A stretch of DNA of 64,000 nucleotides, taken from positions 25,608-89,607 of the forward strand of contig JAGAQC010000004.1 in NCBI GenBank assembly GCA_017622925.1, read 5' to 3'. The DNA comes from Ruminococcus sp. Lineage in GTDB: Bacteria; Bacillota; Clostridia; Oscillospirales; Ruminococcaceae. The first letter of the stretch is position 1. Each line of letters opens with the position of its first letter. Position numbers and translations under genes: made by a program. Shown piece after piece: positions 1 through 64,000 of the stretch. The notes under the pieces were generated by a model, which did no database searches, had not been told where the DNA came from, and saw nothing but the letters and a program-made list of their open reading frames with translations.

Positions 1-872
1 TCGATTTCGGCAGGGACTTTAAAATTTTCTTTCGGGAAATTATCGTCCCAACCGGCAATAGCCACGGAATGACTTGCAAATCGGGGCTTTCTTGCGCTTC
101 TCGTTGAAAAATGCTCGCTGTCGTAAAGCTTCTCTGAATCCGACTGAAAGGAAACGTCTACCGCAAGTCCGTTATATACGAACTGCTTTATTATATTATT
201 TATCTCATCTGTGTTTGACCTTTCATCATTATAGTCAAACATATACGCATTTTTTAGATGATAGTCGCTGTCAAACTTCAATGCGTCCACCGCAGAAATA
301 TCATCAAAAAAATCAAAATCTCCGTAAGGGAGCTTCCTTTCGCTCACAGGTCCTATCCATTGCGACCACAGATTTGCCGCAAGATAGCTCGTTCCGCCGA
401 TGCTGAATATCTCGGAGGCTTCACCGTCCTTCTGCACCTGATCTTCGCCGTAATACGTGTAAAACGCCGTATGTGCTTCCGAGAGGTCCGCCTGCGGATA
501 ATATTTTATTATGCTCGTTTCCGCCGAGGCAATGGCAGAATGCGCCCAGCACGTCCCGTGAGTTCCCTGACTTTTCACCGACGTCATGCCGTTTTTTTCC
601 CGAAGGTCAAAAGTCTCAGGCAGACTTTCGCCGCTGCCGTACATATTGACCATTCCGTTTATATCGCCGATCTCAGGGAACATAACAGGTTCGCTGCTCC
701 CCATTCCCTCACACATACGAAAAGTCGGAGCAGACAGGGAAAATCCTCCGAAAGCCGCTTCTTTAGGCACAGTCTCGGGTCTGTAGGAAACGCCTGCCGC
801 CGACGAATACAGCGGTAATGCCGAAAAAGCCGCCGCTATTGCCGCAGCGGCTATATGTCTTAGCCTTTTAAT
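1..872 (-). CDS. Secreted C1-family (papain-like) cysteine protease, C-terminus cut by window edge
   Basis: Read on the minus strand from 872 to the window edge, this is one open frame of about 290 residues. It begins with a signal peptide (basic KRLRH followed by an Ala-rich stretch ending near YSSAAG). The papain active-site region QGTHGTCWAHSAIA carries the catalytic Cys; the later HSVAIAGWDD carries the likely catalytic His. It is probably a secreted or surface peptidase. No ATG lies at the right place. A strong AAGGAG at 881-886 sits 8 nt before an in-frame ATT at 870-872, whose next codons give a typical signal-peptide start. The only upstream in-frame alternative is a GTG at 879-881 that overlaps the ribosome site. 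I therefore favour an ATT start. Family call is firm; the exact start is inference; the C-terminal part is outside the window. Confidence 0.8.
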   Translation of the reverse strand, partial: MKRLRHIAAAAIAAAFSALPLYSSAAGVSYRPETVPKEAAFGGFSLSAPTFRMCEGMGSSEPVMFPEIGDINGMVNMYGSGESLPETFDLREKNGMTSVKSQGTHGTCWAHSAIASAETSIIKYYPQADLSEAHTAFYTYYGEDQVQKDGEASEIFSIGGTSYLAANLWSQWIGPVSERKLPYGDFDFFDDISAVDALKFDSDYHLKNAYMFDYNDERSNTDEINNIIKQFVYNGLAVDVSFQSDSEKLYDSEHFSTRSARKPRFASHSVAIAGWDDNFPKENFKVPAEI

Positions 873-925
873 AAAAATCACTCCTTGTTCAAAACTCTGC
901 TTTCAGCAAATCATATATATGATGA

Positions 926-1702
926 TTATTTGAAAACAGTATAATAAGCGATGCCGAACCATTCTCTTACCCAATATGTCGGAAGAAGCCACAACGCAGT
1001 CGGCGCAGGGATATTATATGCTCTCAGACCCTCACGGCGTGCAAAAATATCTCCCCTCAACTGGTGAAAGCCATCGGTAACAATAGTAATATCGCTGCAA
1101 AGTCCCTCTTTTTCGATAATTTCCTTTGAAAAACGGATATTCTCCCGAGTATTGACGGACTTATCCTCCATAAAGATACGATCTTCGGAAATTCCCTTGC
1201 CGATCAGATAATTCCGCATAACATCGGCTTCGCTGGTTATTTCGTCGCTGCCCTGACCTCCCGATACAACTACGGAAACGTCCTCATGATCTATGAGATA
1301 TTCATATGCCGCATTGAGCCTGCGTTTCAACATAAGGCTCGGCTCGTTGGCTCTTATCTGACAGCCGAGGACTACGAGCGTTGTCGGTTTGCCCTTTGGC
1401 TTATCGTTCATTGCGCCTATCATAAAACAGCTTATTATGACAGCAATAATTACTCCCAGTCCGAAAAGTCCTCCGAAAATACAGACAACTCCCCTGCCTG
1501 CCGAACGTTCCCACAAACGCGAAACAAGACCGCAGAATCTTACCCAAAAGAAAGATACCGTCATAAGCAGTCCCGATACAAGCGCGCCTGCTATGTTTCC
1601 GACATTGATTATGCCGCTTCCGATAGGAGCGATAAATAATATTAACAAAATTAAAAATATAAACGTCATTGCCATTCTGAATCCGATTTTTGTTTTCATC
1701 AT
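926..1702 (-). CDS. YdcF/SanA-like DUF218 membrane protein
   Basis: 258 residues. Three hydrophobic segments occupy roughly residues 8-100, followed by a DUF218 domain from about residue 107 (TTLVVLGCQIR), with the conserved SGGQGSDEITSEADVMRNYL and later VTDGFHQLRGDIFARR stretches typical of the YdcF/SanA/ElyC family. Members act at the cell envelope and the Escherichia coli relatives are linked to envelope integrity; the biochemical activity is not settled. The gene lies 20 nt downstream of the PHP gene on the same strand and is probably cotranscribed. Two adjacent ATG codons are possible starts; an AGAGG motif precedes the first. The C-terminus ends with an aromatic-rich segment (YWVREWFGIAYYTVFK) that could contact the membrane. 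Confidence 0.8.
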   Translation of the reverse strand: MMKTKIGFRMAMTFIFLILLILFIAPIGSGIINVGNIAGALVSGLLMTVSFFWVRFCGLVSRLWERSAGRGVVCIFGGLFGLGVIIAVIISCFMIGAMNDKPKGKPTTLVVLGCQIRANEPSLMLKRRLNAAYEYLIDHEDVSVVVSGGQGSDEITSEADVMRNYLIGKGISEDRIFMEDKSVNTRENIRFSKEIIEKEGLCSDITIVTDGFHQLRGDIFARREGLRAYNIPAPTALWLLPTYWVREWFGIAYYTVFK

Positions 1703-1722
1703 CCTAAAACCTCTTGTGAGAG

Positions 1723-2559
1723 TTATTTCTTCTTTGATGTAAGCTTCATTATTCTTTCAACCGACTTGACGGAGGCGCTTTTGCTTCCCAGATGCGTCGG
1801 AACAGCGTTATAAAGTCCGTGGAAATCCGAGCCTCCCGTAACGATAAGATCGTATTTTTCGGCGATTTTACTAAGCTCACGGCGGTATTCTTCATCTGCC
1901 GAATAGTGACCGATCTCAACTCCGTCTATCTTGCCTTTTTCTGCAAGCTCCACAAGAAGCTCCATATTGCCGTACTGAGCAGGGTGAGCCATAACTGCCG
2001 CACCTCCCGCAGTATGTATGAGGTCTATGACAAAATTAACATCGGGATACTCCCGTTCAACATAGCAGCAGCCTGTTTTGGGATTAAAAAGCTCCCTGTC
2101 AAGATCGCCGTAAAACTCCAGAGCGTAGCCGTAGTCTATAAGGGCGCGCATGATATGCTGCTTGAAAATACTCTTGGCAGACGTAGTATGCTTCAGAATA
2201 CTTTCCATTGTTATGGGAAATTTCGCCATAACCTTTTCGATCATTTCCTTGGAGGTCTCACGGCGTATTTCGCAGCTCTTCATGCAAAGCCCCTCGAGCC
2301 TGTCGGGTTTGACGGGGTTGTAGCACAAAATATGTACTTTCGAGCCTCTCTCCTTATCCCATGCGGAAAGCTCGACTCCTCGCAGAATTTTTACTCCCTC
2401 ACGCTCTCCGAGAACGTGCGCGCGCGAAAAAGAAGCCATAGTGTCGTGGTCGGTAATGGACAGCCACTCTATGCCCGTGCGCTTAGCCTGTGAAATTATA
2501 TCCTCAATGCCGAGAGAACCGTCGGAAAGCTTGGTGTGACAATGCAGATCGCAGATCAT
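1723..2559 (-). CDS. PHP-domain phosphoesterase (RNase AM / nucleoside 3',5'-bisphosphate phosphatase type)
   Basis: 278 residues with a complete PHP metal-binding set: HCHTKLSDG near the N-terminus, ITDHDT at about residue 36, MAHPAQYG near 190 and GSDFHG near 243. The length fits the short stand-alone PHP proteins related to YciV/TrpH, which remove phosphate from nucleoside bisphosphates or trim RNA 5' ends; the precise substrate cannot be told from sequence. It is the first gene of a two-gene unit with the YdcF-like gene. A good promoter (TTGTAA, 17 nt, TATAAT on the minus strand) lies at 2656-2684, giving a leader of about 90 nt. Cytoplasmic, no signal peptide. Confidence 0.85.
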   Translation of the reverse strand: MICDLHCHTKLSDGSLGIEDIISQAKRTGIEWLSITDHDTMASFSRAHVLGEREGVKILRGVELSAWDKERGSKVHILCYNPVKPDRLEGLCMKSCEIRRETSKEMIEKVMAKFPITMESILKHTTSAKSIFKQHIMRALIDYGYALEFYGDLDRELFNPKTGCCYVEREYPDVNFVIDLIHTAGGAAVMAHPAQYGNMELLVELAEKGKIDGVEIGHYSADEEYRRELSKIAEKYDLIVTGGSDFHGLYNAVPTHLGSKSASVKSVERIMKLTSKKK

Positions 2560-2655
2560 AATAAACCTCCAAATTGAAAGAGTGTCGAAAACAGGATAAC
2601 CTTACACAAAATATATATGTATCTGTTTTTATAAAGTATACTTGTTGATTTTTTA

Positions 2656-2684
2656 ATTATATCACACTTCACGACAAATTACAA
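2656..2684 (-). promoter_or_regulatory. Sigma-A-type promoter for the PHP/YdcF unit
   Basis: On the minus strand, -35 TTGTAA (2679-2684) and -10 TATAAT (2656-2661) are separated by 17 nt, upstream of the PHP gene and facing it. Based on sequence match only. Confidence 0.6.
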
Positions 2685-2743
2685 GCTTTTTTGTGCATTT
2701 TACATGATATTTACTCAGACATTTTTTGTAAGAACAAAAATGT

Positions 2744-3571
2744 CTATTTCTGCAATGCGGAATACAGTTCGCTTTTTTTGAAACCTGTTTCTTTCGCTAC
2801 GGCTTTGCAGGCTTCAGTAGGCTTTTCGCCGCTCTCGATAAGCAGTCTGACCTGCTCCATAGCCTCGTCAAGCGTAGGCATTTCGCTGTCGGTAAGACTT
2901 TTCCCCTCAAGAACGATGACGTACTCTCCCCTCGGCTCGTTAGTCTCATAATATACGACAGCTTCCTCCAACGAGAGCCTGAGAACCTCCTCGTGCAGCT
3001 TTGTAAGCTCACGGCAGAGGGCGACCTTTCTGTCCGAGCCGAAATGATCCGCCATATCTTTGAGGGTCGCTTTCAGCTTATGCGGAGCTTCGTAAAATAT
3101 CATTACAGCCGTTTCGTTTCTCAAAAGCTCCAGACGCTCCAAACGCTCTTTCTTTGCCGTCGGAAGAAATCCCTCAAAAGTAAAGCGGCTGATGTGCATT
3201 CCCGATAACGCAGCGGCAGAAGTCACCGCAGACGGTCCGGGAACGACCTTAACGTCTATTTTATTTTCACAGCATAGCCGAACAAGAACCTCTCCCGGGT
3301 CGGAAATACACGGCATACCTGCGTCCGTAACAACTCCGCAGCTTTCTCCCGATAAAAGACGGTCGATGATGCGCTGTGCGTCCTTTCGGCTGCTATGCTC
3401 ATGAAAGCTTACCAGTTCGTTTTTTATTTCACACCTGTTCAGGAGCTTTAAGGTAACACGGGTATCCTCGGCGCAAATAAAGTCCGCTTCTTTGAGTATC
3501 CTCATCTGCCTTAAAGTTATATCTTCCATGTTTCCTATAGGCGTGCCTATTATGTAAAGTGTACCGCTCAT
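2744..3571 (-). CDS. rsmI: 16S rRNA (cytidine-1402-2'-O) methyltransferase RsmI
   Basis: 275 residues, normal family length. Conserved tetrapyrrole-methylase-fold signatures are present: GTPIGNMEDITLRQ at the N-terminus, CAEDTR at about residue 34, VTDAGMPCISDPG near 80, and GFLP / MIFYEAPHKLKATL further on. RsmI uses S-adenosylmethionine to 2'-O-methylate C1402 in the decoding centre of 16S rRNA. It is the last gene of a minus-strand run of RNA-modification genes, 21 nt after the TrmN6-like gene. Its stop codon lies within a weak A/T-rich hairpin (2717-2745) that could terminate the operon. Confidence 0.95.
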   Translation of the reverse strand: MSGTLYIIGTPIGNMEDITLRQMRILKEADFICAEDTRVTLKLLNRCEIKNELVSFHEHSSRKDAQRIIDRLLSGESCGVVTDAGMPCISDPGEVLVRLCCENKIDVKVVPGPSAVTSAAALSGMHISRFTFEGFLPTAKKERLERLELLRNETAVMIFYEAPHKLKATLKDMADHFGSDRKVALCRELTKLHEEVLRLSLEEAVVYYETNEPRGEYVIVLEGKSLTDSEMPTLDEAMEQVRLLIESGEKPTEACKAVAKETGFKKSELYSALQK

Positions 3572-3592
3572 ATATATCCTTTCACGTCAATA

Positions 3593-4309
3593 TCATTCCT
3601 TGCCTGTATCGTAGATTTTCTGTAATTCCTCGGAAAATCCGCTTTCGCTTCTTATGTACAACTGCGGCTCTATCTGCATGAACGGCTTTGAACCCTTTTT
3701 GCCCTCCGCTAAAAACAGCCACGGCGCATCGTCGGCGGTTTTGGAGACAAAGCGCAGTCTTTTCGGCTCGATATTGTTGCTTTTCATTGCAAACAGCACG
3801 TCCGAAAGACGTTCGGGACGATTGCAGACGCACAGCCTGCCGCCAAATTTCAACAGTTTTTCCGCCGCCCTGCACACGTCGTCAATGTTGCACATGATCT
3901 CATGCCGCGCGATACGCTGAGCTGTTATCTCGCTTTGAAAGCCTGCGTTGTCCGCCTTATACGGCGGATTGCAGGTCACCAGATCAAGCTGACCGAGGGG
4001 AGCGTTTTCCCATAGCTCCTTCAAGTCCGCACAAATCGGGATAATGCCCGAAACGCCGCTTTTCTCCATGCCGAGACGAAGCTGCTCCACAGCGCCCTCC
4101 TGAATATCCACGGCATAGGTTATTTGCGGCGGACGGCTTTTCTGCATGATAAGAGGTATTATCCCACAGCCCGTACCCAGATCGCATACCTTATCCTTTT
4201 GCCGATATTTCGAGAAATCCGCCAAAAGAAAGGCGTCTGTGCCGAAACGGTGATCGCTGCTTGCGCATACATATATTTTTTCGGTGAGCTTTTCAAAATT
4301 GTATTCCAT
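3593..4309 (-). CDS. TrmN6/YfiC-like tRNA1(Val) adenine-N6 methyltransferase
   Basis: 238 residues. The N-terminal SSDHRFGTDAFLLADF is typical of the YfiC/TrmN6 family; the AdoMet-binding motif DLGTGCGIIPL follows at about residue 44, and the N6-adenine methylase catalytic motif NPPY is in LVTCNPPYKAD. The E. coli protein methylates A37 of tRNA1(Val); in Firmicutes the same family is usually annotated alike, though its substrate is less tested. The start codon overlaps the mnmA stop by one base (TGATG), indicating translational coupling within the RNA-modification operon. Confidence 0.85.
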   Translation of the reverse strand: MEYNFEKLTEKIYVCASSDHRFGTDAFLLADFSKYRQKDKVCDLGTGCGIIPLIMQKSRPPQITYAVDIQEGAVEQLRLGMEKSGVSGIIPICADLKELWENAPLGQLDLVTCNPPYKADNAGFQSEITAQRIARHEIMCNIDDVCRAAEKLLKFGGRLCVCNRPERLSDVLFAMKSNNIEPKRLRFVSKTADDAPWLFLAEGKKGSKPFMQIEPQLYIRSESGFSEELQKIYDTGKE

Positions 4310-5382
4310 CAGACAATAGTTCCTCCGCCGACAACAATGTCCCCGTCATAGAAAACGACCGCCTGTCCGCTTGTTACCGCGCGCTGCGGCTCGTCAAATT
4401 CAACCGTATATCTGCCGCCCGTATATGACAAAACGGCAGGACGGTCGTTCTGTGTGTAACGGGTCTTGGCGGTTATACGCATAGGCTCGGTTATTTCGGA
4501 CACTGAGATAAGATTTACGTCCTCCGCAATAAGCGTTTTCGTGTATAAGTCGGCTTCGTCGCCCAAAACAACGGTATTTGAATCCATATCCTTCCTTACA
4601 ACATAAGCAGGCTTGCCGAGAGCAATTCCCAATCCCTTGCGCTGACCTATTGTGTAATTCATAAGTCCATTATGCCTGCCTAAAATATTATTGTTTATGT
4701 CAACAAAATCTCCTGACGGAGAGCTTTCTCCGCTGAACCTCTTTATAAACTCCGCATATTTTCCATCGGGAATAAAGCAAATATCCTGACTGTCAGGCTT
4801 ATTTGAATTGACAAGACCTGCTTTTTTCGCAATTTCCCTGACCTGTGATTTTTCAAGACCTCCCAACGGAAAAAGAGTATGCGCAAGCTGCTCCTGAGTA
4901 AGCGAATACAAAACATACGTCTGATCCTTGCTTCTGTCAACGGGACGCTTCAGCAGATAACGTCCGCTTGCTTCGTCATACTCACGAACGGCATAATGAC
5001 CTGTTGCAATATAATCGAATCCGAGTTCCATAGCGCGTCTGAGCATTTTATCGAACTTCACATGTCTGTTGCACTCTATACACGGATTCGGAGTTCGTCC
5101 GCAAAGATAGCTTTCGACAAAATGTTTCATTACCTTTTCACGAAAACAATCCTTGAAGTTAAACGTAAGATGCTCAAAACCCAGCCGCCTTGCAACGCTT
5201 TTTGCATCGAACACATCTGACAATGCACAGCATGTTTTTTCGGTGTTTTCAGCTTCTGCAATATCTTCGTCGCCAAACATTTTCAGCGTTACTCCCATGA
5301 CCTCATAGCCCTGCTCCTTTAAAAGCAGAGCCGCAGCGGAACTGTCAACGCCGCCGCTCATTCCTACCATAACTTTTTTCAT
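4309..5382 (-). CDS. mnmA: tRNA-specific 2-thiouridylase MnmA
   Basis: 357 residues, typical length. PP-loop ATPase motif SGGVDSS at residues 9-15; catalytic cysteines in GRTPNPCIECN (about 100) and SQDICFIP (about 200); conserved TGHYA and KDQTYVLYSL stretches. MnmA adenylates U34 of Lys, Glu and Gln tRNAs and installs the 2-thio group using sulfur relayed from a cysteine desulfurase, which is not in this window. Its start overlaps the HAD gene stop by 4 nt (ATGA), and its stop overlaps the next start, so it sits inside a tightly coupled operon. Confidence 0.97.
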   Translation of the reverse strand: MKKVMVGMSGGVDSSAAALLLKEQGYEVMGVTLKMFGDEDIAEAENTEKTCCALSDVFDAKSVARRLGFEHLTFNFKDCFREKVMKHFVESYLCGRTPNPCIECNRHVKFDKMLRRAMELGFDYIATGHYAVREYDEASGRYLLKRPVDRSKDQTYVLYSLTQEQLAHTLFPLGGLEKSQVREIAKKAGLVNSNKPDSQDICFIPDGKYAEFIKRFSGESSPSGDFVDINNNILGRHNGLMNYTIGQRKGLGIALGKPAYVVRKDMDSNTVVLGDEADLYTKTLIAEDVNLISVSEITEPMRITAKTRYTQNDRPAVLSYTGGRYTVEFDEPQRAVTSGQAVVFYDGDIVVGGGTIV

Positions 5383-6029
5383 ACGATCAGTTCCTTTATT
5401 TCATCAAGTCTCATTATGTAATGATCGGCGGTTCTTTCAAGCTCCGCCCTGTCGGGAGCGGCTGACTCGTCATATACCGCCGCTGTTCGGAATCCCGCTT
5501 TCTTCGCCGTTTCAACACAGTGCAGCGAATCCTCGACAACAAGAGTTTCAGAGGGCAGCGTGCCGAGCAGCTCCGCTCCGCCGAGAAAAATATCAGGGAA
5601 CTTCTTGCCGTTCGGGTACTCCTTATCGGTCAGCAGAAAGAGCGACCTGTCAAAAATCCCCAGACGCTTCAAAGCCGCCTCCGCAAGAGCCTTATAAGTC
5701 GCTGTCGCTATTCCGTATGGGATACCTCGTTTGTCGAGCAGATCAAGCAGCTCCAACACTCCTTGTTTCAAAGGGATATTCTCCTCGTATTCTATACGCA
5801 CAAGCTCCTCAATGCGGTTTATAACGTATTCACGGCTGCATTTAAGACCAAACTCGCTTCTCAGCACCTCCGACGACTGAAAAACGGTCATTTTTTTCAG
5901 CCTTTCGGAAATTTCCCTCGGAGGGTCGGCGATACCGTTTTCTATAAGAAATCTCCTGTCTATATCATACCATATCTTCATGGAATCTATCAGCGTTCCG
6001 TCTAAATCGAAAATTATTCCCTTTATCAT
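5379..6029 (-). CDS. HAD-superfamily phosphatase (subfamily IA)
   Basis: 216 residues with all four HAD motifs: DLDGTLID at the N-terminus (nucleophile Asp), TATYKALAEAAL (motif II), the Lys of NGKKFPDIF (motif III), and VVEDSLHCVETAKKAG (motif IV acidic residue). An alpha-helical cap lies between motifs I and II, as in beta-phosphoglucomutase and phosphoglycolate phosphatase relatives. The substrate is not predictable. It lies between the C39 lipoprotein (2-nt gap) and mnmA (4-nt overlap), so it is expressed with the RNA-modification genes. Confidence 0.88.
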   Translation of the reverse strand: MIKGIIFDLDGTLIDSMKIWYDIDRRFLIENGIADPPREISERLKKMTVFQSSEVLRSEFGLKCSREYVINRIEELVRIEYEENIPLKQGVLELLDLLDKRGIPYGIATATYKALAEAALKRLGIFDRSLFLLTDKEYPNGKKFPDIFLGGAELLGTLPSETLVVEDSLHCVETAKKAGFRTAAVYDESAAPDRAELERTADHYIMRLDEIKELIV

Positions 6030-6031
6030 GG

Positions 6032-6973
6032 CTATTCTGCATTCTCCTCGCCAAACAGAAATTCAAGATTTGTAGGCTGATGCTTTTTCAGCCATTCTTT
6101 TTTCTCCTTATCGGTGGTATAGTCCTTTCCGGCAGATTCGTCGTTTCCGCAAAGCATTACCGCCTGACTGCCCATTTCATTGTATATCCACTCAAAAATT
6201 TCCATATTGTATTCGATGTTTCCAACCAACGGGTCAGCCACATGGACAGTTCCCGAATCATAGTCATATCCGTAAACCGTGAGACAGTGCTGATAGGGAT
6301 TGAACCAATGCTCCTCGCCGCAGCCCAAAGTAAATTCGTATTCCGCATGGGTCTGCCGCTGACCAATTGTTGACCATACTATCACAGGTCTGCCCTCGCC
6401 TATCTGACAGAAAACCTCCTCCAGCGGAACGCCCGTCAGATCGAGAGCGTACCAGTCAGAACCGAGATAATCGAAATAATCATTCGCCGCCTTTTCGATA
6501 ACGGGAGCGTTGCAGCCGTAGCCGTAATTTGTCCGAGGGTCGCCCAGATAGACATCGTTCATAGTGTAATAGCCGTTTATATCCATAGGCATAAACGTAT
6601 CGCAAAGCTCCGTCTTATCAATGCCGAAGCCGTAAAAATTAAGAGTCTGAGCAAGAGCCGTTATTTCGCAGCCTGTTGGAAGCTCAGGGGTCTGCATGAC
6701 CGTTTCAAAGCCCTCTATGACCGAGGATCCGGCAAGCTCTCTGCTCTTATGCAGGGAAACGTTTACTTCAACAGGCGGAGGCGGTACATTTGTCGGAGCT
6801 TCGGTAACGGCTTCTGTTTCAGCTTCGGTAAGCTCCGCAGCCTGAAATTCCGCAGGCTTGGTGGAGGAAACGCTGTCCGAGCCGCTATATTCTACCCTCT
6901 GAACCGTTCTGCCGCAGGAAACAGCAGAAACTGCGAACATAACGGCTATAATTGAATAAATAGTTTTCTTCAT
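6032..6973 (-). CDS. C39-like cysteine peptidase lipoprotein
   Basis: 313 residues from ATG 6973, which has GGGAG upstream and overlaps the reconstructed tmcAL stop as ATGA; a longer reading from 7027 would be inside tmcAL. A lipoprotein signal peptide ends in AVSAVSC (lipidation at the Cys). A Glu/Thr/Pro-rich linker follows, then a C39-like domain: catalytic Cys in LPTGCEITALAQTLNFYG, His in YQHCLTVYGYD and Asp in HVADPLVGNIEYN. Such peptidase_C39_2 proteins are extracellular and their substrates are mostly unknown. Its place in a tRNA-modification operon is odd and may simply reflect gene packing. Confidence 0.82.
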   Translation of the reverse strand: MKKTIYSIIAVMFAVSAVSCGRTVQRVEYSGSDSVSSTKPAEFQAAELTEAETEAVTEAPTNVPPPPVEVNVSLHKSRELAGSSVIEGFETVMQTPELPTGCEITALAQTLNFYGFGIDKTELCDTFMPMDINGYYTMNDVYLGDPRTNYGYGCNAPVIEKAANDYFDYLGSDWYALDLTGVPLEEVFCQIGEGRPVIVWSTIGQRQTHAEYEFTLGCGEEHWFNPYQHCLTVYGYDYDSGTVHVADPLVGNIEYNMEIFEWIYNEMGSQAVMLCGNDESAGKDYTTDKEKKEWLKKHQPTNLEFLFGEENAE

Positions 6974-8144
6974 GCTTTCTCCCGAATCATTTCTATCTTT
7001 ACTCTGTAATCCAGCCCCGCAGGACATATTTTTTCCGCCGCAAGACCGTAAATATCTGTCGCCGCCGCTTCAAGCTCCGCAAAACGATGTGCGTCGCAGC
7101 TAAGTCTGCACAGCTTGGCAAGGGACGTACCTACGGGTATTTTCTTTTTTTTTTTGCCTCGGCAAGTATTTCCCTGCCTCTTTCATTGAACGCAATAACC
7201 CTTGCGTATGGCGGAGCTGTCTCCGTATCGGTTCTCGTTATTCCTATAAGCAGGGACAATATGACGCGTTTTATCCGAGCCATTGTATAACGCTTTGATT
7301 TTACCGAATCAAGCAATTCTTCAAGAGAAGCCGCTTCGCTGCGGCATATCCGTTCGGCAAGTCCGTTGGAATCGCTTATTTCCGATATTTCTTCGATCGA
7401 AGCTGTACGTATCCGATAAAGTATTACTCGCTCGAGCCTTTTCAATGACGCTATGCCGCCCGATCTCAGGGCATTTTCCCATATCTCGGGCATTACGCCG
7501 TCCACGCTCTCTCCCGATAAAATTCGGCTTCGTATATAAGACGCGCTGACGTGACCGTTACCGTCCTCCATACTGTCATGAGCCGCACCGCTGCGCTTTA
7601 CGGTAAACGGCTGTATATCGCTGTTCAAGGACTTCAAAGCGCGGATATATTCCACTCCGAGCAGATTATTCGGCTCGGATATTATCTCAGCCGCTTCTTC
7701 GTCCGTGCTTTTCAGCGTTTCACACAATGCACGAGGATAGGTAAAGCCTTTTTCCATAAGTATGCGGACTTCATCGGAATGCGCCAAGCTGTCGGCTTTG
7801 TTCATGGCATGGACAAGCTTTTCAACGCTGCCGCATTCGCTGCCGAACGACAGCTCGTCCACTACGCCGAGATTATGAAGCAGATAAACTGCTCCCCATG
7901 CGAATTTTTCCGCTGAGGACAGACAATATGCCGTCGGAAGCTCGATGACAAGATCTGCGCCCGATCTTACCGCCAAATTCGCCCGTGTAAATTTATCAAG
8001 GATCGCCGTATCGCCACGCTGGACAAAATTTCCACTCATTACGGCGATGATGTGAGTTGCGCCGTTTTTTCGAGTTTCATCTATATGATAGCGATGACCG
8101 TTATGAAAGGGATTGTATTCACAGACTATCCCACTGATCTTCAT
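6970..8144 (-). pseudogene. tmcAL: tRNA(Met) cytidine acetate ligase TmcAL, frameshifted at an A11 tract
   Basis: The N-terminal 337 residues are clearly TmcAL (YlbM family): CEYNPFHNGHRYHI nucleotidyl-transferase motif at the start, VMSGNFVQRGD, LVIELPT and the later GHVSASYIRSRIL. TmcAL makes ac4C34 in elongator tRNA(Met) from acetate and ATP. The open frame stops at 7131 soon after a run of eleven A (7145-7155 on the plus strand as T). Shifting one base back (or adding one A) restores a conserved C-terminus of about 60 residues (IPVGTSLAKLCRL, then ELEAAATDIYGL and GLDYRVKIEMIREKA) ending at TGA 6970-6972, which overlaps the next start as ATGA. It is therefore either a sequencing or assembly indel, a slippage-dependent gene, or a recent mutation. 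Acetate kinase lies just upstream. Confidence 0.85.
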
Positions 8145-8179
8145 ATTGCAGTCCTCCTTTCAGCCCTGTCGCTCATAAT

Positions 8180-8208
8180 ATTATAACGTTTTCGGAGCTA
8201 AAAAGCAA
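8180..8208 (-). promoter_or_regulatory. Promoter of the tmcAL-mnmA-rsmI operon
   Basis: Minus-strand TTGCTT (8203-8208) and TATAAT (8180-8185) with a 17-nt spacer, about 35 nt upstream of the tmcAL start. Sequence match only. Confidence 0.55.
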
Positions 8209-8325
8209 GACATTTTGCAAATATTTTGCATTTTGTTCAAGGATAACATGCAGCGGTAAGAAAAATCGTGCAGATTATTTATTTTTGTCCTGTAAACGGC
8301 TTATCTGCTCAAACCTAAAATTCAA

Positions 8326-8359
8326 GGGCTGACACAGCTTCTGTCAGCTGCATCAGCCC
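8326..8359 (-). terminator. Terminator of ackA
   Basis: A 14-bp stem (GGGCTGA paired with TCAGCCC, extended by AGCTG/CAGCT) with a 6-nt loop lies 40 nt past the ackA stop, followed on the minus strand by TTGAATTTT. Confidence 0.75.
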
Positions 8360-8396
8360 ATTGTATTTTTATTTTTGCTTCATAAAATACTGCGAA

Positions 8397-9596
8397 TTAC
8401 TTAGTAATAAGAGCTAAAGTATCTCTTGCGATAAGAAGCTCCTCGTTTGTGGGAACTACCCAAACCTCAACCTTTGAATCGGCTGCGGAGATCTTTGCAA
8501 GCTTTCCTCTGAGACCATTGTTTACGGACTTGTCAAGCTTGATACCGAAGAAGTCCATATTTTCGCAGACCTGCTCTCTTACGTCGTATGCGTTTTCACC
8601 GATACCGCCTGTGAAAAGAACAGCGTCGAGACCGTTCATAGCAGCGGCATAAGAACCGATGTACTTCTTGATCTCATAAACGAGCATCTCGGATACGAGC
8701 ATAGCTCTCTGATTGCCGTGCTGAGCAGCGTCCGTAATATCACGGTTGTCAGAGCCTACGCCTGAAACTCCGAGGAATCCTGATTTCTTGTTCATGTAAT
8801 CGCTCATTTCAGCAGGTGTGAAGCCGTGCTTATCCGCTACAAAAGTAACAGCAGAGGGGTCAACAGCTCCCGAGCGAGTTCCCATAACTACACCGTCAAG
8901 AGGGGTAAAGCCCATTGAAGTATCAATTGACTTTCCGCCATCAACAGCTGTAATGGAAGAACCGTTTCCGAGGTGACATGAAACGATCTTCAGGTCTTTG
9001 ATGTCCTTGCCCATAGCCTCTGCAAGAGCAGCGGAAACAAAGCGGTGAGATGTACCGTGGAAACCGTACTTTCTTACATGAAGCTTCTCATAGTCATCAT
9101 AAGGGAGACCGAACATATAAGCCTTCGGAGGCATAGTCTGATGGAACGCCGTATCGAATACGACAACCTGCGGCACATTTGCAGGAATTACGCTCTTGCA
9201 TGCACGGAGAGCAAGCGCGTGAGCGTGGTTATGTACTGGAGCAAGCTCTCTGAGTTCATCGATCTTGTCAATGATCTCGTCCGTAACGATAACCGATCTG
9301 TCGAACATATCCGCACCCTGTACGATACGGTGACCGACAGCCGAAATTTCGTCCATGCTGTCAATTACCTTTGCATCGCCTGATGTAAGAGTTTCAACAA
9401 GCTTCATAAAAGCTTCTGTGTGGGTGGGGAAAGAGCAGTCGGCGTTAAGCTCCCTGCCGTCTGCCGTTTTGTGAGCGATATGACCGTCAATGCCTATACG
9501 GTCGCAGTTGCCTTTAGCAATAACACTTTCGTCCTTCATATCAATAAGCTGATATTTAAGAGATGAGCTTCCTGCATTTACAACCAAAATAATCAT
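8397..9596 (-). CDS. ackA: Acetate kinase AckA
   Basis: 399 residues, normal length. Family signatures: VNAGSSSLKYQL at the N-terminus, RKYGFHGTSHRFV (active-site region) near residue 175, HLGNGSSITAV, and the ATP-site FTGGIGENAYDVREQVC near the end. It interconverts acetyl phosphate and acetate with ATP formation, the usual last step of fermentative acetate production; no pta gene adjoins it here. It is monocistronic, with its own promoter (9636-9663) and terminator. AAAGGA precedes the ATG. Codon usage is strongly biased (little third-position variation), as expected for an abundant enzyme. Confidence 0.97.
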   Translation of the reverse strand: MIILVVNAGSSSLKYQLIDMKDESVIAKGNCDRIGIDGHIAHKTADGRELNADCSFPTHTEAFMKLVETLTSGDAKVIDSMDEISAVGHRIVQGADMFDRSVIVTDEIIDKIDELRELAPVHNHAHALALRACKSVIPANVPQVVVFDTAFHQTMPPKAYMFGLPYDDYEKLHVRKYGFHGTSHRFVSAALAEAMGKDIKDLKIVSCHLGNGSSITAVDGGKSIDTSMGFTPLDGVVMGTRSGAVDPSAVTFVADKHGFTPAEMSDYMNKKSGFLGVSGVGSDNRDITDAAQHGNQRAMLVSEMLVYEIKKYIGSYAAAMNGLDAVLFTGGIGENAYDVREQVCENMDFFGIKLDKSVNNGLRGKLAKISAADSKVEVWVVPTNEELLIARDTLALITK

Positions 9597-9635
9597 GTTT
9601 TAATTTTCCTTTCAAAAAAAATATTTCCATATATA

Positions 9636-9663
9636 ATTATATACTTTTTTCGGAAAAAATCAA
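9636..9663 (-). promoter_or_regulatory. Promoter of ackA
   Basis: Minus-strand TTGATT (9658-9663) and TATAAT (9636-9641), 16-nt spacer, about 40 nt upstream of the ackA start. Confidence 0.5.
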
Positions 9664-9786
9664 GTCTTTTTTGAGAAATTTTAAAATTTATACTTGCTTT
9701 TGACAGTTTTTAGCGTTCAATTTGCCGACAATAACGAAAAATAACGCAAAATTCAAAAACAAACAGCAACGTCAACGCCGACATGA

Positions 9787-9819
9787 AAAGACCGTGCAGA
9801 ATAATTCTGTACGGTCTTT
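9787..9819 (-). terminator. Terminator of the proline-rich membrane protein gene
   Basis: AAAGACCGTACAGAAT pairs with ATTCTGCACGGTCTTT (one mismatch) just after the stop at 9833, ending in a short T run. The symmetric A/T flanks would let it act in both directions. Confidence 0.7.
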
Positions 9820-9832
9820 AAGAGCATGTTTA

Positions 9833-10513
9833 TTAAACGGACGGGTCGGGAGAGGGTTCTGACGATTCGCCGTTATTTTCGTTCGGAGTGATCGGTTCTT
9901 CTGCAGGCGGTTCGGGATTAACCACCGGCGGAACATCAACGCCCGGGTCAATGGGGGGAGTTGTCACAGGGGGAACGTCAACGCCCGGGTCAACAGGAGT
10001 TGTTGCAGGCGGAACGTCAACGCCCGGGTCAATGGGGGGAGTCGTTACAGGCGGCTCTCCTACACCAGGATATTCTCCTCCGCCCTGATAACCGGGGTCG
10101 GGAGTAGGAGTTACGGGGTCTTCAACAACGGTGGTGGGGTAGCTTTCGCCCGGCATAACGCCTGTAGGGATACGTCCGTTCCAAAGGAAGCCCGAACCTG
10201 TCGTTATACGGATATTTACTGTACGGGCGGTAGTTGTTACGGGTTTTTCGGTTGCCGCCTCAGTGCTTTCGGTCTCATCGCCTGCAACTGTAGTTACAAC
10301 GCCCGGAGTAATGCTCTGAGGACTTCCGCCCTGACCTCCGTTTATAACGTTTTCACGTCCGATACTCGCCATTATCTTCTCCGAGGGGGTTATCGGGAAC
10401 AGAACGAAGAAAATAAGTATGATCGACGTAAGAAGAACAAATCCGATACACGAACATACGGTTATCTTCGTGGATTTACTCAGTCCTGCTATAAAGCCTG
10501 ATTTACTGCTCAT
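9833..10513 (-). CDS. Single-pass membrane protein with extracellular proline-rich repeats
   Basis: 226 residues from ATG 10513, chosen because AAAGGTGA lies at proper spacing; two ATGs slightly upstream are less likely. A short basic cytoplasmic start is followed by one hydrophobic segment (ITVCSCIGFVLLTSIILIFF, about residues 17-36). The rest is a low-complexity exterior rich in Pro, Thr, Gly and Asp, with three tandem copies of a 13-14-residue unit (PPVTTPPIDPGVDV) near residues 160-205 and an acidic Ser/Pro tail. I recognise no catalytic domain. It may be a wall-spanning stalk or anchor; function unknown. It has its own terminator and lies beside the pectate lyase, transcribed in the same direction. 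Confidence 0.7.
   Translation of the reverse strand: MSSKSGFIAGLSKSTKITVCSCIGFVLLTSIILIFFVLFPITPSEKIMASIGRENVINGGQGGSPQSITPGVVTTVAGDETESTEAATEKPVTTTARTVNIRITTGSGFLWNGRIPTGVMPGESYPTTVVEDPVTPTPDPGYQGGGEYPGVGEPPVTTPPIDPGVDVPPATTPVDPGVDVPPVTTPPIDPGVDVPPVVNPEPPAEEPITPNENNGESSEPSPDPSV
9927..10049 (-). repeat. Tandem 42/39/42-nt coding repeat
   Basis: Three direct repeats at 9927-9968, 9969-10007 and 10008-10049 encode the Pro-rich units of the membrane protein. The first and third copies differ at only a few positions; the middle copy has lost one codon. Such arrays expand and contract by slippage. Confidence 0.85.
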
Positions 10514-10652
10514 AAATATCATCACCTTTTATAATATGACATAAGTTTACATTTTATTAATTTTATTATACCTCTTTTCATGTGAAAAGTCAAGCAGTAA
10601 ATAGTGAGAATTATGTGAAAATTGAACTTTTCTCCGTATAAATAGCTTTGCC

Positions 10653-10690
10653 AAAGAAAAAAGAGTCCCCGAAGGAACTCTCTTTTCTTT
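10653..10690 (-). terminator. Terminator of the pectate lyase gene (UUCG loop)
   Basis: A strong stem AAAGAGAGTTCC / GGGACTCTTTTTT closed by a TTCG tetraloop lies 26 nt beyond the lyase stop on the minus strand and ends in a T-rich tract. Confidence 0.85.
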
Positions 10691-10715
10691 ATATCATTAT
10701 ATTTAAGGGATGGGC

Positions 10716-13700
10716 TTATTTTGTCACTTCGGGAAGTGAAGTAATTATCTTAGCGTCTATCTTCTGGATAGCAAGCGCATCGCTCGGCAAGATGCCGTCT
10801 CCTCTGTTGCAGCAGTCTGCGTTTTTAGCGCCCTGCTCCGAAAGTCCGTACTTGTCGGGATTCCCCAAAGCCTGAAGAATAGCGGTCGAGTCTGCAATAG
10901 TTACCTTGCCGTCGCAGTTTGCATCGCCGATAAGTCCGTCGTCAACGGGGTCTGTGGGAGTCGGCTGTGTTCCCGATTCTGAGTATACAATGTAGAAAAG
11001 ATTTGCCGTATCTGCCTTTGTTATTGCATGCTGACCTGCCGCAACGTCTACCGTAATGATACCGTTGCCCGACGCCGTATACTTTGTTCCGTCAACCTTT
11101 ACAGTTGCCGAGGGTTCTACGAATACAAGTGTGAGCTTTCCGCCGTTTGCCGCATTGAAAGCGATGTTTGAGGCGGATTCCATTTTCAGGCACTGAGTAA
11201 GAGTTTTGCCGTCGTAATTAACAGTTCCCTTACTTGTTGAGAGGTTGCCTGTGATAGTGTAGAATGAGCTTGAAGTACCGTTTGCTGTAAAGTCATGAAC
11301 ATATCCGCCCTGAACAGGTGTTACGGGTGTTGTGGGCGTTGTGGGAGTTGAGGGCTCTGTGGGAGTTACGGGTTTTGTCGTAGTCTGAGCAGGTGTGGGA
11401 GGATCAACAACAGTACCGCCCGATATTTTCATGTTATCCATGCAGCCGCCGTCCGTCTCAAAGAGAGAGTTAAGAGCTGTGTAAAGGGATTCGCCTGTTG
11501 CCTCTGTCAAGCTGTAAGTACCTGCGGGAACGTATGAAATAGAAGCGTTTGTATCAAAGTTTGCATACTTATTGGAAGAATTTACCTTCTGGCTCTTATC
11601 AGTTACAACAGTCGCCTGCATATCCGAGCCTTTCTTGATGCTGATATAAGCGTCATTGTAGCTCTTTACAACACCGCCCGATGTAACTCTGCACGGGTCT
11701 TTACATTCATTTACAAAGGCATTGTACTCAGAGAAGATGAATGCGTTTGCACGTGGATTCTGACAGTAGCTTGTCTGACCGTCGTATACGTTGTTGTACA
11801 TGTGAATGTCAGCCTGACGAGCGAGAGGTCCTCTCGATTCGCAGTTTTTCCAGTAGTTGTGGTGATATGTAAGGTGGTACTGGAGACTTGTATCCGATGA
11901 ACCTACGAGGTTTGTCTTGTGATAGCCCTCATAGTAGCAATAGCTGTTTGTGAAGTACTGACCGCGTTTGAAATCGCATGCGCCGTCGCCCTCAGCCTTG
12001 TCTGATTCAGCAGGGTTGGCAACCTTTGGTACATAGAATTCGCAATTGTGTACCCAGCCTCTTTCAACAGGAGTTGTAAGTTCGTCCCCTGTCTGAACGC
12101 CCTCAAGACCGATACAGTCCTCGGGAACGTTTCTGAACGCAATGTTTCTTACTTCAAAGCTTTTACCAAATTCGGGAGCAGCAGACTCAGCCATGAAGTG
12201 GAAGCCCCAGCCGTTGATTACAGCGTCATTGCCGACACCCTCGATCGTGATGTCCTTGCCTGATTTCATTCTTGCCATGAAACCGTTGTCGCCTACCGAA
12301 CCGCCGTTGCCTGTCGAGTCGTATTCCGTAAGACCCGCAGGAGCTTTAACATCTCCGACAATTCTGATAACGAGGGGAGTTCCGTCCTCGGCGAGCTTCT
12401 TGATAATACCCTGATTCGAGTTGCATGTTCCGCCGTTGGAGGTCTTGCCGCCGCCGACGTCCTGACCGACAGAGTTGAGAATATTACCGATACCCTTTAC
12501 AGTTGTGCCGTCTTTTGACGTAACCGTTACAGTATCCTTGTTTTCGTCTGTAATGTAGAGAACCTTTGCATTGACTTTAAGCTCGCCGCCGTCCGTGTAT
12601 GCGCCAACGCCCTCGTTATAATTGAAGTGTGCATAACCCGAACGATCCTGCGCGCCTACAGTAATGCCCGATTGTACGACCTTGCCCTTTGTTGTGTCAA
12701 GAGTGATCGAATAAGTACCCGGTTTAAGTCCGAGAAGATCGACTCTCACACCCTCTGCAACATCTCTTACAAGATATTTAAGATCGTCGCCCTTGAGAGA
12801 GCCTGTTGACGCTCCCGAATATGAAACGCCTGTAACGCTTGCGTCGCTAAGACCTGAACATACAAGGTATGCCATTTCGTTCCAACCGCCTGCATAAACG
12901 ACCTTTACATCTCCCGAAGGAACAACAGGCGCAGGAACATCGGTTACAACAGGCGCAGGTGTAGTTTCAGCAGGAGTTGTCTGTACAGGAGTAGAGGGTT
13001 TAGTCTGAGGAGGAGTTGTAGTAGGGGGATTCGATACGTCCTCCTTGAAGCCCGAGCCGATAGCTACTATAGAATCGTCATAAGATATAAGCGCAGACTT
13101 TAAAGCTGAGTTTACCGCATAGGACGCATCGTCCACGGAGTCATCAAAATCCCACTTGAAGTCGCCGCCGTCAACACGGCCTGCCTTTGCTTCGAGAATA
13201 GCGGGAACGTCCTCGGCAGCGTCGAGATTGTAGCTGTACATTCCGCTTGCCGTGTCGAAATTATTGTAAGTTGCGCCGCCGCTTGCAGCCTTTACGGACG
13301 AGGGAACTTGCTCGTCCCTCGACTTTGCGTCATAGAAATCGAACTGCGTATTGTTTGCGCTATAGGGAACGTAAGTACCGCCCTCGATGATATTGCCGAA
13401 AGCCTTGATCATTCCGCCAACTTCGCCGCTGAACGTACCCTCGCCTGCTGCGTCCGTACCCTGACCTGAGATCATCATAGGATTCTTGCAGTTGCGGAAA
13501 TAGTTGTTTTCAGCGAAAATATCGGAATCTGTCGTTGAACCGATACCATACTTTGCATTGCCGTCATAGTAGTTGTTGTAAACATGAACAGTTGCAACTC
13601 TTACACGGGGGTGACGGGAATCGGAATGGTCGTACCAGTTGTGGTGGTAGGTGATGTAATTTGACGTATCAGAGGCATTTGCGCCTTGAAGATTACACTT

Positions 13701-14687
13701 TCCGTTATCAAAGAAGTGATTGTACGAATGAGTGATGTGGTGGGACTTCTTTGTATCGAGCGCGCCGTCGCCCTTTACCTGATCGGCGTCAGAACCTGCG
13801 TCGCCGTAGAAATAATCGCAGTTATGTACCCAGCAGTATGAGTCGCTCTGCTGGAGTCCGATATTGTCTCCCTCGGAGCTGTTGCAGTTCATTGTACCGA
13901 GGTTTCTTACCTCAACATCAACGCAGTTTTTCAGTACGATTCCCCAGCCGTTAGCTGTTGCGTCGCTGCCGATGCCCTCGATAGTCATGCCGGCGGTTAC
14001 TGTGTCAACCATGAGGTCGCCCTTTGGCATATTTGCAGGGTCGGTAATATTTCCGATAAGTCTTATGGAGATCGGGCGTGTTTCCTTGCCTTTTTTGTAG
14101 GCTGTAACGATATTCTGGATTCCCTTGCACTCCACGTTGCCCTTGCCCTCGGCGTTGAGGGAGGCTGTAACGGTGTCCTTGGTTTCCTCTGTAACGTAAA
14201 CAACTACAGCGTTGTCTTTAAGTGTTCCGTCAGCGTTGTAAGCTCCGGGCATGTGACCGTCCTCAAAGGCATAGCCGCTTCTGTCGTGTGCATAAACACT
14301 TGCCGTACCCTCAGCAGCCTTTGAAGTATCTTCCTTGCCGTTGATGATAGGCACTACCTTCATTGTGTGGCTGCCTGCCTTTAAACCGATCGCGTCCGCT
14401 CTCATGTAGCCGCTGTACTGTCTGATAAGCTCGCTGTCGATCTGTGTGCCGTCAACGTAAACGTTGTAGCCTGCCGCGCCCGATACAGCTCCCCATGTTG
14501 CGTACATTCCCTCTGCGTAGCCGACAGTCGCGTTGATCTTCACGCTTGCCTCGGCAGCAAACGAAGCCGTGAGCGAACCGAGCATAGGAACAGCGACGCT
14601 GCCTATAGAGCCTGTTACCGCAGTAACGCTCATTACAGCGGAAGCCGCTGCCGCCATGATCCTTTTCTTCTTAATTGAATTTCTCAT
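10716..14687 (-). CDS. Secreted bimodular pectate lyase (two PL1-like modules) with C-terminal dockerin
   Basis: 1323 residues. Signal peptide about 1-45; FN3-like beta domain about 48-130; first PL1-type right-handed beta-helix lyase about 135-545; Pro/Thr linker 553-590; a second small beta domain about 592-680; second PL1-type lyase about 681-1085; Pro/Thr linker 1095-1126; beta-sandwich module about 1128-1235, probably carbohydrate-binding; dockerin about 1253-1315 (GDANCDGKVTIADSTAILQ and NRGDGILPSDALAIQKI). Both lyase modules keep RxPxxR, with the catalytic Arg: RHPRVR at 358-363 and RGPLAR at 952-957, plus acidic calcium-site motifs GDGALD (306-311) and GDGACD (900-905). PL1 enzymes cleave polygalacturonate by beta-elimination; the dockerin should attach it to a cellulosome scaffoldin. 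Promoter and leader are described separately. The two modules are diverged from one another, so their substrate preferences may differ. Confidence 0.92.
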   Translation of the reverse strand: MRNSIKKKRIMAAAASAVMSVTAVTGSIGSVAVPMLGSLTASFAAEASVKINATVGYAEGMYATWGAVSGAAGYNVYVDGTQIDSELIRQYSGYMRADAIGLKAGSHTMKVVPIINGKEDTSKAAEGTASVYAHDRSGYAFEDGHMPGAYNADGTLKDNAVVVYVTEETKDTVTASLNAEGKGNVECKGIQNIVTAYKKGKETRPISIRLIGNITDPANMPKGDLMVDTVTAGMTIEGIGSDATANGWGIVLKNCVDVEVRNLGTMNCNSSEGDNIGLQQSDSYCWVHNCDYFYGDAGSDADQVKGDGALDTKKSHHITHSYNHFFDNGKCNLQGANASDTSNYITYHHNWYDHSDSRHPRVRVATVHVYNNYYDGNAKYGIGSTTDSDIFAENNYFRNCKNPMMISGQGTDAAGEGTFSGEVGGMIKAFGNIIEGGTYVPYSANNTQFDFYDAKSRDEQVPSSVKAASGGATYNNFDTASGMYSYNLDAAEDVPAILEAKAGRVDGGDFKWDFDDSVDDASYAVNSALKSALISYDDSIVAIGSGFKEDVSNPPTTTPPQTKPSTPVQTTPAETTPAPVVTDVPAPVVPSGDVKVVYAGGWNEMAYLVCSGLSDASVTGVSYSGASTGSLKGDDLKYLVRDVAEGVRVDLLGLKPGTYSITLDTTKGKVVQSGITVGAQDRSGYAHFNYNEGVGAYTDGGELKVNAKVLYITDENKDTVTVTSKDGTTVKGIGNILNSVGQDVGGGKTSNGGTCNSNQGIIKKLAEDGTPLVIRIVGDVKAPAGLTEYDSTGNGGSVGDNGFMARMKSGKDITIEGVGNDAVINGWGFHFMAESAAPEFGKSFEVRNIAFRNVPEDCIGLEGVQTGDELTTPVERGWVHNCEFYVPKVANPAESDKAEGDGACDFKRGQYFTNSYCYYEGYHKTNLVGSSDTSLQYHLTYHHNYWKNCESRGPLARQADIHMYNNVYDGQTSYCQNPRANAFIFSEYNAFVNECKDPCRVTSGGVVKSYNDAYISIKKGSDMQATVVTDKSQKVNSSNKYANFDTNASISYVPAGTYSLTEATGESLYTALNSLFETDGGCMDNMKISGGTVVDPPTPAQTTTKPVTPTEPSTPTTPTTPVTPVQGGYVHDFTANGTSSSFYTITGNLSTSKGTVNYDGKTLTQCLKMESASNIAFNAANGGKLTLVFVEPSATVKVDGTKYTASGNGIITVDVAAGQHAITKADTANLFYIVYSESGTQPTPTDPVDDGLIGDANCDGKVTIADSTAILQALGNPDKYGLSEQGAKNADCCNRGDGILPSDALAIQKIDAKIITSLPEVTK

Positions 14688-14711
14688 TGTTTTTCCCTCC
14701 GATAAGTTTTT

Positions 14712-14729
14712 TTAAATATAATGATATAT
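14712..14729 (-). promoter_or_regulatory. 18-bp leader sequence shared with the pectin-oligosaccharide importer operon
   Basis: ATATATCATTATATTTAA (minus strand) lies just upstream of the lyase ribosome site and is repeated exactly at 62874-62891 upstream of the importer operon; 17 bp of it also occur at 10690-10706 just past the lyase gene. It is a partial palindrome (AAATAT...ATATAT). A role as operator or RNA site is inference. Confidence 0.4.
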
Positions 14730-14790
14730 GACCGAGAACTCATTTTCCCGACCGTCTGATTTGTCAGCCCCTTGCTGACCTTGTAACTAT

Positions 14791-14819
14791 ATTATAGTCC
14801 ATTTTTTTCCGAATTACAA
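14791..14819 (-). promoter_or_regulatory. Promoter of the pectate lyase gene, followed by a leader hairpin
   Basis: Minus-strand TTGTAA (14814-14819) and TATAAT (14791-14796), spacer 17 nt. The predicted leader is about 95 nt; a GTCAGC-loop-GCTGAC hairpin at 14762-14778 lies near the transcript's 5' end. Confidence 0.6.
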
Positions 14820-14963
14820 TGATATATAATACTGATTAACTGACTTATTGTGCTTTTGAGTTATTCTGTAGAATTTAATTTATCATTTCCATTCTGTATA
14901 ATAACACTCCATTTTTCATAATATAATTAAAACAAAAAGTAACATTATTTTTTACTAAGTATC

Positions 14964-14998
14964 AAAAAAGCTGTACAGCATAATGCTGCACAGCTTTT
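14964..14998 (-). terminator. Terminator of the sigma/anti-sigma-like operon
   Basis: AAAAGCTGTGCAGCAT pairs with ATGCTGTACAGCTTTTTT just after the stop at 15010, ending in six T on the minus strand. The remaining gene-free DNA between here and the lyase leader is AT-rich with nothing else I can name. Confidence 0.85.
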
Positions 14999-15009
14999 CT
15001 GTAAATATG

Positions 15010-16185
15010 TTAATCTTCGATCAACGCTAACTGTATTTCATTGTCAATAAATTCAATTCTTCCGATCTCTTTCCCTGCTGTACATTCTATAAAGTTCAGT
15101 GGTATTGGTTCTGCATGACATATTGACAACACACCGTTTTCATTGCTGAGTACCATATCGTGATCCCAATATACATAATCAAATACGGCTATATCTTTGC
15201 TTTGCGTATCAAAATAAGCAATATGTGAACGATGTATACCTGAACCCCATGAATATGTAAAGTACAGTTCATTACTGCCGTTATGGTCTATGTCAGCTAC
15301 TGCAAATGATGTAAGTCCCCAGCCGCCAAAACTTTCGCCAAGAAGATATATCTCATTTTCGTAAAGTAAAAATCCTTCGCCGTATATATGTCCTCCGCCG
15401 TCATTGTCAAATTTAAAAATACGTATATCATATTTATCTGTTATTTCCTGCGGAGTGACATTATAACAGTCTCCCCTTCCGTCGTTGCCGTATTTTTCAC
15501 GGAAAAGTTCCATAAACTCTTCCACGCCGTCCGTTGACGGTGTAAGCTGAAATACATTTCCGTAGGTAACGGGATTTACTGTGGTCTGCATCGGTTCTTC
15601 CGTCTGAATCGGCTTCTCTGTTTGTGGAATCTCTGTTTTTTCGACTGCCTCTGTCCGAATCGGTTCTTCCGTATTAATTTGTTCTTCCGTCTTGATCGGT
15701 TCTTCCGTCTGGAGCGATTCCTCTGCTTTGGAGCTTTCTATCTCTTTGATTGCCGTGGGCTGCGTTGTTTTGACCAGATAAGTCGTTTTAGCAGTTTTAA
15801 CAGTTTCAACCTTTTTTTCTGCGCAGGTTGCAGGAGCAGCTGTTGTTCTGACAGGCGATACCTGTTCCGATATGCTCATATCAGATGTTTCTTTACTATC
15901 CTCCGCGTTTGTTGCAGAAATCAATAAAGAATTGCTGTTCTCTGTTTCGTCGTTAAGATCGGGCTTTTTCATATTCAGCGAAATAATCGAAAAAATTACC
16001 GCCATTACCAAAAACACCGACGACGTTGTGGCTATCAATGAAATTTTTCTGTTCATAAACCCAACTCCTTTCATTTCTTCGGAATCTGTAAATTTTTCTG
16101 TCAAAGTATTTTTTTCGTTGACTTTCTCCCTATGCTCATTAAGCCTTTTGATAACGTTTTCCGTCATTTCCTCAGAACTTTTCAT
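15010..16185 (-). CDS. Membrane-bound anti-sigma-like protein with repeat-domain ectodomain
   Basis: 391 residues from ATG 16185, which has AAGGAGGG 9 nt upstream and overlaps the sigma gene end by 14 nt. A charged cytoplasmic N-terminus of about 45 residues is followed by one membrane segment (ISLIATTSSVFLVMAVIFSI). A Thr/Glu/Pro linker with repeated TEEPI(Q/K/R)TE units spans about residues 95-205. A C-terminal extracellular domain contains DIDHNGSNELYFTY, similar to calcium-binding FG-GAP/VCBS repeats. Overlap with an ECF sigma factor and the topology suggest an anti-sigma factor whose outer domain senses a signal. I see no classical zinc anti-sigma motif, so the role is inference from position. 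Confidence 0.6.
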   Translation of the reverse strand: MKSSEEMTENVIKRLNEHREKVNEKNTLTEKFTDSEEMKGVGFMNRKISLIATTSSVFLVMAVIFSIISLNMKKPDLNDETENSNSLLISATNAEDSKETSDMSISEQVSPVRTTAAPATCAEKKVETVKTAKTTYLVKTTQPTAIKEIESSKAEESLQTEEPIKTEEQINTEEPIRTEAVEKTEIPQTEKPIQTEEPMQTTVNPVTYGNVFQLTPSTDGVEEFMELFREKYGNDGRGDCYNVTPQEITDKYDIRIFKFDNDGGGHIYGEGFLLYENEIYLLGESFGGWGLTSFAVADIDHNGSNELYFTYSWGSGIHRSHIAYFDTQSKDIAVFDYVYWDHDMVLSNENGVLSICHAEPIPLNFIECTAGKEIGRIEFIDNEIQLALIED

Positions 16186-16726
16186 ATCTGAAGCCCTCCT
16201 TTTCAAGCTTTGATCTTAACGCCTTTTTCGCATTATAGATAAGATTTTCTATTTGGCGACGTTTTTTCTTCATTATTTCCGCTATCTCCTCATTACCCAT
16301 ATCTTCAAAGTATGACAAATACAATACCTGCCTGTAATCCTCTTTAAGAGAACTTATAGCTTTATGAAGAATTTTTTTCTGCTCATTCTTTATCAGTTCG
16401 GATTCAATATCGGTCATATCAGGTATATCGGCGCATTCCTGAAACGATACAAAATGAAAACGTCTGTGCTTTCGTATGTAATCAACAGCAGTATGTCTGC
16501 CAATAGAATACAGCCACGTTTTAAATGAACTTCGAGCAGAAAAATCAGGTTGTTTAATAGCGATACAAACAAAGGTTTCTTCTGCAATATCTTCCGCAGT
16601 ATTCAGATTATTGCAAATACTGTTAAGATATAATATCAAGCCGTCCTTGTATTCCGCTATAATATCACCTATTGCATAATCGTCACCATCAAGAAAACGG
16701 CGGTAGCTACTTGCACCGTTATCCAT
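16172..16726 (-). CDS. ECF-type RNA polymerase sigma factor
   Basis: 184 residues. Region 2 runs from about residue 20 to 85 (AEDIAEETFVCIA, then SSFKTWLYSIGRHTAVDYIRKHRR), and region 4 from about 120 to 175 (LKEDYRQVLYLSYFEDMGNEEIAEIMKKKRRQ), the helix-turn-helix that reads the -35 box. This is the usual two-domain ECF (sigma-70 group 4) plan. GGAGGTG lies 4-5 nt upstream of the ATG. It is cotranscribed with, and overlaps, the membrane protein that probably holds it inactive. Target promoters are unknown; the nearby dockerin pectate lyase is a possible target by proximity only. Confidence 0.9.
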   Translation of the reverse strand: MDNGASSYRRFLDGDDYAIGDIIAEYKDGLILYLNSICNNLNTAEDIAEETFVCIAIKQPDFSARSSFKTWLYSIGRHTAVDYIRKHRRFHFVSFQECADIPDMTDIESELIKNEQKKILHKAISSLKEDYRQVLYLSYFEDMGNEEIAEIMKKKRRQIENLIYNAKKALRSKLEKEGFRYEKF

Positions 16727-16739
16727 AGAACACCTCCCT

Positions 16740-16900
16740 ATACTAATCTCTGACCAAACCCATGAAAATCTTCACCGCCATCCACTTGCTGCTCGTCGTC
16801 AAACGCCCTTGTAAGGCGACAGCCTGCCTGCGGTCGTTTTCCTTGATCAGCAAGCGCCTGCCGATAAATCTTTTCATGGAACCGATCAGAGATCAGTATT
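16740..16900. repeat. Large imperfect palindrome, family copy A
   Basis: The outer arms (TACTAATCTCTGACC... and its inverse ending ...GATCAGAGATCAGTA) pair over about 38 bp with mismatches, enclosing about 85 bp. The centre (16811-16831) contains GGCGACAGCCTGCCTGC, matching a core motif also found in the palindromes at 41866-42045 and 44778-44939. No open frame. Probably a nonautonomous mobile or structured intergenic element. It lies directly upstream of the sigma gene. Confidence 0.7.
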
Positions 16901-16956
16901 AATTTTCCTTTCTACTCATTAGTCGTAAGTTTTTCTGAAAACTCTAAGTAAAATAA

Positions 16957-16983
16957 AAAGTCCTGCATAAACCGCAGGACTTT
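16957..16983 (-). terminator. Terminator of the ABC exporter operon
   Basis: Perfect 10-bp stem AAAGTCCTGC / GCAGGACTTT with a 7-nt loop, about 50 nt beyond the permease stop; symmetric, with A/T runs on both sides. Confidence 0.8.
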
Positions 16984-17034
16984 CATCAATTTTCTTTTAG
17001 CAACAATATAACGTTTCACAAAATACCAAATATA

Positions 17035-20000
17035 TTAATCAACGGATTTCAGCGATTCAGCCATATTGATACGCTCCAGCTTTATTGCCATAAACAGGTT
17101 GACAATAAAATTAAAGGCAAAGGTCAGAAGAATGCTGTAAACATAGCTCATGGGCAGGATAATGGTGCTGAAATCCACTATATCCACCTTTATACAGGAG
17201 ATAACAAAGCTGTGAAGCGGAACTCCGAGAAGTATACCTGCAATTATACCCATAGCCGTAAGCGCAAGATTTTCTCTCAGTACATAAGCGGACGTTTCTC
17301 TGCGGAAAAAGCCGAGTACCTTGATAGTCGCTATTTCGCGTGTACGCTCGGTTATATTGATGTTTGTAAGATTATAAATAACGATAAACGCCAAAGCCGC
17401 CGCACATACTATTACAAGAAGTACAATATAGTCAAGACTGCTCATCATTTCCGCCATGCGTTCTTTGGTGTTCTCGAAAAGCTCTGCGGAAATTATATTT
17501 TTACTTCCTCTGAGTTCAGTCGTCAGCTTTGTGTGGTCGTCATTATCGGAGAAGTTCACAAACGCCTTGTTAAGTCCCATTTCCTCCCCTAACTGAGCTT
17601 CATAGGTCTCTTTTGAAATATACACGTAATTATATGCGTGATTTTCAAATACTCCCGTGACTTTAAGGTGCAGCTCACGCATATTCTCATCACGGAGGGT
17701 CATATCGTCCCCTGTCTTTACATTGTATCTCTCGGAAATGCTGTGACTTACAAGAGCCTCGCCAAGCTGCGGACTATCGAGAGGTTTACCCTTTTCATCG
17801 CGAAAACACATGAAAGAGCCGATTTTTTCAAAGTCCTCGGCAGCTTCAAGGTCAATACTTTTTACCCTGTTTCCGTAGAGCAGATTCCACGAACTGTGAC
17901 GGAGCATGAGAGAGCTTTCCGTCTTTTCGTCAAGAAGCGTGCGTACTGCGGAGGTTTTATCCGTTTCAAAGGTAACAGCGGCGTCTGCAATTTGTATCTG
18001 CTCGAATTGTATGTCCGCAAAGCCTGCAATAGAATCCTTTAAGCCGAAGCCCGTCAGCAAAAGAGCCATACAGCCGCCTATACCCACGATCATCATGAAA
18101 AAGCGTCCCTTGTAGCGAAAAATATTTCGCGCCGAGACCTTGTGAAGAAATTTCATTCTGTTCCAAATAAATGGAATGTATTCGAGAAGCACACGCTTTC
18201 CGGCTTTAGGCGATTTCGGTCTCATAAGACCTGCGGCTGTTTCCGAAAGCTCCGCGCGGCATGATACCCATGTAGTCCCGAGGGAGCATAAAAGAGAGGC
18301 AAAAACAACGATGACGGCAAGCTTCAGGTCAAAATAATACGGAATATCAAGCGGAATGTATATAAGCTTATAGGTCATCCAGATAATGGCAGGAAACAGA
18401 AACGTTCCCAATGCGAATCCGACAATACAGCCGATAAGTGAAGCCGAACCCGAGTAGAACATGAATTTTCCCATAACAGCCGCTTCGGAATATCCCAAAG
18501 CCTTGAACATTCCTATCTGAGTACGCTGTTCCTCGACCATTCTGCTCATAGTCGTCATACAGACCAAAGCCGCCACGAGAATGAAAAATATCGGGAAAAC
18601 CTTTGCCACCTGTGCGACTATTTCCGAATCGTTTTCAAAAAGCGCATATCCGATATTCGTGTTTCGGTCAAGGACGTATACGGAAGGACTTTTCAGATCG
18701 GCGATGTCCTGCTCCGCATCAGATATTTCCCGTTCTGCGTCGGCGATCCTTTCGTTAAATTCCGCAAGACCGCTTTTGTAATCGGCAAGTCCGTCGTTGT
18801 ATTCCGACAGACCGTCCTCATATTCGGCAAGACCGTCGTCGTACTCTTTTTTGCCGTTTTTCCACTTCTTCAAGCCGTCCTCATATTCTTTAACGCCTTT
18901 TTGAAGCTCGGCTTCGGCTTTTTCGTATTCCGAAAGACCTCGCTCATATTTATCCCTGCCCGATTCAAATTCGGCGCGTCCTGCTTCAAGCTCCGAGCGG
19001 CTTGCGTCAAGGACCGACTGCTGCGAATCAAGCTCGGCTTTTGCGGAATCAAGCTGCGACTTCGCCGTTTCAAGCTGTGCAAGACCGTCTTTAAGCTGAG
19101 ACTGCTGCTCGTCGGGCAGATAGTCAAGCATCGCAAGAAGTTCGCCGTATTGGCTGTAAAATGCGTTTTCCTCCGCTTCATACCCTGCAAGTCCCGTGTG
19201 GTATTCGTTCCATGCCGAATCAAGCTGTGATTGTCCCTCCGAAAGACTTGCTTCACCCTCAATGAGCTGTTTTTCACTTTCGTCAAGAGCGGCTTTCGAG
19301 CTGTCAAGGGTCTTTTTCGACTTTTCAAGCTCTTTTTTTCCGTCGTCTATTTTCTTTTTCGAGGCGTTCAATTCCTTTTCGCCCTCGTCAAGCTCCTTTT
19401 TGGCGGAATCAAGGTCTGATTTGGCTTCATTAAGCTTTTTTTCGGACTCGTCAAGTTCTTTCTGAGCATCGTCAAGCTCCTGCTTTCCTTCGGCGCGTTT
19501 TTCCTCAAGCTCGGCTTTACCGTCGGAAAGCTCCGCTTCCGCTTCGGCGATAACGTCATCGTAACGCTTATTCGCAGTCTCCTCCGCCAAGCGTTCCCAT
19601 TCCGATTTTTTCTCCTCGATAAAGCTGTCGTAATCGTCCGAATATATAAGCTTATCGTGGTCGAATCTGATAAATATCTCGGTATAGCTGTCCGTATTGA
19701 ACGCCGCCTCGGGAAGATACACAAATCCCGATACCGTGCCGTCACCGACTGAGGTAGTTCCTCTTTCGTGATTGATATAAAATGAAGACTCAACAAGCGC
19801 AGTAACGGTATAGACCGTTTCACCGAGGGTATCTGTGACGTTTTTGCTGTTTTCGCCGTGAACCTGTATCTTGTCGCCGATTTTCAGTCCTCTGTCGTTT
19901 TCTGCGGCGCATTCGTTTTCTTTTGTCGGCAGCTCTCCCTCAACCAACAGCAGATCGTTGATATTACGGGGCAGCATATGGGTTTTCATGACAAATTCAC

Positions 20001-20298
20001 GATTTCCCTTTTTGAAAAGCACGTCAAAACTGATACTGCCCTCTGCATAACGTACATCGGGCTGCTGTGAAAATTCTTTAACGCTGTCGTTGTCCCAGCC
20101 CAGAGTTGAGATTAATCGGTAGTCATAAAACTGATTTTCATCTAAAAATTTATCCATCATATTGACCATAGCAGGCGTGGTATCGCGAACTCCCGCAAAA
20201 AATCCCACTCCGAGGGCAATTATGGCAAGTATAGCTGTGAACCGACCGAACGTATGCTTTATCTCACGCAGGGCGGTTTTTCTCATAGAACGACCCAT
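17035..20298 (-). CDS. FtsX/MacB-like ABC exporter permease with very long coiled-coil ectodomain
   Basis: 1087 residues from ATG 20298 (GGTGA upstream; starts 5 nt after the ATPase stop; a GTG 12 nt further upstream is also possible). An N-terminal membrane segment (FTAILAIIALGVGFFAGV) is followed by an extracellular MacB-like domain, then roughly residues 245-555 of almost continuous coiled coil made of DxxKxELxExxxxL-type repeats, with later units resembling EYxDGLAEY. Two FtsX domains follow (TMs around 585-720 and again 960-1080), with a second extracellular domain between them. Such permeases work with an ATPase of the adjacent MacB/LolD type to move lipids, peptides or signals, or to transmit force to periplasmic partners. 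The coiled coil suggests a long stalk. The partner ATPase gene has an internal stop. Confidence 0.88.
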   Translation of the reverse strand: MGRSMRKTALREIKHTFGRFTAILAIIALGVGFFAGVRDTTPAMVNMMDKFLDENQFYDYRLISTLGWDNDSVKEFSQQPDVRYAEGSISFDVLFKKGNREFVMKTHMLPRNINDLLLVEGELPTKENECAAENDRGLKIGDKIQVHGENSKNVTDTLGETVYTVTALVESSFYINHERGTTSVGDGTVSGFVYLPEAAFNTDSYTEIFIRFDHDKLIYSDDYDSFIEEKKSEWERLAEETANKRYDDVIAEAEAELSDGKAELEEKRAEGKQELDDAQKELDESEKKLNEAKSDLDSAKKELDEGEKELNASKKKIDDGKKELEKSKKTLDSSKAALDESEKQLIEGEASLSEGQSQLDSAWNEYHTGLAGYEAEENAFYSQYGELLAMLDYLPDEQQSQLKDGLAQLETAKSQLDSAKAELDSQQSVLDASRSELEAGRAEFESGRDKYERGLSEYEKAEAELQKGVKEYEDGLKKWKNGKKEYDDGLAEYEDGLSEYNDGLADYKSGLAEFNERIADAEREISDAEQDIADLKSPSVYVLDRNTNIGYALFENDSEIVAQVAKVFPIFFILVAALVCMTTMSRMVEEQRTQIGMFKALGYSEAAVMGKFMFYSGSASLIGCIVGFALGTFLFPAIIWMTYKLIYIPLDIPYYFDLKLAVIVVFASLLCSLGTTWVSCRAELSETAAGLMRPKSPKAGKRVLLEYIPFIWNRMKFLHKVSARNIFRYKGRFFMMIVGIGGCMALLLTGFGLKDSIAGFADIQFEQIQIADAAVTFETDKTSAVRTLLDEKTESSLMLRHSSWNLLYGNRVKSIDLEAAEDFEKIGSFMCFRDEKGKPLDSPQLGEALVSHSISERYNVKTGDDMTLRDENMRELHLKVTGVFENHAYNYVYISKETYEAQLGEEMGLNKAFVNFSDNDDHTKLTTELRGSKNIISAELFENTKERMAEMMSSLDYIVLLVIVCAAALAFIVIYNLTNINITERTREIATIKVLGFFRRETSAYVLRENLALTAMGIIAGILLGVPLHSFVISCIKVDIVDFSTIILPMSYVYSILLTFAFNFIVNLFMAIKLERINMAESLKSVD

Positions 20299-20303
20299 AG
20301 CTG

Positions 20304-21008
20304 TCACCACTCGATGTCGGCAACGTCGGTTATACTGCCGTTCAATCTCATGTCCGAGACTTTTCCGCTTTTTACGGTGATTATCCTGTCAGCCATAGCG
20401 GAAAGCGCGGAGTTATGGGTTATAACTACAACGGTCATGCCTGTTTTTCTACAGGTGTCCTGCAAGAGCTTCAATACCGCCTTGCCCGTATTGTAATCCA
20501 AAGCTCCCGTTGGTTCATCACAAAGCAGAAGCTTTGGATTTTTTGCCAAGGCTCGCGCTATAGCCACTCGCTGCTGTTAGCCGCCCGAAAGCTGGGCAGG
20601 GAAATTCTTCATTCGTTCGGAAAGTCCCACCTGTTTCAGAACATCGGCGGCGTTCAGCGGATCGCGGCATATCTGCGCCGCCAATTCAACGTTTTCAAGG
20701 GCGGTAAGATTCTGCACAAGATTATAAAACTGAAACACAAACCCTACGTCGTATCGGCGATATGCGGTAAGCTGCCTTTTGGTCATCTTGGAAATATCCG
20801 TACCGTCCAGTACGGCGCTTCCGCTTGTGAGGGTATCCATTCCGCCGAGAATATTCAGAATAGTGGTTTTTCCTGCTCCTGACGCTCCCACGATAACGCA
20901 AAATTCGCCCTTGTTTATTTCAAAATCCACGCCGTTAAGCGCATTTATCTGTGTTTCTCCCATCTTGTATATTTTTTTAACGTTTTTAAATTCCACATAT
21001 GCAGCCAT
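20304..21008 (-). pseudogene. MacB/LolD-like ABC ATPase with in-frame TAA inside the signature motif
   Basis: Reading through one TAA (20577-20579), 234 codons encode a full ABC ATPase: Walker A GASGAGKTT, Q-loop VFQFYNLVQNLTALEN, signature LSGG[stop][10 protein letters not shown], Walker B LLLCDEPTGALD, switch His in VVITHNSALSAMADRII. The stop replaces exactly the Glu of LSGGEQQR and is one base from GAA. No frameshift or other damage is present, so this is either a very recent mutation, a base error, or readthrough. As annotated it would give a 143-residue N-terminal fragment; a GTG at 20567 could start a fragment but has no evident ribosome site. It is followed directly by the permease. 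Confidence 0.9.
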
Positions 21009-21035
21009 AAACCTCTCCTTTCTTACTTAACAAAC

Positions 21036-21059
21036 AAGGCACGACCCTGATCGTGCCTT
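21036..21059 (-). terminator. Terminator after the lipoprotein gene
   Basis: AAGGCACGA / TCGTGCCTT perfect 9-bp stem with a 6-nt loop, 25 nt past the lipoprotein stop; followed on the minus strand by GTTTGTTAAG, so the T run is short. It may attenuate transcription into the ABC genes. Confidence 0.65.
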
Positions 21060-21083
21060 GTGAAATTTTATCAATAATTATTT

Positions 21084-21710
21084 TTAAGATTTATAAGGGT
21101 CTTCGGCGTCCTTGTACTGATTCAACGCTCCGGCATGAGTAGCTATCATTTTCCAGCCGTCGCCCTTGACCTTTACAAAGCAGGCTGTTTCCTCACCCTC
21201 GGCAGAATCGGTTTTTCCCTCTGTCTTGTACTTGAATGTGACCTCGTAGCCTTCTTCAATTTCAAGATCGACCTTTATATCGTAATAGGTGTATTTATAG
21301 CAAAGCTCCGCAAAAAACAACTGCTGCTCCGTAAGAGGACGGTTGCTGACCTCCTCCATATAGGTAGCTTTCGGGTCTTCGCCGTAAGTCTCTTTCCAGT
21401 AATCCATTGTTGTCGTAATGTCGCCCTCTGTCTGTGTACGCAGTTCATCGTATTTTTCCGCATCTTTAAGCCCGTCTATGAATACCTGCGGCGTTATGGA
21501 CGCAATTACTTTGTCGGGATCGTTGTTATTGAAGCCGTCAAAATAGTCCGCAAACGGCTGAACTACCTCTGCGGCAACAGGCGTGTCACTCAGAGCCTCA
21601 GTTGCGATCTGACTTACTTCGCCCGATGACGAGGAGCTTTCTTTTTCGCCGCAGCCCCAAAGCATAAGCGAAAGTACGGACGCTATTACTGCCGTAATTT
21701 GTTTTTTCAT
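21084..21710 (-). CDS. Lipoprotein of unknown function
   Basis: 208 residues. N-terminal signal peptide with lipobox LMLWGC, then a Ser/Glu-rich spacer and a compact alpha/beta domain (about residues 45-205) with conserved-looking FADYFDGFNNNDPDKVIASI and a C-terminal TACFVKVKGDGWKMIATH, reminiscent of NTF2-like or DUF4878-like lipoproteins, but I cannot assign a family firmly. It is expected on the outer face of the membrane. It lies 10 nt downstream of radA on the same strand, so it may share that transcript. Confidence 0.7.
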   Translation of the reverse strand: MKKQITAVIASVLSLMLWGCGEKESSSSSGEVSQIATEALSDTPVAAEVVQPFADYFDGFNNNDPDKVIASITPQVFIDGLKDAEKYDELRTQTEGDITTTMDYWKETYGEDPKATYMEEVSNRPLTEQQLFFAELCYKYTYYDIKVDLEIEEGYEVTFKYKTEGKTDSAEGEETACFVKVKGDGWKMIATHAGALNQYKDAEDPYKS

Positions 21711-21720
21711 GTTCTTCTCC

Positions 21721-23082
21721 TTAAATCGCCCCGAACGCCTGTTTCAGCGTAGAGGCGGGTATTATTTCTATACTGTAGTCTTTCTGATCTATCGAGGAGG
21801 CGTTCTGCCTTGGAATTATTACCTTTGTAAATCCCATTCGTTCAGCCTCCCGTATCCTATGAGATACGTGAGAGACCGATCTCAACTCGCCGCCGAGACC
21901 TATTTCGCCGAAGGACAGCAGTTCATCGTCTATAGGCTTGTCCATTATGCCCGAATACAGAGCCATTGCAACGGGAAGATCGGCGGCAGGCTCGTCAAGA
22001 CGAAAACCGCCCACTATGTTCAAATAAATATCAAGACCGCCCATAAATATCCCCAGCCGCTTTTCAAGAACGGCAATAAGTATGCTCAGCCTGTTGAAAT
22101 CAAAGCCTGTAGCCATTCTTCGGGGGGCAGAATAACTCGTTTTCGCCGCAAGAGCCTGTACCTCCGCAAGTATGGGACGGCTGCCCTCCATTACACAAGC
22201 GACACAGTTTCCCGAAACATTCCTCGGTCTGCCCGAAAGAAGCGTCATCGAGGGATTTTCCACCTCCGCAAGACCCTTATCCAGCATTTCAAAAACGCCT
22301 ATTTCGTTTGTAGAGCCGAAACGGTTTTTCACCGCGCGGAGCAGACGATAGCTTTGATGACGCTCGCCCTCGAAATACAGAACGGCGTCCACGATATGCT
22401 CCATGACTTTAGGACCTGCGATCGCTCCGTCCTTATTGACATGCCCCACTATAATTATGGGTATCTCCTGTTTTTTTGCGGTGTGCATAAACAGGTTCGA
22501 GCATTCCCTCACCTGCGTAAGACTTCCCGGACTTGACGATATACGTGAAATACTCATGGTCTGTACCGAGTCGATAACGGCAATATCGGGCGAGCATGAG
22601 GAAATGGTTTCCGCAACAGCTTCGGCATCGGTCGCAGTAAGGATATAGAGGTTTTCCGTATCAACTCCAAGACGGTCGGCTCGGAGCTTTAGCTGCCTTG
22701 CGGACTCCTCGCCCGAAACGTACAGTACGGAATGCTCCTCCCCTAAAAATTGGCATATCTGCAAAAGCAGCGTACTTTTTCCTATGCCGGGTTCTCCGCC
22801 CAAAAGTACAAGAGAACCTTTGACAAGTCCGCCGCCGAGAACTCGGTTAAGCTCTCCTATGCCCGTATCGTAACGGACGTCCATGTCTGCGCCTATATCT
22901 TCAAGTTCGAGAATGCTGTCGGAAAGGTCGGGTATCGAACGCGAGGAGGACGCTGCGGAGGAAGCTTCGGAAAGCTCCTCCTCCAAAGTGTTCCACGCTC
23001 CGCAAGAGGGACATTTTCCGTTCCACTTAGGACTTTCGCCGCCGCATTGACTGCAAACGTAAATATATCTTGATTTAGCCAT
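21721..23082 (-). CDS. radA: DNA repair protein RadA (Sms)
   Basis: 453 residues, normal length. Four-Cys zinc finger at the N-terminus (CSQCGGESPKWNGKCPSCG), RecA-like ATPase core with Walker A GGEPGIGKSTLLLQ, the RadA-specific KNRFGSTNEIGVF motif near residue 253, and a C-terminal Lon-like domain (PAADLPVAMALYSG). RadA is a branch-migration helicase acting in recombination and, in some species, natural transformation. Its ATG comes one base after the stop of the upstream lipoprotein with no clear ribosome site of its own, so it is probably translationally coupled. Confidence 0.96.
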   Translation of the reverse strand: MAKSRYIYVCSQCGGESPKWNGKCPSCGAWNTLEEELSEASSAASSSRSIPDLSDSILELEDIGADMDVRYDTGIGELNRVLGGGLVKGSLVLLGGEPGIGKSTLLLQICQFLGEEHSVLYVSGEESARQLKLRADRLGVDTENLYILTATDAEAVAETISSCSPDIAVIDSVQTMSISRISSSPGSLTQVRECSNLFMHTAKKQEIPIIIVGHVNKDGAIAGPKVMEHIVDAVLYFEGERHQSYRLLRAVKNRFGSTNEIGVFEMLDKGLAEVENPSMTLLSGRPRNVSGNCVACVMEGSRPILAEVQALAAKTSYSAPRRMATGFDFNRLSILIAVLEKRLGIFMGGLDIYLNIVGGFRLDEPAADLPVAMALYSGIMDKPIDDELLSFGEIGLGGELRSVSHVSHRIREAERMGFTKVIIPRQNASSIDQKDYSIEIIPASTLKQAFGAI

Positions 23083-23083
23083 A

Positions 23084-24145
23084 TCAGTTAAATACAGCTA
23101 AAACGCTGTTTTCGTTCAAAAGATGCTTTCTTCCGACCAATGCGATGCTGTCGGATTCAACGTAGTCATTAGACGAGAAAGAGGTATTGGCGATGCTCCA
23201 GTATTTCTTTCCGTCTTCTTTGTCTGCAAAGAAAACATAGTTTTTTGTGTCGAAGCTCATAACGCCTGACGCGCCGTACTTACCGTCCATCTCAACAAGA
23301 TTGCCGTCCGAAAAATAATACACCGAGCATTCAGCTTCGGGATTTGAGCCGTCTGAAATTATCAGCTCGGGAACTTTATCGCCGTTCAGGTCGCAAAGGT
23401 CAAAGGCAGGGTCTGTTCCGTCCTCCGCGGTAAGCTGCATGACCTCGGTAAGCTTATCCGTGCAAAGGGATTTCTGTTCGGGACTTATTACCGCCTGCCA
23501 GCTTTCCGAACAGCGCAGAGCGTATTTAATAACGCTGTCTCCGAAAGTATAGCGTCTGCCTGCATCGAGACATTTCAGCTCCGCATAGGGCGCAAGAGCC
23601 GCCTCGTATTCGGGCAGGGACGCATCTTCGCCGTTTATTTCGTGATAAATTTCCGCGCCCAAAGAGGCTGAATCCATATTGTCGCTGTATGTCAGGACAG
23701 TATCGAACGCTCCGTTGAGGTGGGAAATAATATTGCCGATCACAAAGCCGCTTCCCTGATATTCGTTTTTCATCATATTGTTTTCGGGACAATAGGAGAC
23801 AATTCCGCAGAAGCCCGTTTCGCCTATCTCCGAAAGCTCCTCGTTGTCATAGGTATAAACAGTGCATTTTGCCGTCGATTCGGAATTAGGGGAAATAATA
23901 AGCTCGGGAGAACCGTCGCCCGTTATATCGAAAATGTCAAACGCCGAATTATCGGAAAAAAGCTCGGAGCCTTTAAATTCCGTCAGTTTGCTTTCATAAG
24001 CGTCCTGCCAGCCGAAAGAAACGCTTTCGGGGTCGGTTTTTTTGAATATCGTATTTCCCGAAGAATCCGCTCCCGCTTTGGAGCAGCCTGTCAGTGCGGC
24101 GGATACGGCGGCTGTGAGTAGAAATAGTCTGCTAATTTTTTTCAA
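23084..24145 (-). CDS. Lipoprotein with VCBS/FG-GAP-like repeats
   Basis: 353 residues from a TTG start preceded by GGAGGGA. Lipobox ALTGC. Two copies of a DxTGDGxPELIIS motif (FDITGDGSPELIISP near residue 74 and CDLNGDKVPELIISD near 250) mark two related domains of about 130 residues, each followed by an SVYYF/TVYTY strand and a GVxSF/GIVSY strand. These look like calcium-binding beta-propeller-type blades found in many Ruminococcus surface proteins. Function unknown. It is first in the lipoprotein-radA unit and has a long structured leader. Confidence 0.75.
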   Translation of the reverse strand: MKKISRLFLLTAAVSAALTGCSKAGADSSGNTIFKKTDPESVSFGWQDAYESKLTEFKGSELFSDNSAFDIFDITGDGSPELIISPNSESTAKCTVYTYDNEELSEIGETGFCGIVSYCPENNMMKNEYQGSGFVIGNIISHLNGAFDTVLTYSDNMDSASLGAEIYHEINGEDASLPEYEAALAPYAELKCLDAGRRYTFGDSVIKYALRCSESWQAVISPEQKSLCTDKLTEVMQLTAEDGTDPAFDLCDLNGDKVPELIISDGSNPEAECSVYYFSDGNLVEMDGKYGASGVMSFDTKNYVFFADKEDGKKYWSIANTSFSSNDYVESDSIALVGRKHLLNENSVLAVFN

Positions 24146-24172
24146 AGAAAAATCCCTCCAGTTGTCAAGGCG

Positions 24173-24262
24173 GCAGCATTATTCTTTTCACGGGTGAGTC
24201 GAGTACGTTTTTAATGCTGCGGCAAAGTCCGACATGATTTCAAGCAAGAGATCATGAAAACT
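24173..24262 (-). promoter_or_regulatory. Structured leader upstream of the lipoprotein-radA genes
   Basis: Between the promoter at 24291-24319 and the TTG start, the minus-strand transcript can form CATGAT...ATCATG (about 24238-24262) and GCAGCATTA...TAATGCTGC (24173-24220). I recognise no known riboswitch. Regulation by this leader is inference. Confidence 0.35.
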
Positions 24263-24290
24263 CTTACATATAAATAATATGCTAATTTAT

Positions 24291-24319
24291 ATTGTACCAT
24301 GAACGGCACTTTATGTCAA
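24291..24319 (-). promoter_or_regulatory. Promoter of the lipoprotein-radA unit
   Basis: Minus-strand TTGACA (24314-24319), 17-nt spacer, TACAAT (24291-24296). A near-consensus match. Confidence 0.65.
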
Positions 24320-24420
24320 GACAGCGAATTGCTGATAAAATATTGTGGATTCTGTTATTTTTTGGTCTAATTTCAGAGATTTTCACATACTATTCACAAG
24401 CAGATAATTAGGAGGATATT

Positions 24421-24735
24421 ATGAACGAAGAAATTGTTAATATTATTGAAGAAAACGCAGTATCGGAGGAACTCCATCCCGAGGACAGCACGGAGAACCT
24501 GAGAGAAGAAAACTTCCGAAGAAAAAAAGAGGGCAGGCTCGAAGATACCGCCGCAGTTCAGGCGGCAGTCTGCCTGATACTTTCGATCGGGATCGTACTT
24601 CTTAACGTTTGGAAGCCCGACATGGCAGGCGACCTTTTTAACATGGTGAAAAGCCTTTCCGTATCCGAAAAGCCGCTTTTTGAGAATCCCATAAATACGC
24701 TTATCGAATTTATCAGTGAATTATGCCGAAAATAA
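24421..24735 (+). CDS. Small single-pass membrane protein paired with M50 protease
   Basis: 104 residues. A charged, Glu-rich N-terminus of about 43 residues, one hydrophobic segment (AAVQAAVCLILSIGIVLLNVW, about 47-67), then a short tail. AGGAGG precedes the ATG. Its last 13 nt overlap the start of the M50 protease gene, so the two are coupled. In sporulating Firmicutes the SpoIVFB protease is paired with a membrane regulator (SpoIVFA) encoded just upstream; this protein has a comparable position but lacks an M23 domain, so the comparison rests on context alone. I recognise no family. Confidence 0.65.
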   Translation: MNEEIVNIIEENAVSEELHPEDSTENLREENFRRKKEGRLEDTAAVQAAVCLILSIGIVLLNVWKPDMAGDLFNMVKSLSVSEKPLFENPINTLIEFISELCRK

Positions 24736-25211
24736 ACATAAAATTCTCATTTCTGCTTTTTAATGCGCTGATGTTCATGTTCAGAGAAAGCCGCCTTATA
24801 CTGGGGTTTTACATCGCATGTCTTATACATGAAGCAGGGCATATCATAGCGGTACGTCTGACAGGCGGAGAGGTACACCGAATTGATTTTAGCTGGACAG
24901 GTATAAAAATGACTGCTTCTCCGCCATGTTCCCTAAAAGCCGGAATACTCGTGCAGCTCAGCGGTCCTGCGGCGAACCTGCTGACCTTTCTTATACTTAT
25001 TTTATCAGGAAATACAGGGTATCTTGCGTTATTCAGCCTTGCGGAGGGACTTTTCAACCTTTTGCCGTACAGCTTTCTCGACGGCGGCGCTGCTCTCGAT
25101 ATGATCGCGGAGGGCGCGGCAAACGAGCCGTTGCTGCGTAAGATATACACTACTCTGAGGATAACCGTCACGGCAGCGATAGCGGCATTTCTCATCTTCG
25201 GCTTACTTTAG
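24723..25211 (+). CDS. Site-2-type M50 intramembrane metalloprotease (SpoIVFB-like)
   Basis: 162 residues, shorter than most site-2 proteases. The zinc motif HEAGH lies at about residues 37-41 inside a hydrophobic segment (ACLIHEAGHIIAV), and the second zinc ligand is in YSFLDGGAALD near 120. Four or so membrane segments. No PDZ or CBS domain. Such minimal enzymes cleave membrane-bound regulators; SpoIVFB releases sigma-K in Bacillus. Here the substrate is unknown. Translation is coupled to the upstream small membrane protein, and the stop codon adjoins a hairpin derived from a repeat element. Confidence 0.82.
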   Translation: MPKINIKFSFLLFNALMFMFRESRLILGFYIACLIHEAGHIIAVRLTGGEVHRIDFSWTGIKMTASPPCSLKAGILVQLSGPAANLLTFLILILSGNTGYLALFSLAEGLFNLLPYSFLDGGAALDMIAEGAANEPLLRKIYTTLRITVTAAIAAFLIFGLL

Positions 25212-25243
25212 GCAACACCGCACAGAGATTGTGCGGTGTTACC
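25211..25243. repeat. Short hairpin, probable deletion form of palindrome C
   Basis: GGCAACACCGCACA... forms a hairpin with ...TGTGCGGTGTTACC immediately at the M50 stop codon. Its first 26 nt are identical to the left end of the 180-bp palindrome at 41866-42045, so it looks like both ends of that element joined without the middle. It could act as a weak terminator. Confidence 0.7.
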
Positions 25244-25377
25244 TTTACTCGCCGTATAATATTTAATAAAATAACAAATAATAATGTCACGGAAATCAAT
25301 TGTAAGGTTTACAGTAAATTTATACAGAGGATTTTGTTATCCTATACTTTTTGTTAAAGAGGTAACTTTTGGTGTCA

Positions 25378-25520
25378 ATTCTCGTGAATTGGACTGTGGA
25401 AATCATGGAAACTAACAGCATCATGCAGATTCTGAGATTTCCACAGCCCAATTCGCGACAACAGAGATTCCAAAGGGGTCACCCCTTTGGCAGGGGGTGC
25501 AGGGGGACAGCGTCCCCCTG
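25378..25520 (+). repeat. Double-hairpin repeat module, copy 1, with its own upstream inverted repeat
   Basis: A perfect 21-nt palindrome (25470-25490; CCAAAGGGG...CCCCTTTGG) is followed by a 9-bp stem CAGGGGGAC/GTCCCCCTG (25500-25520). The stretch 25462-25498 is essentially identical to 30908-30944. Upstream lies a long inverted repeat (25381-25404 with 25436-25459) whose sequence is unrelated to that of copy 2. No coding frame. The rest of the gene-free region 25244-25700 holds the promoter described next and otherwise nothing recognisable. Confidence 0.75.
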
Positions 25521-25578
25521 CGTAAGTTTCCCGTAAAAACTTTAAAAATTGATTTTCGTGTAAAAATGTGTTCGCTTA

Positions 25579-25607
25579 TTGACAAAACTGTGAAAATGTG
25601 GTACAAT
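25579..25607 (+). promoter_or_regulatory. Promoter of the GGDEF/EAL operon
   Basis: TTGACA (25579-25584), 17-nt spacer, TACAAT (25602-25607), about 90 nt upstream of the first gene. Confidence 0.65.
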
Positions 25608-25697
25608 CAAAGTGGAAAATTATGTCAGTCGAAGGATTCCGTCTGTTGCTTCTTTCCGTTAGTTGAGGAACTTCGGCTGAATTTAGGATGATGTTAA

Positions 25698-28010
25698 ATG
25701 ATCTGGCTTATGATAGGGGCTATGTTCGCAGGATCGCTTTTTTTGGCATGCTGTACTGCATACGGCATTGTTAATCTGAAAGACAACCCGTTGGAGCATT
25801 ACGTTAGGCGAGCTTTGTCCTGCGCCGCAGTCGTTACGGCAGCCAATGCAGCCGCAATGCTCATGCCCGACGAAACTTCGGCTTTGTTTGTTTTCGGGAT
25901 CTACAATATTTTTGAAACGTTTACCGTTATGTCTCTGCTTTCGTTTGCTCGTCACTATCTGGGACATTCCGGCGGTCTCGGCAGGATAAGGCTGCCCGTT
26001 TTCATAATTGCAGGCGTTGACAGCCTGTTTATGCTCCTGAATGTATTCTTGAAGTTCTCGTTTAAAGTGGAAAATTTCGACGCAGGCTTCGGGAAAAGCT
26101 TGTTCAGAGTTTGCGACTACGGTCTGCTTTATTGTATCCATTCGGGTTTTGTTGTATCCATGATGACCGCTGTGCTTATAATGCTGCTGCACAGAATGCT
26201 TACCGCTCCGAAGGCATACGCTATAAAGTACAGCTCGGTGTTCCTGACGCTTTTAGCGCTCGTTGCCATAAGTATACTTCATATCTACCTGAAACTGCGT
26301 TTCGATTATTCAATTGCGCTTTATTCCGCAGAGGGATTTATAATTTTCTATTATTCCCTGCTTTACGTCCCGAGAGGTCTCATGGAACGGCTTATGTTCT
26401 TCACTGTTGCAAATATGAAGGACGGTATGATCTGCATTGATATTGACGGCAGGATAGTTCAGGCAAACAAGGCTGCAAAGGATTTCTGCGAGGCGGATAT
26501 AGACGTTCAGACGCTTGAGGAACAGGTCAGACGCTGGAAAAGAGACGATGTTGACGTTGAAACGTCTGTCCATATATGGGAAACAACACGGCGAATTTCA
26601 GGCGAAAAACGCTACTATACGATCGAGTACAGACGTATTTACGACAGTTACGCAAAATATTTAGGGTGCTTTTTCCTTGTTCACGACAGGACGGAGGAGG
26701 TCGTTAAATTCAACGCCGAAAACTACCGCGCTACCCACGATAAGCTTACGGGGCTTTACAATAAGGAATACTTCTTTGAACTGGTGGAAAAGCTTCTTAA
26801 AGATAATCCTGCGGAAAAATATAATATTATCGTTACGGACGTTAAAAACTTCAAAATCGTAAACGACGTTTTCGGCGTTGACGAGGGCGACAGACTGCTG
26901 AAAAAAATTGCCGAGATAACAATGAAATTCGGCGGAAACTACTGTATCTACGGCAGACTTACAGGCGACCGCTTCGCCCTGTGCATTCCGAAAAACCGAT
27001 ATTCCGAGGAAAAGCTTCTCAGATGCTATTCTGTGGCTGATTCCTTTATTGAAAACGCGTCCTTCAAAACGCATATCCATATCGGCGTATACGAGGTCAC
27101 AGACCGAAATATCAGAGTTTCCGTCATGTGCGACCGCGCCAATCTTGCTATCCGCACGATAAAGGACAGCTTCCGAAGCCGTGTCGCCTATTATCAAAGC
27201 GAGCTGAGAGAGAACTTTATCGGCGATCACCGCATTATCAGCGAATTTGAAACGTCAATTGCAAACGGGCATTTCCGCCCGTATATCCAGCCTCAGATCG
27301 CCGCCGACGGAAGTATCAGAGGCGGAGAAACGCTTGTCCGCTGGCTTCATCCCGAAGAAGGAATGATACGTCCCGACAAGTTCATAAAAATATTGGAGCA
27401 GACAGGTCTTATCAGCCGTCTTGACAAATATATGTGGGAGCTTGCCTGCGTACAGCTAAAACGCTGGACGGAAATGGGACTTAAAAAGAGCTATTTATCA
27501 GTTAATATTTCTCAGAAGGACTTCTATCTTCTTGACGTGTTCGAGATAATTACATCGCTTGTGAAAAAGTACGATATAGCGCCGAAAAGACTTCATCTTG
27601 AAGTCACGGAAACAGCTATCATGGATAATCCCGAAAACCACCTCCGACTTATTGCCAAGCTGCGCAAGCACGGCTTTATTGTGGAAATAGACGATTTCGG
27701 CAGCGGCTATTCGTCGCTGAATATGCTGAAAGACCTTGACGCCGACGTGCTGAAGATAGATATGGGATTCCTACAGAAAACGCAGAATCAGGAGAAAAGC
27801 AGAACTATTCTTAAAATGATTATTTCACTGGCAAAGTCGCTGAAAATGGAGGTCATTACCGAGGGCGTGGAAACTATCGAGCAGGTAAGGTTTCTGGCAG
27901 AGTACGGCTGCGACGTCTATCAGGGTTACTATTTTGCTCAGCCTATGCCTGTGGACGAGTTTGAGAGCGGCTACCTTAACAAACGTTTCAGAATGAGAGG
28001 GAGCAGCTAA
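25698..28010 (+). CDS. Membrane GGDEF/EAL protein, probable c-di-GMP phosphodiesterase
   Basis: 770 residues. N-terminal multi-TM sensor region (about seven segments, residues 1-220), a PAS-like domain (about 230-330), GGDEF (about 345-495) and EAL (about 510-760). The GGDEF active loop is degenerate: GRLTGDRFAL in place of GGDEF, so synthesis of c-di-GMP is unlikely. The EAL domain looks intact: GGETLVRW (Glu and RW retained), NISQKDF, EVTETAIM, DDFGSGYSSL, KIDMGF and EGVET. It should therefore hydrolyse c-di-GMP in response to a membrane signal. It is the first gene of an operon with the ADP-ribosyltransferase-like, ThrE-like and lipoprotein genes (gaps of 3, 9 and 24 nt). Confidence 0.88.
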   Translation: MIWLMIGAMFAGSLFLACCTAYGIVNLKDNPLEHYVRRALSCAAVVTAANAAAMLMPDETSALFVFGIYNIFETFTVMSLLSFARHYLGHSGGLGRIRLPVFIIAGVDSLFMLLNVFLKFSFKVENFDAGFGKSLFRVCDYGLLYCIHSGFVVSMMTAVLIMLLHRMLTAPKAYAIKYSSVFLTLLALVAISILHIYLKLRFDYSIALYSAEGFIIFYYSLLYVPRGLMERLMFFTVANMKDGMICIDIDGRIVQANKAAKDFCEADIDVQTLEEQVRRWKRDDVDVETSVHIWETTRRISGEKRYYTIEYRRIYDSYAKYLGCFFLVHDRTEEVVKFNAENYRATHDKLTGLYNKEYFFELVEKLLKDNPAEKYNIIVTDVKNFKIVNDVFGVDEGDRLLKKIAEITMKFGGNYCIYGRLTGDRFALCIPKNRYSEEKLLRCYSVADSFIENASFKTHIHIGVYEVTDRNIRVSVMCDRANLAIRTIKDSFRSRVAYYQSELRENFIGDHRIISEFETSIANGHFRPYIQPQIAADGSIRGGETLVRWLHPEEGMIRPDKFIKILEQTGLISRLDKYMWELACVQLKRWTEMGLKKSYLSVNISQKDFYLLDVFEIITSLVKKYDIAPKRLHLEVTETAIMDNPENHLRLIAKLRKHGFIVEIDDFGSGYSSLNMLKDLDADVLKIDMGFLQKTQNQEKSRTILKMIISLAKSLKMEVITEGVETIEQVRFLAEYGCDVYQGYYFAQPMPVDEFESGYLNKRFRMRGSS

Positions 28011-28013
28011 AAA

Positions 28014-28787
28014 ATGAGTATTTTAAACAGAAACGAGGAGAAATCCCTGAGATTCTATATCGGCGACGTTTCGGGAAACGACCCGTTTTACGGCGACCCT
28101 AAGGCTTATGTAACTATCAATTCACTGTTTTTCCCCGATATACTTTCGGAATCGGCAAGAGCCGCCGAGGGAAAACGGTTGAATCCTGCGGTTATTTCCG
28201 ATATACCTCGGCTTCTGAGCTTTTTTGAGGGACTTTTTTCCGCTTTCGGCAAGACACAATTGCAAAAGGAATATAACGTATTTCGTGTTGAGAGAGCGGC
28301 TGATTTTGAGTTGTGCCGCCGTTTCGGGGAAACGATCTCCATGACCTCCACATCGACGGCAGGATTCCTCGATTCATACCGTGACCGCAGAGGGATAGCT
28401 CTCATGCGGTTCAGACTTCCCGAGGGAAGCCATTGCATAAACGCTGCGGAAACGCTTGATTTTTATGCAAAGCCCGAAGAAGCCGAAATACTTCTCCCAC
28501 CGTTCATGGGACTTGAAATTACGGAAGTTCCCATGTCCGACAAAGAAAAAAGAATTACCGACAGTGACGGTATCTCACCAAAAATTTCGGTTATCGCCGC
28601 AGCAACAGGTTTAAAAGAACATAAGAAGTCTGCGTGTACCGATATATCGGCGTGTCCTGCCGGAATAAGGGTCTACAAAGCTCTTAACAGAGGAAATATC
28701 CCCGACCCAACAGATGTACGGGAATTTTCGGACTGGAAGAATAATTTCCGCACAGAGATCTATTCTATGTTGAAAAGCTATACTTAG
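28014..28787 (+). CDS. ADP-ribosyltransferase-like protein (R-STS-ExE motifs)
   Basis: 257 residues, no signal peptide or membrane segment. In order, it shows the three marks of arginine-type ADP-ribosyltransferases: an Arg on a strand in YNVFRVERA (R91), an STS-like motif TSTSTAGF (residues 111-118), and an ExE motif in PEEAEILLPPF (E156 and E158) followed by the typical hydrophobic LLPP strand. Family enzymes use NAD+ to modify proteins or other targets. The motif order and spacing support the fold; activity and target are inference. The gene lies 3 nt after a c-di-GMP phosphodiesterase and 9 nt before a ThrE-like exporter, so it is cotranscribed. No toxin-type secretion signal and no obvious antitoxin or hydrolase partner. 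Confidence 0.65.
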   Translation: MSILNRNEEKSLRFYIGDVSGNDPFYGDPKAYVTINSLFFPDILSESARAAEGKRLNPAVISDIPRLLSFFEGLFSAFGKTQLQKEYNVFRVERAADFELCRRFGETISMTSTSTAGFLDSYRDRRGIALMRFRLPEGSHCINAAETLDFYAKPEEAEILLPPFMGLEITEVPMSDKEKRITDSDGISPKISVIAAATGLKEHKKSACTDISACPAGIRVYKALNRGNIPDPTDVREFSDWKNNFRTEIYSMLKSYT

Positions 28788-28796
28788 GAGCATTCT

Positions 28797-30119
28797 ATGA
28801 GCAATTTCAGAAAACAGCATATGGATATTAACTGGTACGAGATAATCGACAGCGAAAGTACATATCCGATCGCAGAAGCGTCTTTGAAAGAAAAGGCGTC
28901 TGTAATAGGACGCGTGGGGCTGCTTATGCTTTCCTCGGGAACGGCTGCATGGCGCGTCCGTGCGTCCATGAACAAGGTCGCAAGAGCATTGGGTATCTCA
29001 TGCACCGCCGACATCGGTCTGCTTTCCATTGAATACACCTGCTCGGGCGGTGGAGAGGTCTGCACAAATGCACTTTCCCTGCGTACTACAGGCGTTAATA
29101 CCCATAAGCTGTCATACCTTGAATATTTTGCGGACAATTTTGCCGAGCGGACGGAAAAATACTCCGCAGAACAGTTCCACCGCATTCTTGACAAGATCGA
29201 AAATATGCCCACGAACTACAAGGCTTGGAAATTAGGTCTTGCCGCCGCATTTGCATGCTGCGCCTTTACGTTCCTGCTCGGCGGCGGTATAGTTGAAATG
29301 ATATGCGCTTTTTTCGGAGCGGGCGTCGGAAATTTTCTGCGTAAAAAGCTGCTTGAAAAACATATCACGCTCCTTGCCAACGTCACTGCTGCCGTTGCGT
29401 CCGCCTGCTGTACATACGTTCTGCTTATCAGGCTTGCAGAAGTTTTACTGGGAATATCGGCAGTCCATCAGGCAGGGTATATCTGCTCGCTGCTGTTTAT
29501 CATACCCGGCTATCCCCTCATCACAGGCGGTTTTGACCTTGCAAAGCTTGACCTGCGTTCCGGACTTGAGCGGATAACCTACGCTCTGCTCATAATCGTT
29601 CCTGCAACGCTGACAGGCTGGATAACAGCGTCCGTTTTCGGCTTTGCGCCGGGAGAATTCAGCGATATTTCGCTTTCCCTGCCGCTGACTGTCTTACTTC
29701 GCCTTGTTACAAGCTTTGTCGGAGTTTACGGCTTCTCGCTGATGTTCAACAGCACGCGCAAAATGGCGTTCACCGCAGGTCTGATAGGCATGATCGCCAA
29801 CACGCTTCGTCTGGAGCTTATCGACTTTACGGGCATTCACCCTGCTGCTGCGGCTTTTATAGGAACGCTTACAGCCGGACTTCTTGCTTCCGCCGTAAAA
29901 CCGCTGATAGGCTTCCCGAGAATAACTCTTACCGTGCCGTCAATAGTCATTATGGTTCCGGGAATGTTCTTGTACAAGGGAATATTCTTTATGGCGAAAA
30001 ACGACATCGCAGAGGGCGGACTGTGGCTTACCAAAGCCGTACTTATCATAATCGCCCTGCCTTTGGGACTTATATTTGCACGTATTCTGACAGATAAAAA
30101 TTTCCGCAAAAGCTCTTGA
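28797..30119 (+). CDS. Threonine/serine exporter family protein (ThrE-type fusion)
   Basis: 440 residues combining both ThrE halves. The N-terminal DUF1212-like part (GRVGLLMLSSGTAAWRVRASMNKVARALG, then TTGVNTHKLSYL) is followed by several TMs, and the C-terminal DUF3815-like part carries GFPRITLTVPSIVIMVPGMFLYKGIF. About ten membrane segments in total. In Corynebacterium ThrE exports threonine and serine; in many Firmicutes the two halves are separate genes. It is third in the GGDEF/EAL operon. Substrate is inferred from family. Confidence 0.85.
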   Translation: MSNFRKQHMDINWYEIIDSESTYPIAEASLKEKASVIGRVGLLMLSSGTAAWRVRASMNKVARALGISCTADIGLLSIEYTCSGGGEVCTNALSLRTTGVNTHKLSYLEYFADNFAERTEKYSAEQFHRILDKIENMPTNYKAWKLGLAAAFACCAFTFLLGGGIVEMICAFFGAGVGNFLRKKLLEKHITLLANVTAAVASACCTYVLLIRLAEVLLGISAVHQAGYICSLLFIIPGYPLITGGFDLAKLDLRSGLERITYALLIIVPATLTGWITASVFGFAPGEFSDISLSLPLTVLLRLVTSFVGVYGFSLMFNSTRKMAFTAGLIGMIANTLRLELIDFTGIHPAAAAFIGTLTAGLLASAVKPLIGFPRITLTVPSIVIMVPGMFLYKGIFFMAKNDIAEGGLWLTKAVLIIIALPLGLIFARILTDKNFRKSS

Positions 30120-30143
30120 TGTAATTTTTAAGGGGACGTTTAT

Positions 30144-30698
30144 ATGAAGAAAAAATTAAAATCCTTCGCTAATATATTTATATGCTTGCTTTTTTGTCTT
30201 TTAATGCTTACGGGCTGTGAAAAAAACAAAAATAACGACAGCAGTACGACTGACGATTATTCGGTGAACAATATAGCATTTTACTCTGATGTGGAAACTG
30301 CAAAAGATTTAATGAATAAATACGACATAGCATCTGAGTCGGAAGAAGTCAGCTATTCAGGGCAGATCCAAACATTGATCGAATATAAAGACGTTATGTT
30401 GTATGACGAAAAATGGGATCTGACCTTATGCTTTACAAGTCTTGGTTTGATCGGATTCAACTACCGCAGTCACTGTTCTGCCGAAAATATTGAACAGGAA
30501 TACCAAAAATGGATACAAAAAATAAGCGATATTTACGGCGAACCGTCAACTTCAGACGAGTATATCGCTGATTGGTACAATTCTCCTCTCGGAGAAAAAA
30601 CATCAATTCTTGTAATGCAGCTTACAGGCAGCGAATCGGAATATGGCATTCAGATCTCATTTTTTGCCGATGATACTGACTCCGAGATGAGTAAATAA
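30144..30698 (+). CDS. Lipoprotein of unknown function
   Basis: 184 residues. Lipobox LMLTGC at about residues 22-27, followed by a polar Asn/Asp/Ser linker and an alpha/beta domain with an aromatic-rich end (EYIADWYNSPLGEKTSILVMQLTG). No family recognised. It lies 24 nt after the ThrE-like gene, with AAGGGGACG upstream of the ATG, and ends before a strong terminator, so it closes this operon. Its base composition is more AT-rich than the preceding genes. Confidence 0.65.
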   Translation: MKKKLKSFANIFICLLFCLLMLTGCEKNKNNDSSTTDDYSVNNIAFYSDVETAKDLMNKYDIASESEEVSYSGQIQTLIEYKDVMLYDEKWDLTLCFTSLGLIGFNYRSHCSAENIEQEYQKWIQKISDIYGEPSTSDEYIADWYNSPLGEKTSILVMQLTGSESEYGIQISFFADDTDSEMSK

Positions 30699-30715
30699 CT
30701 GCCCAACAAAAAAAC

Positions 30716-30751
30716 AAGTCCTGCGATGCACATTTACATCGCAGGACTTTT
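30716..30751 (+). terminator. Terminator of the GGDEF/EAL operon
   Basis: Perfect 13-bp stem AAGTCCTGCGATG / CATCGCAGGACTT with an 8-nt loop and a T run, 18 nt after the lipoprotein stop. Confidence 0.9.
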
Positions 30752-30799
30752 AATATCACTGTCTACAAATTTTATGGATATTGTTTTCTGTATCTTTTG

Positions 30800-30964
30800 C
30801 CAAAAGGTAATCTCTTGAACCCTATATCGTAAATTTCCCTGCATAAAGCTATAAGAATATGGATTCTGCTGTACACAGAAAGCTTTATGCAGGAAAATTT
30901 ACGACAGCAGAGATTCCAAAGGGGTCACCCCTTTGGCAGGGGGTATGGGGGACAGAGTCCCCCA
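30800..30964 (+). repeat. Double-hairpin repeat module, copy 2, with a different upstream inverted repeat
   Basis: Same 21-nt palindrome as copy 1 (30916-30936) followed by TGGGGGAC/GTCCCCCA (30946-30964). Upstream arms 30828-30850 and 30881-30903 (CGTAAATTT...; 22 of 23 bp pair) enclose a 30-nt loop; this stem is unrelated in sequence to the stem of copy 1. It sits between convergent genes, beyond a complete terminator. Confidence 0.75.
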
Positions 30965-30989
30965 TTAAAGTTGTAGATAGTGATTTTAA

Positions 30990-32567
30990 TTAAAACAACG
31001 GAGCAACAAATTTCAGTATCTGCCCCGTAATTTTGTAATACAGACTTTCTTTTTTTATCGTTTCGGGAGTTACTTGACGGCAAAGCTTCAAGGTCTCGTC
31101 GAAATCACGCTCAATATCGGGAATACACGAAGTCCTGTACATATACGCCGCACACTCAAAATGATGATAGAGACTGCGGTAATCGAGATTTATCGTACCC
31201 ACAACAGCCTTTTCATCGTCGCACACAAACACCTTTGAATGGACAAATCCGGGCGTATACTCATAAATCTTGACGCCTGCCTTGACAAGCTCCTTATAAT
31301 GAGTCTTGGCAAGAGCGTATGCGCCCTTTTTATCTGGGATACCGGGAAGAATTATCTTCACATCGATCCCCCTCTGCGCCGCATATTTAAGCGAATTTTC
31401 AAGCTCTCCGTCAAGTATAAGATACGGCGTCATAATATGAACGTAGCTTGTTGCACGGTTAAGAATATCCATATAAACGTTTTCCCCGACCTTATCGTCG
31501 TCAAGAGGACAATCCGCATACGGCATAACAAATCCGCCGCCCTTTACGGACAGCTTAGGTTTCAGCCACTCGTCCCACTCTGCATTTTTTTCATTGATAT
31601 TCCACATCTGGAGAAACATCAGAGTAAAGCTCGGCACAGCTTCCCCTTTCAGCATGATCGCCGCGTCCTTCCAATGTCCGAAGCGTTCACGGCGGTTTAT
31701 ATATTCATCGGCAAAATTTATCCCCCCCGTATAAGCCGTTTTTCCGTCTATAACAAGAATTTTACGATGATCACGGTAATTGTAATAGGTGGACAAAAAC
31801 GGAGTTATAGGAGAAAACGCCTTGCATTTTATGCCGAGTTCAGCCATTCTTTTAGGATAATCATGAGTAAGGGTGGACATCTCGCACATTCCGTCGTACA
31901 TTACGCGGACGTCCACGCCCTGAGCCGCCTTTCTGCGCAGTATTTCAAGTATTTTTCCCCACATATAGCCCTCGTCGATAATGAAATACTCCATAAAAAT
32001 GAAGCTTTCCGCATTTTCAAGCTCTACCATAAGCGACTCGAATTTTGCTTCGCCGCTCGGGAAATATATCGTATCGGTATTTTCATATATCGGGAAACAG
32101 CCAGTGCGGTTGACATAACGGCAGAGGTCGTCCGTTCCCGAATCGCTCAACTGAACGTCCTCCATGACAGACTTCTTCTGCGGCAGTATCCTTTTAGTTT
32201 CCTTTATAAGAGCGCCCACTCGCTTCGTTATGGCAAGATGTCCGAAATCCTTCTGTGTGAGGTAAAACAGAATAGTTCCGGGAATAGGGAACAGGTAAAA
32301 GATCATCATCCACGTAAGCTTGGCAGTAGAATCCATTTTGCTGTTAAAAAGCCAACATATCATGACTACGGTAAAAACCGTGTAAAACGTCCTTGAATAG
32401 GGAAGTATCGCCTCAAAATGTATGAACATTGAAATAAGTATGAATATTTGCAGGGCGATAAGCAGTATTATCATGAAAAATCGGCTGAATATCAGCTTGA
32501 AAAATCCCTTTTTCCTCTTGGGTATGAGCCTTAATATACCTTCATCGGGTATTTTTTTATGAAACAT
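30990..32567 (-). CDS. cls: Cardiolipin synthase (two-HKD phospholipase D family)
   Basis: 525 residues. Two or three N-terminal membrane segments (about residues 25-110) precede two phospholipase-D motifs: YRDHRKILVIDGKTAYTGGINFADEY (about 265-290) and FVHSKVFVCDDEKAVVGTINLDYRS (about 440-465). This is the Firmicute Cls layout. The enzyme joins two phosphatidylglycerols into cardiolipin and glycerol at the membrane. It follows the galactokinase-like gene on the minus strand with a short gap and may be cotranscribed with it. Confidence 0.93.
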   Translation of the reverse strand: MFHKKIPDEGILRLIPKRKKGFFKLIFSRFFMIILLIALQIFILISMFIHFEAILPYSRTFYTVFTVVMICWLFNSKMDSTAKLTWMMIFYLFPIPGTILFYLTQKDFGHLAITKRVGALIKETKRILPQKKSVMEDVQLSDSGTDDLCRYVNRTGCFPIYENTDTIYFPSGEAKFESLMVELENAESFIFMEYFIIDEGYMWGKILEILRRKAAQGVDVRVMYDGMCEMSTLTHDYPKRMAELGIKCKAFSPITPFLSTYYNYRDHRKILVIDGKTAYTGGINFADEYINRRERFGHWKDAAIMLKGEAVPSFTLMFLQMWNINEKNAEWDEWLKPKLSVKGGGFVMPYADCPLDDDKVGENVYMDILNRATSYVHIMTPYLILDGELENSLKYAAQRGIDVKIILPGIPDKKGAYALAKTHYKELVKAGVKIYEYTPGFVHSKVFVCDDEKAVVGTINLDYRSLYHHFECAAYMYRTSCIPDIERDFDETLKLCRQVTPETIKKESLYYKITGQILKFVAPLF

Positions 32568-32608
32568 TTTATATATCCTTTAATTAAATTAAACGCTTTA
32601 TATTATAC

Positions 32609-33892
32609 TTAAACGACCTTGATTCCGCCGTCCTGCCTGATACCGAGAATGCGGCAGCTCCCTTCTCCGAATATGCGGTCAAGCTCCTTGGCGTAGCCTT
32701 TTTCCATATATTTCGGGACAAACGCCTGTATCGTTCCCGCAAATCCGCCGCCGTGAACTCTGACTGCTCCGCTGCCTCTGAGATAGCGTCTGCTGATTGC
32801 AATGCCGACCATAAGCTCCCTGTCCCCTGCTCTTTTCGGAGAATGCAGGTTTTGAAGAAGCATTGCCGAGGAGTCGCCTGATTCGTTTACAAAGCTGAAA
32901 AAATCGGTCAGCCTGCCGCTTTCCAGAGCCTCGCCCTCAAGCTCCGCACGTCTGCTTTCATCAAAAAAGTGAATCGCCCTGAGTACGGCGCGGTCAGTGC
33001 ATTTTTCCCGAATTTTCGGGAGCTTTTCGTAAAACTCCTCCTCGTCCGCATCACGGAGAAACTCGACACCCAACTGCTCGGCGACCGTCCTCATATCATT
33101 CGGAATTTCAGAATAATCATCTCTGAGGTCGCTGTGACTGCCCTTTGTGTCCACAATGCAAAGACTGTAGCCCGATGTGAAAAAATCGTAATTAATTGAG
33201 CGAATCAACGGTATATCGGGATATTTGAAGTCTATAAGCGTGAATCCTCCTACGGAACTTACCATTTGGTCCATAAGTCCGCTCGCCTTGCCGAAGTAGA
33301 CGTTTTCCGCATACTGACCAATTTTTGCTATCTCAACAGCTCCCGCTTTTCCGTCGTTGTAATATTGGTCAACGATAGTCGCGATAAGCACTTCAAATGC
33401 CGCTGATGAGGACAATCCGCTGCCGCTTAAAATGTCCGACGTCGTATAGGCGTCAAATCCGCCAATTTTTACGCCCATTTTCTTAAATTTTGCAAGCACG
33501 CCCCGAATTATCGCGCCGCCGTGTCCTGTCTCGTCATCGTGCGGATAAAGTTCGGAAAGGTCAATGACATCGGGCTTGTGACCCTCCGATTTGACCCGAA
33601 CCACGCCCTCGTCATGAAAGCCGACTATCGCAACCGCGTCTAAAGTTACAGCAGCCGCAAGGACGCATCCGTGCTGATGATCGGTGTGATTTCCGCCTAT
33701 TTCCGTTCGTCCCGGCGCGGAAAAAACATGTATCTCATCACGCTCGGGATAAAGCCTTGAAAACTTTTCGGCTGCGTTCAGGTATCTCGCCCTCTGCCGC
33801 AGCAGCTCCATATCCGATCTGCCGTAAATTCGGGAAAAAACCTCGTCCAATCCGCCGTTTGAGAGTGCGTTTGAAAGCTCGTACACGGTCAT
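32609..33892 (-). CDS. Galactokinase-like GHMP kinase with variant sugar-site motif
   Basis: 427 residues from ATG 33892, which has AAGGAG 8 nt upstream; a TTG two codons earlier is less likely. GHMP features: N-terminal APGRTEIGGNHTDHQHG, ATP loop SGSGLSSSAAFEV, and C-terminal VRVHGGGFAGTIQAFVP. Canonical galactokinases have GR-NLIGEHTDYNGG at the first motif; here the Glu before His is Asn and the Tyr is His, while His and Asp remain. The length also exceeds a typical GalK because of an N-terminal extension of about 50 residues. It probably phosphorylates galactose or a related sugar at C1. The divergent neighbour is a GH130 phosphorylase. Confidence 0.8.
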   Translation of the reverse strand: MTVYELSNALSNGGLDEVFSRIYGRSDMELLRQRARYLNAAEKFSRLYPERDEIHVFSAPGRTEIGGNHTDHQHGCVLAAAVTLDAVAIVGFHDEGVVRVKSEGHKPDVIDLSELYPHDDETGHGGAIIRGVLAKFKKMGVKIGGFDAYTTSDILSGSGLSSSAAFEVLIATIVDQYYNDGKAGAVEIAKIGQYAENVYFGKASGLMDQMVSSVGGFTLIDFKYPDIPLIRSINYDFFTSGYSLCIVDTKGSHSDLRDDYSEIPNDMRTVAEQLGVEFLRDADEEEFYEKLPKIREKCTDRAVLRAIHFFDESRRAELEGEALESGRLTDFFSFVNESGDSSAMLLQNLHSPKRAGDRELMVGIAISRRYLRGSGAVRVHGGGFAGTIQAFVPKYMEKGYAKELDRIFGEGSCRILGIRQDGGIKVV

Positions 33893-34064
33893 AAGCAAAA
33901 CTCCTTAAACTCATTATGTTTCTGTTCAATAAATTTATTATAAACCATTTTCCGAAAAAAATCTACAATTTTGGGAAAATTTCTTTCGCAAACGGCTATT
34001 TACGTTTATTTTAACAAATCAAATCGTTATATTCCGTGCGTTTTGGATAAATTTTCAAAAACGC

Positions 34065-34093
34065 TTGACATTTAAGAAAAAATGATGTATACT
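34065..34093 (+). promoter_or_regulatory. Promoter of the GH130 gene
   Basis: TTGACA (34065-34070), 17-nt spacer, TATACT (34088-34093), about 60 nt upstream of the start. Confidence 0.65.
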
Positions 34094-34153
34094 TAAATTA
34101 TAATAAAACCAGCAATTAATTAATCAGTTTTAAGTTAATCAGGAGTGATAAAA

Positions 34154-35173
34154 ATGTCAGAGATAAAAATAATTTCTCCGCCGCTGCCGAATATTCCGTG
34201 GCAGGATAAACCCGTTGGCTGTACATCTCCCATGTGGCGGCACAGCGAAAACCCTATCATACAGCGTAACCCTCTCCCCGATGTAGCGCGTATCTTCAAC
34301 AGCGCAGTCATTCCGTACAATAACGGATTCGTCGGAGTTTTCCGAGGTGAACAGCGTGACGGAGTTCCCCATGTGTACTTCGGTACAAGCAGCAACGCCC
34401 TTAACTGGAGCTTTCAGGAAGAAAAAATTAAGTTCACAGATGAAAACGGCGAGCCTTTTCAGCCAATTTACGCCTACGACCCGAGATTAATTAAAGTAGA
34501 AGATACTTATTACATAATCTGGTGTCAGGATATGTACGGAGCGGCTATCGGCATGGCGAAAACAAATGATTTCAGGACGTTTACACGGCTTGAAAATCCC
34601 TTTCTGCCCTACAACCGCAACGCCGTGCTGTTCCCGAGAAAGATCAACGGAAACTTCGTCATGCTGTCACGCCCCTGCGATAACGGTCACACGGCTTTCG
34701 GAGATATTTTCCTCAGCGAAAGCCCCGATATGGTCTACTGGGGCAGACACCGCCACGTTATGAGCAAGTCTGAAAACTGGTGGGAAAGGCTCAAAATCGG
34801 CGGCGGCGCAGCTCCTATCGAGACAAACAAGGGTTGGCTGATGTTCTATCACGGCGTAGTTCAGACATGCAGCGGATATGTTTACAGTGTCGGAGCGGCG
34901 ATACTCGACATTGACGAGCCGTCAAAAGTCCTCCACCGCTGCTCACGCTACGTTCTCACACCCGAAGAATGGTACGAGGAACGCGGTTTTGTGCCGAACG
35001 TCTGCTTCCCATGCGCGACCCTCCACGACTCCGAAACAGGCAGGATTGCTCTGTATTACGGCTGTGCGGACAGCTATGTCGGGGTAGCCTATACCACCGT
35101 TGACGAAATCTACAGCTATATTATAAAGTATGACAATCTTTCTGAGGACGATAAGTCTCTCGGCAAAAGATAA
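34154..35173 (+). CDS. GH130 family beta-mannoside phosphorylase
   Basis: 339 residues from ATG 34154 with AGGAG upstream; an in-frame GTG 9 nt earlier overlaps that site. Five-bladed beta-propeller GH130 signatures: RNPLPDVARIFNSAV, VFRGEQRDG, YDPRLIKVEDTYYIIWCQD (catalytic Asp region near residue 115), RNAVLFPRKINGNFVMLSRP and WERLKIGGGAAPIET. GH130 enzymes phosphorolyse beta-1,4-mannosides to mannose-1-phosphate; Ruminococcus members act on mannosylglucose or mannooligosaccharides. Cytoplasmic, no signal peptide. The exact substrate is uncertain. It is monocistronic with its own promoter and terminator. Confidence 0.88.
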   Translation: MSEIKIISPPLPNIPWQDKPVGCTSPMWRHSENPIIQRNPLPDVARIFNSAVIPYNNGFVGVFRGEQRDGVPHVYFGTSSNALNWSFQEEKIKFTDENGEPFQPIYAYDPRLIKVEDTYYIIWCQDMYGAAIGMAKTNDFRTFTRLENPFLPYNRNAVLFPRKINGNFVMLSRPCDNGHTAFGDIFLSESPDMVYWGRHRHVMSKSENWWERLKIGGGAAPIETNKGWLMFYHGVVQTCSGYVYSVGAAILDIDEPSKVLHRCSRYVLTPEEWYEERGFVPNVCFPCATLHDSETGRIALYYGCADSYVGVAYTTVDEIYSYIIKYDNLSEDDKSLGKR

Positions 35174-35182
35174 AATATTTAT

Positions 35183-35215
35183 AAATATCCTGTCGCTGAA
35201 TCGGCAGGATATTTT
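35183..35215 (+). terminator. Terminator of the GH130 gene
   Basis: AAATATCCTG / CAGGATATTTT stem 10 nt after the stop, followed by a T-rich stretch. Confidence 0.85.
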
Positions 35216-35379
35216 CGTTTTATTGCACAAAAAATACTGTTTATAATTGTACACCATTGACTTGATTTGCTGTTTTTTTAGATTTTTTGCAAAAAACACT
35301 TGCAGTTTTTTGTGAAATGTGATAAAATAGTATTAATAATTATTATCAAATGTTATGCTTTAAGGCAAAGGAGTTCTGT

Positions 35380-36453
35380 ATGGCTAAGATAAAGGCTGCT
35401 GTTATTTTCGGCGGAGTATCGCAGGAGCATGATCTGTCCCTTGCGTCTGCCGCCGAGGTCATCCGCAGTATCCCCACCGATGAATACGAAGTAATGGCGG
35501 TGGGCATTACCCGTAAAGGACGCTGGCTATATTTCCCCGGCGATCCCGATGAAATAGCCGACGGAAGCTGGGAAACAAATCCCGACTGCACTTCCGCCAT
35601 TCTCTCCCCCGATCCGCTCCACCGAGGTATCATCATTATGGAAAACGGCGATGTCTCTATAAGACGGCTGGACGTGGCTTTCCCCGTTTTGCAGGGAAAA
35701 AAAGGCGCTGACGGCACTATTCAGGGACTTTTGGATATGGCAGGAATACCGTATGTCGGCAGCGGACTGCTCTCCTCGGCTTCATGTATGGACAAATCCC
35801 ATACGCACATGGTACTTGACGATTACGGAATAAAAACCGCCCCGTGGAAGCTGATAACCCAACGAGACCTCAGCAACATCGAGGGAAAATGCCGAGAGAT
35901 CATCAGAGTGATCGACTTCCCGATGGCTGTCAAGCCTGCAAACAGCGGCTGCAGCGCAGGCACAGGCACTGCTCATGACCTGAAAGAGCTTATAGCCGCC
36001 GTAAAAATAGCTTTCTCCAACGATAACAAGGTCGTCGTTGAAAAATACGTCAGCGGACGCAAGCTTGAAGTGGCTGTTTTTGGCTACGATTCGCCGTTTG
36101 CGTCAAATGTCGGCGAAATTCTCTCCACCGACCGCGTTTACGACCCCACAGAAGTCAGAAAAACTTCGGGAAACGATTTAGCTATACCTGCGGACATTCC
36201 CAAAGACGTTTCGGAGTTCGTCCGTGAAACTGCTGTCAAGGCGTTCAAAGCAATGGGCTGCAAGGGTATCGCAAGAGTTGATTTTTTCCTTACCGACGAG
36301 GGTACGCTTCTGCTGAACAAGATAGGCACATCTCCCGGACTGCGGCTCAACAGCGTCTACCCGAAGCTTATGGCGGATATGGGTATGGATATGGAGGAGC
36401 TGACAAGCAGACTCCTTGAAATGGCGATCGAAAACGCCGACAAGTCTTACTAA
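35380..36453 (+). CDS. D-Ala-D-Ala ligase-like ATP-grasp protein with altered active-site residues
   Basis: 357 residues from ATG 35380 (AAAGGAG 6 nt upstream). The overall match to D-alanine-D-alanine ligase is clear: FGGVSQEHDLSLASA at the N-terminus, GADGTIQGLLDMAGIPYVG, MAVKPANSG, and IARVDFFLTDEG. Several key positions differ from the family. FPVLHG is FPVLQG; the phosphate loop GSSVG is GCSAG; and the metal-binding NEINTMPG is NKIGTSPG, replacing a Glu and an Asn that normally coordinate Mg2+. It may be an inactive paralogue, a regulator, or a ligase with another substrate. It is not safe to call it the cell's Ddl. Confidence 0.75.
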   Translation: MAKIKAAVIFGGVSQEHDLSLASAAEVIRSIPTDEYEVMAVGITRKGRWLYFPGDPDEIADGSWETNPDCTSAILSPDPLHRGIIIMENGDVSIRRLDVAFPVLQGKKGADGTIQGLLDMAGIPYVGSGLLSSASCMDKSHTHMVLDDYGIKTAPWKLITQRDLSNIEGKCREIIRVIDFPMAVKPANSGCSAGTGTAHDLKELIAAVKIAFSNDNKVVVEKYVSGRKLEVAVFGYDSPFASNVGEILSTDRVYDPTEVRKTSGNDLAIPADIPKDVSEFVRETAVKAFKAMGCKGIARVDFFLTDEGTLLLNKIGTSPGLRLNSVYPKLMADMGMDMEELTSRLLEMAIENADKSY

Positions 36454-36516
36454 GACTACGCCGCCGTTTCTTTGGCTAAACGCCTAAAAAATCCTTCTTG
36501 AATAAAAGGTGATATA

Positions 36517-36927
36517 TTGAAAAATAATGTAATGATCTCCCTGACAAGCATTCAATGGCAGGACGGCGAACGCACCCAAACTGAGCTTGTCACCAAAGCA
36601 AAACGCTCTAAAGAAGGCAAATTTGACATTATTTCCTATGAGGACACCGAAGCTACGGGCTACGAAGGCTCTGTCACCACCATTAAAGCGGACGACAGCT
36701 CGGCATATATAACGCGTGAGGGTACGGCAAATTCCGCCCTCTCGCTCGAAGTCGGAAAAAAACACTTCTGCCAGTACGAAACGCCTTTCGGCTGCCTACA
36801 GCTTGGGGTGTATACTCACAACGTTGACAACACGATCACAAAAGACGGCAAACTTTATCTCAAGTATTCCCTTGATCTGAATGCCGCCCCTCTTTCAGAT
36901 AACGAAATAATCATGACTATTAATTAA
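36517..36927 (+). CDS. DUF1934 family beta-barrel protein (YwiB-like)
   Basis: 136 residues from a TTG start with AAAGGTGAT 4-5 nt upstream. Sequence and position agree with DUF1934: a small antiparallel beta-barrel protein (GYEGSVTTIKADDSSAYITREG, then ETPFGCLQLGVYTHNVDN) encoded just upstream of argS, as ywiB is in Bacillus subtilis. Function unknown; the fold resembles lipocalin/calycin-like barrels. The 22-nt gap to argS suggests cotranscription. Confidence 0.8.
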   Translation: MKNNVMISLTSIQWQDGERTQTELVTKAKRSKEGKFDIISYEDTEATGYEGSVTTIKADDSSAYITREGTANSALSLEVGKKHFCQYETPFGCLQLGVYTHNVDNTITKDGKLYLKYSLDLNAAPLSDNEIIMTIN

Positions 36928-36949
36928 CAATATTGAAAGGATAATACCA

Positions 36950-38716
36950 ATGTCAGACCTTATTAAATCGGCTTCCGAGCAGCTTCGCGAGCTGATAACC
37001 GAAGCCTTGGGAAAAATGGTAGCCGAGGGTACTGCCCCCGCCGAACCGCTCCCCGATTTTACAGTTGAGATCCCAGCCGACAAGTCCCACGGAGATTTTG
37101 CCGCAAATACCGCAATGGTATGCGCAAGAGCATTCAAAATGCCGCCACGAAAAATCGCCGAGCTTATCTGCGAAAAAATCGACCTGAACGGCTCTGTTTT
37201 CGACCGTGCGGAGATCGCAGGTCCGGGATTCATGAATTTTTTCCTTAATAAAAAATGGTTCGCCGATGTAACGCAGAATATCCTCTCTGAAAAGGAAAAC
37301 TACGGCAGGATAAACTTCGGCAAAGGCAAAAGAGTTCTGTTGGAATTCGTTTCCGCCAACCCCACAGGTCCTATGCACATCGGCAACGCGCGAGGCGGCG
37401 CTATCGGCGATTGCCTTGCAAGCGTTATGGACTGGGCAGGCTATCATGCGGAACGTGAGTTCTATGTAAACGACGCAGGCAATCAGATAGAGAAATTCGG
37501 AAAATCCCTCGATCTCAGATTCATGCAGCTATGCTCCGAAAAAGGTCGCGCTGCTGCGGAAAAATGCCCCGATAACGAATCGCTTTTCAAGTACGTCTAC
37601 GACCTCAGCGGCGAGGGTATGGATTTTGAAATGCCCGAGGACGTTTACCTCGGCATGGATATTATCGAGCATGCAAAAAATTTCCTTGACCTCAACGGCG
37701 ATTCTCTTGCTTCCGCTCCCGAAAACGAGCGAAGAAAAGCTCTTGTTGACTACGCTCTCCCCATTAATATTGCCGGTCTGGAGCGTGACCTCAAAAAATA
37801 TCGTATCGTTTACGACAACTGGTTCAGAGAAAGCTCCGTTCACGAAAAAAACGAGACAAAAGCCGTCGTGGACAAGCTTTTGGAGAACGGAAACGCATAT
37901 GAACTTGACGGCGCTGTATGGTTCAAGGCGACCGATTACGGCTTGGACAAGGACTTCGTTCTCCGCCGCTCAAACGGGCTGTACACTTATATAGTCCCCG
38001 ATATTGCCTACCACTACGACAAGCTTGTCACACGTAATTTTGATAAAGCGATAAATATTCTCGGCGCAGACCACCACGGCTACGTACCTCGCCTTAAAGC
38101 GGCTCTTACGGCTCTCGGTGTGGATGCTTCAAAGCTCGATGCAGTTCTTATGCAAATGGTTCGGCTTGTCCGCAATGGCGAAACGGTCAAGCTTTCAAAG
38201 AGAAGCGGCAAGGCGATAACGCTTGTTACGCTACTTGACGAGATACCTATAGATGCGGCAAGATTCTACTTCAATCTCCGTGAAGCAAATTCGCAGTTCG
38301 AGTTCGACCTCGACCTTGCAGTTGAAAAGTCCTCGCAGAATCCCGTATTCTACGTGCAGTACGCGCATGCAAGAATTTGCAGCCTTATGACGAATCTTAA
38401 AGCCGAGGGTATCGAAGTCCCCGAAATTGCCGACCTCTCCCTCCTCAGCGACCCCAAGGAGATCGAGCTTATTCGCCACCTTGCGTCTTTACCGAGCGAA
38501 ATAGAGCTTGCGGCAAAGCAGTACGACCCGTCAAAGCTTACGAAATATGCGGTCGATACGGCAACGCTCTTTCACCGCTTCTACGACGGTTGCAGCGTGA
38601 AAAACGCCGAAACTCCCGAGCTTATGAATGCGCGTATACTCCTCGCCTGCGCCGTTCGTCAGGTCATCAGAAACGTGCTGTCTATACTTAAGATAGATTG
38701 TCCCGAAAAAATGTAA
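36950..38716 (+). CDS. argS: Arginyl-tRNA synthetase ArgS
   Basis: 588 residues, class I synthetase. N-terminal Add-1 tRNA-binding domain (about 1-110), HIGH motif in NPTGPMHIGNARGG (about residue 145), KMSKS-loop variant VKLSKRSGKAIT (about 412) and a C-terminal DALR helical domain (from about 460). It charges tRNA(Arg) with arginine. GAAAGGA upstream of the ATG. ArgS enzymes often lack a canonical KMSKS Lys, consistent with this variant. Confidence 0.97.
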   Translation: MSDLIKSASEQLRELITEALGKMVAEGTAPAEPLPDFTVEIPADKSHGDFAANTAMVCARAFKMPPRKIAELICEKIDLNGSVFDRAEIAGPGFMNFFLNKKWFADVTQNILSEKENYGRINFGKGKRVLLEFVSANPTGPMHIGNARGGAIGDCLASVMDWAGYHAEREFYVNDAGNQIEKFGKSLDLRFMQLCSEKGRAAAEKCPDNESLFKYVYDLSGEGMDFEMPEDVYLGMDIIEHAKNFLDLNGDSLASAPENERRKALVDYALPINIAGLERDLKKYRIVYDNWFRESSVHEKNETKAVVDKLLENGNAYELDGAVWFKATDYGLDKDFVLRRSNGLYTYIVPDIAYHYDKLVTRNFDKAINILGADHHGYVPRLKAALTALGVDASKLDAVLMQMVRLVRNGETVKLSKRSGKAITLVTLLDEIPIDAARFYFNLREANSQFEFDLDLAVEKSSQNPVFYVQYAHARICSLMTNLKAEGIEVPEIADLSLLSDPKEIELIRHLASLPSEIELAAKQYDPSKLTKYAVDTATLFHRFYDGCSVKNAETPELMNARILLACAVRQVIRNVLSILKIDCPEKM

Positions 38717-38801
38717 CTTTTTTGTAACCTATATGTTACCGGATTAAACGAAATTTGTTAGTTTCTTACAAATTTCAAAAAATATACTTGTGCAATGTTT
38801 A

Positions 38802-38888
38802 AGCTTTTAAGAGAATTTTAACTGTGCTTTCACAGAACTATCACAATAACATGTTACAATTTGTAATAAATCGGAATTCTCTTAAAGC
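38802..38888 (+). promoter_or_regulatory. Long inverted repeat in the leader of the CdaR-like gene
   Basis: GCTTTTAAGAGAATT (from 38803) is complementary to AATTCTCTTAAAGC (38875-38888), enclosing about 57 nt, just before the ribosome site at 38908. It may form a leader stem or be an operator. No known riboswitch recognised. Confidence 0.4.
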
Positions 38889-38922
38889 GTGATAAATTTA
38901 TTTCAGAAGGGATTTTTTTACT

Positions 38923-40008
38923 ATGTCCAACAGATTATTTCAGGGTTTAGTTCACCAGATGAGAGATACAATAGATACCACTATGGGCGTGGTTGACGAA
39001 ACTGCTACTATCATTGCATGCAGCGACCTTGCCAAGGTAGGCACTACAAACGAGTTCGTTTCTCTTGATCTCAGCGATTCCCACGATATTTTTATCCGCG
39101 ACGGCTACACCTATAAGCCTTTCGGCTCTCGTGTAAAACCCGATTACGCCGTTTTTGTCGAGGGAGTTGACGACGCTGCCGCAAAGTACGCAAGCATCCT
39201 CGCTATCACTCTCTCGAATATCAAGCAGTATTACGATGAAAAATACGACCGCAACAACTTCATCAAGAACGTTATCCTCGACAACGTACTCCCCGGAGAC
39301 ATCGTTATCAAGGCTCGTGAGCTTCACTTCAACGCCGAAATAAGCCGCGCCGTATTCCTTATCAGAATTGTGTCAGCCAACGATATATCGGCATATGACG
39401 TTATTCAGAACCTGTTTCCCGATAAGAACAAGGATTTCGTTTTCAATATCACCGAGTCCGACATCGTTCTTGTCAAGGAGCTTAAATCGACTGTCGATTC
39501 AAAGGACCTTGAAAAGCTTGCACGTTCTATCTCCGATACCCTTTCCTCCGAGTTCTATACAAGAGTAAACGTCGGAATCGGTACTTCCGTTGTGGGCGTA
39601 AAGGATCTTGCGCGTTCGTTCAAGGAAGCTCAGATGGCTCTTGAAGTCGGCAAGGTATTCGATACGGACAAGGTCATCGTAAGCTACGATAACCTCGGTA
39701 TCGCGCGTCTTATATACCACCTTCCCACGACCCTCTGCGAAACCTTCCTCCACGAGGTGTTCAAGGTGGGCAGCATAGATTCCCTCGATCACGAAACGCT
39801 TTTCACTATACAGAAATTCTTTGAGAATAATCTGAACGTTTCCGAGACTTCCAGAAAGCTTTTCGTTCACAGAAACACTCTCGTATACCGACTTGAAAAA
39901 ATCAAAAAGCTGACAGGTCTCGATCTCCGTGAATTCGACCACGCTATCATCTTCAAGATAGCTCTTATGGTCAAGAAATATCTGTCCGCAAACCCTGTTA
40001 AGTTCTGA
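38923..40008 (+). CDS. CdaR/PucR-type transcriptional regulator
   Basis: 361 residues. N-terminal region resembles a sugar-diacid/GAF-like sensor (MGVVDETATIIACSDLAKVG), the middle holds a degenerate nucleotide-cyclase-like domain (about 130-270), and the C-terminus is the PucR-type helix-turn-helix: FFENNLNVSETSRKLFVHRNTLVYRLEKIKKLTGLDL. Family members control sugar-acid or purine use; in this clade the ligand is unknown. It precedes ftsE on the same strand with an 86-nt gap. Cytoplasmic. Confidence 0.85.
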   Translation: MSNRLFQGLVHQMRDTIDTTMGVVDETATIIACSDLAKVGTTNEFVSLDLSDSHDIFIRDGYTYKPFGSRVKPDYAVFVEGVDDAAAKYASILAITLSNIKQYYDEKYDRNNFIKNVILDNVLPGDIVIKARELHFNAEISRAVFLIRIVSANDISAYDVIQNLFPDKNKDFVFNITESDIVLVKELKSTVDSKDLEKLARSISDTLSSEFYTRVNVGIGTSVVGVKDLARSFKEAQMALEVGKVFDTDKVIVSYDNLGIARLIYHLPTTLCETFLHEVFKVGSIDSLDHETLFTIQKFFENNLNVSETSRKLFVHRNTLVYRLEKIKKLTGLDLREFDHAIIFKIALMVKKYLSANPVKF

Positions 40009-40094
40009 TTCGGTCAGACAAGGCACATTGTTTTGAGCCGTGTCTTATAACTCCGAATTGTCCCCTCCTCTTCTTTTAGAAAGGATGTGTAATT

Positions 40095-40943
40095 TTGGTT
40101 GAGCTTCAGAACGTATCCGTGACCTATGCCGGCGGCGTTGACGCTTTGAACAACGTCAGCCTCAAAATAAACGACGGCGACTTTGCTTTCGTCGTAGGTT
40201 CTTCGGGTGCGGGAAAAAGTACCATGATAAAGCTTCTGCTGAAAGAAATAGACGCTACAAGCGGCGTTGTGACCGTAAACGGCTACAATCTCAGCAAGCT
40301 GAAAAAGCGTAAGATACCCGAATTCCGCCGCACTCTCGGCTTCGTTTTTCAGGACTTCCGCCTTATACCGTCCATGACCGTCTACGAAAATATCGCTTTC
40401 GTTCTCAGAGTTCTGGACGCGCCTTTAAAATACATAAGAAAGAGAGTCCCCTACGTTATAAGCCTTGTGGGACTCCATGCAAAGACAAATTCATACCCCG
40501 ACGAGCTTTCCGGCGGTGAAAAGCAGCGTGTCGCTATAGCAAGAGCCTTGGTAAACGACCCACAGCTTATCATTGCGGACGAGCCTACGGGAAACATAGA
40601 CCCCGAGCTTTCCTACGAAATAGTCGAGCTTCTGAAAGGCATTAACGATCAGGGAACGACCATACTTATGGTTACCCACGAGCATGATCTGGTTCGTCAC
40701 TTCGGCGGAAGAATCATCAATATAACAGGCGGCGAGATCGTTTACGACGAGGTTCTCACGGGAACTAACGCGGAGCTTCTCCCCGAAGTTGAGCTTGCTC
40801 AGGCTATGGAAAACGCCGAAGTTCAGCAGTCCGACGAATATTCTATGCCTGCCGGCGACGGTTCAGACTACGGCAACCCTTACGTGGACGACGTAATAGC
40901 AGCCATTACAAACACCTCTAATGATAACGGAGGTGTGGAATGA
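40095..40943 (+). CDS. ftsE: Cell-division ABC ATPase FtsE
   Basis: 282 residues from a TTG start preceded by AAAGGATG. Walker [11 protein letters not shown]-loop [15 protein letters not shown], intact signature [15 protein letters not shown], Walker [14 protein letters not shown], switch His in VTHEHD. FtsE normally ends near residue 230; here an acidic C-terminal extension of about 50 residues (rich in Glu, Asp, Asn) is added. With FtsX it transmits ATP-driven conformational change across the membrane to wall hydrolases. Its stop overlaps the ftsX start by 4 nt (ATGA). Confidence 0.95.
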
Positions 40944-41845
40944 AAATAAGCGGTATAAAATACCTCGCCAATCAGGGCGTGGAAAACATATGGAAAAACA
41001 AAATGATGGCGTTTGCCACATTCTGCGTACTGCTCATTTCTCTGCTGCTCGTAGGCTGTTCTGCCCTGTTCTACATTAATATGAACTCCATGATACTCGG
41101 ATTGGGAGATCAGAACGAAATAGCCGTATATGTTGACACCGACACTCCGCAGGAACGTGTCGATGAAATAGGCGAACAGCTCAGAAATCTTGATAACGTG
41201 AGCAATGTCAAATACATATCAAAGGAAGAAGCCTACAACCGTATGCAGAACCAGATCTCTCAGGGCAAGGAGATCTTCAATTACATAGACGATTATCAGT
41301 TTATGCCCGATGGATTCAGCGTTACAGTTGCCGATAACGATCAGATTCGTGCAACGGTCGATGCCATCAAGCGTATAGAAAATATCCAAAAAGCGGATTC
41401 TTCACCGCAGGTCGCAGAATTTCTCCGTGAGCTGAGAAGAGTCGTTACGCTTATCGCAGGCGCGGTCATCATCGCCCTCGCAGCCGTTTCAATGATAATG
41501 ATCTCCAACACAACTAAAGCAAGCGTTTACGCAAGACGTGAGGAGATCCAGATCATGAAATACGTAGGCGCAACTAACGCCTTTATAAGAACTCCCTTTT
41601 TCGTTGAAGGACTTGTTACGGGCTTTTTCTCAGGCGCAGGCGCATTCTTTATTACATGGGCGGTCTATCGTTCAGTATACAATATCCTTATGGAGCAAGG
41701 AATGCTCATAAACGCTTTCGGTGCGGGCAGTATAATTCCCTTTGCAGACATAAGAGTTATCTGCGGACTTGTTTATCTCCTCGTAGGCGCTTTGGCAGGA
41801 GCTTTCGGAAGTACCGTCAGCACACGCAGACATCTCGATGTGTGA
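40940..41845 (+). CDS. ftsX: Cell-division permease FtsX
   Basis: 301 residues, four membrane segments: one near residue 25-50, then three after residue 170. A periplasm-side extracellular domain lies between (EIAVYVDTDTPQERVDEIGEQLRNL...). C-terminal FtsX core with YARREEIQIMKYVGATNAFIRTPFFVEG. FtsX activates coiled-coil peptidoglycan hydrolases such as PcsB in streptococci; the next gene encodes exactly such a protein. Confidence 0.95.
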   Translation: MKISGIKYLANQGVENIWKNKMMAFATFCVLLISLLLVGCSALFYINMNSMILGLGDQNEIAVYVDTDTPQERVDEIGEQLRNLDNVSNVKYISKEEAYNRMQNQISQGKEIFNYIDDYQFMPDGFSVTVADNDQIRATVDAIKRIENIQKADSSPQVAEFLRELRRVVTLIAGAVIIALAAVSMIMISNTTKASVYARREEIQIMKYVGATNAFIRTPFFVEGLVTGFFSGAGAFFITWAVYRSVYNILMEQGMLINAFGAGSIIPFADIRVICGLVYLLVGALAGAFGSTVSTRRHLDV

Positions 41846-41865
41846 TTGAACGGTTCGCCGCAGTT

Positions 41866-42045
41866 TTAAGGCAACACCGCACAGAGATTGTGCGGCAGAT
41901 GTGCAGTCAGATTTTTCGTCAGATTGTACAGAAACGATGCAGGAATACTGTCGTATTTCAAGGAGTTTATGTGCGATATGACGGAAAATATGCAAGCAGA
42001 TGGCGTACAAAGCCGTTAGGCGGTCTTTGTGCGGTGTTGCCTTAA
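41866..42045. repeat. Large imperfect palindrome, family copy C
   Basis: Outer arms TTAAGGCAACACCGCACA and its exact inverse at 42028-42045, with further partial pairing inside. The centre read on the minus strand (41935-41957) contains AATACGACAGTATTCCTGC, matching the cores of copies A and B. It sits between ftsX and the M23 hydrolase gene, ending 40 nt before the latter's start, so it would fold in the shared transcript. Confidence 0.8.
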
Positions 42046-42085
42046 GTATATACGACTTTTAACCTTTGAAAGGAGCATCATACCG

Positions 42086-43474
42086 ATGTACTATTTAAAA
42101 CACATCAAAAAGGTTCTCTCATTTCTGACTTGTTCGGCAATTTCGCTCGGCATAATAGCCGCTTATCCCGGCTCTGCGGAGGACGGAAATTACGCCGAAG
42201 CCGCAAAAACCATTGCGGAAATACAGGAGCAGAGAAAGGTAAATGCCGAAAAAATTGCCTCTCTTGAAAATAAGATCTCCGATCTTGAGGGAGACAAGGA
42301 TAAGGAAAAACAGCAGCAGGCTTACCTCGAAGAACAAACGAGCATTATTCAGGATAATATCAACCTCCTTAATGCCGAACTTGAAGCTCTTTCCGCCGAT
42401 ATTAAAACAACTGAAACCAATATCGCCAACCTTGACGCTGATATAATTACTCAGCAGACTGCGATAGACGAGAATATCGAACGCTTCAAGGAACGTCTGT
42501 GCGCCATGTACATGACGGGCAGCGATACTTCGGCTTCTATCGTTCTCGGTTCTTCAAGCTTTTATGACATGATGTCGAGAGTTCAGATGATAAACAGCAT
42601 GGCTGAATACGACGATAAGCTCATAAACGAAATACTCACCGAGATAGATAATCTTGAAACCTCCAAAAGCAATCTCGAAACCGAAAAGCTCAGCCTTACA
42701 ATGAAGCTTGAGGAACAGGAAAAGCGCAAGGAGGAAAAAACTGCCGAGATAGAACAGCTTAACATAAAAATGCAGGAAACTCAGTACGAGATCGACCGCA
42801 TTGCCCTCGAGCAGTCCGAACTTGAACGCAGCAAGGAGGAAATTCAAGAGGAACAGGACGCACTTGACGATGAACTTGCGGCAATAGAGGCAGAGATACA
42901 GCGGCAAGCGGCAGAAGCTCAGAGACTTTGGGAGGAAAGACAGGCTCTTCTCCAACAGCAGCAAAATAATAACAATACCCCGAACGTAGGCGGCGGAAGC
43001 GTTCCGGCAGCTCCGTCACAGCCTATACACGTTGCCGTTACTCCTGCTGAAAGCGGATTTGCGTGGCCCGCTCCCGGATTCAGCTATATATCCAGTCCTT
43101 TCGGAGCAAGATGGGGCAGAAATCACAACGGCATAGATATAGGCGACGGCGGCATCATGGGCGGAACGGCGGTAGCTTCACAAGCAGGCACGGTTATTAC
43201 AGTAGTAAACAACTGTACCCACAATTACGCCAAAAACTACAGCTGCGGCTGCGGCGGAGGTTACGGAAACTACGTTGTTATCTCCCATGACGGTACATAT
43301 TCCACACTTTACGGTCACTTGACTGCGGCGTGGGTATCTGTGGGCGACACCGTTGAACAAGGACAAGCTATCGGCGCTATCGGCTGTACAGGTCACTCTA
43401 CAGGCGCGCATCTCCACTTCGAGATACGTGTAAACGGCGGTGCGCAAAATCCGCTTAATTATGTCGGTCCTTGA
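42086..43474 (+). CDS. Coiled-coil M23 peptidoglycan hydrolase (PcsB/EnvC-like)
   Basis: 462 residues from ATG 42086, with GAAAGGAG upstream; an earlier reading would start inside the repeat element. Signal peptide about 1-32 (ending near YPGSAEDG). A long coiled coil follows (about 35-280), a Gln/Asn-rich linker (about 285-315), and a C-terminal M23/LytM domain: zinc ligands in GRNHNGIDIG and GAHLHFEIRVNG, with a small Cys-rich insertion (CTHNYAKNYSCGCGGGYG). It probably cuts peptide cross-links at the septum under control of the upstream FtsEX. A hairpin terminator follows. Confidence 0.92.
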   Translation: MYYLKHIKKVLSFLTCSAISLGIIAAYPGSAEDGNYAEAAKTIAEIQEQRKVNAEKIASLENKISDLEGDKDKEKQQQAYLEEQTSIIQDNINLLNAELEALSADIKTTETNIANLDADIITQQTAIDENIERFKERLCAMYMTGSDTSASIVLGSSSFYDMMSRVQMINSMAEYDDKLINEILTEIDNLETSKSNLETEKLSLTMKLEEQEKRKEEKTAEIEQLNIKMQETQYEIDRIALEQSELERSKEEIQEEQDALDDELAAIEAEIQRQAAEAQRLWEERQALLQQQQNNNNTPNVGGGSVPAAPSQPIHVAVTPAESGFAWPAPGFSYISSPFGARWGRNHNGIDIGDGGIMGGTAVASQAGTVITVVNNCTHNYAKNYSCGCGGGYGNYVVISHDGTYSTLYGHLTAAWVSVGDTVEQGQAIGAIGCTGHSTGAHLHFEIRVNGGAQNPLNYVGP

Positions 43475-43510
43475 TAAAAAGGAATAATTTATTAATTATA
43501 ACAAAAAATA

Positions 43511-43557
43511 CGAAGCAGGAGGCAAGATCAACCGTCTTGCTTTTTGCTTCGATTTTT
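43511..43557 (+). terminator. Terminator after the M23 hydrolase gene
   Basis: CGAAGCA...GGCAAGA pairs with TCTTGC...TGCTTCG around a 7-nt loop, then five T. Confidence 0.7.
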
Positions 43558-43603
43558 GAACCTGCACTCGATGAAAACAGGTTCACCTATGGAGAAAATG
43601 TGT

Positions 43604-44773
43604 ATGAACAAAAAAATAAGCCTTGGACTTACGCTCAGTCTTATAGCCGTTTCTGTTGCGGTAACTTTTATACTGACATCCTTTTTTTCGCTTCAAAGCT
43701 TCAATACAAAGGTCGTAGACGTCAACGAAAAGGCAAAGAAATACTCCGCGCTTCAATCTCTTGACACTATCGTCAGAGAAAACTATTTAGGCGATATTAA
43801 CGAACAGTCTCTCGAGGACGGCATTATGAAAGGCTACGTCAACGGTCTCGGAGACAAATATTCACGCTATCTCACAGCAGAAGAACATCTTACACAGCTT
43901 AACAACGATTCGGGTACGCTCGTGGGTCTTGGTCTGACTCTTTCGGAGGACGAAAGCGGATATATTCGTATCTCTGAAATTCTCAGCGACTCCCCTGCCG
44001 CTGATTCGGGTATCATGCTTGACGACCTGATAACCACCATAAACGGCATTGACGTTAAAACTATCAGCTTTTCGGAAGCGGCTGACGCTATGAAAGGTGT
44101 AGAAGGTTCTACGATCACCCTTACCGTCCGCCGCGATGGAAAAGACACCGAATATACCATTGTACGCCGTTCAATAGTGGTCAATTCCGTTGAATCCGAA
44201 ATGCTCGGCGGACTTATAGGCTACATCAAAATAAACGGATTCAAAAAAAATACTCCCGAACAGTTCATAGACGCTTTGGAACGCCTTACCGCCAACGGTG
44301 CGGAGGCTCTTGTAATAGACCTCAGAGATAATGTCGGCGGACTTATTACGTCCCTGCAAGGCTGTCTCGACCCCCTGCTTCCCGAAGGCGTGATAGCCGT
44401 TGCAGAGTACAAAGACGGTCATTCCGAAACGCTGGTATATTCCGACTCCTCGGAAATTGATCTGCCGATAGTTATACTCGTCAATCAAAAAACAGCAAGC
44501 GCAGCAGAGCTTTTTTCAGCTTCGCTCCGTGATTTCGGCAAAGCCGTACTGGTCGGCGAACAGACCTACGGAAAAGGCGTTATGCAGAATATAATTGAGC
44601 TTGACAACGGCGGCGCGTTGACGCTTACTGTTGCGGAATGTAAAACTGTATACACTCCGTGCTGCAACGGTATCGGTCTTACTCCCGACTACCCCGTTGA
44701 AAACGGCGACGACGGCATTGACCTACAGTATAATAAGGCTATTGAAGTCATAAATCAAATGAAAGCTCAGTAG
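43604..44773 (+). CDS. C-terminal processing protease CtpA (S41 family)
   Basis: 389 residues from ATG 43604 (GGAGA upstream); two nearby upstream ATGs are possible. One N-terminal membrane anchor (LGLTLSLIAVSVAVTFILTSFF), a PDZ domain (about 100-185), and the S41 catalytic domain with the Ser-Lys dyad: Ser in QKTASAAELFSASL and Lys in EQTYGKGVMQ. Exported Ctp proteases degrade or trim wall-associated proteins, including hydrolase regulators, which fits its place after FtsEX and the M23 hydrolase. Confidence 0.93.
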   Translation: MNKKISLGLTLSLIAVSVAVTFILTSFFSLQSFNTKVVDVNEKAKKYSALQSLDTIVRENYLGDINEQSLEDGIMKGYVNGLGDKYSRYLTAEEHLTQLNNDSGTLVGLGLTLSEDESGYIRISEILSDSPAADSGIMLDDLITTINGIDVKTISFSEAADAMKGVEGSTITLTVRRDGKDTEYTIVRRSIVVNSVESEMLGGLIGYIKINGFKKNTPEQFIDALERLTANGAEALVIDLRDNVGGLITSLQGCLDPLLPEGVIAVAEYKDGHSETLVYSDSSEIDLPIVILVNQKTASAAELFSASLRDFGKAVLVGEQTYGKGVMQNIIELDNGGALTLTVAECKTVYTPCCNGIGLTPDYPVENGDDGIDLQYNKAIEVINQMKAQ

Positions 44774-44777
44774 AATA

Positions 44778-44939
44778 AGAGCCTGTTTAATATCTCTTCG
44801 CGCACGTCTTTTCGGCAAAATTTGCCGATTACTGCGTTGAAAAATCTCACCATACGACAGTATGCTTTCGCTTTTTCGCCTTGTACTCGACAAATTTATG
44901 CTCGAAAATCCACACTCGCCGAGATATTAAACAGGCTCT
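44778..44939. repeat. Large imperfect palindrome, family copy B
   Basis: Begins AGAGCCTGTTTAATATCTC and ends with the exact inverse of those 19 bases; inner parts pair partially. Core at 44851-44870: CATACGACAGTATGCTTTCG. It starts 5 nt after the ctpA stop codon. No coding frame. Same family as copies A and C by the shared core, although the outer arms differ. Confidence 0.8.
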
Positions 44940-44941
44940 AA

Positions 44942-44980
44942 TATTCCCGTTCTGAAAAAAATCAGGACGGGAATGTTTTT
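44942..44980 (+). terminator. Terminator downstream of ctpA
   Basis: ATTCCCGT...CTGA pairs with TCAG..ACGGGAAT around an A-rich loop, followed by TGTTTTT. Confidence 0.75.
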
Positions 44981-45074
44981 ATAAACTGTAAACTTAATAT
45001 ATACATAGTTTTAACATATGCTGATATATGGTTTTTATATTGTGTTAAAATAAAAAAATATATTAAAAAGCTAT

Positions 45075-45102
45075 TTGCAAACTGAGAAAAATATGGTATA
45101 AT
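45075..45102 (+). promoter_or_regulatory. Promoter of the phosphohexomutase gene
   Basis: TTGCAA (45075-45080), 16-nt spacer, TATAAT (45097-45102), giving a leader of about 105 nt with no structure I recognise. Confidence 0.6.
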
Positions 45103-45216
45103 ATAAGTGTATTTGTATAGGATAAATAGAATGCGGTACTTGCGAAGTATAATGAGCCGCTAAGAATTGAGATAAATTGCCATGCAAATGCAATATATCT
45201 TTTTGGAGGTATTTTT

Positions 45217-46929
45217 ATGAACGAAAGAGAGCTTTATACGCTTTGGTGCGAGAATGCAAAAGCCGATCCCGACCTTCAGGCGGAGCTTGTTAGCATAAAA
45301 AATGACGACGAAGCTATAAGAGACAGATTCTACAGAGACCTTGAATTCGGCACGGGCGGTCTGCGCGGCGTTATTGGCGCAGGTACGAACCGCATGAATA
45401 TCTACACGGTTATGCGCGCAACTCAGGGCTTTGCCGACTACCTCAATCAGGAATATGCTTCCCCGAGCGTTGCCGTTTCCTACGACAGCCGTATAAAGAG
45501 CGATGTTTTCTCAAAGGCTGCGGCGGCAGTCCTTGCAGCCAACGGGATCAAGGTACATATATACCCCGAGCTTATGCCTACCCCCTGCCTTTCCTTTGCA
45601 GTTCGCAAGCTGAATTGTCAGGGCGGCATCATGATAACCGCAAGTCATAATCCCGCAAAATACAACGGCTACAAGGTTTACGGCGATGACGGATGTCAGA
45701 TAACTCTCCGCGGCGCTGAGATAATCCTTGAAAAAATAAATTCTCTCGATATTTTCAATGATATAAAGTCCTCCGATTTCGACGAGGAAGTCGCAAAGGG
45801 CAATATTAAGTTTATCGGAAATGATGTTACGGAGGCGTTTTACGAGAACGTTCTTGCAGAGGGCATCAACACCGACCTTTGCGCGTCAAGCGGACTTAAA
45901 GTTGTGTACACTCCCCTCAACGGCACGGGAAACAAGCCCGTCCGTGAAATTCTGAAACGCATCGGTATTACCGACGTCACTGTAGTCAAGGAACAGGAAA
46001 ATCCTGACGGAAACTTCACTACCTGCCCCTATCCGAATCCCGAGATACGTGAGGCTCTTGAAGTCGGACTCCGCTACTGTAACGAGGTCAAACCAGACCT
46101 TCTTCTTGCAACCGACCCCGACTGCGACCGTGTGGGAATTGCAGTTCCCGACGGCGACGGCTACGCTCTTTTCAGCGGCAACGAAGTCGGAGCAATGCTT
46201 CTTGAATATATTGCCGACCAGCGTATCAAAAAAGGCACTATGCCGCAAAATCCGATCGCCGTTAAAACTATCGTTACGACCGATATTGTCAACTCTATCG
46301 GCAAGGAGTACGGCGTTGAGATAATCGACGTTCTCACAGGCTTCAAGTTCATCGGCGAACAGATCGGACTTTTAGAAGCCAAGGGTGAGGAAAACCGCTA
46401 TATATTCGGTTTCGAGGAGAGCTACGGCTACCTCTCTGGCGGCTACGTTCGTGACAAGGACGCCGTAAACGCTTCCATGCTTATCTGCGAAATGGCTGCA
46501 TTTTACCGCACTCAGGGAATTTCGCTGCTTCAGGCTCGTGAGAATATGTACAAAAAGTACGGCATGTTCTATCAGACCCTCTACAGCTTCACCTTTGAGG
46601 GCGAAAGCGGCATGAAAAAAATGGACGAGATAATGACTACCCTCAGAAACGACCCTCCTGCGGCTATTGCCGATATTCCTGTTGTAAGATTTGACGACTA
46701 CAAATCGGGAACGTCAAAGGATATTTCCACGGGCGAGGTCAAAGAACTTTCGCTCCCCAAGTCAAACGTGCTTGCGTTCTTTCTTGAGGGCGGCTCTAAG
46801 GTGATCGTTCGTCCCTCGGGAACTGAGCCGAAGATCAAGACATATCTCACCGCAAAGCAGCCTACACGTCCAGAAGCCGAAGCTCTCGAAAAGAGACTTC
46901 ATGACGAGTTTTCTAAGAATTTCCAGTAA
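45217..46929 (+). CDS. Alpha-phosphoglucomutase/phosphomannomutase (PgcA-like)
   Basis: 570 residues, full length for the PgcA group. Phosphoserine loop TASHNPAKYNGYK (about residue 145), metal loop ATDPDCDRVGIA (about 295), sugar loop GFEESYGYLSGGYV (about 400) and phosphate-binding RPSGTEPKIKTYL near the C-terminus. It interconverts glucose-6-P and glucose-1-P (or the mannose forms), linking glycogen, wall polymer and phosphorylase products such as mannose-1-P to glycolysis. Strong GGAGGT ribosome site; own promoter. Confidence 0.93.
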   Translation: MNERELYTLWCENAKADPDLQAELVSIKNDDEAIRDRFYRDLEFGTGGLRGVIGAGTNRMNIYTVMRATQGFADYLNQEYASPSVAVSYDSRIKSDVFSKAAAAVLAANGIKVHIYPELMPTPCLSFAVRKLNCQGGIMITASHNPAKYNGYKVYGDDGCQITLRGAEIILEKINSLDIFNDIKSSDFDEEVAKGNIKFIGNDVTEAFYENVLAEGINTDLCASSGLKVVYTPLNGTGNKPVREILKRIGITDVTVVKEQENPDGNFTTCPYPNPEIREALEVGLRYCNEVKPDLLLATDPDCDRVGIAVPDGDGYALFSGNEVGAMLLEYIADQRIKKGTMPQNPIAVKTIVTTDIVNSIGKEYGVEIIDVLTGFKFIGEQIGLLEAKGEENRYIFGFEESYGYLSGGYVRDKDAVNASMLICEMAAFYRTQGISLLQARENMYKKYGMFYQTLYSFTFEGESGMKKMDEIMTTLRNDPPAAIADIPVVRFDDYKSGTSKDISTGEVKELSLPKSNVLAFFLEGGSKVIVRPSGTEPKIKTYLTAKQPTRPEAEALEKRLHDEFSKNFQ

Positions 46930-46976
46930 ATAATCAACAGAGCAAAAGTTAAATATGAAAAATATTTACAATGCTC

Positions 46977-47005
46977 TTGACAAATCATCAGGGATATGAT
47001 ATAAT
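46977..47005 (+). promoter_or_regulatory. Consensus promoter of rpmE
   Basis: Perfect TTGACA (46977-46982), 17-nt spacer, perfect TATAAT (47000-47005). Confidence 0.8.
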
Positions 47006-47093
47006 ATAATCCTAATGTATGCTTGCACTACTGTCTAAGGTAACTGATGGGCTGCACGATTTACAGAAAATAAATATAAATGAGGTGAAAATC

Positions 47094-47297
47094 GTGAAAG
47101 AGGGAATCCATCCTAACTTTGTAAAGACTACTATTACATGCCATTGCGGAAATGTGATCGAAACAATGTCCACAAAGGAAAATATCAAGGTTGAAATCTG
47201 CTCAAAGTGCCATCCTTTCTATACAGGAAAGCAGAAGCTTGTTGATACAGGCGGACGCGTTGACAGATTCAAGAGACGTTTCAACTTAGATAAGTAA
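47094..47297 (+). CDS. rpmE: 50S ribosomal protein L31
   Basis: 67 residues from GTG 47094, chosen because GAGGTG lies 6 nt upstream and L31 proteins begin (M)KEGIHPNF; a longer reading from 47019 has no support. It is the zinc-binding C+ form, with Cys in TCHCGN and [10 protein letters not shown]. Ends with RRFNLDK. Consensus promoter and strong terminator make it a single-gene unit. Confidence 0.96.
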
Positions 47298-47304
47298 TTT
47301 CAAT

Positions 47305-47330
47305 AAGCCGCTCACCCCGAGCGGCTTTTT
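47305..47330 (+). terminator. Terminator of rpmE
   Basis: AAGCCGCTC / GAGCGGCTT stem, 5-nt loop, followed by TTT. Confidence 0.92.
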
Positions 47331-47368
47331 GGTACATACAAGTTTTTCGCCAATTTTCGAGGTTTTCT

Positions 47369-48007
47369 ATGAATTATTTTACGATCGAACGGCCTGCAAG
47401 CAGTTCGTTTACCGAAAAAAAATCCGAATTTATCGGCTATATTGCGCCCGTTAAAACAAATGTCGAAGCGGTCGCTTTTATTAACCAGATCAAAGCCATG
47501 CACCGCAAAGCTCGCCACAACGTTTACGCTTATATCCTGCGTGAGGGCAATATTTCCAGATATTCCGACGACGGCGAACCACAGGGAACAGCGGGTATCC
47601 CTGTGCTTGAAGTTTTGCAAAAGCGTGGGTTGACAGACGTGTGCCTTGTCGTTACACGATATTTCGGCGGTATCCTGTTAGGCGGCGGCGGACTGCTCCG
47701 CGCATATTCCCATGCGGCGTCCATTGCCTGCGATGCCGCTCACATAATGGATATGCGGCTTTGTCATCGTCTGAAAATCGAGACCGACTACAACTTATAC
47801 GGAAAAATAAGCTATATTCTTCCGAACTTCAACATTCTCACCGTTAATTCCGACTTCGCCGATACGGTAACTCTTGAAATTCTCGTAATGTCCGAACGCC
47901 TTGACGCTCTCAAAAAAGAACTGACGGAAGTCACCAACGGCTCGGCAAATGTAACAGACGAGGGCGAATTATTCGAGGATTTTTCATCAGTTATTACAAA
48001 CTTTTGA
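47369..48007 (+). CDS. YigZ/IMPACT family protein
   Basis: 212 residues. N-terminal UPF0029 domain with KKSEFIGYIAPV, HNVYAYILREG, SDDGEPQGTAGIPVLEVL and RYFGGILLGGGGLLRAYSHAA, then a C-terminal DUF1949-like ferredoxin-type domain. Bacterial members resemble eukaryotic IMPACT, which restrains the Gcn2 stress kinase; the bacterial role is unclear, possibly linked to ribosomes. Normal length; own ribosome site (GAGG). Confidence 0.9.
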   Translation: MNYFTIERPASSSFTEKKSEFIGYIAPVKTNVEAVAFINQIKAMHRKARHNVYAYILREGNISRYSDDGEPQGTAGIPVLEVLQKRGLTDVCLVVTRYFGGILLGGGGLLRAYSHAASIACDAAHIMDMRLCHRLKIETDYNLYGKISYILPNFNILTVNSDFADTVTLEILVMSERLDALKKELTEVTNGSANVTDEGELFEDFSSVITNF

Positions 48008-48091
48008 TTTTTGCGCAGAAAAATAAAGGATATTTTTTATTTCGACAGTATAAGTTAATTAGAGCTTTAATTTGAAAAGGAGTGAAACAAA

Positions 48092-49087
48092 ATGACTGTA
48101 CGTGAAAAAAACGAACGGCTTGAAGCGGCATCACTGTGTAAATTTGCTTGCATGAGTACAGACGCCGAAATGACAAGGCGCAGGCGTGACGAGGAAAAAT
48201 GCCCTTACCGTACTGATTTTCAGCGTGACCGTGACCGCATACTCCATTGCAACTCCTTTCGCCGATTAAAACGCAAAACTCAGGTTTTCCTGTCACCTGT
48301 GGGCGACCATTACCGCACACGGCTGACCCATACGCTCGAAGTCTCGCAGATCGCTCGGACTATTTCAAGATGTATGGACCTGAACGAGGACCTGACCGAA
48401 GCAATTGCTTTAGGTCACGATCTTGGACACTCCCCTTTCGGACATTGCGGCGAATCCGTGCTGAACGACATATGCCCTCACGGATTCAAACATTATCTCC
48501 AGAGCGTCCGTGTGGCGGAACGTCTTGAAAAGGACGGAAAAGGACTGAACCTGACCTATGCTGTCCTCAACGGTATAGAGTGCCACACCAATATGACCGC
48601 CGCAACCCGAGAGGGCTGTGTTGTGCGGCTTGCGGACACTATCGCCTACATAAACCACGATATTGAGGACTCTATACGTGCAGGAGTTCTCAAAGCAGAA
48701 CAGCTCCCGAAGGACTGCACCGACGTTCTCGGAGAAACGAAAACAAAGCGTATTACTGCTCTCATAGCTTCGGTTATTGCTCACGGCGGTGAAAAAATTG
48801 ACTTTGAACCAAATATCCGCAAGGCTCACGACGACCTGAGAAGCTTTATGTTCAAGACGGTCTACACCAATCCTGCCGCAAAACAGGAGGAGGGCAAGGC
48901 TGAACTTCTTATACGCAAGCTTTACAGCTATTTTAAGGAAAACTCCGCAAAGCTGCCCGAGCTTTACCGTGAAATAGCCGAAGAATCGGATCTCGACCGC
49001 GCAGTCTGCGACTATATCTCAGGCATGAGCGACGAGTATGCCGTTGATCTTTACACTGAACTTTTTGTTCCCAAATTCTGGAAATAA
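48092..49087 (+). CDS. dgt: HD-domain dGTP triphosphohydrolase
   Basis: 331 residues. HD-domain metal motifs: RLTHTLEVSQIARTI (His), ALGHDLGHSPFGHCGE (HD pair) and LADTIAYINHDIEDSIRAG (Asp). N-terminal FQRDRDRILHCNSFRRLKRKTQVF is typical of the dGTPase family. It cuts dNTPs to nucleoside and triphosphate, affecting dNTP pools. As in many Clostridia it immediately precedes dnaG (47-nt gap) and sigA. AAAAGGAGTGA precedes the ATG. Confidence 0.93.
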   Translation: MTVREKNERLEAASLCKFACMSTDAEMTRRRRDEEKCPYRTDFQRDRDRILHCNSFRRLKRKTQVFLSPVGDHYRTRLTHTLEVSQIARTISRCMDLNEDLTEAIALGHDLGHSPFGHCGESVLNDICPHGFKHYLQSVRVAERLEKDGKGLNLTYAVLNGIECHTNMTAATREGCVVRLADTIAYINHDIEDSIRAGVLKAEQLPKDCTDVLGETKTKRITALIASVIAHGGEKIDFEPNIRKAHDDLRSFMFKTVYTNPAAKQEEGKAELLIRKLYSYFKENSAKLPELYREIAEESDLDRAVCDYISGMSDEYAVDLYTELFVPKFWK

Positions 49088-49134
49088 ACTGCATTGCAGC
49101 CCGTGTGAACATTGCCCGTAAAGGAGTGTGAAAT

Positions 49135-50880
49135 ATGGCGGTAAACGATGAATTTACCATGGCTCTCAGAAACGCCAATCCTATAGATACTGTTATAAAT
49201 TCCTATGTTCAGCTAAAAAAGCGAGGCAGGACTTTCGTCTGCAACTGCCCGTTCCACTCGGAAAAAACGCCCTCGTTCACCGTTTTCCCCGATACGCAGA
49301 GCTTTTACTGCTTTGGCTGCGGTACGGGCGGCGACGTGATAACTTTTGTAATGAAAGCGGAAAATCTCGATTTCATGGAGGCTGTCAGACTTCTTGCCGA
49401 ACGGAGCGGTATGGAAGTCCCCGAAAGAAACAAAAAATCCTCCGACAACGCTCACAGACGAACGAGAATTTACGAAATGAATCGCCTTGCCGCCAATTTT
49501 TTCTATAAAAATCTTCTGAACAACAACGACAGATCGGGTCTCAACTACTTCATAGAACGCCGTCTAAGTCCGCAAACCATAAAAAAATACGGTCTCGGCT
49601 ACGCTTCAAACTCATGGGACGAACTTTGCCGCATGCTGACCTCGAAAGGTTACTCCGAAAATGAAATTATCGACGCATGGCTCGGCGGACGTTCTCAGAA
49701 AACGGGCAGGCTCTTTGACTTGTTCCGTCACCGTGTAATGTTCCCTATAGTTGACATGCGCGGAAACGTTATCGGATTCGGCGGACGAGTTCTTGACGAT
49801 TCTAAGCCGAAATACCTTAACACAGGCAAAACGCTCGTTTTTGACAAGGGGTCTAACCTTTTCTCAATGAACTTTGCGAAAAATTCCGACAGCAAACAAA
49901 TAATACTCTGCGAGGGCTATATGGACGTTATAGCTGTCAATCAGGCAGGCTTTGAGAACGTCGCGGCTACTCTCGGAACGGCTATAACTCCCGATCAGGC
50001 ACGGCTTATCAGCCACTATGCCGATGAGGTCATTATCGCCTATGACAGCGACGGGGCAGGTCAGGCGGCTACAAGAAAAGCAATATCTCACTTTTCGGAC
50101 GTGGGGCTTCAAACCCGTATCCTCCGCATGGAGGGCGTAAAAGACCCCGATGAATATATAAAAAAATTCGGCGCGCAACGGTTCAGAATGCTTATTGAAA
50201 AATCTCATGACGCCAATAATTTTCTGCTCGACCGCTGCGAAACCGACCTTGACATTGAAACTGAAGCCGGAAAGGTGGAGCTTTTGAAGCGTGTATCAAA
50301 GGTTCTTGCCGATATTCCTACAGCGCTTGAACGTGAGGTCTACATTTCAAGGACGGCAAAAAAATATGATTTTTCCGTTGACGTCCTTAAAACCCATATT
50401 GACAGCCTGATCAGAAAAAATAACTATAATCAAAAAAACAGTCAGTGGCGGACTATCAAGACACAAACGGCTATGCCGAGGGACGACATCAACCCCGAGG
50501 CGGTGAAGTTCAAAAAAGAAGCGAAAGCTGAGGAAACTATCATCTGTATGCTTTTGCGACACCCCGAGGACGCGGCAAAAATCAGAACCGCAGCTCCTCC
50601 CGATACTTTTGTTACCACTTTTAACAAAAAAGTATACGAAGCGATACTCAATGCGGCGGAGACCTCGGATAAATTTTCACTTTCCCTTATCGGAGATGAA
50701 TTTTCTCCCGATGAACTGGGTAAAATATACGGCATACAGGCAAAAAACCGTGAAATGACAATAACCTCTGCGTCCCTTACGGATTGTGCGGAGGTTCTCC
50801 GACAACACAAAGATACACCGACAGACGGTAATATTTCCGACGACGAACTGATAAATATGTTTCAGGCTAAGAAGCATTGA
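49135..50880 (+). CDS. dnaG: DNA primase DnaG
   Basis: 581 residues. CHC2-type zinc finger at the N-terminus (CNCPFHSEKTPSF...FYCFGCGTGGD), the RNA-polymerase core (about 110-250), TOPRIM catalytic site in CEGYMDVIAVNQAG and YDSDGAGQAATRKA, and a C-terminal helicase-interaction domain that is shorter and more variable. It makes the RNA primers for replication. Middle gene of the dgt-dnaG-sigA cluster, the low-GC version of the macromolecular synthesis operon. Confidence 0.97.
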   Translation: MAVNDEFTMALRNANPIDTVINSYVQLKKRGRTFVCNCPFHSEKTPSFTVFPDTQSFYCFGCGTGGDVITFVMKAENLDFMEAVRLLAERSGMEVPERNKKSSDNAHRRTRIYEMNRLAANFFYKNLLNNNDRSGLNYFIERRLSPQTIKKYGLGYASNSWDELCRMLTSKGYSENEIIDAWLGGRSQKTGRLFDLFRHRVMFPIVDMRGNVIGFGGRVLDDSKPKYLNTGKTLVFDKGSNLFSMNFAKNSDSKQIILCEGYMDVIAVNQAGFENVAATLGTAITPDQARLISHYADEVIIAYDSDGAGQAATRKAISHFSDVGLQTRILRMEGVKDPDEYIKKFGAQRFRMLIEKSHDANNFLLDRCETDLDIETEAGKVELLKRVSKVLADIPTALEREVYISRTAKKYDFSVDVLKTHIDSLIRKNNYNQKNSQWRTIKTQTAMPRDDINPEAVKFKKEAKAEETIICMLLRHPEDAAKIRTAAPPDTFVTTFNKKVYEAILNAAETSDKFSLSLIGDEFSPDELGKIYGIQAKNREMTITSASLTDCAEVLRQHKDTPTDGNISDDELINMFQAKKH

Positions 50881-50995
50881 TTTATTTCGGGAGGACACTC
50901 CCCCGCTGCAAAAATATTATCAGCTTTAACTGATGATATTGCAAGGATCAAATCAAAAATTTCATCCAAATCATTAAAATACAGGAGGATGTATA

Positions 50996-52081
50996 ATGGA
51001 TAACAAGAAAAATACCATAGACGCTCTTATCGAACAAGGACAGGCTCACGGCAAACTTACAACAAAGGAGATCACCGATGCCCTTGAGGAGCTTGATTTT
51101 GACGTTGACCAGATCAACAGCTTCTACGACCGCTGTGAAGCTCTCAATATAGAGATAGTCGAGGACATGAACGTTGATACGGACCTTAAGATCGGTCTGG
51201 ATTCCACTATAACCGACGATCTCGAAATGGCGCTCTCCACTGAGGGTATCGCCATTGACGACCCTGTAAAGGTGTACCTCAAGGAGATCGGACGTGTTCC
51301 GCTTCTTGCAACGGAGGAGGAGATCGAGCTTGCCCAGCGCATGATGAAAGGCGACCGCTATGCTAAAAAACGCCTTTGCGAAGCCAACCTCCGTCTTGTT
51401 GTAAGCATCGCCAAAAAATATGTGGGCAGAGGTATGCAGTTCCTCGACCTTATTCAGGAGGGTAACTTAGGTCTTATCAAGGCTGTGGAAAAGTTCGACT
51501 ACACCAAAGGATTCAAGTTCTCAACATACGCAACATGGTGGATACGTCAGGCTATTACAAGAGCTATCGCCGATCAGGCAAGGACTATCCGAATCCCAGT
51601 TCATATGGTGGAAACTATTACCAAGGTCAAAAAAGTCTCCTCGCAGCTCCTCCACGAAAACGGTCACGACCCAAGTCCCGAGGAGATCGCAGATAAACTC
51701 AATATGCCCGTGGACAAGGTACGCGATATAATGCGTGTTGCGCAAGACCCTGTATCTCTCGAAACTCCTATAGGCGAGGAGGAGGACAGCCACCTCGGAG
51801 ACTTTATTCCCGATGACGACGCCCCTGCTCCTGCCGAAGCTGCCTCCCATACGCTTTTAAAGGAGCAGCTTAACGAAGTCCTCAACACTCTTACCGAACG
51901 GGAAGCAAAGGTTCTTAAACTCCGCTTCGGTCTCGAGGACGGCAAAGCTCGTACTCTTGAAGAAGTCGGTCAGCGTTTTGACGTTACACGGGAGCGTATA
52001 CGTCAGATCGAGGCAAAGGCGCTCCGTAAGCTTCGCCACCCCAGCCGCAGCAAAAAGGTCAAGGATTTTCTGGACGAATAA
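50996..52081 (+). CDS. sigA: Primary sigma factor SigA (RpoD)
   Basis: 361 residues, the size of Firmicute SigA. Region 1.1 (about 1-75), region 1.2 [17 protein letters not shown], region 2 with [38 protein letters not shown] and [13 protein letters not shown], region 3, and region 4 helix-turn-helix [30 protein letters not shown]. It directs core RNA polymerase to the -35/-10 promoters listed here. The dnaG-sigA gap (50881-50995) holds two hairpins (about 50889-50906 and 50907-50942). Confidence 0.98.
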
Positions 52082-52142
52082 TGCGGTTGTTACATAACCC
52101 TTGTATTTGTTAAATCAATTTATCAGTATCAAAGGAGTTGCC

Positions 52143-54878
52143 ATGAGTATCTTTAACCTGTCAAAAGAACCGCCCGAGCTTAGTCGGGATTGGACTGTCT
52201 TTCAGCAGTTTGTCGGTAATATAGGCGCTTTTACATATATCGCCAAAGATAAGACCGCCTATCTCGACGACGCTGCCTGCCGCATGCTCTCATGCTCGGG
52301 CAATAAACTGAATGAATTTGAGTTCTTTAATCTGCTGGAGAAAATTTCCAAAATGCCCGTCGAGGGTCAGAAGCACATTTACCGCTTCACTACAAATAAT
52401 ACGACCAAATTCATTAAAATGAACATCTACGAATCCAGCGATGAATGGCTGGGCTTCGTTCAGGATTTTACACGGCAGATCTCACAGGTACAGGAAAACT
52501 CTTTCATGGAGTACGACCCTGTGACAAAGCTTCCCTCGTATCCTTCGTTTTCTCAGCATATAAAAAAGCTGCTTCCCGATGTGCAGAATGCCTGCCTTGC
52601 CACTCTTTACATCAACGGCATTGAAAAATTAGGCTCTTTCCTCACCGTTGACAGCACAAACTGCTGCATCGCTTCTGTTTCCGAGGTTATCAAGGGCTTT
52701 GCAGGGAAAAATGTCTTTATCGGCACAAAATCGGGCTACGAGCTGCTTGCTTTCTTCAAGGACTGCGACAGAATGTTCATATATAACATTCTCAACAGTA
52801 TGGACGAGGCTGTAAGAAACTGCGTGCTTACCGATGATTTCGGCGAAATTATCGACATTTCCGATAAAAGCAAGCTCAGTCTGTCCATTGGCTGTTCTTC
52901 CTATCCAAACGAAGCCACGGATTTCAATATGCTGGTGAATTACTCCGAATTTGCCCTCTATGAAGCCCGTACAGACTGCCGCCACGTTATAAACTGGTTC
53001 TCGGAAGAAAATTATATCCGTGAAAAGGACGCTTACAAAAACGCTCAGATTTTCAACAGAATGATTATGGATAATCAGCTGACATATCACGTTCAGCCTA
53101 TCGTTGAGACTACTACCGGAAACATAGTGGCTTATGAAGCTCTTATGAGAAGCGTCGGCGATGTTAAAATGGAACCCAAGCAGATACTCGCTATTGCGGC
53201 AACTCAAAATTCCCTGTACGCCATCGAAAAGCTCACCTTCTTCAATACCCTGAAGCTCCTCAGCGAAAATCAGCAGGTTTTCGAGAATAAAAAGCTGTTC
53301 ATCAACTCTATGTGCGATTACACTCTCAACGAAGAAGATTTCAACGAGCTTTACCTGACCTACGGAGAACTTCTTGAAAAATGCGTTATCGAAATAGTGG
53401 AGGACAGCTCCGCTACTCCCGAAACTATTGACCTTATAAAAAAACGTCTGAGCTTTACTCATGCGCAGCTTGCCATTGACGACTACGGCACAGGCTACTC
53501 CAACAGCACAAATCTGCTGAAATACCGTCCCGATTATGTGAAGATCGACCGTTCTCTCATTTCCGACATTCACAACGATATGAAAAAACAACAATTGGTT
53601 ACGCAAATAATCGAGTTCTGCCGTGATAATCAGCTTCGCACGCTTGCCGAGGGCGTTGAAACATCTCAGGAAATGAAAACTGTTATCCGACTCGGTATAG
53701 ACTACATTCAGGGCTACTACACCTCTAAGCCGAAGCCGCTTTTCCTTGACAGCATTTCAAAGGACATCAAGGACGAAATTATCAAAACAAATCTTGAAAT
53801 TCGCCCGACAGGTTCAAAAAAGATCTATACGGCGCAGAACGATACGGAACTTGATCTTCTTAAACTTGCTCTTGAAAAGTATACCGATATACACATATAC
53901 CAAAGTAAGCTGACTATTGTCGGAGACCCTGACAAGGCTGTGAAAATGAACATAACTATTATGGACAATCATAGCTGCGAGCTTACCCTTAAAAACGTCA
54001 ATATCGTCAGCGGAAACGGCAAACCGACCATTTCCGTAGGCGAATACGCTCGTCTTGTACTCAATGTTTCAAGAGCAAACAAACTGGGATATGCAGGTAT
54101 TTACGTACCAATGGGTTCGCAGTTTGAGCTTAGGGGCAAAGGCTCTCTGACTATCGACTGCTACGCCTCTTACGGCATCGGTATAGGAAACGATTACGAC
54201 CACGGCTACGGAGATATTGCCGTTGATATGGAAGGCTCTCTTGAAATTATATGCAACGGTCTGGAAACAGTATGTATAGGCGGCGGCTATAATGAAGATG
54301 ATTCTGAAATAAAGCTTAATTCCGGAAACATCAAAATATATATGTACAGCCACAACGGTATTGCGATCGGAAGCTTCAACGGCGACGCAAATATCGAAAT
54401 GTCCGAAAACTGCAAGCTCGATATGACTATCTCAGGCATAAAGATAACAGGTATCGGAAGCTGCCGCGGCATCGCAACAATTGCAAGCTCCGCTGATATT
54501 TCGCTTTCATGCAGCGGCGCTCAGGCGGTCGGTATCGGCGTTCTGGAGGACGGCGAGGGAAGCATTCTTATCCGCAAGGGCAAAATAGGAGTGAAAATGA
54601 ATTCCGCAAAGCAATCCTGCATCGGAGCTATCGGCGGAAGCGTCAACACTAAGATCATGAACGCCGAAATAACTATCGACTCCGAGGGTGACATTGCGGT
54701 AGGTATCGGCGACTGTCAGGGCAGCGGAAACGTATTTATCATGGATTCCGCTATCAACATGAAAATGCTCTGCGCCAATCCCCGTGACATCTGCTCGGGT
54801 TCGGGAGATGTTCAGATACAAAATTCAACCATTAATTCTCTCGTCAACAACAAGCGCATAGAACACAAAAGCAACTGA
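52143..54878 (+). CDS. Degenerate GGDEF plus EAL protein fused to a C-terminal repetitive beta domain
   Basis: 911 residues from ATG 52143 (AAAGGAG 5 nt upstream). No signal peptide or membrane segment is visible. PAS-like N-terminus (about 1-115), degenerate GGDEF (about 120-285, with GTKSGYELLAF at the active loop), EAL (about 305-540: YEALMR, EIVEDSS, IDDYGTGYSNST, KIDRSL, AEGVET). The last 350 residues or so consist of about ten imperfect repeats of 30-35 residues, each with an alternating-hydrophobic strand pattern and a G(I/V)G(I/S/V) turn such as AVGIGDCQGSG, TGIGSCRGIA, IAIGSFNGDA. This looks like a right-handed beta-helix as in Cthe_2159-like carbohydrate-binding proteins, here apparently cytoplasmic. 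c-di-GMP hydrolysis is possible; the EVTE-type Glu context is altered. Starts 61 nt after sigA. Confidence 0.8.
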   Translation: MSIFNLSKEPPELSRDWTVFQQFVGNIGAFTYIAKDKTAYLDDAACRMLSCSGNKLNEFEFFNLLEKISKMPVEGQKHIYRFTTNNTTKFIKMNIYESSDEWLGFVQDFTRQISQVQENSFMEYDPVTKLPSYPSFSQHIKKLLPDVQNACLATLYINGIEKLGSFLTVDSTNCCIASVSEVIKGFAGKNVFIGTKSGYELLAFFKDCDRMFIYNILNSMDEAVRNCVLTDDFGEIIDISDKSKLSLSIGCSSYPNEATDFNMLVNYSEFALYEARTDCRHVINWFSEENYIREKDAYKNAQIFNRMIMDNQLTYHVQPIVETTTGNIVAYEALMRSVGDVKMEPKQILAIAATQNSLYAIEKLTFFNTLKLLSENQQVFENKKLFINSMCDYTLNEEDFNELYLTYGELLEKCVIEIVEDSSATPETIDLIKKRLSFTHAQLAIDDYGTGYSNSTNLLKYRPDYVKIDRSLISDIHNDMKKQQLVTQIIEFCRDNQLRTLAEGVETSQEMKTVIRLGIDYIQGYYTSKPKPLFLDSISKDIKDEIIKTNLEIRPTGSKKIYTAQNDTELDLLKLALEKYTDIHIYQSKLTIVGDPDKAVKMNITIMDNHSCELTLKNVNIVSGNGKPTISVGEYARLVLNVSRANKLGYAGIYVPMGSQFELRGKGSLTIDCYASYGIGIGNDYDHGYGDIAVDMEGSLEIICNGLETVCIGGGYNEDDSEIKLNSGNIKIYMYSHNGIAIGSFNGDANIEMSENCKLDMTISGIKITGIGSCRGIATIASSADISLSCSGAQAVGIGVLEDGEGSILIRKGKIGVKMNSAKQSCIGAIGGSVNTKIMNAEITIDSEGDIAVGIGDCQGSGNVFIMDSAINMKMLCANPRDICSGSGDVQIQNSTINSLVNNKRIEHKSN

Positions 54879-54939
54879 CTGCTGACAAACTATAACGAGG
54901 GATATATACTCGCAAATAAAATATGAAAGGTTAGAAAAT

Positions 54940-56034
54940 ATGAAACTTGGCATGGTAGGTCTGCCCAATGTAGGCAAAAGCACTCTTTTTAACGCACTCA
55001 CAAACGCCGGAGCGGAGTCCGCAAACTATCCGTTCTGCACCATTGAAAAAAATATCGGTATCGTGTCCGTACCCGACGAGCGTCTTGATAAGCTCGCCGA
55101 AATGTACGAACCCGATAAGTTTACTCCCGCAACCCTTGAATTCGTTGACATTGCTGGTCTTGTAAAGGGAGCTTCAAAGGGCGAAGGACTGGGAAACAAG
55201 TTTCTTGCCGATATAAGAGAGGTGGACGCTATTGTTCACGTTGTACGCTGCTTTGAGGACGACAACATCGTTCACGTTGACGGCAGCATCAATCCGCTTC
55301 GTGACATTGAAACTATCAATCTCGAACTTATCTTCTCCGATATTGAAATGGTTGATCGCCGTATCGACCGAGCAAAAAAGGCTGCTAAGGGCGATAAAAA
55401 ATTCCTTGCGGAGATAGACTTCCTTGAAAGGCTCAAAGCTCACCTTGAAGCAGGAAAATCTGCAAGAGGCTTCGATTTTACCGAGGACGAGCGCGAACTG
55501 ATAAAGTCCACTCCCCTGCTCTCGGCAAAGCCCGTTATCTACGCCGCTAATCTCTCAGAAGCCGATTTCTCAGGCAACATCGAAAATAACGAGAATTTCT
55601 GCAAGGTACGCCGTCTTGCGGAGGAGGAAAACTCTGCCGTACTGCCTATCTGCGCTCAGACAGAAGCCGAGATAGCCGAAATGGACGAAGAGGACAAGGC
55701 AATGTTCCTTGCCGAGCTTGGACTTGAAGTTTCGGGTCTTAACCGTATTATCAAGGAGGGCTATGCGCTTTTGGGACTTATTTCGTTCCTTACCGCAGGT
55801 AAACCCGAGGTCCGCGCATGGACTATCAAAAAGGGAACGAAAGCTCCCCAAGCGGCAGGAAAGATACACACCGACTTTGAAAAAGGCTTTATCCGCGCGG
55901 AGGTCGTAGCCTTCAACGATCTTATGGAATGCGGCTCAATGGCTGCCGCTAAGGAAAAGGGACTTGTCCGTCTTGAGGGCAAGGAGTACGTTATGAACGA
56001 CGGCGACATCGTTCTTTTCCGTTTCAACGTTTGA
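54940..56034 (+). CDS. ychF: Ribosome-binding ATPase YchF (Obg family)
   Basis: 364 residues, normal length. G1 GLPNVGKSTLFNAL, switch region FVDIAGLVKGASKGEGLGNKFL, a coiled-coil insertion (about 125-200), and C-terminal TGS domain (FLTAGKPEVRAWTIKKGTKAP...). The NKxD motif is replaced by YAANLSEADF as in YchF, which explains preference for ATP over GTP. It binds ribosomes and influences stress and redox responses. AAAGG precedes the ATG. Confidence 0.96.
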   Translation: MKLGMVGLPNVGKSTLFNALTNAGAESANYPFCTIEKNIGIVSVPDERLDKLAEMYEPDKFTPATLEFVDIAGLVKGASKGEGLGNKFLADIREVDAIVHVVRCFEDDNIVHVDGSINPLRDIETINLELIFSDIEMVDRRIDRAKKAAKGDKKFLAEIDFLERLKAHLEAGKSARGFDFTEDERELIKSTPLLSAKPVIYAANLSEADFSGNIENNENFCKVRRLAEEENSAVLPICAQTEAEIAEMDEEDKAMFLAELGLEVSGLNRIIKEGYALLGLISFLTAGKPEVRAWTIKKGTKAPQAAGKIHTDFEKGFIRAEVVAFNDLMECGSMAAAKEKGLVRLEGKEYVMNDGDIVLFRFNV

Positions 56035-56139
56035 TCAGACTATAGCAGTTCATTTTTGCCCTGTCTCATTTAAGTCGGAACAGCGATGCAGAAAAACTGC
56101 TATCATCACTGTTTTTTACACAGATTTTACAAAAAATCG

Positions 56140-56168
56140 TTGCAATTTAAGTCGAAATATGATATAAT
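56140..56168 (+). promoter_or_regulatory. Promoter of the nfeD-SPFH operon
   Basis: TTGCAA (56140-56145), 17-nt spacer, TATAAT (56163-56168). Confidence 0.65.
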
Positions 56169-56249
56169 ATAGTCGTAGGGATAAAAATTTGGGGAAGTCT
56201 TGTATTATCAAGGCTTTTCAAAGCGTATGTTTTAGAATGGGGGAATTTT

Positions 56250-56684
56250 ATGGACATACTTATCTGGGCGATACTTATCGTGGTTTTCGTCATACTGGAG
56301 CTTTGCACCGTTCAGCTCGTTTCGATATGGCTGGCGGCGGCTTCGCTGATAACCATGATATGCGCCGCTGTGTTTGACGATATGCCGCTGTTAGGACAGT
56401 TCGGGGTATTTGTCGTTACATCGGCTGTCATGCTCTGCATATCTGTTCCGCTTATCAGAAAACGGCTGAACAGAGAACACATAGCAACAAATTCCGAGCT
56501 TAACGTCGGAAAGTCCGCAGAGGTCATCGAGGAAATAAACGCTGACAAAAATTCCGGTCGCGTCACTCTCAATGGGGTTGATTGGAGCGCAGTCTCGGAA
56601 AAAGGCGACGTTATTTCAAAAGACAGCATTGTTACAGTCACAGCCGTCACAGGCTCTAAGCTTGTTGTAAAATTAAAAGTATAG
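56250..56684 (+). CDS. NfeD-like membrane protein
   Basis: 144 residues. Three hydrophobic segments (about 1-75), then a C-terminal OB-fold NfeD domain (NVGKSAEVIEEINADKNSGRVTLNGVDWSAVSEKG). This is the short NfeD1b type without a protease domain. NfeD proteins pair with SPFH proteins in membrane microdomains; the next gene, 12 nt downstream, is the SPFH partner. GGGGGAA precedes the ATG. Confidence 0.9.
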   Translation: MDILIWAILIVVFVILELCTVQLVSIWLAAASLITMICAAVFDDMPLLGQFGVFVVTSAVMLCISVPLIRKRLNREHIATNSELNVGKSAEVIEEINADKNSGRVTLNGVDWSAVSEKGDVISKDSIVTVTAVTGSKLVVKLKV

Positions 56685-56696
56685 GAGATTATTACT

Positions 56697-57671
56697 ATGG
56701 AAAAAATTGGACCTATGATTATTCTGGCAGTTGTCGTATTTGCCATTATCGTTTTTATCAGGTGCTTCAGGATCGTTCCGCAGGCGCATGTTTTTGTAAT
56801 TGAACGTCTCGGCTCGTTTAAGTGCGAATGGCAGACAGGACTTCACATTCTCGTTCCTTTCTTCGACAGAATCGCAGGAAAGGTTTCCTTAAAAGAAAAG
56901 GTGGTTGACTTCAAACCGCAGCCCGTTATCACTAAGGATAACGTTACCATGCAGATAGATACGGTCGTTTTCTATCAGGTCACTGACGCAAAGCAGTACA
57001 TCTACGGCGTTGAACGTCCCTTGGCGGCAATTGAAAACCTGTCCGCTACAACGCTCCGAAACATCATCGGTGAAATGGAGCTTGACGCAACTCTTACCTC
57101 CCGTGACGTTATCAACACAAAGATAACCTCTATCCTCGATCAGGCTACCGATCGCTGGGGTATCAAGGTAAATCGTGTTGAGCTGAAAAATATTCTCCCT
57201 CCCCGTGAGATTCAGGACGCTATGGAAAAGCAGATGAAGGCTGAGCGTGAAAGACGTGAAAAGATCCTTCAGGCTGAGGGTGACAAAAAGTCTCAGGTAC
57301 TTGTGGCAGAGGGTGAAAAGGAATCTCAGATCCTCCGCGCACAGGCTAAAAAAGAGTCTCAAATACTTGAAGCCGAAGCCGAAAAACAGGCTATGATACT
57401 CCGTGCGGACGCTGTAAGGGAGCAGAAGATTCTTGAAGCTACAGGTGAAGCTCAGGCTATCGAGCTTGTACAGCAGGCTTTGGCAGACAGCCTTGTTAAG
57501 CTGTCGCAGGCTAACCCCTCCGAAAAGGTAATTCAGCTTAAATCCCTTGAAGCCTTTGCAAAGGCGGCAGACGGAAAATCCACAAAAATTATCATTCCCA
57601 GCGAAATTCAGGGACTTGCCGGTCTTGCGGCAAGCCTAAAGGGTATCGCTGAAAATGATGTAAAACAATAA
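56697..57671 (+). CDS. SPFH/band-7 membrane protein (stomatin/QmcA type)
   Basis: 324 residues. N-terminal membrane anchor (MIILAVVVFAIIVFIRCF), SPFH domain (about 25-185: IVPQAHVFVIERLG, KEKVVDFKPQPVITKDNVTMQIDTVVFY, and NRVELKNILPP), then a long charged coiled coil with repeats of the kind EGEKESQILRAQAKKESQILEAEAEK (about 190-260). It forms membrane scaffolds with NfeD and supports quality control of membrane proteins. AGGAG precedes the ATG. Confidence 0.94.
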   Translation: MEKIGPMIILAVVVFAIIVFIRCFRIVPQAHVFVIERLGSFKCEWQTGLHILVPFFDRIAGKVSLKEKVVDFKPQPVITKDNVTMQIDTVVFYQVTDAKQYIYGVERPLAAIENLSATTLRNIIGEMELDATLTSRDVINTKITSILDQATDRWGIKVNRVELKNILPPREIQDAMEKQMKAERERREKILQAEGDKKSQVLVAEGEKESQILRAQAKKESQILEAEAEKQAMILRADAVREQKILEATGEAQAIELVQQALADSLVKLSQANPSEKVIQLKSLEAFAKAADGKSTKIIIPSEIQGLAGLAASLKGIAENDVKQ

Positions 57672-57720
57672 AATTATTTATCCCTACAACAAAACCCGAG
57701 AACATTAGTTTGAAACTTAA

Positions 57721-57754
57721 GCCCCGAAGCGATTATTGATAATTGCTTCGGGGC
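57721..57754. terminator. Shared hairpin between convergent SPFH and methyltransferase genes
   Basis: Perfect 10-bp GCCCCGAAGC / GCTTCGGGGC stem with a 14-nt loop, midway between two convergent stops. T tracts are weak on both sides. Confidence 0.55.
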
Positions 57755-57784
57755 GTGTTGTTAATATTTGATTACTCGTATAAA

Positions 57785-58594
57785 TCAGAATTTGTCGAAA
57801 TGTTTATGCTGCAATTCAAGTTCATATAGGCGATATATCTTTCTATAAAAAGAGTTAGTAAACATCATTTTGAAAAACAGTCGTTCGGATGTTTTTAATT
57901 CATTGACAAGATAATCGGGAGTAAGAGAATGTTCTTTTTTACATACAATGTCAGTTCCCGTAAGAACACTTTGAATATCATCTATTCCCCAAACTTGTGT
58001 AACACCTACATCATTTATTGGATTTTTATATTTTGAAGCTTTCGCGCCAAAAACAGTATAAATGTCCATAAGAATATTTAATGATTCATATTTATTAGCC
58101 AATTCTCTGAAAATTGCATTGACCTGTTCGTTTTTGAGGTACATGCTTATCCCTTCCAGTACTACGATAGCCTGTTTGCTGTTAGGAAGGCTTTGAAAAC
58201 TTTTGGGATCAGACGCATCGAAAGCAATCATATGATAATGCTCGGTTTCTGTAAAATACTTTTTGCGTATGTTTATGACATCGGCAAAATCTCCGTCTAT
58301 CCAATTTGAATACGGAACATTTATCCTAATACACCTGCTGTCCAAACCGCACCCTATATGCAGAACGAGAACATCTTTATTTTTACGAAGAAGCGATTTT
58401 GTCCAGTCATCAAAAATCCTTGCTCTCATTGCCATATTATAAGTTAGCCATTTTGATCTTGATTTTCCTTTAATTTCAAATGATTCGGAGTCCCATATTT
58501 TTTCCGCCATAGTATCTTCAAGTATGATACCTTGTTTGCTGACTTTTGATTTTCCATAAAGAGGAATGTATAATGTTTTATTTATTTCATTCAT
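57785..58594 (-). CDS. AdoMet-dependent O-methyltransferase (TcmP/leucine carboxyl methyltransferase family)
   Basis: 269 residues from ATG 58594 (GGGG 8 nt upstream); an ATG seven codons earlier is weaker. The family motif VLVLHIGCGLDSRCIRI gives the AdoMet site, with WIDGDFADVINIRKKYF and VVLEGISMYLKNEQV following, as in TcmP-type and LCM proteins. Substrate unknown, possibly a small-molecule carboxyl or hydroxyl. The gene is distinctly more AT-rich than its neighbours and has its own promoter, suggesting acquisition by transfer. It lies beside a sugar-uptake operon but is transcribed separately. Confidence 0.82.
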   Translation of the reverse strand: MNEINKTLYIPLYGKSKVSKQGIILEDTMAEKIWDSESFEIKGKSRSKWLTYNMAMRARIFDDWTKSLLRKNKDVLVLHIGCGLDSRCIRINVPYSNWIDGDFADVINIRKKYFTETEHYHMIAFDASDPKSFQSLPNSKQAIVVLEGISMYLKNEQVNAIFRELANKYESLNILMDIYTVFGAKASKYKNPINDVGVTQVWGIDDIQSVLTGTDIVCKKEHSLTPDYLVNELKTSERLFFKMMFTNSFYRKIYRLYELELQHKHFDKF

Positions 58595-58637
58595 TGTAAG
58601 TACCCCAATCATCAAATTCCGATATATCTTAGTAATA

Positions 58638-58666
58638 ATTATACATCAAATTCGTTACATTGTCAA
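58638..58666 (-). promoter_or_regulatory. Promoter of the methyltransferase gene
   Basis: Minus-strand TTGACA (58661-58666), 17-nt spacer, TATAAT (58638-58643); both hexamers are consensus. Confidence 0.75.
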
Positions 58667-58740
58667 TAGAAAATCATAAGTGCTATGGCGAAAACTTCTT
58701 TATGAGTACCGTCTTTGTCCTCGGGCTTTTTATTTTAGAC

Positions 58741-59853
58741 TTAATTTATAGACAATTCATACGCCGCCATGAGATACGGCGCTATCCCTTTCGCTTCATT
58801 TTCGACTATTCGCTCGCTGAGATAATATTCCGCTGAGCCGTCACGGTTTTCAACGCCGCCAAGACCTCCCATAAGGCAGATATTTTTCAGCATGGGTATG
58901 TCACCCGAACGGTCGATATACTTCTCGGTCACTGCCGATAACGCCGCTTTGCCAAGCTCCGCCGTATCTTTTCCCACAGCTCCCAGCCTGTGACCTTTCA
59001 TAGCTCCGTAGGCATAGAGCAGAGTTCCGCTTGTCTCGGGATAATTTTTCTCATGCTCGGGACGTGACGGAAGCTGCAAAAGCATTCCCTCATCGGTAAG
59101 ACAATGACTGAGTGATATTACCAGTTCTCTCAGCATTTCGCCGACCTCGCAGTCCCTTGTTATCTCGTATAAGTCCGCAAGACCTGCGCAGAGCCAACCG
59201 TTGGAACGCAGCCAAAATTCCCTTGAAAGTCCCGTTTCACAGTCTGCCCAGAACATCTTTCTGTCCTCGCTGTAGCCATGAAAATAAAGTCCCGTTTTTT
59301 TATCACGCATGATAAGACGAATGTTCCGAACCTGAGACAATGCGTCCGAAATTATTGCCCTATCTCCTTTAAGCTTACCATATGACGCCAAAAACGGAAG
59401 TGCCATATACGCTCCGTCAAGCCACATCTGATTAGGATATATCGCTTTATGCCAAAAACTGCCGCATTCAAGCCTCGGCTGGACTGCAAGCTGTCCGCTG
59501 TACAACCGTTCATATGCCTTACGGTATCTCTCGCAGCCCGTCAGCTCGTGAAGCTTTATCAGATTCATGCCGCCGCAAATATTATCAAGATTGAAGTCCG
59601 AAGCATTCATCGTGGGGATAACTCCGTCAGCATCAACATAGCTGTCCGTAAACCTTGCCGCATAAGCGATATAACGCTCGCCGCCGTACATAAGCAATGC
59701 CCGTATCATGCAGCCGTCCATGTAATTCCACTTAGGCTGCTTGCGGAAAATGAAATTCTCCCTGTTCCATTTCGGATTCAACGGGTCTGAGCTAAGAACA
59801 AGCCTTTCTATATATTCACGAGCCGTTCGCTCGATAATGGTTTTGTCCGTCAT
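58741..59853 (-). CDS. GH88/GH105 unsaturated glucuronyl/rhamnogalacturonyl hydrolase
   Basis: 370 residues from ATG 59853 (GCAGGAGGT upstream, ATGA overlap with the permease stop). An (alpha/alpha)6-barrel of the GH105 type is indicated by WNYMDGCMIRALLMYGG, WLDGAYMALPFLASYG, EFWLRSNGWLCAGLADL and ETSGTLLYAYGAMKG. No signal peptide, so it acts in the cytoplasm on oligosaccharides brought in by the importer encoded just upstream. GH105 enzymes remove the 4,5-unsaturated galacturonyl end produced by pectate or rhamnogalacturonan lyases, which matches the dockerin pectate lyase in this window. Confidence 0.88.
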   Translation of the reverse strand: MTDKTIIERTAREYIERLVLSSDPLNPKWNRENFIFRKQPKWNYMDGCMIRALLMYGGERYIAYAARFTDSYVDADGVIPTMNASDFNLDNICGGMNLIKLHELTGCERYRKAYERLYSGQLAVQPRLECGSFWHKAIYPNQMWLDGAYMALPFLASYGKLKGDRAIISDALSQVRNIRLIMRDKKTGLYFHGYSEDRKMFWADCETGLSREFWLRSNGWLCAGLADLYEITRDCEVGEMLRELVISLSHCLTDEGMLLQLPSRPEHEKNYPETSGTLLYAYGAMKGHRLGAVGKDTAELGKAALSAVTEKYIDRSGDIPMLKNICLMGGLGGVENRDGSAEYYLSERIVENEAKGIAPYLMAAYELSIN

Positions 59854-60677
59854 CCCGACAAACCTCCTGCGGTAATTCCGCTTATAAATTTTTTCTGAGC
59901 AAGTCCGAAAACTGCAATTGACGGTATCAGACCAATGACAGACATCGCCAGTATCTTGCACTGCTCATAGCCGTTGCCTGTACTGTCGGCGGAAAGTCTC
60001 AGTATCAGGGACAGCGGATACTTCTCCACCGAGCTTATCATAATAAGCGGCGTGAGGAAGTCGTTCATCGTCCACAAAAACGTAAACACCGATATTGACA
60101 CGATAACTGGACGAACACACGGCACAAGAATATACACAAGAAGCTGAACCGAATTGCAGCCGTCTATTCTTGCCGCTTCGTCAAATTCCTTTGGAACTCC
60201 GCTGAAAAAGCGCGTCAGCATGAATACGAAGCTGCCCTCCGCTGCAAATAAAGCAGGTACTGTAAGCGGAATATACGTATCGAGCGCGCCGAGCCTGCTC
60301 CACATAAGGTACATAGGCATTATCGTAACTATGGCAGGCATAAACATAGTTCCAATTAAAAGAGCGAAAAACAGCCGCTTAAACGGAAAATCAAATCGTG
60401 AGAAGCCGTATGCCGTAAGTACGGAGGATACCACCGCAAACAACGTTTTAGGAATTATTACAGCAAATGTATTGAGAAAATAATGCCCCATCGTGTGACC
60501 CGTGACGGTCTGCCACGCTCTTGCATACACCGAAAGATCGACGCTTTCAGGCATGAACCACGGTGAAGAAAATATCTCGTCGTTAGACTTTAAACTCGCT
60601 CCCGCAAGCCATAGCAGCGGATAGATCATCACTGCTGCCCCCACGGTCAGCAGCAGATATGCAGCCGCTTTTTTCAT
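59850..60677 (-). CDS. CUT1 sugar ABC permease, MalG type
   Basis: 275 residues from ATG 60677, which overlaps the previous permease stop by 4 nt; a longer reading upstream is inside that gene. Six membrane segments and the EAA loop EFDEAARIDGCNSVQLLVYILVP, which docks on the ATPase. Second permease of a CUT1 importer; the ATPase is not in this window and is probably a shared MsmX-like protein encoded elsewhere, as is common for pectin oligosaccharide importers. Confidence 0.93.
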   Translation of the reverse strand: MKKAAAYLLLTVGAAVMIYPLLWLAGASLKSNDEIFSSPWFMPESVDLSVYARAWQTVTGHTMGHYFLNTFAVIIPKTLFAVVSSVLTAYGFSRFDFPFKRLFFALLIGTMFMPAIVTIMPMYLMWSRLGALDTYIPLTVPALFAAEGSFVFMLTRFFSGVPKEFDEAARIDGCNSVQLLVYILVPCVRPVIVSISVFTFLWTMNDFLTPLIMISSVEKYPLSLILRLSADSTGNGYEQCKILAMSVIGLIPSIAVFGLAQKKFISGITAGGLSG

Positions 60678-61561
60678 ATGTCCTCCCTGTGCCGCTTCGT
60701 AATGCCGAACGCCGCCGCTACAACTGCCGCAATAAGCGTGAACATAACCCACGATAAGGCGTTCGCATAACCCATTTCCCGATATTTAAACATTTCGTCA
60801 TATATTAGCATTCCGAGTGTGTACGTTCCTTTAAGAGGACCGCCCCCTGTTATCATATATGGCGCGTTGAACTCCTGCATTGCCGCAATAATCTGCAATA
60901 TAAGGTTAAGAAAAATAACGTTTTTCAGCAGCGGCAGCGTTATGGAGAAAAAGCTGCGTATTTTTCCGCAGCCGTCAACCTTTGCCGCTTCGTAGTATTC
61001 ACACGGAATATCCCGTAATGCGTTGAGAAAAATTATCATAGTCGAACCAAATTCCCACAGGCGCAGAAGAACTATTATCCCCATAGCGTGAACAGAATCG
61101 CCGTACCAGCCGACAGGTGCAAGTCCGCAAAGCTCCAGAAGCTGATTCACAAGTCCGTCCGAAGTAAACAAAAACTGCCACATTATCACTACCGCAAGAT
61201 TCGAGCCTAATATCGAAGGTATGTAGAAGATCGTGCGGTATACGCCTATCCCTTTTATTTCCATATTGAGCGTAAGCGCCGCAAGCAGAGAGAAAATAAG
61301 CTTCAAAGGCACAAGTACCGCAGTATATTTCAACGTGACCGCCGCCGCATTTAAAAAGCTGCTGTCTCCGAGCATTTTTCTGAAATTTCCGAATCCCGTA
61401 AATTCAGGCTGACGTATGCCGTCATATTCGGTCAGCCCCAGTACGAACGAAGAAACGAAAGGATACAGCGTAAACAGCAGAAAACCTGCCAAAAACGGCG
61501 TTATCAACAGCAGCCCCGTGTATTTGCTTACACCCACGGGATTACGGTATTTCTTTTTCAT
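60674..61561 (-). CDS. CUT1 sugar ABC permease, MalF type
   Basis: 295 residues, six membrane segments starting at GLLLITPFLAGFLLFTLYP. EAA loop EYYEAAKVDGCGKIRSFFSITLPLL near residue 190. Start overlaps the binding-protein stop by 4 nt (ATGA). Forms the translocation channel with the MalG-type permease. Confidence 0.93.
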   Translation of the reverse strand: MKKKYRNPVGVSKYTGLLLITPFLAGFLLFTLYPFVSSFVLGLTEYDGIRQPEFTGFGNFRKMLGDSSFLNAAAVTLKYTAVLVPLKLIFSLLAALTLNMEIKGIGVYRTIFYIPSILGSNLAVVIMWQFLFTSDGLVNQLLELCGLAPVGWYGDSVHAMGIIVLLRLWEFGSTMIIFLNALRDIPCEYYEAAKVDGCGKIRSFFSITLPLLKNVIFLNLILQIIAAMQEFNAPYMITGGGPLKGTYTLGMLIYDEMFKYREMGYANALSWVMFTLIAAVVAAAFGITKRHREDI

Positions 61562-62862
61562 TTTCTTATCCTCTCCAGATATTCCGTTATCGAAACATAC
61601 ATCTCATGGGCGGCTTCAGCAGTATCGGCTGCATTGTAGGAAACCTTTTCTATAGCGGTATTGTAGTATTCCTTCATCTGCGCAAGCTCCATATACGGAC
61701 TTATGGTCATAGTATCGAGCTGTTCGAGAAGCGCATCGTTTTCCTGCGCAAGACCCGTAAGCCGACCGCTTTTTTCAAGACTTTCTTCGGCTGTCCGTGA
61801 CGCCGGTATTCCTCGTGTCGTCCCAAGCAGCGAAGCCGCCTCCGTATCATTGAGCATGAAATCCATAAATGCCGCAGCCTCGTCGGGATTCTTAGTATTC
61901 CTCGATATTGCGTACAGCAGGGACGGCTTTATCATCCAACCGCCGCTTTTACCGCTGTCGTCCGAAAGCATTGGTCCTGCTTCAAGAACCCCCTCGGAAA
62001 GCGTCATTTCATACTTTCCCACAGAACTGCCCCATTCAAGAACGCCTGCTACTCTGCCGTCTATAAATTCGGGCGACTGATAAAGCGCAGCCGTACCGTC
62101 CTCGTCGGTACGCATATCTATCGTGCGGATAACATGTCCGTCCTCCAGCTTCTTGTAAAAATCAAGAGCATCTTTAATATCCTCCTCGGTAAAGCCGAGT
62201 TCACCGTCAATTGTTATAAACTGCTTTCCAGTCTGCTGCTGAACGTACACGACCGCCAAATACCAAGCTGTTCCTCCAGACTGTATATCGACATCAAGAG
62301 GATAAATATCCTCCTTGTGGAATTTTTCACCCAAGTCGATCAGCTCCGACCAAGTCTTTGGATACTCCGCCCCGAAATGCTTGTATGTCTCGGAATTGTA
62401 AAAAAGTCCCCTGCCGCTTACCGAAACGGTCACGCCATTAAGCACGCCGCCGACCTCCCCAAAAGACAACACATCGCTGTCAAATTGAGTTAGGTCGAGA
62501 TAGTCCGTAAGCAGCTCAAGGTCATAAAATCCCTTGCCGTCGGACGAAAATGAAATGAGCCAATCGTAGTTTATCTGCATAATATCAGGCTCTGTTCCGC
62601 CGCTGAGCTGTGTGCCGACTTTTTCCGTCCAACCGTCCCAGCCGCCGTATTCGGGTACTATCGTAATATCCGGATGCTTTGCATTCCAAAGCTCGATAGC
62701 GCTAAGGGTAGCTTCATGACGGTCGTCCCCTCCCCACCATGAAAAACGCAAAGTACATTTATCAAGCGTACCATCCGGCGGAGTAAATCCTGATCTGCTT
62801 CCTCCGCAGGCTGAGAGAGAGGCGAGACATCCTGCTGCCGCCGTTAATATGTATTTTTTCAT
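61558..62862 (-). CDS. Sugar ABC importer substrate-binding lipoprotein
   Basis: 434 residues. Lipobox SLSACG at about residues 15-20. Family 1 extracellular solute-binding fold: LRFSWWGGDDRHEATLSAIELWNAKHPDITIVPEYGGWDGW at the N-terminus and NPDEAAAFMDFMLNDTEAASLLGTTRGIPAS in the second lobe. First gene of a coupled operon with two permeases and GH105. The Trp-rich N-terminal segment resembles oligosaccharide binders; pectin-derived ligands are inferred from the GH105 partner. Promoter at 62894-62922. Confidence 0.93.
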   Translation of the reverse strand: MKKYILTAAAGCLASLSACGGSRSGFTPPDGTLDKCTLRFSWWGGDDRHEATLSAIELWNAKHPDITIVPEYGGWDGWTEKVGTQLSGGTEPDIMQINYDWLISFSSDGKGFYDLELLTDYLDLTQFDSDVLSFGEVGGVLNGVTVSVSGRGLFYNSETYKHFGAEYPKTWSELIDLGEKFHKEDIYPLDVDIQSGGTAWYLAVVYVQQQTGKQFITIDGELGFTEEDIKDALDFYKKLEDGHVIRTIDMRTDEDGTAALYQSPEFIDGRVAGVLEWGSSVGKYEMTLSEGVLEAGPMLSDDSGKSGGWMIKPSLLYAISRNTKNPDEAAAFMDFMLNDTEAASLLGTTRGIPASRTAEESLEKSGRLTGLAQENDALLEQLDTMTISPYMELAQMKEYYNTAIEKVSYNAADTAEAAHEMYVSITEYLERIRK

Positions 62863-62873
62863 ACTCTCAATCC

Positions 62874-62891
62874 TTAAATATAATGATATAT
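62874..62891 (-). promoter_or_regulatory. 18-bp sequence shared with the pectate lyase leader
   Basis: ATATATCATTATATTTAA on the minus strand, identical to 14712-14729. It lies between the -10 box and the ribosome site, overlapping the expected transcription start. Confidence 0.4.
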
Positions 62892-62893
62892 TA

Positions 62894-62922
62894 ATTATAT
62901 ACTATTTTTTTCTGAAAATCAA
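62894..62922 (-). promoter_or_regulatory. Promoter of the importer-GH105 operon
   Basis: Minus-strand TTGATT (62917-62922), 17-nt spacer, TATAAT (62894-62899), about 30 nt from the binding-protein start. Confidence 0.6.
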
Positions 62923-63043
62923 GAGGTCAGATGTTAATGTATGTGTCAAGTAAAAGTAGGCAGTGAATCATGATGTTGTATAATAAAACTTGACACAATC
63001 CGAACAAAGAAGATATAATAAAACAAAAAGGAGAGTGTCAGAA

Positions 63044-63382
63044 ATGGGAACAGGAAAACAGTATTACGAAGAATTCAAGAAGCAAGCGGTAAAGCTTGCA
63101 ATGGAGGTAGGCAACAAGAGTGCAGCGGAGGAGCTGGGGATACCCAAGGGAACCTTAGGAACTTGGCTGAGGAAGGCAAGAGCGGGTGAAATAGATACCG
63201 GTTCAGGAACAAGAACGGCGGATGAGTCGCTTAATCTCGCACAGCAGCTGCAGGCTGCAAACAAGCGAATCAAGGAGCTTGAAAAGGCAAATCGTGAGTT
63301 GGAAGAACTAAATGAATTTCTGGAGGAAGCCTCGGCTTTTTTCGCAGCGAGCTGTCGGAAGTCAGGAAAGAAGAACGGTTAA
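63044..63382 (+). CDS. IS3-family transposase OrfA
   Basis: 112 residues from ATG 63044 (AAAGGAG upstream). N-terminal helix-turn-helix (YYEEFKKQAVKLAMEVGNKSAAEELGIPKGTLGTWLRKAR) and a C-terminal leucine-zipper-like coiled coil (QLQAANKRIKELEKANRELEELNEFLEEASAFF). It binds the element ends. A T6 run at 63337-63342 near its 3' end is the expected -1 frameshift site for making the OrfAB transposase. Confidence 0.9.
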   Translation: MGTGKQYYEEFKKQAVKLAMEVGNKSAAEELGIPKGTLGTWLRKARAGEIDTGSGTRTADESLNLAQQLQAANKRIKELEKANRELEELNEFLEEASAFFAASCRKSGKKNG

Positions 63383-63700
63383 AGTTCATTACTTTAAAGG
63401 CAGATGACGGCAGAATCAAGGGAAAAATCAGCTTGTATTGCAAAGCCTTAGATGTTACAAGACAAGCATACTATGACTATCTTGACCGAAAAAGTAAGCC
63501 ATGGAAATATGAGCCGCTTGCTAAAGAAATGATGAAAATTCATAACGAGGATACATATAATGACACATACGGCAGGGAACGTATGTACATAGCGTTGAAG
63601 CTTAAAAGCGAAGCCGGTGAGATTTCTGTTCATATACCAAGCGAAAGTACAGTCCGTAATGTCATGGAACATATTGGATTGATCCATAAACCTCGCAGAA
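63337..63700 (+). pseudogene. IS3-family transposase OrfB, N-terminal fragment
   Basis: In the -1 frame from the T6 slippery run, the sequence reads through ELSEVRKEERLKFITLK and the HTH_21-like region KALDVTRQAYYDYLDRKSK, then YGRERMYIALK and RNVMEHIGLIHKPRR. After 63700 the frame continues into unrelated sequence up to a stop at 63846. The DDE catalytic domain is missing from this window, so no active transposase can be made from this copy as seen. Confidence 0.85.
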
Positions 63701-64000
63701 GGTTGTGTCTCAAATTAGTTGAAAGTAGGCAAATTCCTATTCCTGTAGAAAATATTGATAAAAGAAGCAATAACAGTTTCATGAATAATTTTATCTTTAG
63801 AAAAACAAATAGATTTTCTTGCGAGACGTTTGATTCGTGTTCTTAAAGTAAGGTGATCTCGAGAGTGAATATCAAACCGTGTAAATGCCAATAATAGCCA
63901 CAGAAAGAAAGTGGAGGAAAATGGTATGAAAACAAGAACACACGGATTAAGCGAAAAAGAAATGGAACTCGTAAAGTATCTGATGGCAGACTGCCAAAGC
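63701..64000 (+). mobile_element. IS256-type element, left part, inserted in IS3 orfB
   Basis: Starts at the break in orfB with GGTTGTGTCTCAAATTAG, has about 225 nt of AT-rich noncoding leader, and then a transposase gene start. The right end lies outside the window, so boundaries and target duplication cannot be confirmed. Confidence 0.6.
63926..64000 (+). CDS. IS256 (mutator)-type transposase, first 25 residues
   Basis: Begins MKTRTHGLSEKEMELVKYLM and runs off the window. GGAGG lies 8 nt before the ATG. The beginning resembles N-termini of IS256-family transposases common in gut Clostridia; the fragment is too short for certainty. Confidence 0.5.
   Translation, partial: MKTRTHGLSEKEMELVKYLMADCQS

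Follow-up and report, generated by a model that had tools for sequence, protein, structure and literature searches.

Can a beta-solenoid switch or position a second-messenger enzyme within the cell? EAL enzymes are usually regulated by the domains in front of them, and the ruminococci are important fibre degraders. The question is raised by a gene of Ruminococcus sp. lying in a 64,000-nucleotide stretch of contig JAGAQC010000004.1, the whole of which is called the window here. An earlier note on this DNA had described its product as a c-di-GMP-type EAL protein fused to a large, apparently cytoplasmic repeat domain resembling a beta-helix.

A single reading frame and its neighbours

The gene occupies positions 52143..54878 of the forward strand as one open frame of 911 amino acids, which comprises an N-terminal domain, a degenerate GGDEF, an EAL domain and a C-terminal solenoid. 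A scan of genome contigs yielded 110 relatives, the best 80 of which were kept; 76 of these 80 are named as Ruminococcus, including R. flavefaciens FD-1 and ATCC 19208. The start at 52143 is supported because a ribosome-binding site, AAAGGAG, could be read just upstream (52131..52137, forward strand) and because 77 of the best 80 of the 110 relatives align from residue 1, the remaining three being truncated by contig ends. All 77 start with ATG, and GGAG was found within 20 nt upstream of the start in 73 of them. The frame is continuous in 76 of the best 80 relatives, the other four again being truncated by contig ends, and a frameshift or an annotation artefact was therefore rejected.

The absence of an export signal and of a membrane segment, as read by the earlier note, also held. 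Judged from hydropathy, the highest 19-residue mean is 1.13 and no hydrophobic N-terminal stretch is present; on this basis we rejected the idea that the window protein carries a concealed export signal or is anchored in the membrane.

Upstream lies sigA (50996..52081, forward strand; named by the earlier note and by eye) and downstream a YchF-type GTPase gene (54940..56034, forward strand; named by eye). The position directly after sigA is true for the window, but sigA is co-oriented upstream in only 41 of the 65 relatives, among the best 80 of 110, whose left flank extends for 1500 nt or more, and it was discarded as a defining trait. The ychF gene is found downstream and co-oriented in 76 of the best 80 of 110; of the four that lack it, three run out of sequence within 137 nt, and the fourth (L143) has 777 nt without ychF. 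The constant neighbour is thus ychF and not sigA. We found no terminator-like site in the 61-nt gap between sigA and the gene, so that read-through from sigA is possible.

Domains in front of the solenoid

The N-terminal domain (residues 1-118; 52143..52496, forward strand) is conserved in the orthologs, with a mean pairwise identity of 0.77. The earlier note had called this region PAS-like, and although a resemblance to PAS can be seen by eye, the databases lent it no support: with E values up to 10 admitted, none of 21 orthologous N-termini matched a PAS family of Pfam, and a PDB profile search with the domain gave no relevant match, returning one unrelated chain at E 0.64.

It is followed by the GGDEF region (residues 124-278; 52512..52976, forward strand), which matches Pfam PF00990 at E 2.4e-4 with a borderline score, 21.3 bits in one search and 24.3 bits in another against a cut-off of 23.8. 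Its degeneracy, also claimed before, extends to the orthologs: the GG[D/E]EF signature of active diguanylate cyclases is absent from 65 of 65 aligned sequences, which read SNYEI, SGYEL and similar in its place.

The EAL domain (residues 304-530; 53052..53732, forward strand) was verified, with a match to PF00563 at E 3.4e-48 and 164.5 bits, the gathering score being 31.3. All ten residues of the catalytic set are present (E332, N388, E417, D446, D447, K467, D469, E503, E506 and Q523), to which, from EAL enzymology, we take catalytic or metal-binding roles to belong. Of the 65 aligned orthologs, counting the window, 64 retain the full set; it is likewise intact in 22 of 22 other fused proteins and in a further 17 of 17, a count that leaves out L255 (EAL at 646-883). 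The exception among the orthologs comes from one species: L193, whose protein is also that of G030, carries N388S, D447N and D469G and retains its solenoid. With the EAL set intact and the GGDEF signature dead, the protein should destroy c-di-GMP and not make it, and is predicted to be a c-di-GMP-degrading enzyme. The source genome, which is 88% complete, holds three EAL matches, 12 GGDEF matches (11 of them above cut-off) and one solenoid of the window kind.

The C-terminal solenoid and its relatives

Residues 582-911 (53886..54875, forward strand) can be divided into about 12 coils, the first of which were placed by eye. Searches of Pfam and NCBIfam that admitted E values up to 1 gave no match to this part of the protein. 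Seven coils, each opening with an IG turn and repeating with a period of 27-31, span residues 680-882 (54180..54788, forward strand). The longest chain of IG pairs spaced by 26-32 residues has seven members (681-712-742-771-798-827-855), and in 20,000 shuffles of residues 601-911 the longest chain had at most six. A repeat domain with recurrent turns, as the earlier note had it, is thus present, but its period is 27-31 and not 30-35, and its coils cover about 330 residues. From the homology described below and from the periodicity, we infer that the domain folds as a beta-solenoid.

Among orthologs within the genus the mean pairwise identity is 0.71 for the solenoid and 0.77 for the EAL. The solenoid is nearly as conserved as the enzyme, and is therefore under constraint. 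Its conserved residues lie mainly in turns, and there are conserved loops too, for example residues 681-692. Invariance across all 25 aligned solenoids is limited to 11 Gly, one Val and one Asn, so that no single shared ligand is indicated.

The solenoid profile also matched loci without an EAL in the class sample, at E 5.1e-11 and 6.3e-10. One of these encodes a protein of 2474 amino acids that has a signal-peptide-like start by eye and matches Pfam Beta_helix_3 (PF18889). When the window solenoid was compared, profile against profile, with 11 secreted-type stretches (five of them from this 2474-aa protein, and some found with the same kind of profile), the probability was 98.3% and the score 108; the reversed profile gave 61% and a score of 41, and five shuffles scored 15 or less. 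Four stretches found only through PF18889 gave 97.3% and a score of 89, and 85.5% and 50 on reversal. The reversed scores are not negligible, which means that composition and period contribute, and the forward scores are well above them. By these profile comparisons the window solenoid is homologous to exported proteins of the Beta_helix_3 type, whose repeats carry GIGGG. The window protein itself has no Pfam match to PF18889 at E up to 1.

In amino-acid make-up, the window solenoid has 3.4% Cys, 18.8% KRDE and no Trp, and the 25 fused solenoids have 2.3%, 20.5% and 0.1%, respectively. The corresponding values for the secreted set are 0.5%, 10.8% and 1.1%. This is a small set of 11 stretches, five of which come from a single protein, and one member, L196, overlaps the fused solenoids with a KRDE content of 17.5%.

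In PDB profile searches, 4peu was the top match both times, weakly (E 0.024 and 0.047) and over about 135 residues; 2v4v appeared in one of them at E 0.065. We take 4peu to be Cthe_2159. According to PMC6712302, Cthe_2159 proteins form beta-helices and bind both cellulose and polygalacturonic acid. The Pfam Cthe_2159 family (PF14262) does not match the window protein. The likeness to secreted carbohydrate-binding repeats that had been proposed earlier is consequently borne out as far as homology to exported proteins goes, but the carbohydrate link is weak, given the E-values of 4peu and the lack of Trp.

The EAL-solenoid unit

All 14 strong matches in the class sample other than the window carry an EAL domain in frame and directly before the solenoid; in the family sample the same is true of 18 of 18 loci (20 were fetched, two of which were cut by contig ends). 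What precedes the EAL varies. In some proteins it is a LacI-type sugar-binding domain with a middle region, either with or without a GGDEF; in others, N-terminal membrane helices with a GGDEF that is weak or degenerate, a short leader (about 80-90 residues), a GGDEF without any sensor recognised by Pfam (L247, L259), or nothing that Pfam recognises (L250, L251). The window type, with its N-terminal domain and dead GGDEF, adds a further variant. In the membrane-anchored relatives the hydrophobic stretches lie before both the EAL and the solenoid. We considered whether the GGDEF region of the window is common to all fused proteins, and rejected this, the LacI types having a different middle region (hhalign 0.11%). 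That middle region matches the middle of the types of about 1280 amino acids at 100% and is GAF-like by eye only.

The joint is nearly invariant in length. Counted between the catalytic Gln and the column at which the solenoid begins (residues 523-560; 53709..53822, forward strand), it is 38 residues long in 22 of the 23 fused proteins and 47 in one. A constant length argues for a rigid joint and not for a flexible tether, and the joint is probably helical. Among 16 paralogs of the LacI size class, 15 have the 38-residue joint and all 16 have an intact catalytic set. Pfam detected a sugar-binding front end in 8 of the 8 that were run, namely five of the 16 together with L242 (which starts at a contig end, its front end being cut), L254 and L255. 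Two paralogs in G015 are broken between the EAL and the solenoid; were the joint indispensable in every case, such breaks would be surprising, unless those genes are dead.

In a midpoint-rooted tree built from 30 of 82 EAL matches and six other loci, and including one identical pair (L103 and L241), the fused EALs (28 rows, against 35 unfused) are all confined to one side of a single branch with support of 97/88; this fits a single fusion without proving it. Pairwise distances of EAL and solenoid are correlated across 20 proteins (r 0.911; equalled in 0 of 5000 permutations). The EAL-solenoid unit thus looks like the product of one fusion, in front of which sensors would have been exchanged. 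The nearest unfused EALs in the tree are four proteins of the genus, L071-L074, of about 1013-1035 amino acids; a solenoid was sought in them and ruled out, as no match was found.

Among seven loci of LacI-type size that were read in the genus, three (L063, L075 and L076) adjoin a LacI-GGDEF gene. The neighbour of L065 is a GGDEF gene, that of L064 is a 776-aa frame that matches EAL, and that of L082 is an ABC-transporter gene; L066 has a GH11/deacetylase gene on one side and a dockerin gene on the other.

Occurrence of the fusion

Sixty genomes were searched whole: the source genome, 35 of the same genus and 24 from other families. An ortholog is present in all 35 genomes of the genus (Ruminococcus, R. 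flavefaciens group), four of them partial at contig ends. The solenoid was found in 34 of the 35, the G004 contig stopping before it, and in none of the 24 genomes from other families. In the class sample the solenoid profile matched 15 of 391 genomes, the source genome included; besides this one, 12 have EAL-solenoid proteins and two (G231 and G381) have matches without an EAL in frame. In the family sample 38 of the 197 genomes matched, which represent 21 of the 125 genera, or 34 genomes and 19 genera, the source included, when only strong matches (E below 1e-50) are counted. There were up to five matches per genome, those below this strength being weak and some lying in long frames. In a phylum sample five of 398 genomes matched. 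Three were already known, and the other two (G552 and G752) matched weakly, in proteins whose starts look, by eye, like signal peptides.

EAL and solenoid were read together in 17 genera, 15 in the family and two outside it. The fusion is therefore a recurring module and not a peculiarity of the window protein, and throughout these genera a large domain without a Pfam or NCBIfam model is joined to the EAL.

Role of the solenoid

At a probability of roughly 0.55, we favour the reading that the protein is a soluble c-di-GMP phosphodiesterase in which the C-terminal, cytosolic beta-solenoid serves as a regulatory or docking element. The EAL domain would hydrolyse c-di-GMP, the dead GGDEF would act as a regulatory and perhaps GTP-sensing domain, and the front end would sense one input. 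The solenoid, held directly behind the EAL by a fixed and probably helical joint, would provide a second regulatory surface; by docking a partner or assembling the enzyme, it might set where or when c-di-GMP is lowered. The EAL-solenoid unit would be kept whole, while LacI-type sugar-binding domains, membrane anchors and other sensors are swapped in front of it. Docking or assembly is a role that we infer by elimination, and since the invariant residues point to no shared ligand, docking or regulation was ranked first and glycan sensing second. Some observations sit uneasily with this reading, namely the loss of three catalytic residues in L193, which nevertheless keeps its solenoid, the split between EAL and solenoid in the two G015 paralogs, and the reversed-profile controls at 61% and 85.5% together with the charge-rich L196.

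It is possible, if clearly less probable, that the solenoid is an intracellular glycan sensor, for example of an imported oligosaccharide or a stored polysaccharide, and that its occupancy gates the EAL. Homology to secreted repeat proteins would fit such a role, as would the LacI-type sugar-binding front ends of the sister proteins and the one LacI-type-sized gene situated between GH11/deacetylase and dockerin genes, but the 11 Gly, the Val and the Asn that are invariant in 25 solenoids make no shared binding site visible, and Trp is absent from the window solenoid. The top PDB match, 4peu, would point to a family that binds cellulose and polygalacturonic acid (PMC6712302), but only at E 0.024 and 0.047 and with no Pfam Cthe_2159 match beside it. 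A bolder version, to which we attach somewhat less belief, is that an exported-type, polysaccharide-binding beta-solenoid entered the cytosol once and became rigidly fused to an EAL, giving rise, in gut bacteria that degrade fibre, to a family of c-di-GMP phosphodiesterases gated by glycans inside the cell. If this were true, the LacI-fronted members would read two carbohydrate signals and would tie fibre breakdown to attachment.

We consider it unlikely that the solenoid is a mere folding or dimerisation block, which would stabilise the dimer of the EAL and itself receive no signal. The constant length of the joint and a conservation that lies mainly at turns would both be expected of such a block, but 330 residues at 71% mean identity, with conserved loops, seem to exceed the needs of a clamp, and the 35 unfused EAL rows of the tree manage without one. 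Export or surface exposure by an unrecognised route, with the solenoid binding fibre outside the cell, is very improbable: the solenoid relatives begin with signal-peptide-like stretches (by eye), but the window protein has no hydrophobic start or membrane segment, its solenoid is richer in Cys and charge than the secreted set, the hydrophobic stretches of the anchored relatives precede both EAL and solenoid, and the EAL substrate is cytosolic.

Comparison with known systems

Searches of the open-access PubMed Central literature on c-di-GMP in Ruminococcus and on EAL with a beta-helix retrieved no EAL-solenoid fusion, and the consulted part of an AI-2 receptor paper (PMC9540692) contains nothing on one. 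EAL signalling with a C-terminal solenoid partner is thus apparently undescribed in the open-access literature searched.

Three kinds of known proteins, and one kind of paralog, come near to the window protein. To Cthe_2159 (PF14262, 4peu) the solenoid has a weak profile match, at E 0.024 and 0.047 only, and no Pfam match. The GIGGG-repeat proteins of Beta_helix_3 (PF18889) are matched by it at the profile level. Several of those read have signal-peptide-like starts by eye and their coils are rich in Gly, Thr and Asn, whereas the window solenoid shows no export signal, is richer in Cys and charge, and stands behind an EAL. The LacI-type paralogs, of about 1113-1307 amino acids, share the complete EAL-solenoid unit and differ in their sugar-binding front end, which comes with or without a GGDEF. 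With the tandem GGDEF-EAL phosphodiesterases such as DosP and PA0861, the window protein has in common the order of GGDEF then EAL and the ten catalytic residues. The NCBIfam and PDB matches listed for the GGDEF-EAL class end at or before residue 558 of the window protein, and what sets the window protein apart from these tandem proteins is the extra C-terminal solenoid of 330 residues, placed at a fixed distance behind the EAL.

Among the fused proteins, in which the EAL domain directly precedes the beta-helix-type solenoid, the earliest branches in an EAL tree rooted at its midpoint were two membrane-anchored relatives, L110:2207-5269 and L111:2155-5193. Membrane-anchored forms were also observed at L253, L256-L258 and L261, and all of these relatives carry hydrophobic stretches at the N-terminus. 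The tail beyond the solenoid measured 52-64 residues in the five examined. At three other loci (L063:4703-6670, L075:16-1977 and L076:4592-6499), a gene coding for a LacI-type sugar-binding domain joined to GGDEF adjoins a LacI-EAL-solenoid gene, and these neighbours appear to form a sugar-sensing cyclase/phosphodiesterase pair.

One ortholog of the window protein (L193:3345-6080) retains the solenoid, while its EAL domain lacks the catalytic residues N388, D447 and D469. Its phosphodiesterase is likely to be inactive judging from these residues, and the protein may serve as a c-di-GMP receptor. Two broken short-type paralogs in genome G015 (L069:1923-3959 and L070:2283-4351) each consist of separate EAL and solenoid frames, with the break near the EAL-to-solenoid joint, caused by an in-frame TAG in one and by overlapping frames in the other. 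Either both genes are dead, or the fusion is made here as two separate proteins.

The window encodes a further GGDEF-EAL protein in a 770-aa frame (about 26631-27953, + strand), which was not among the solenoid matches. A match to Beta_helix_3, the secreted GIGGG-repeat family homologous to the solenoid at profile level, was observed in one of the 24 genus genomes searched, counting the window's own: G021 encodes a secreted-type GIGGG-repeat protein at L195:273-1409 (- strand).
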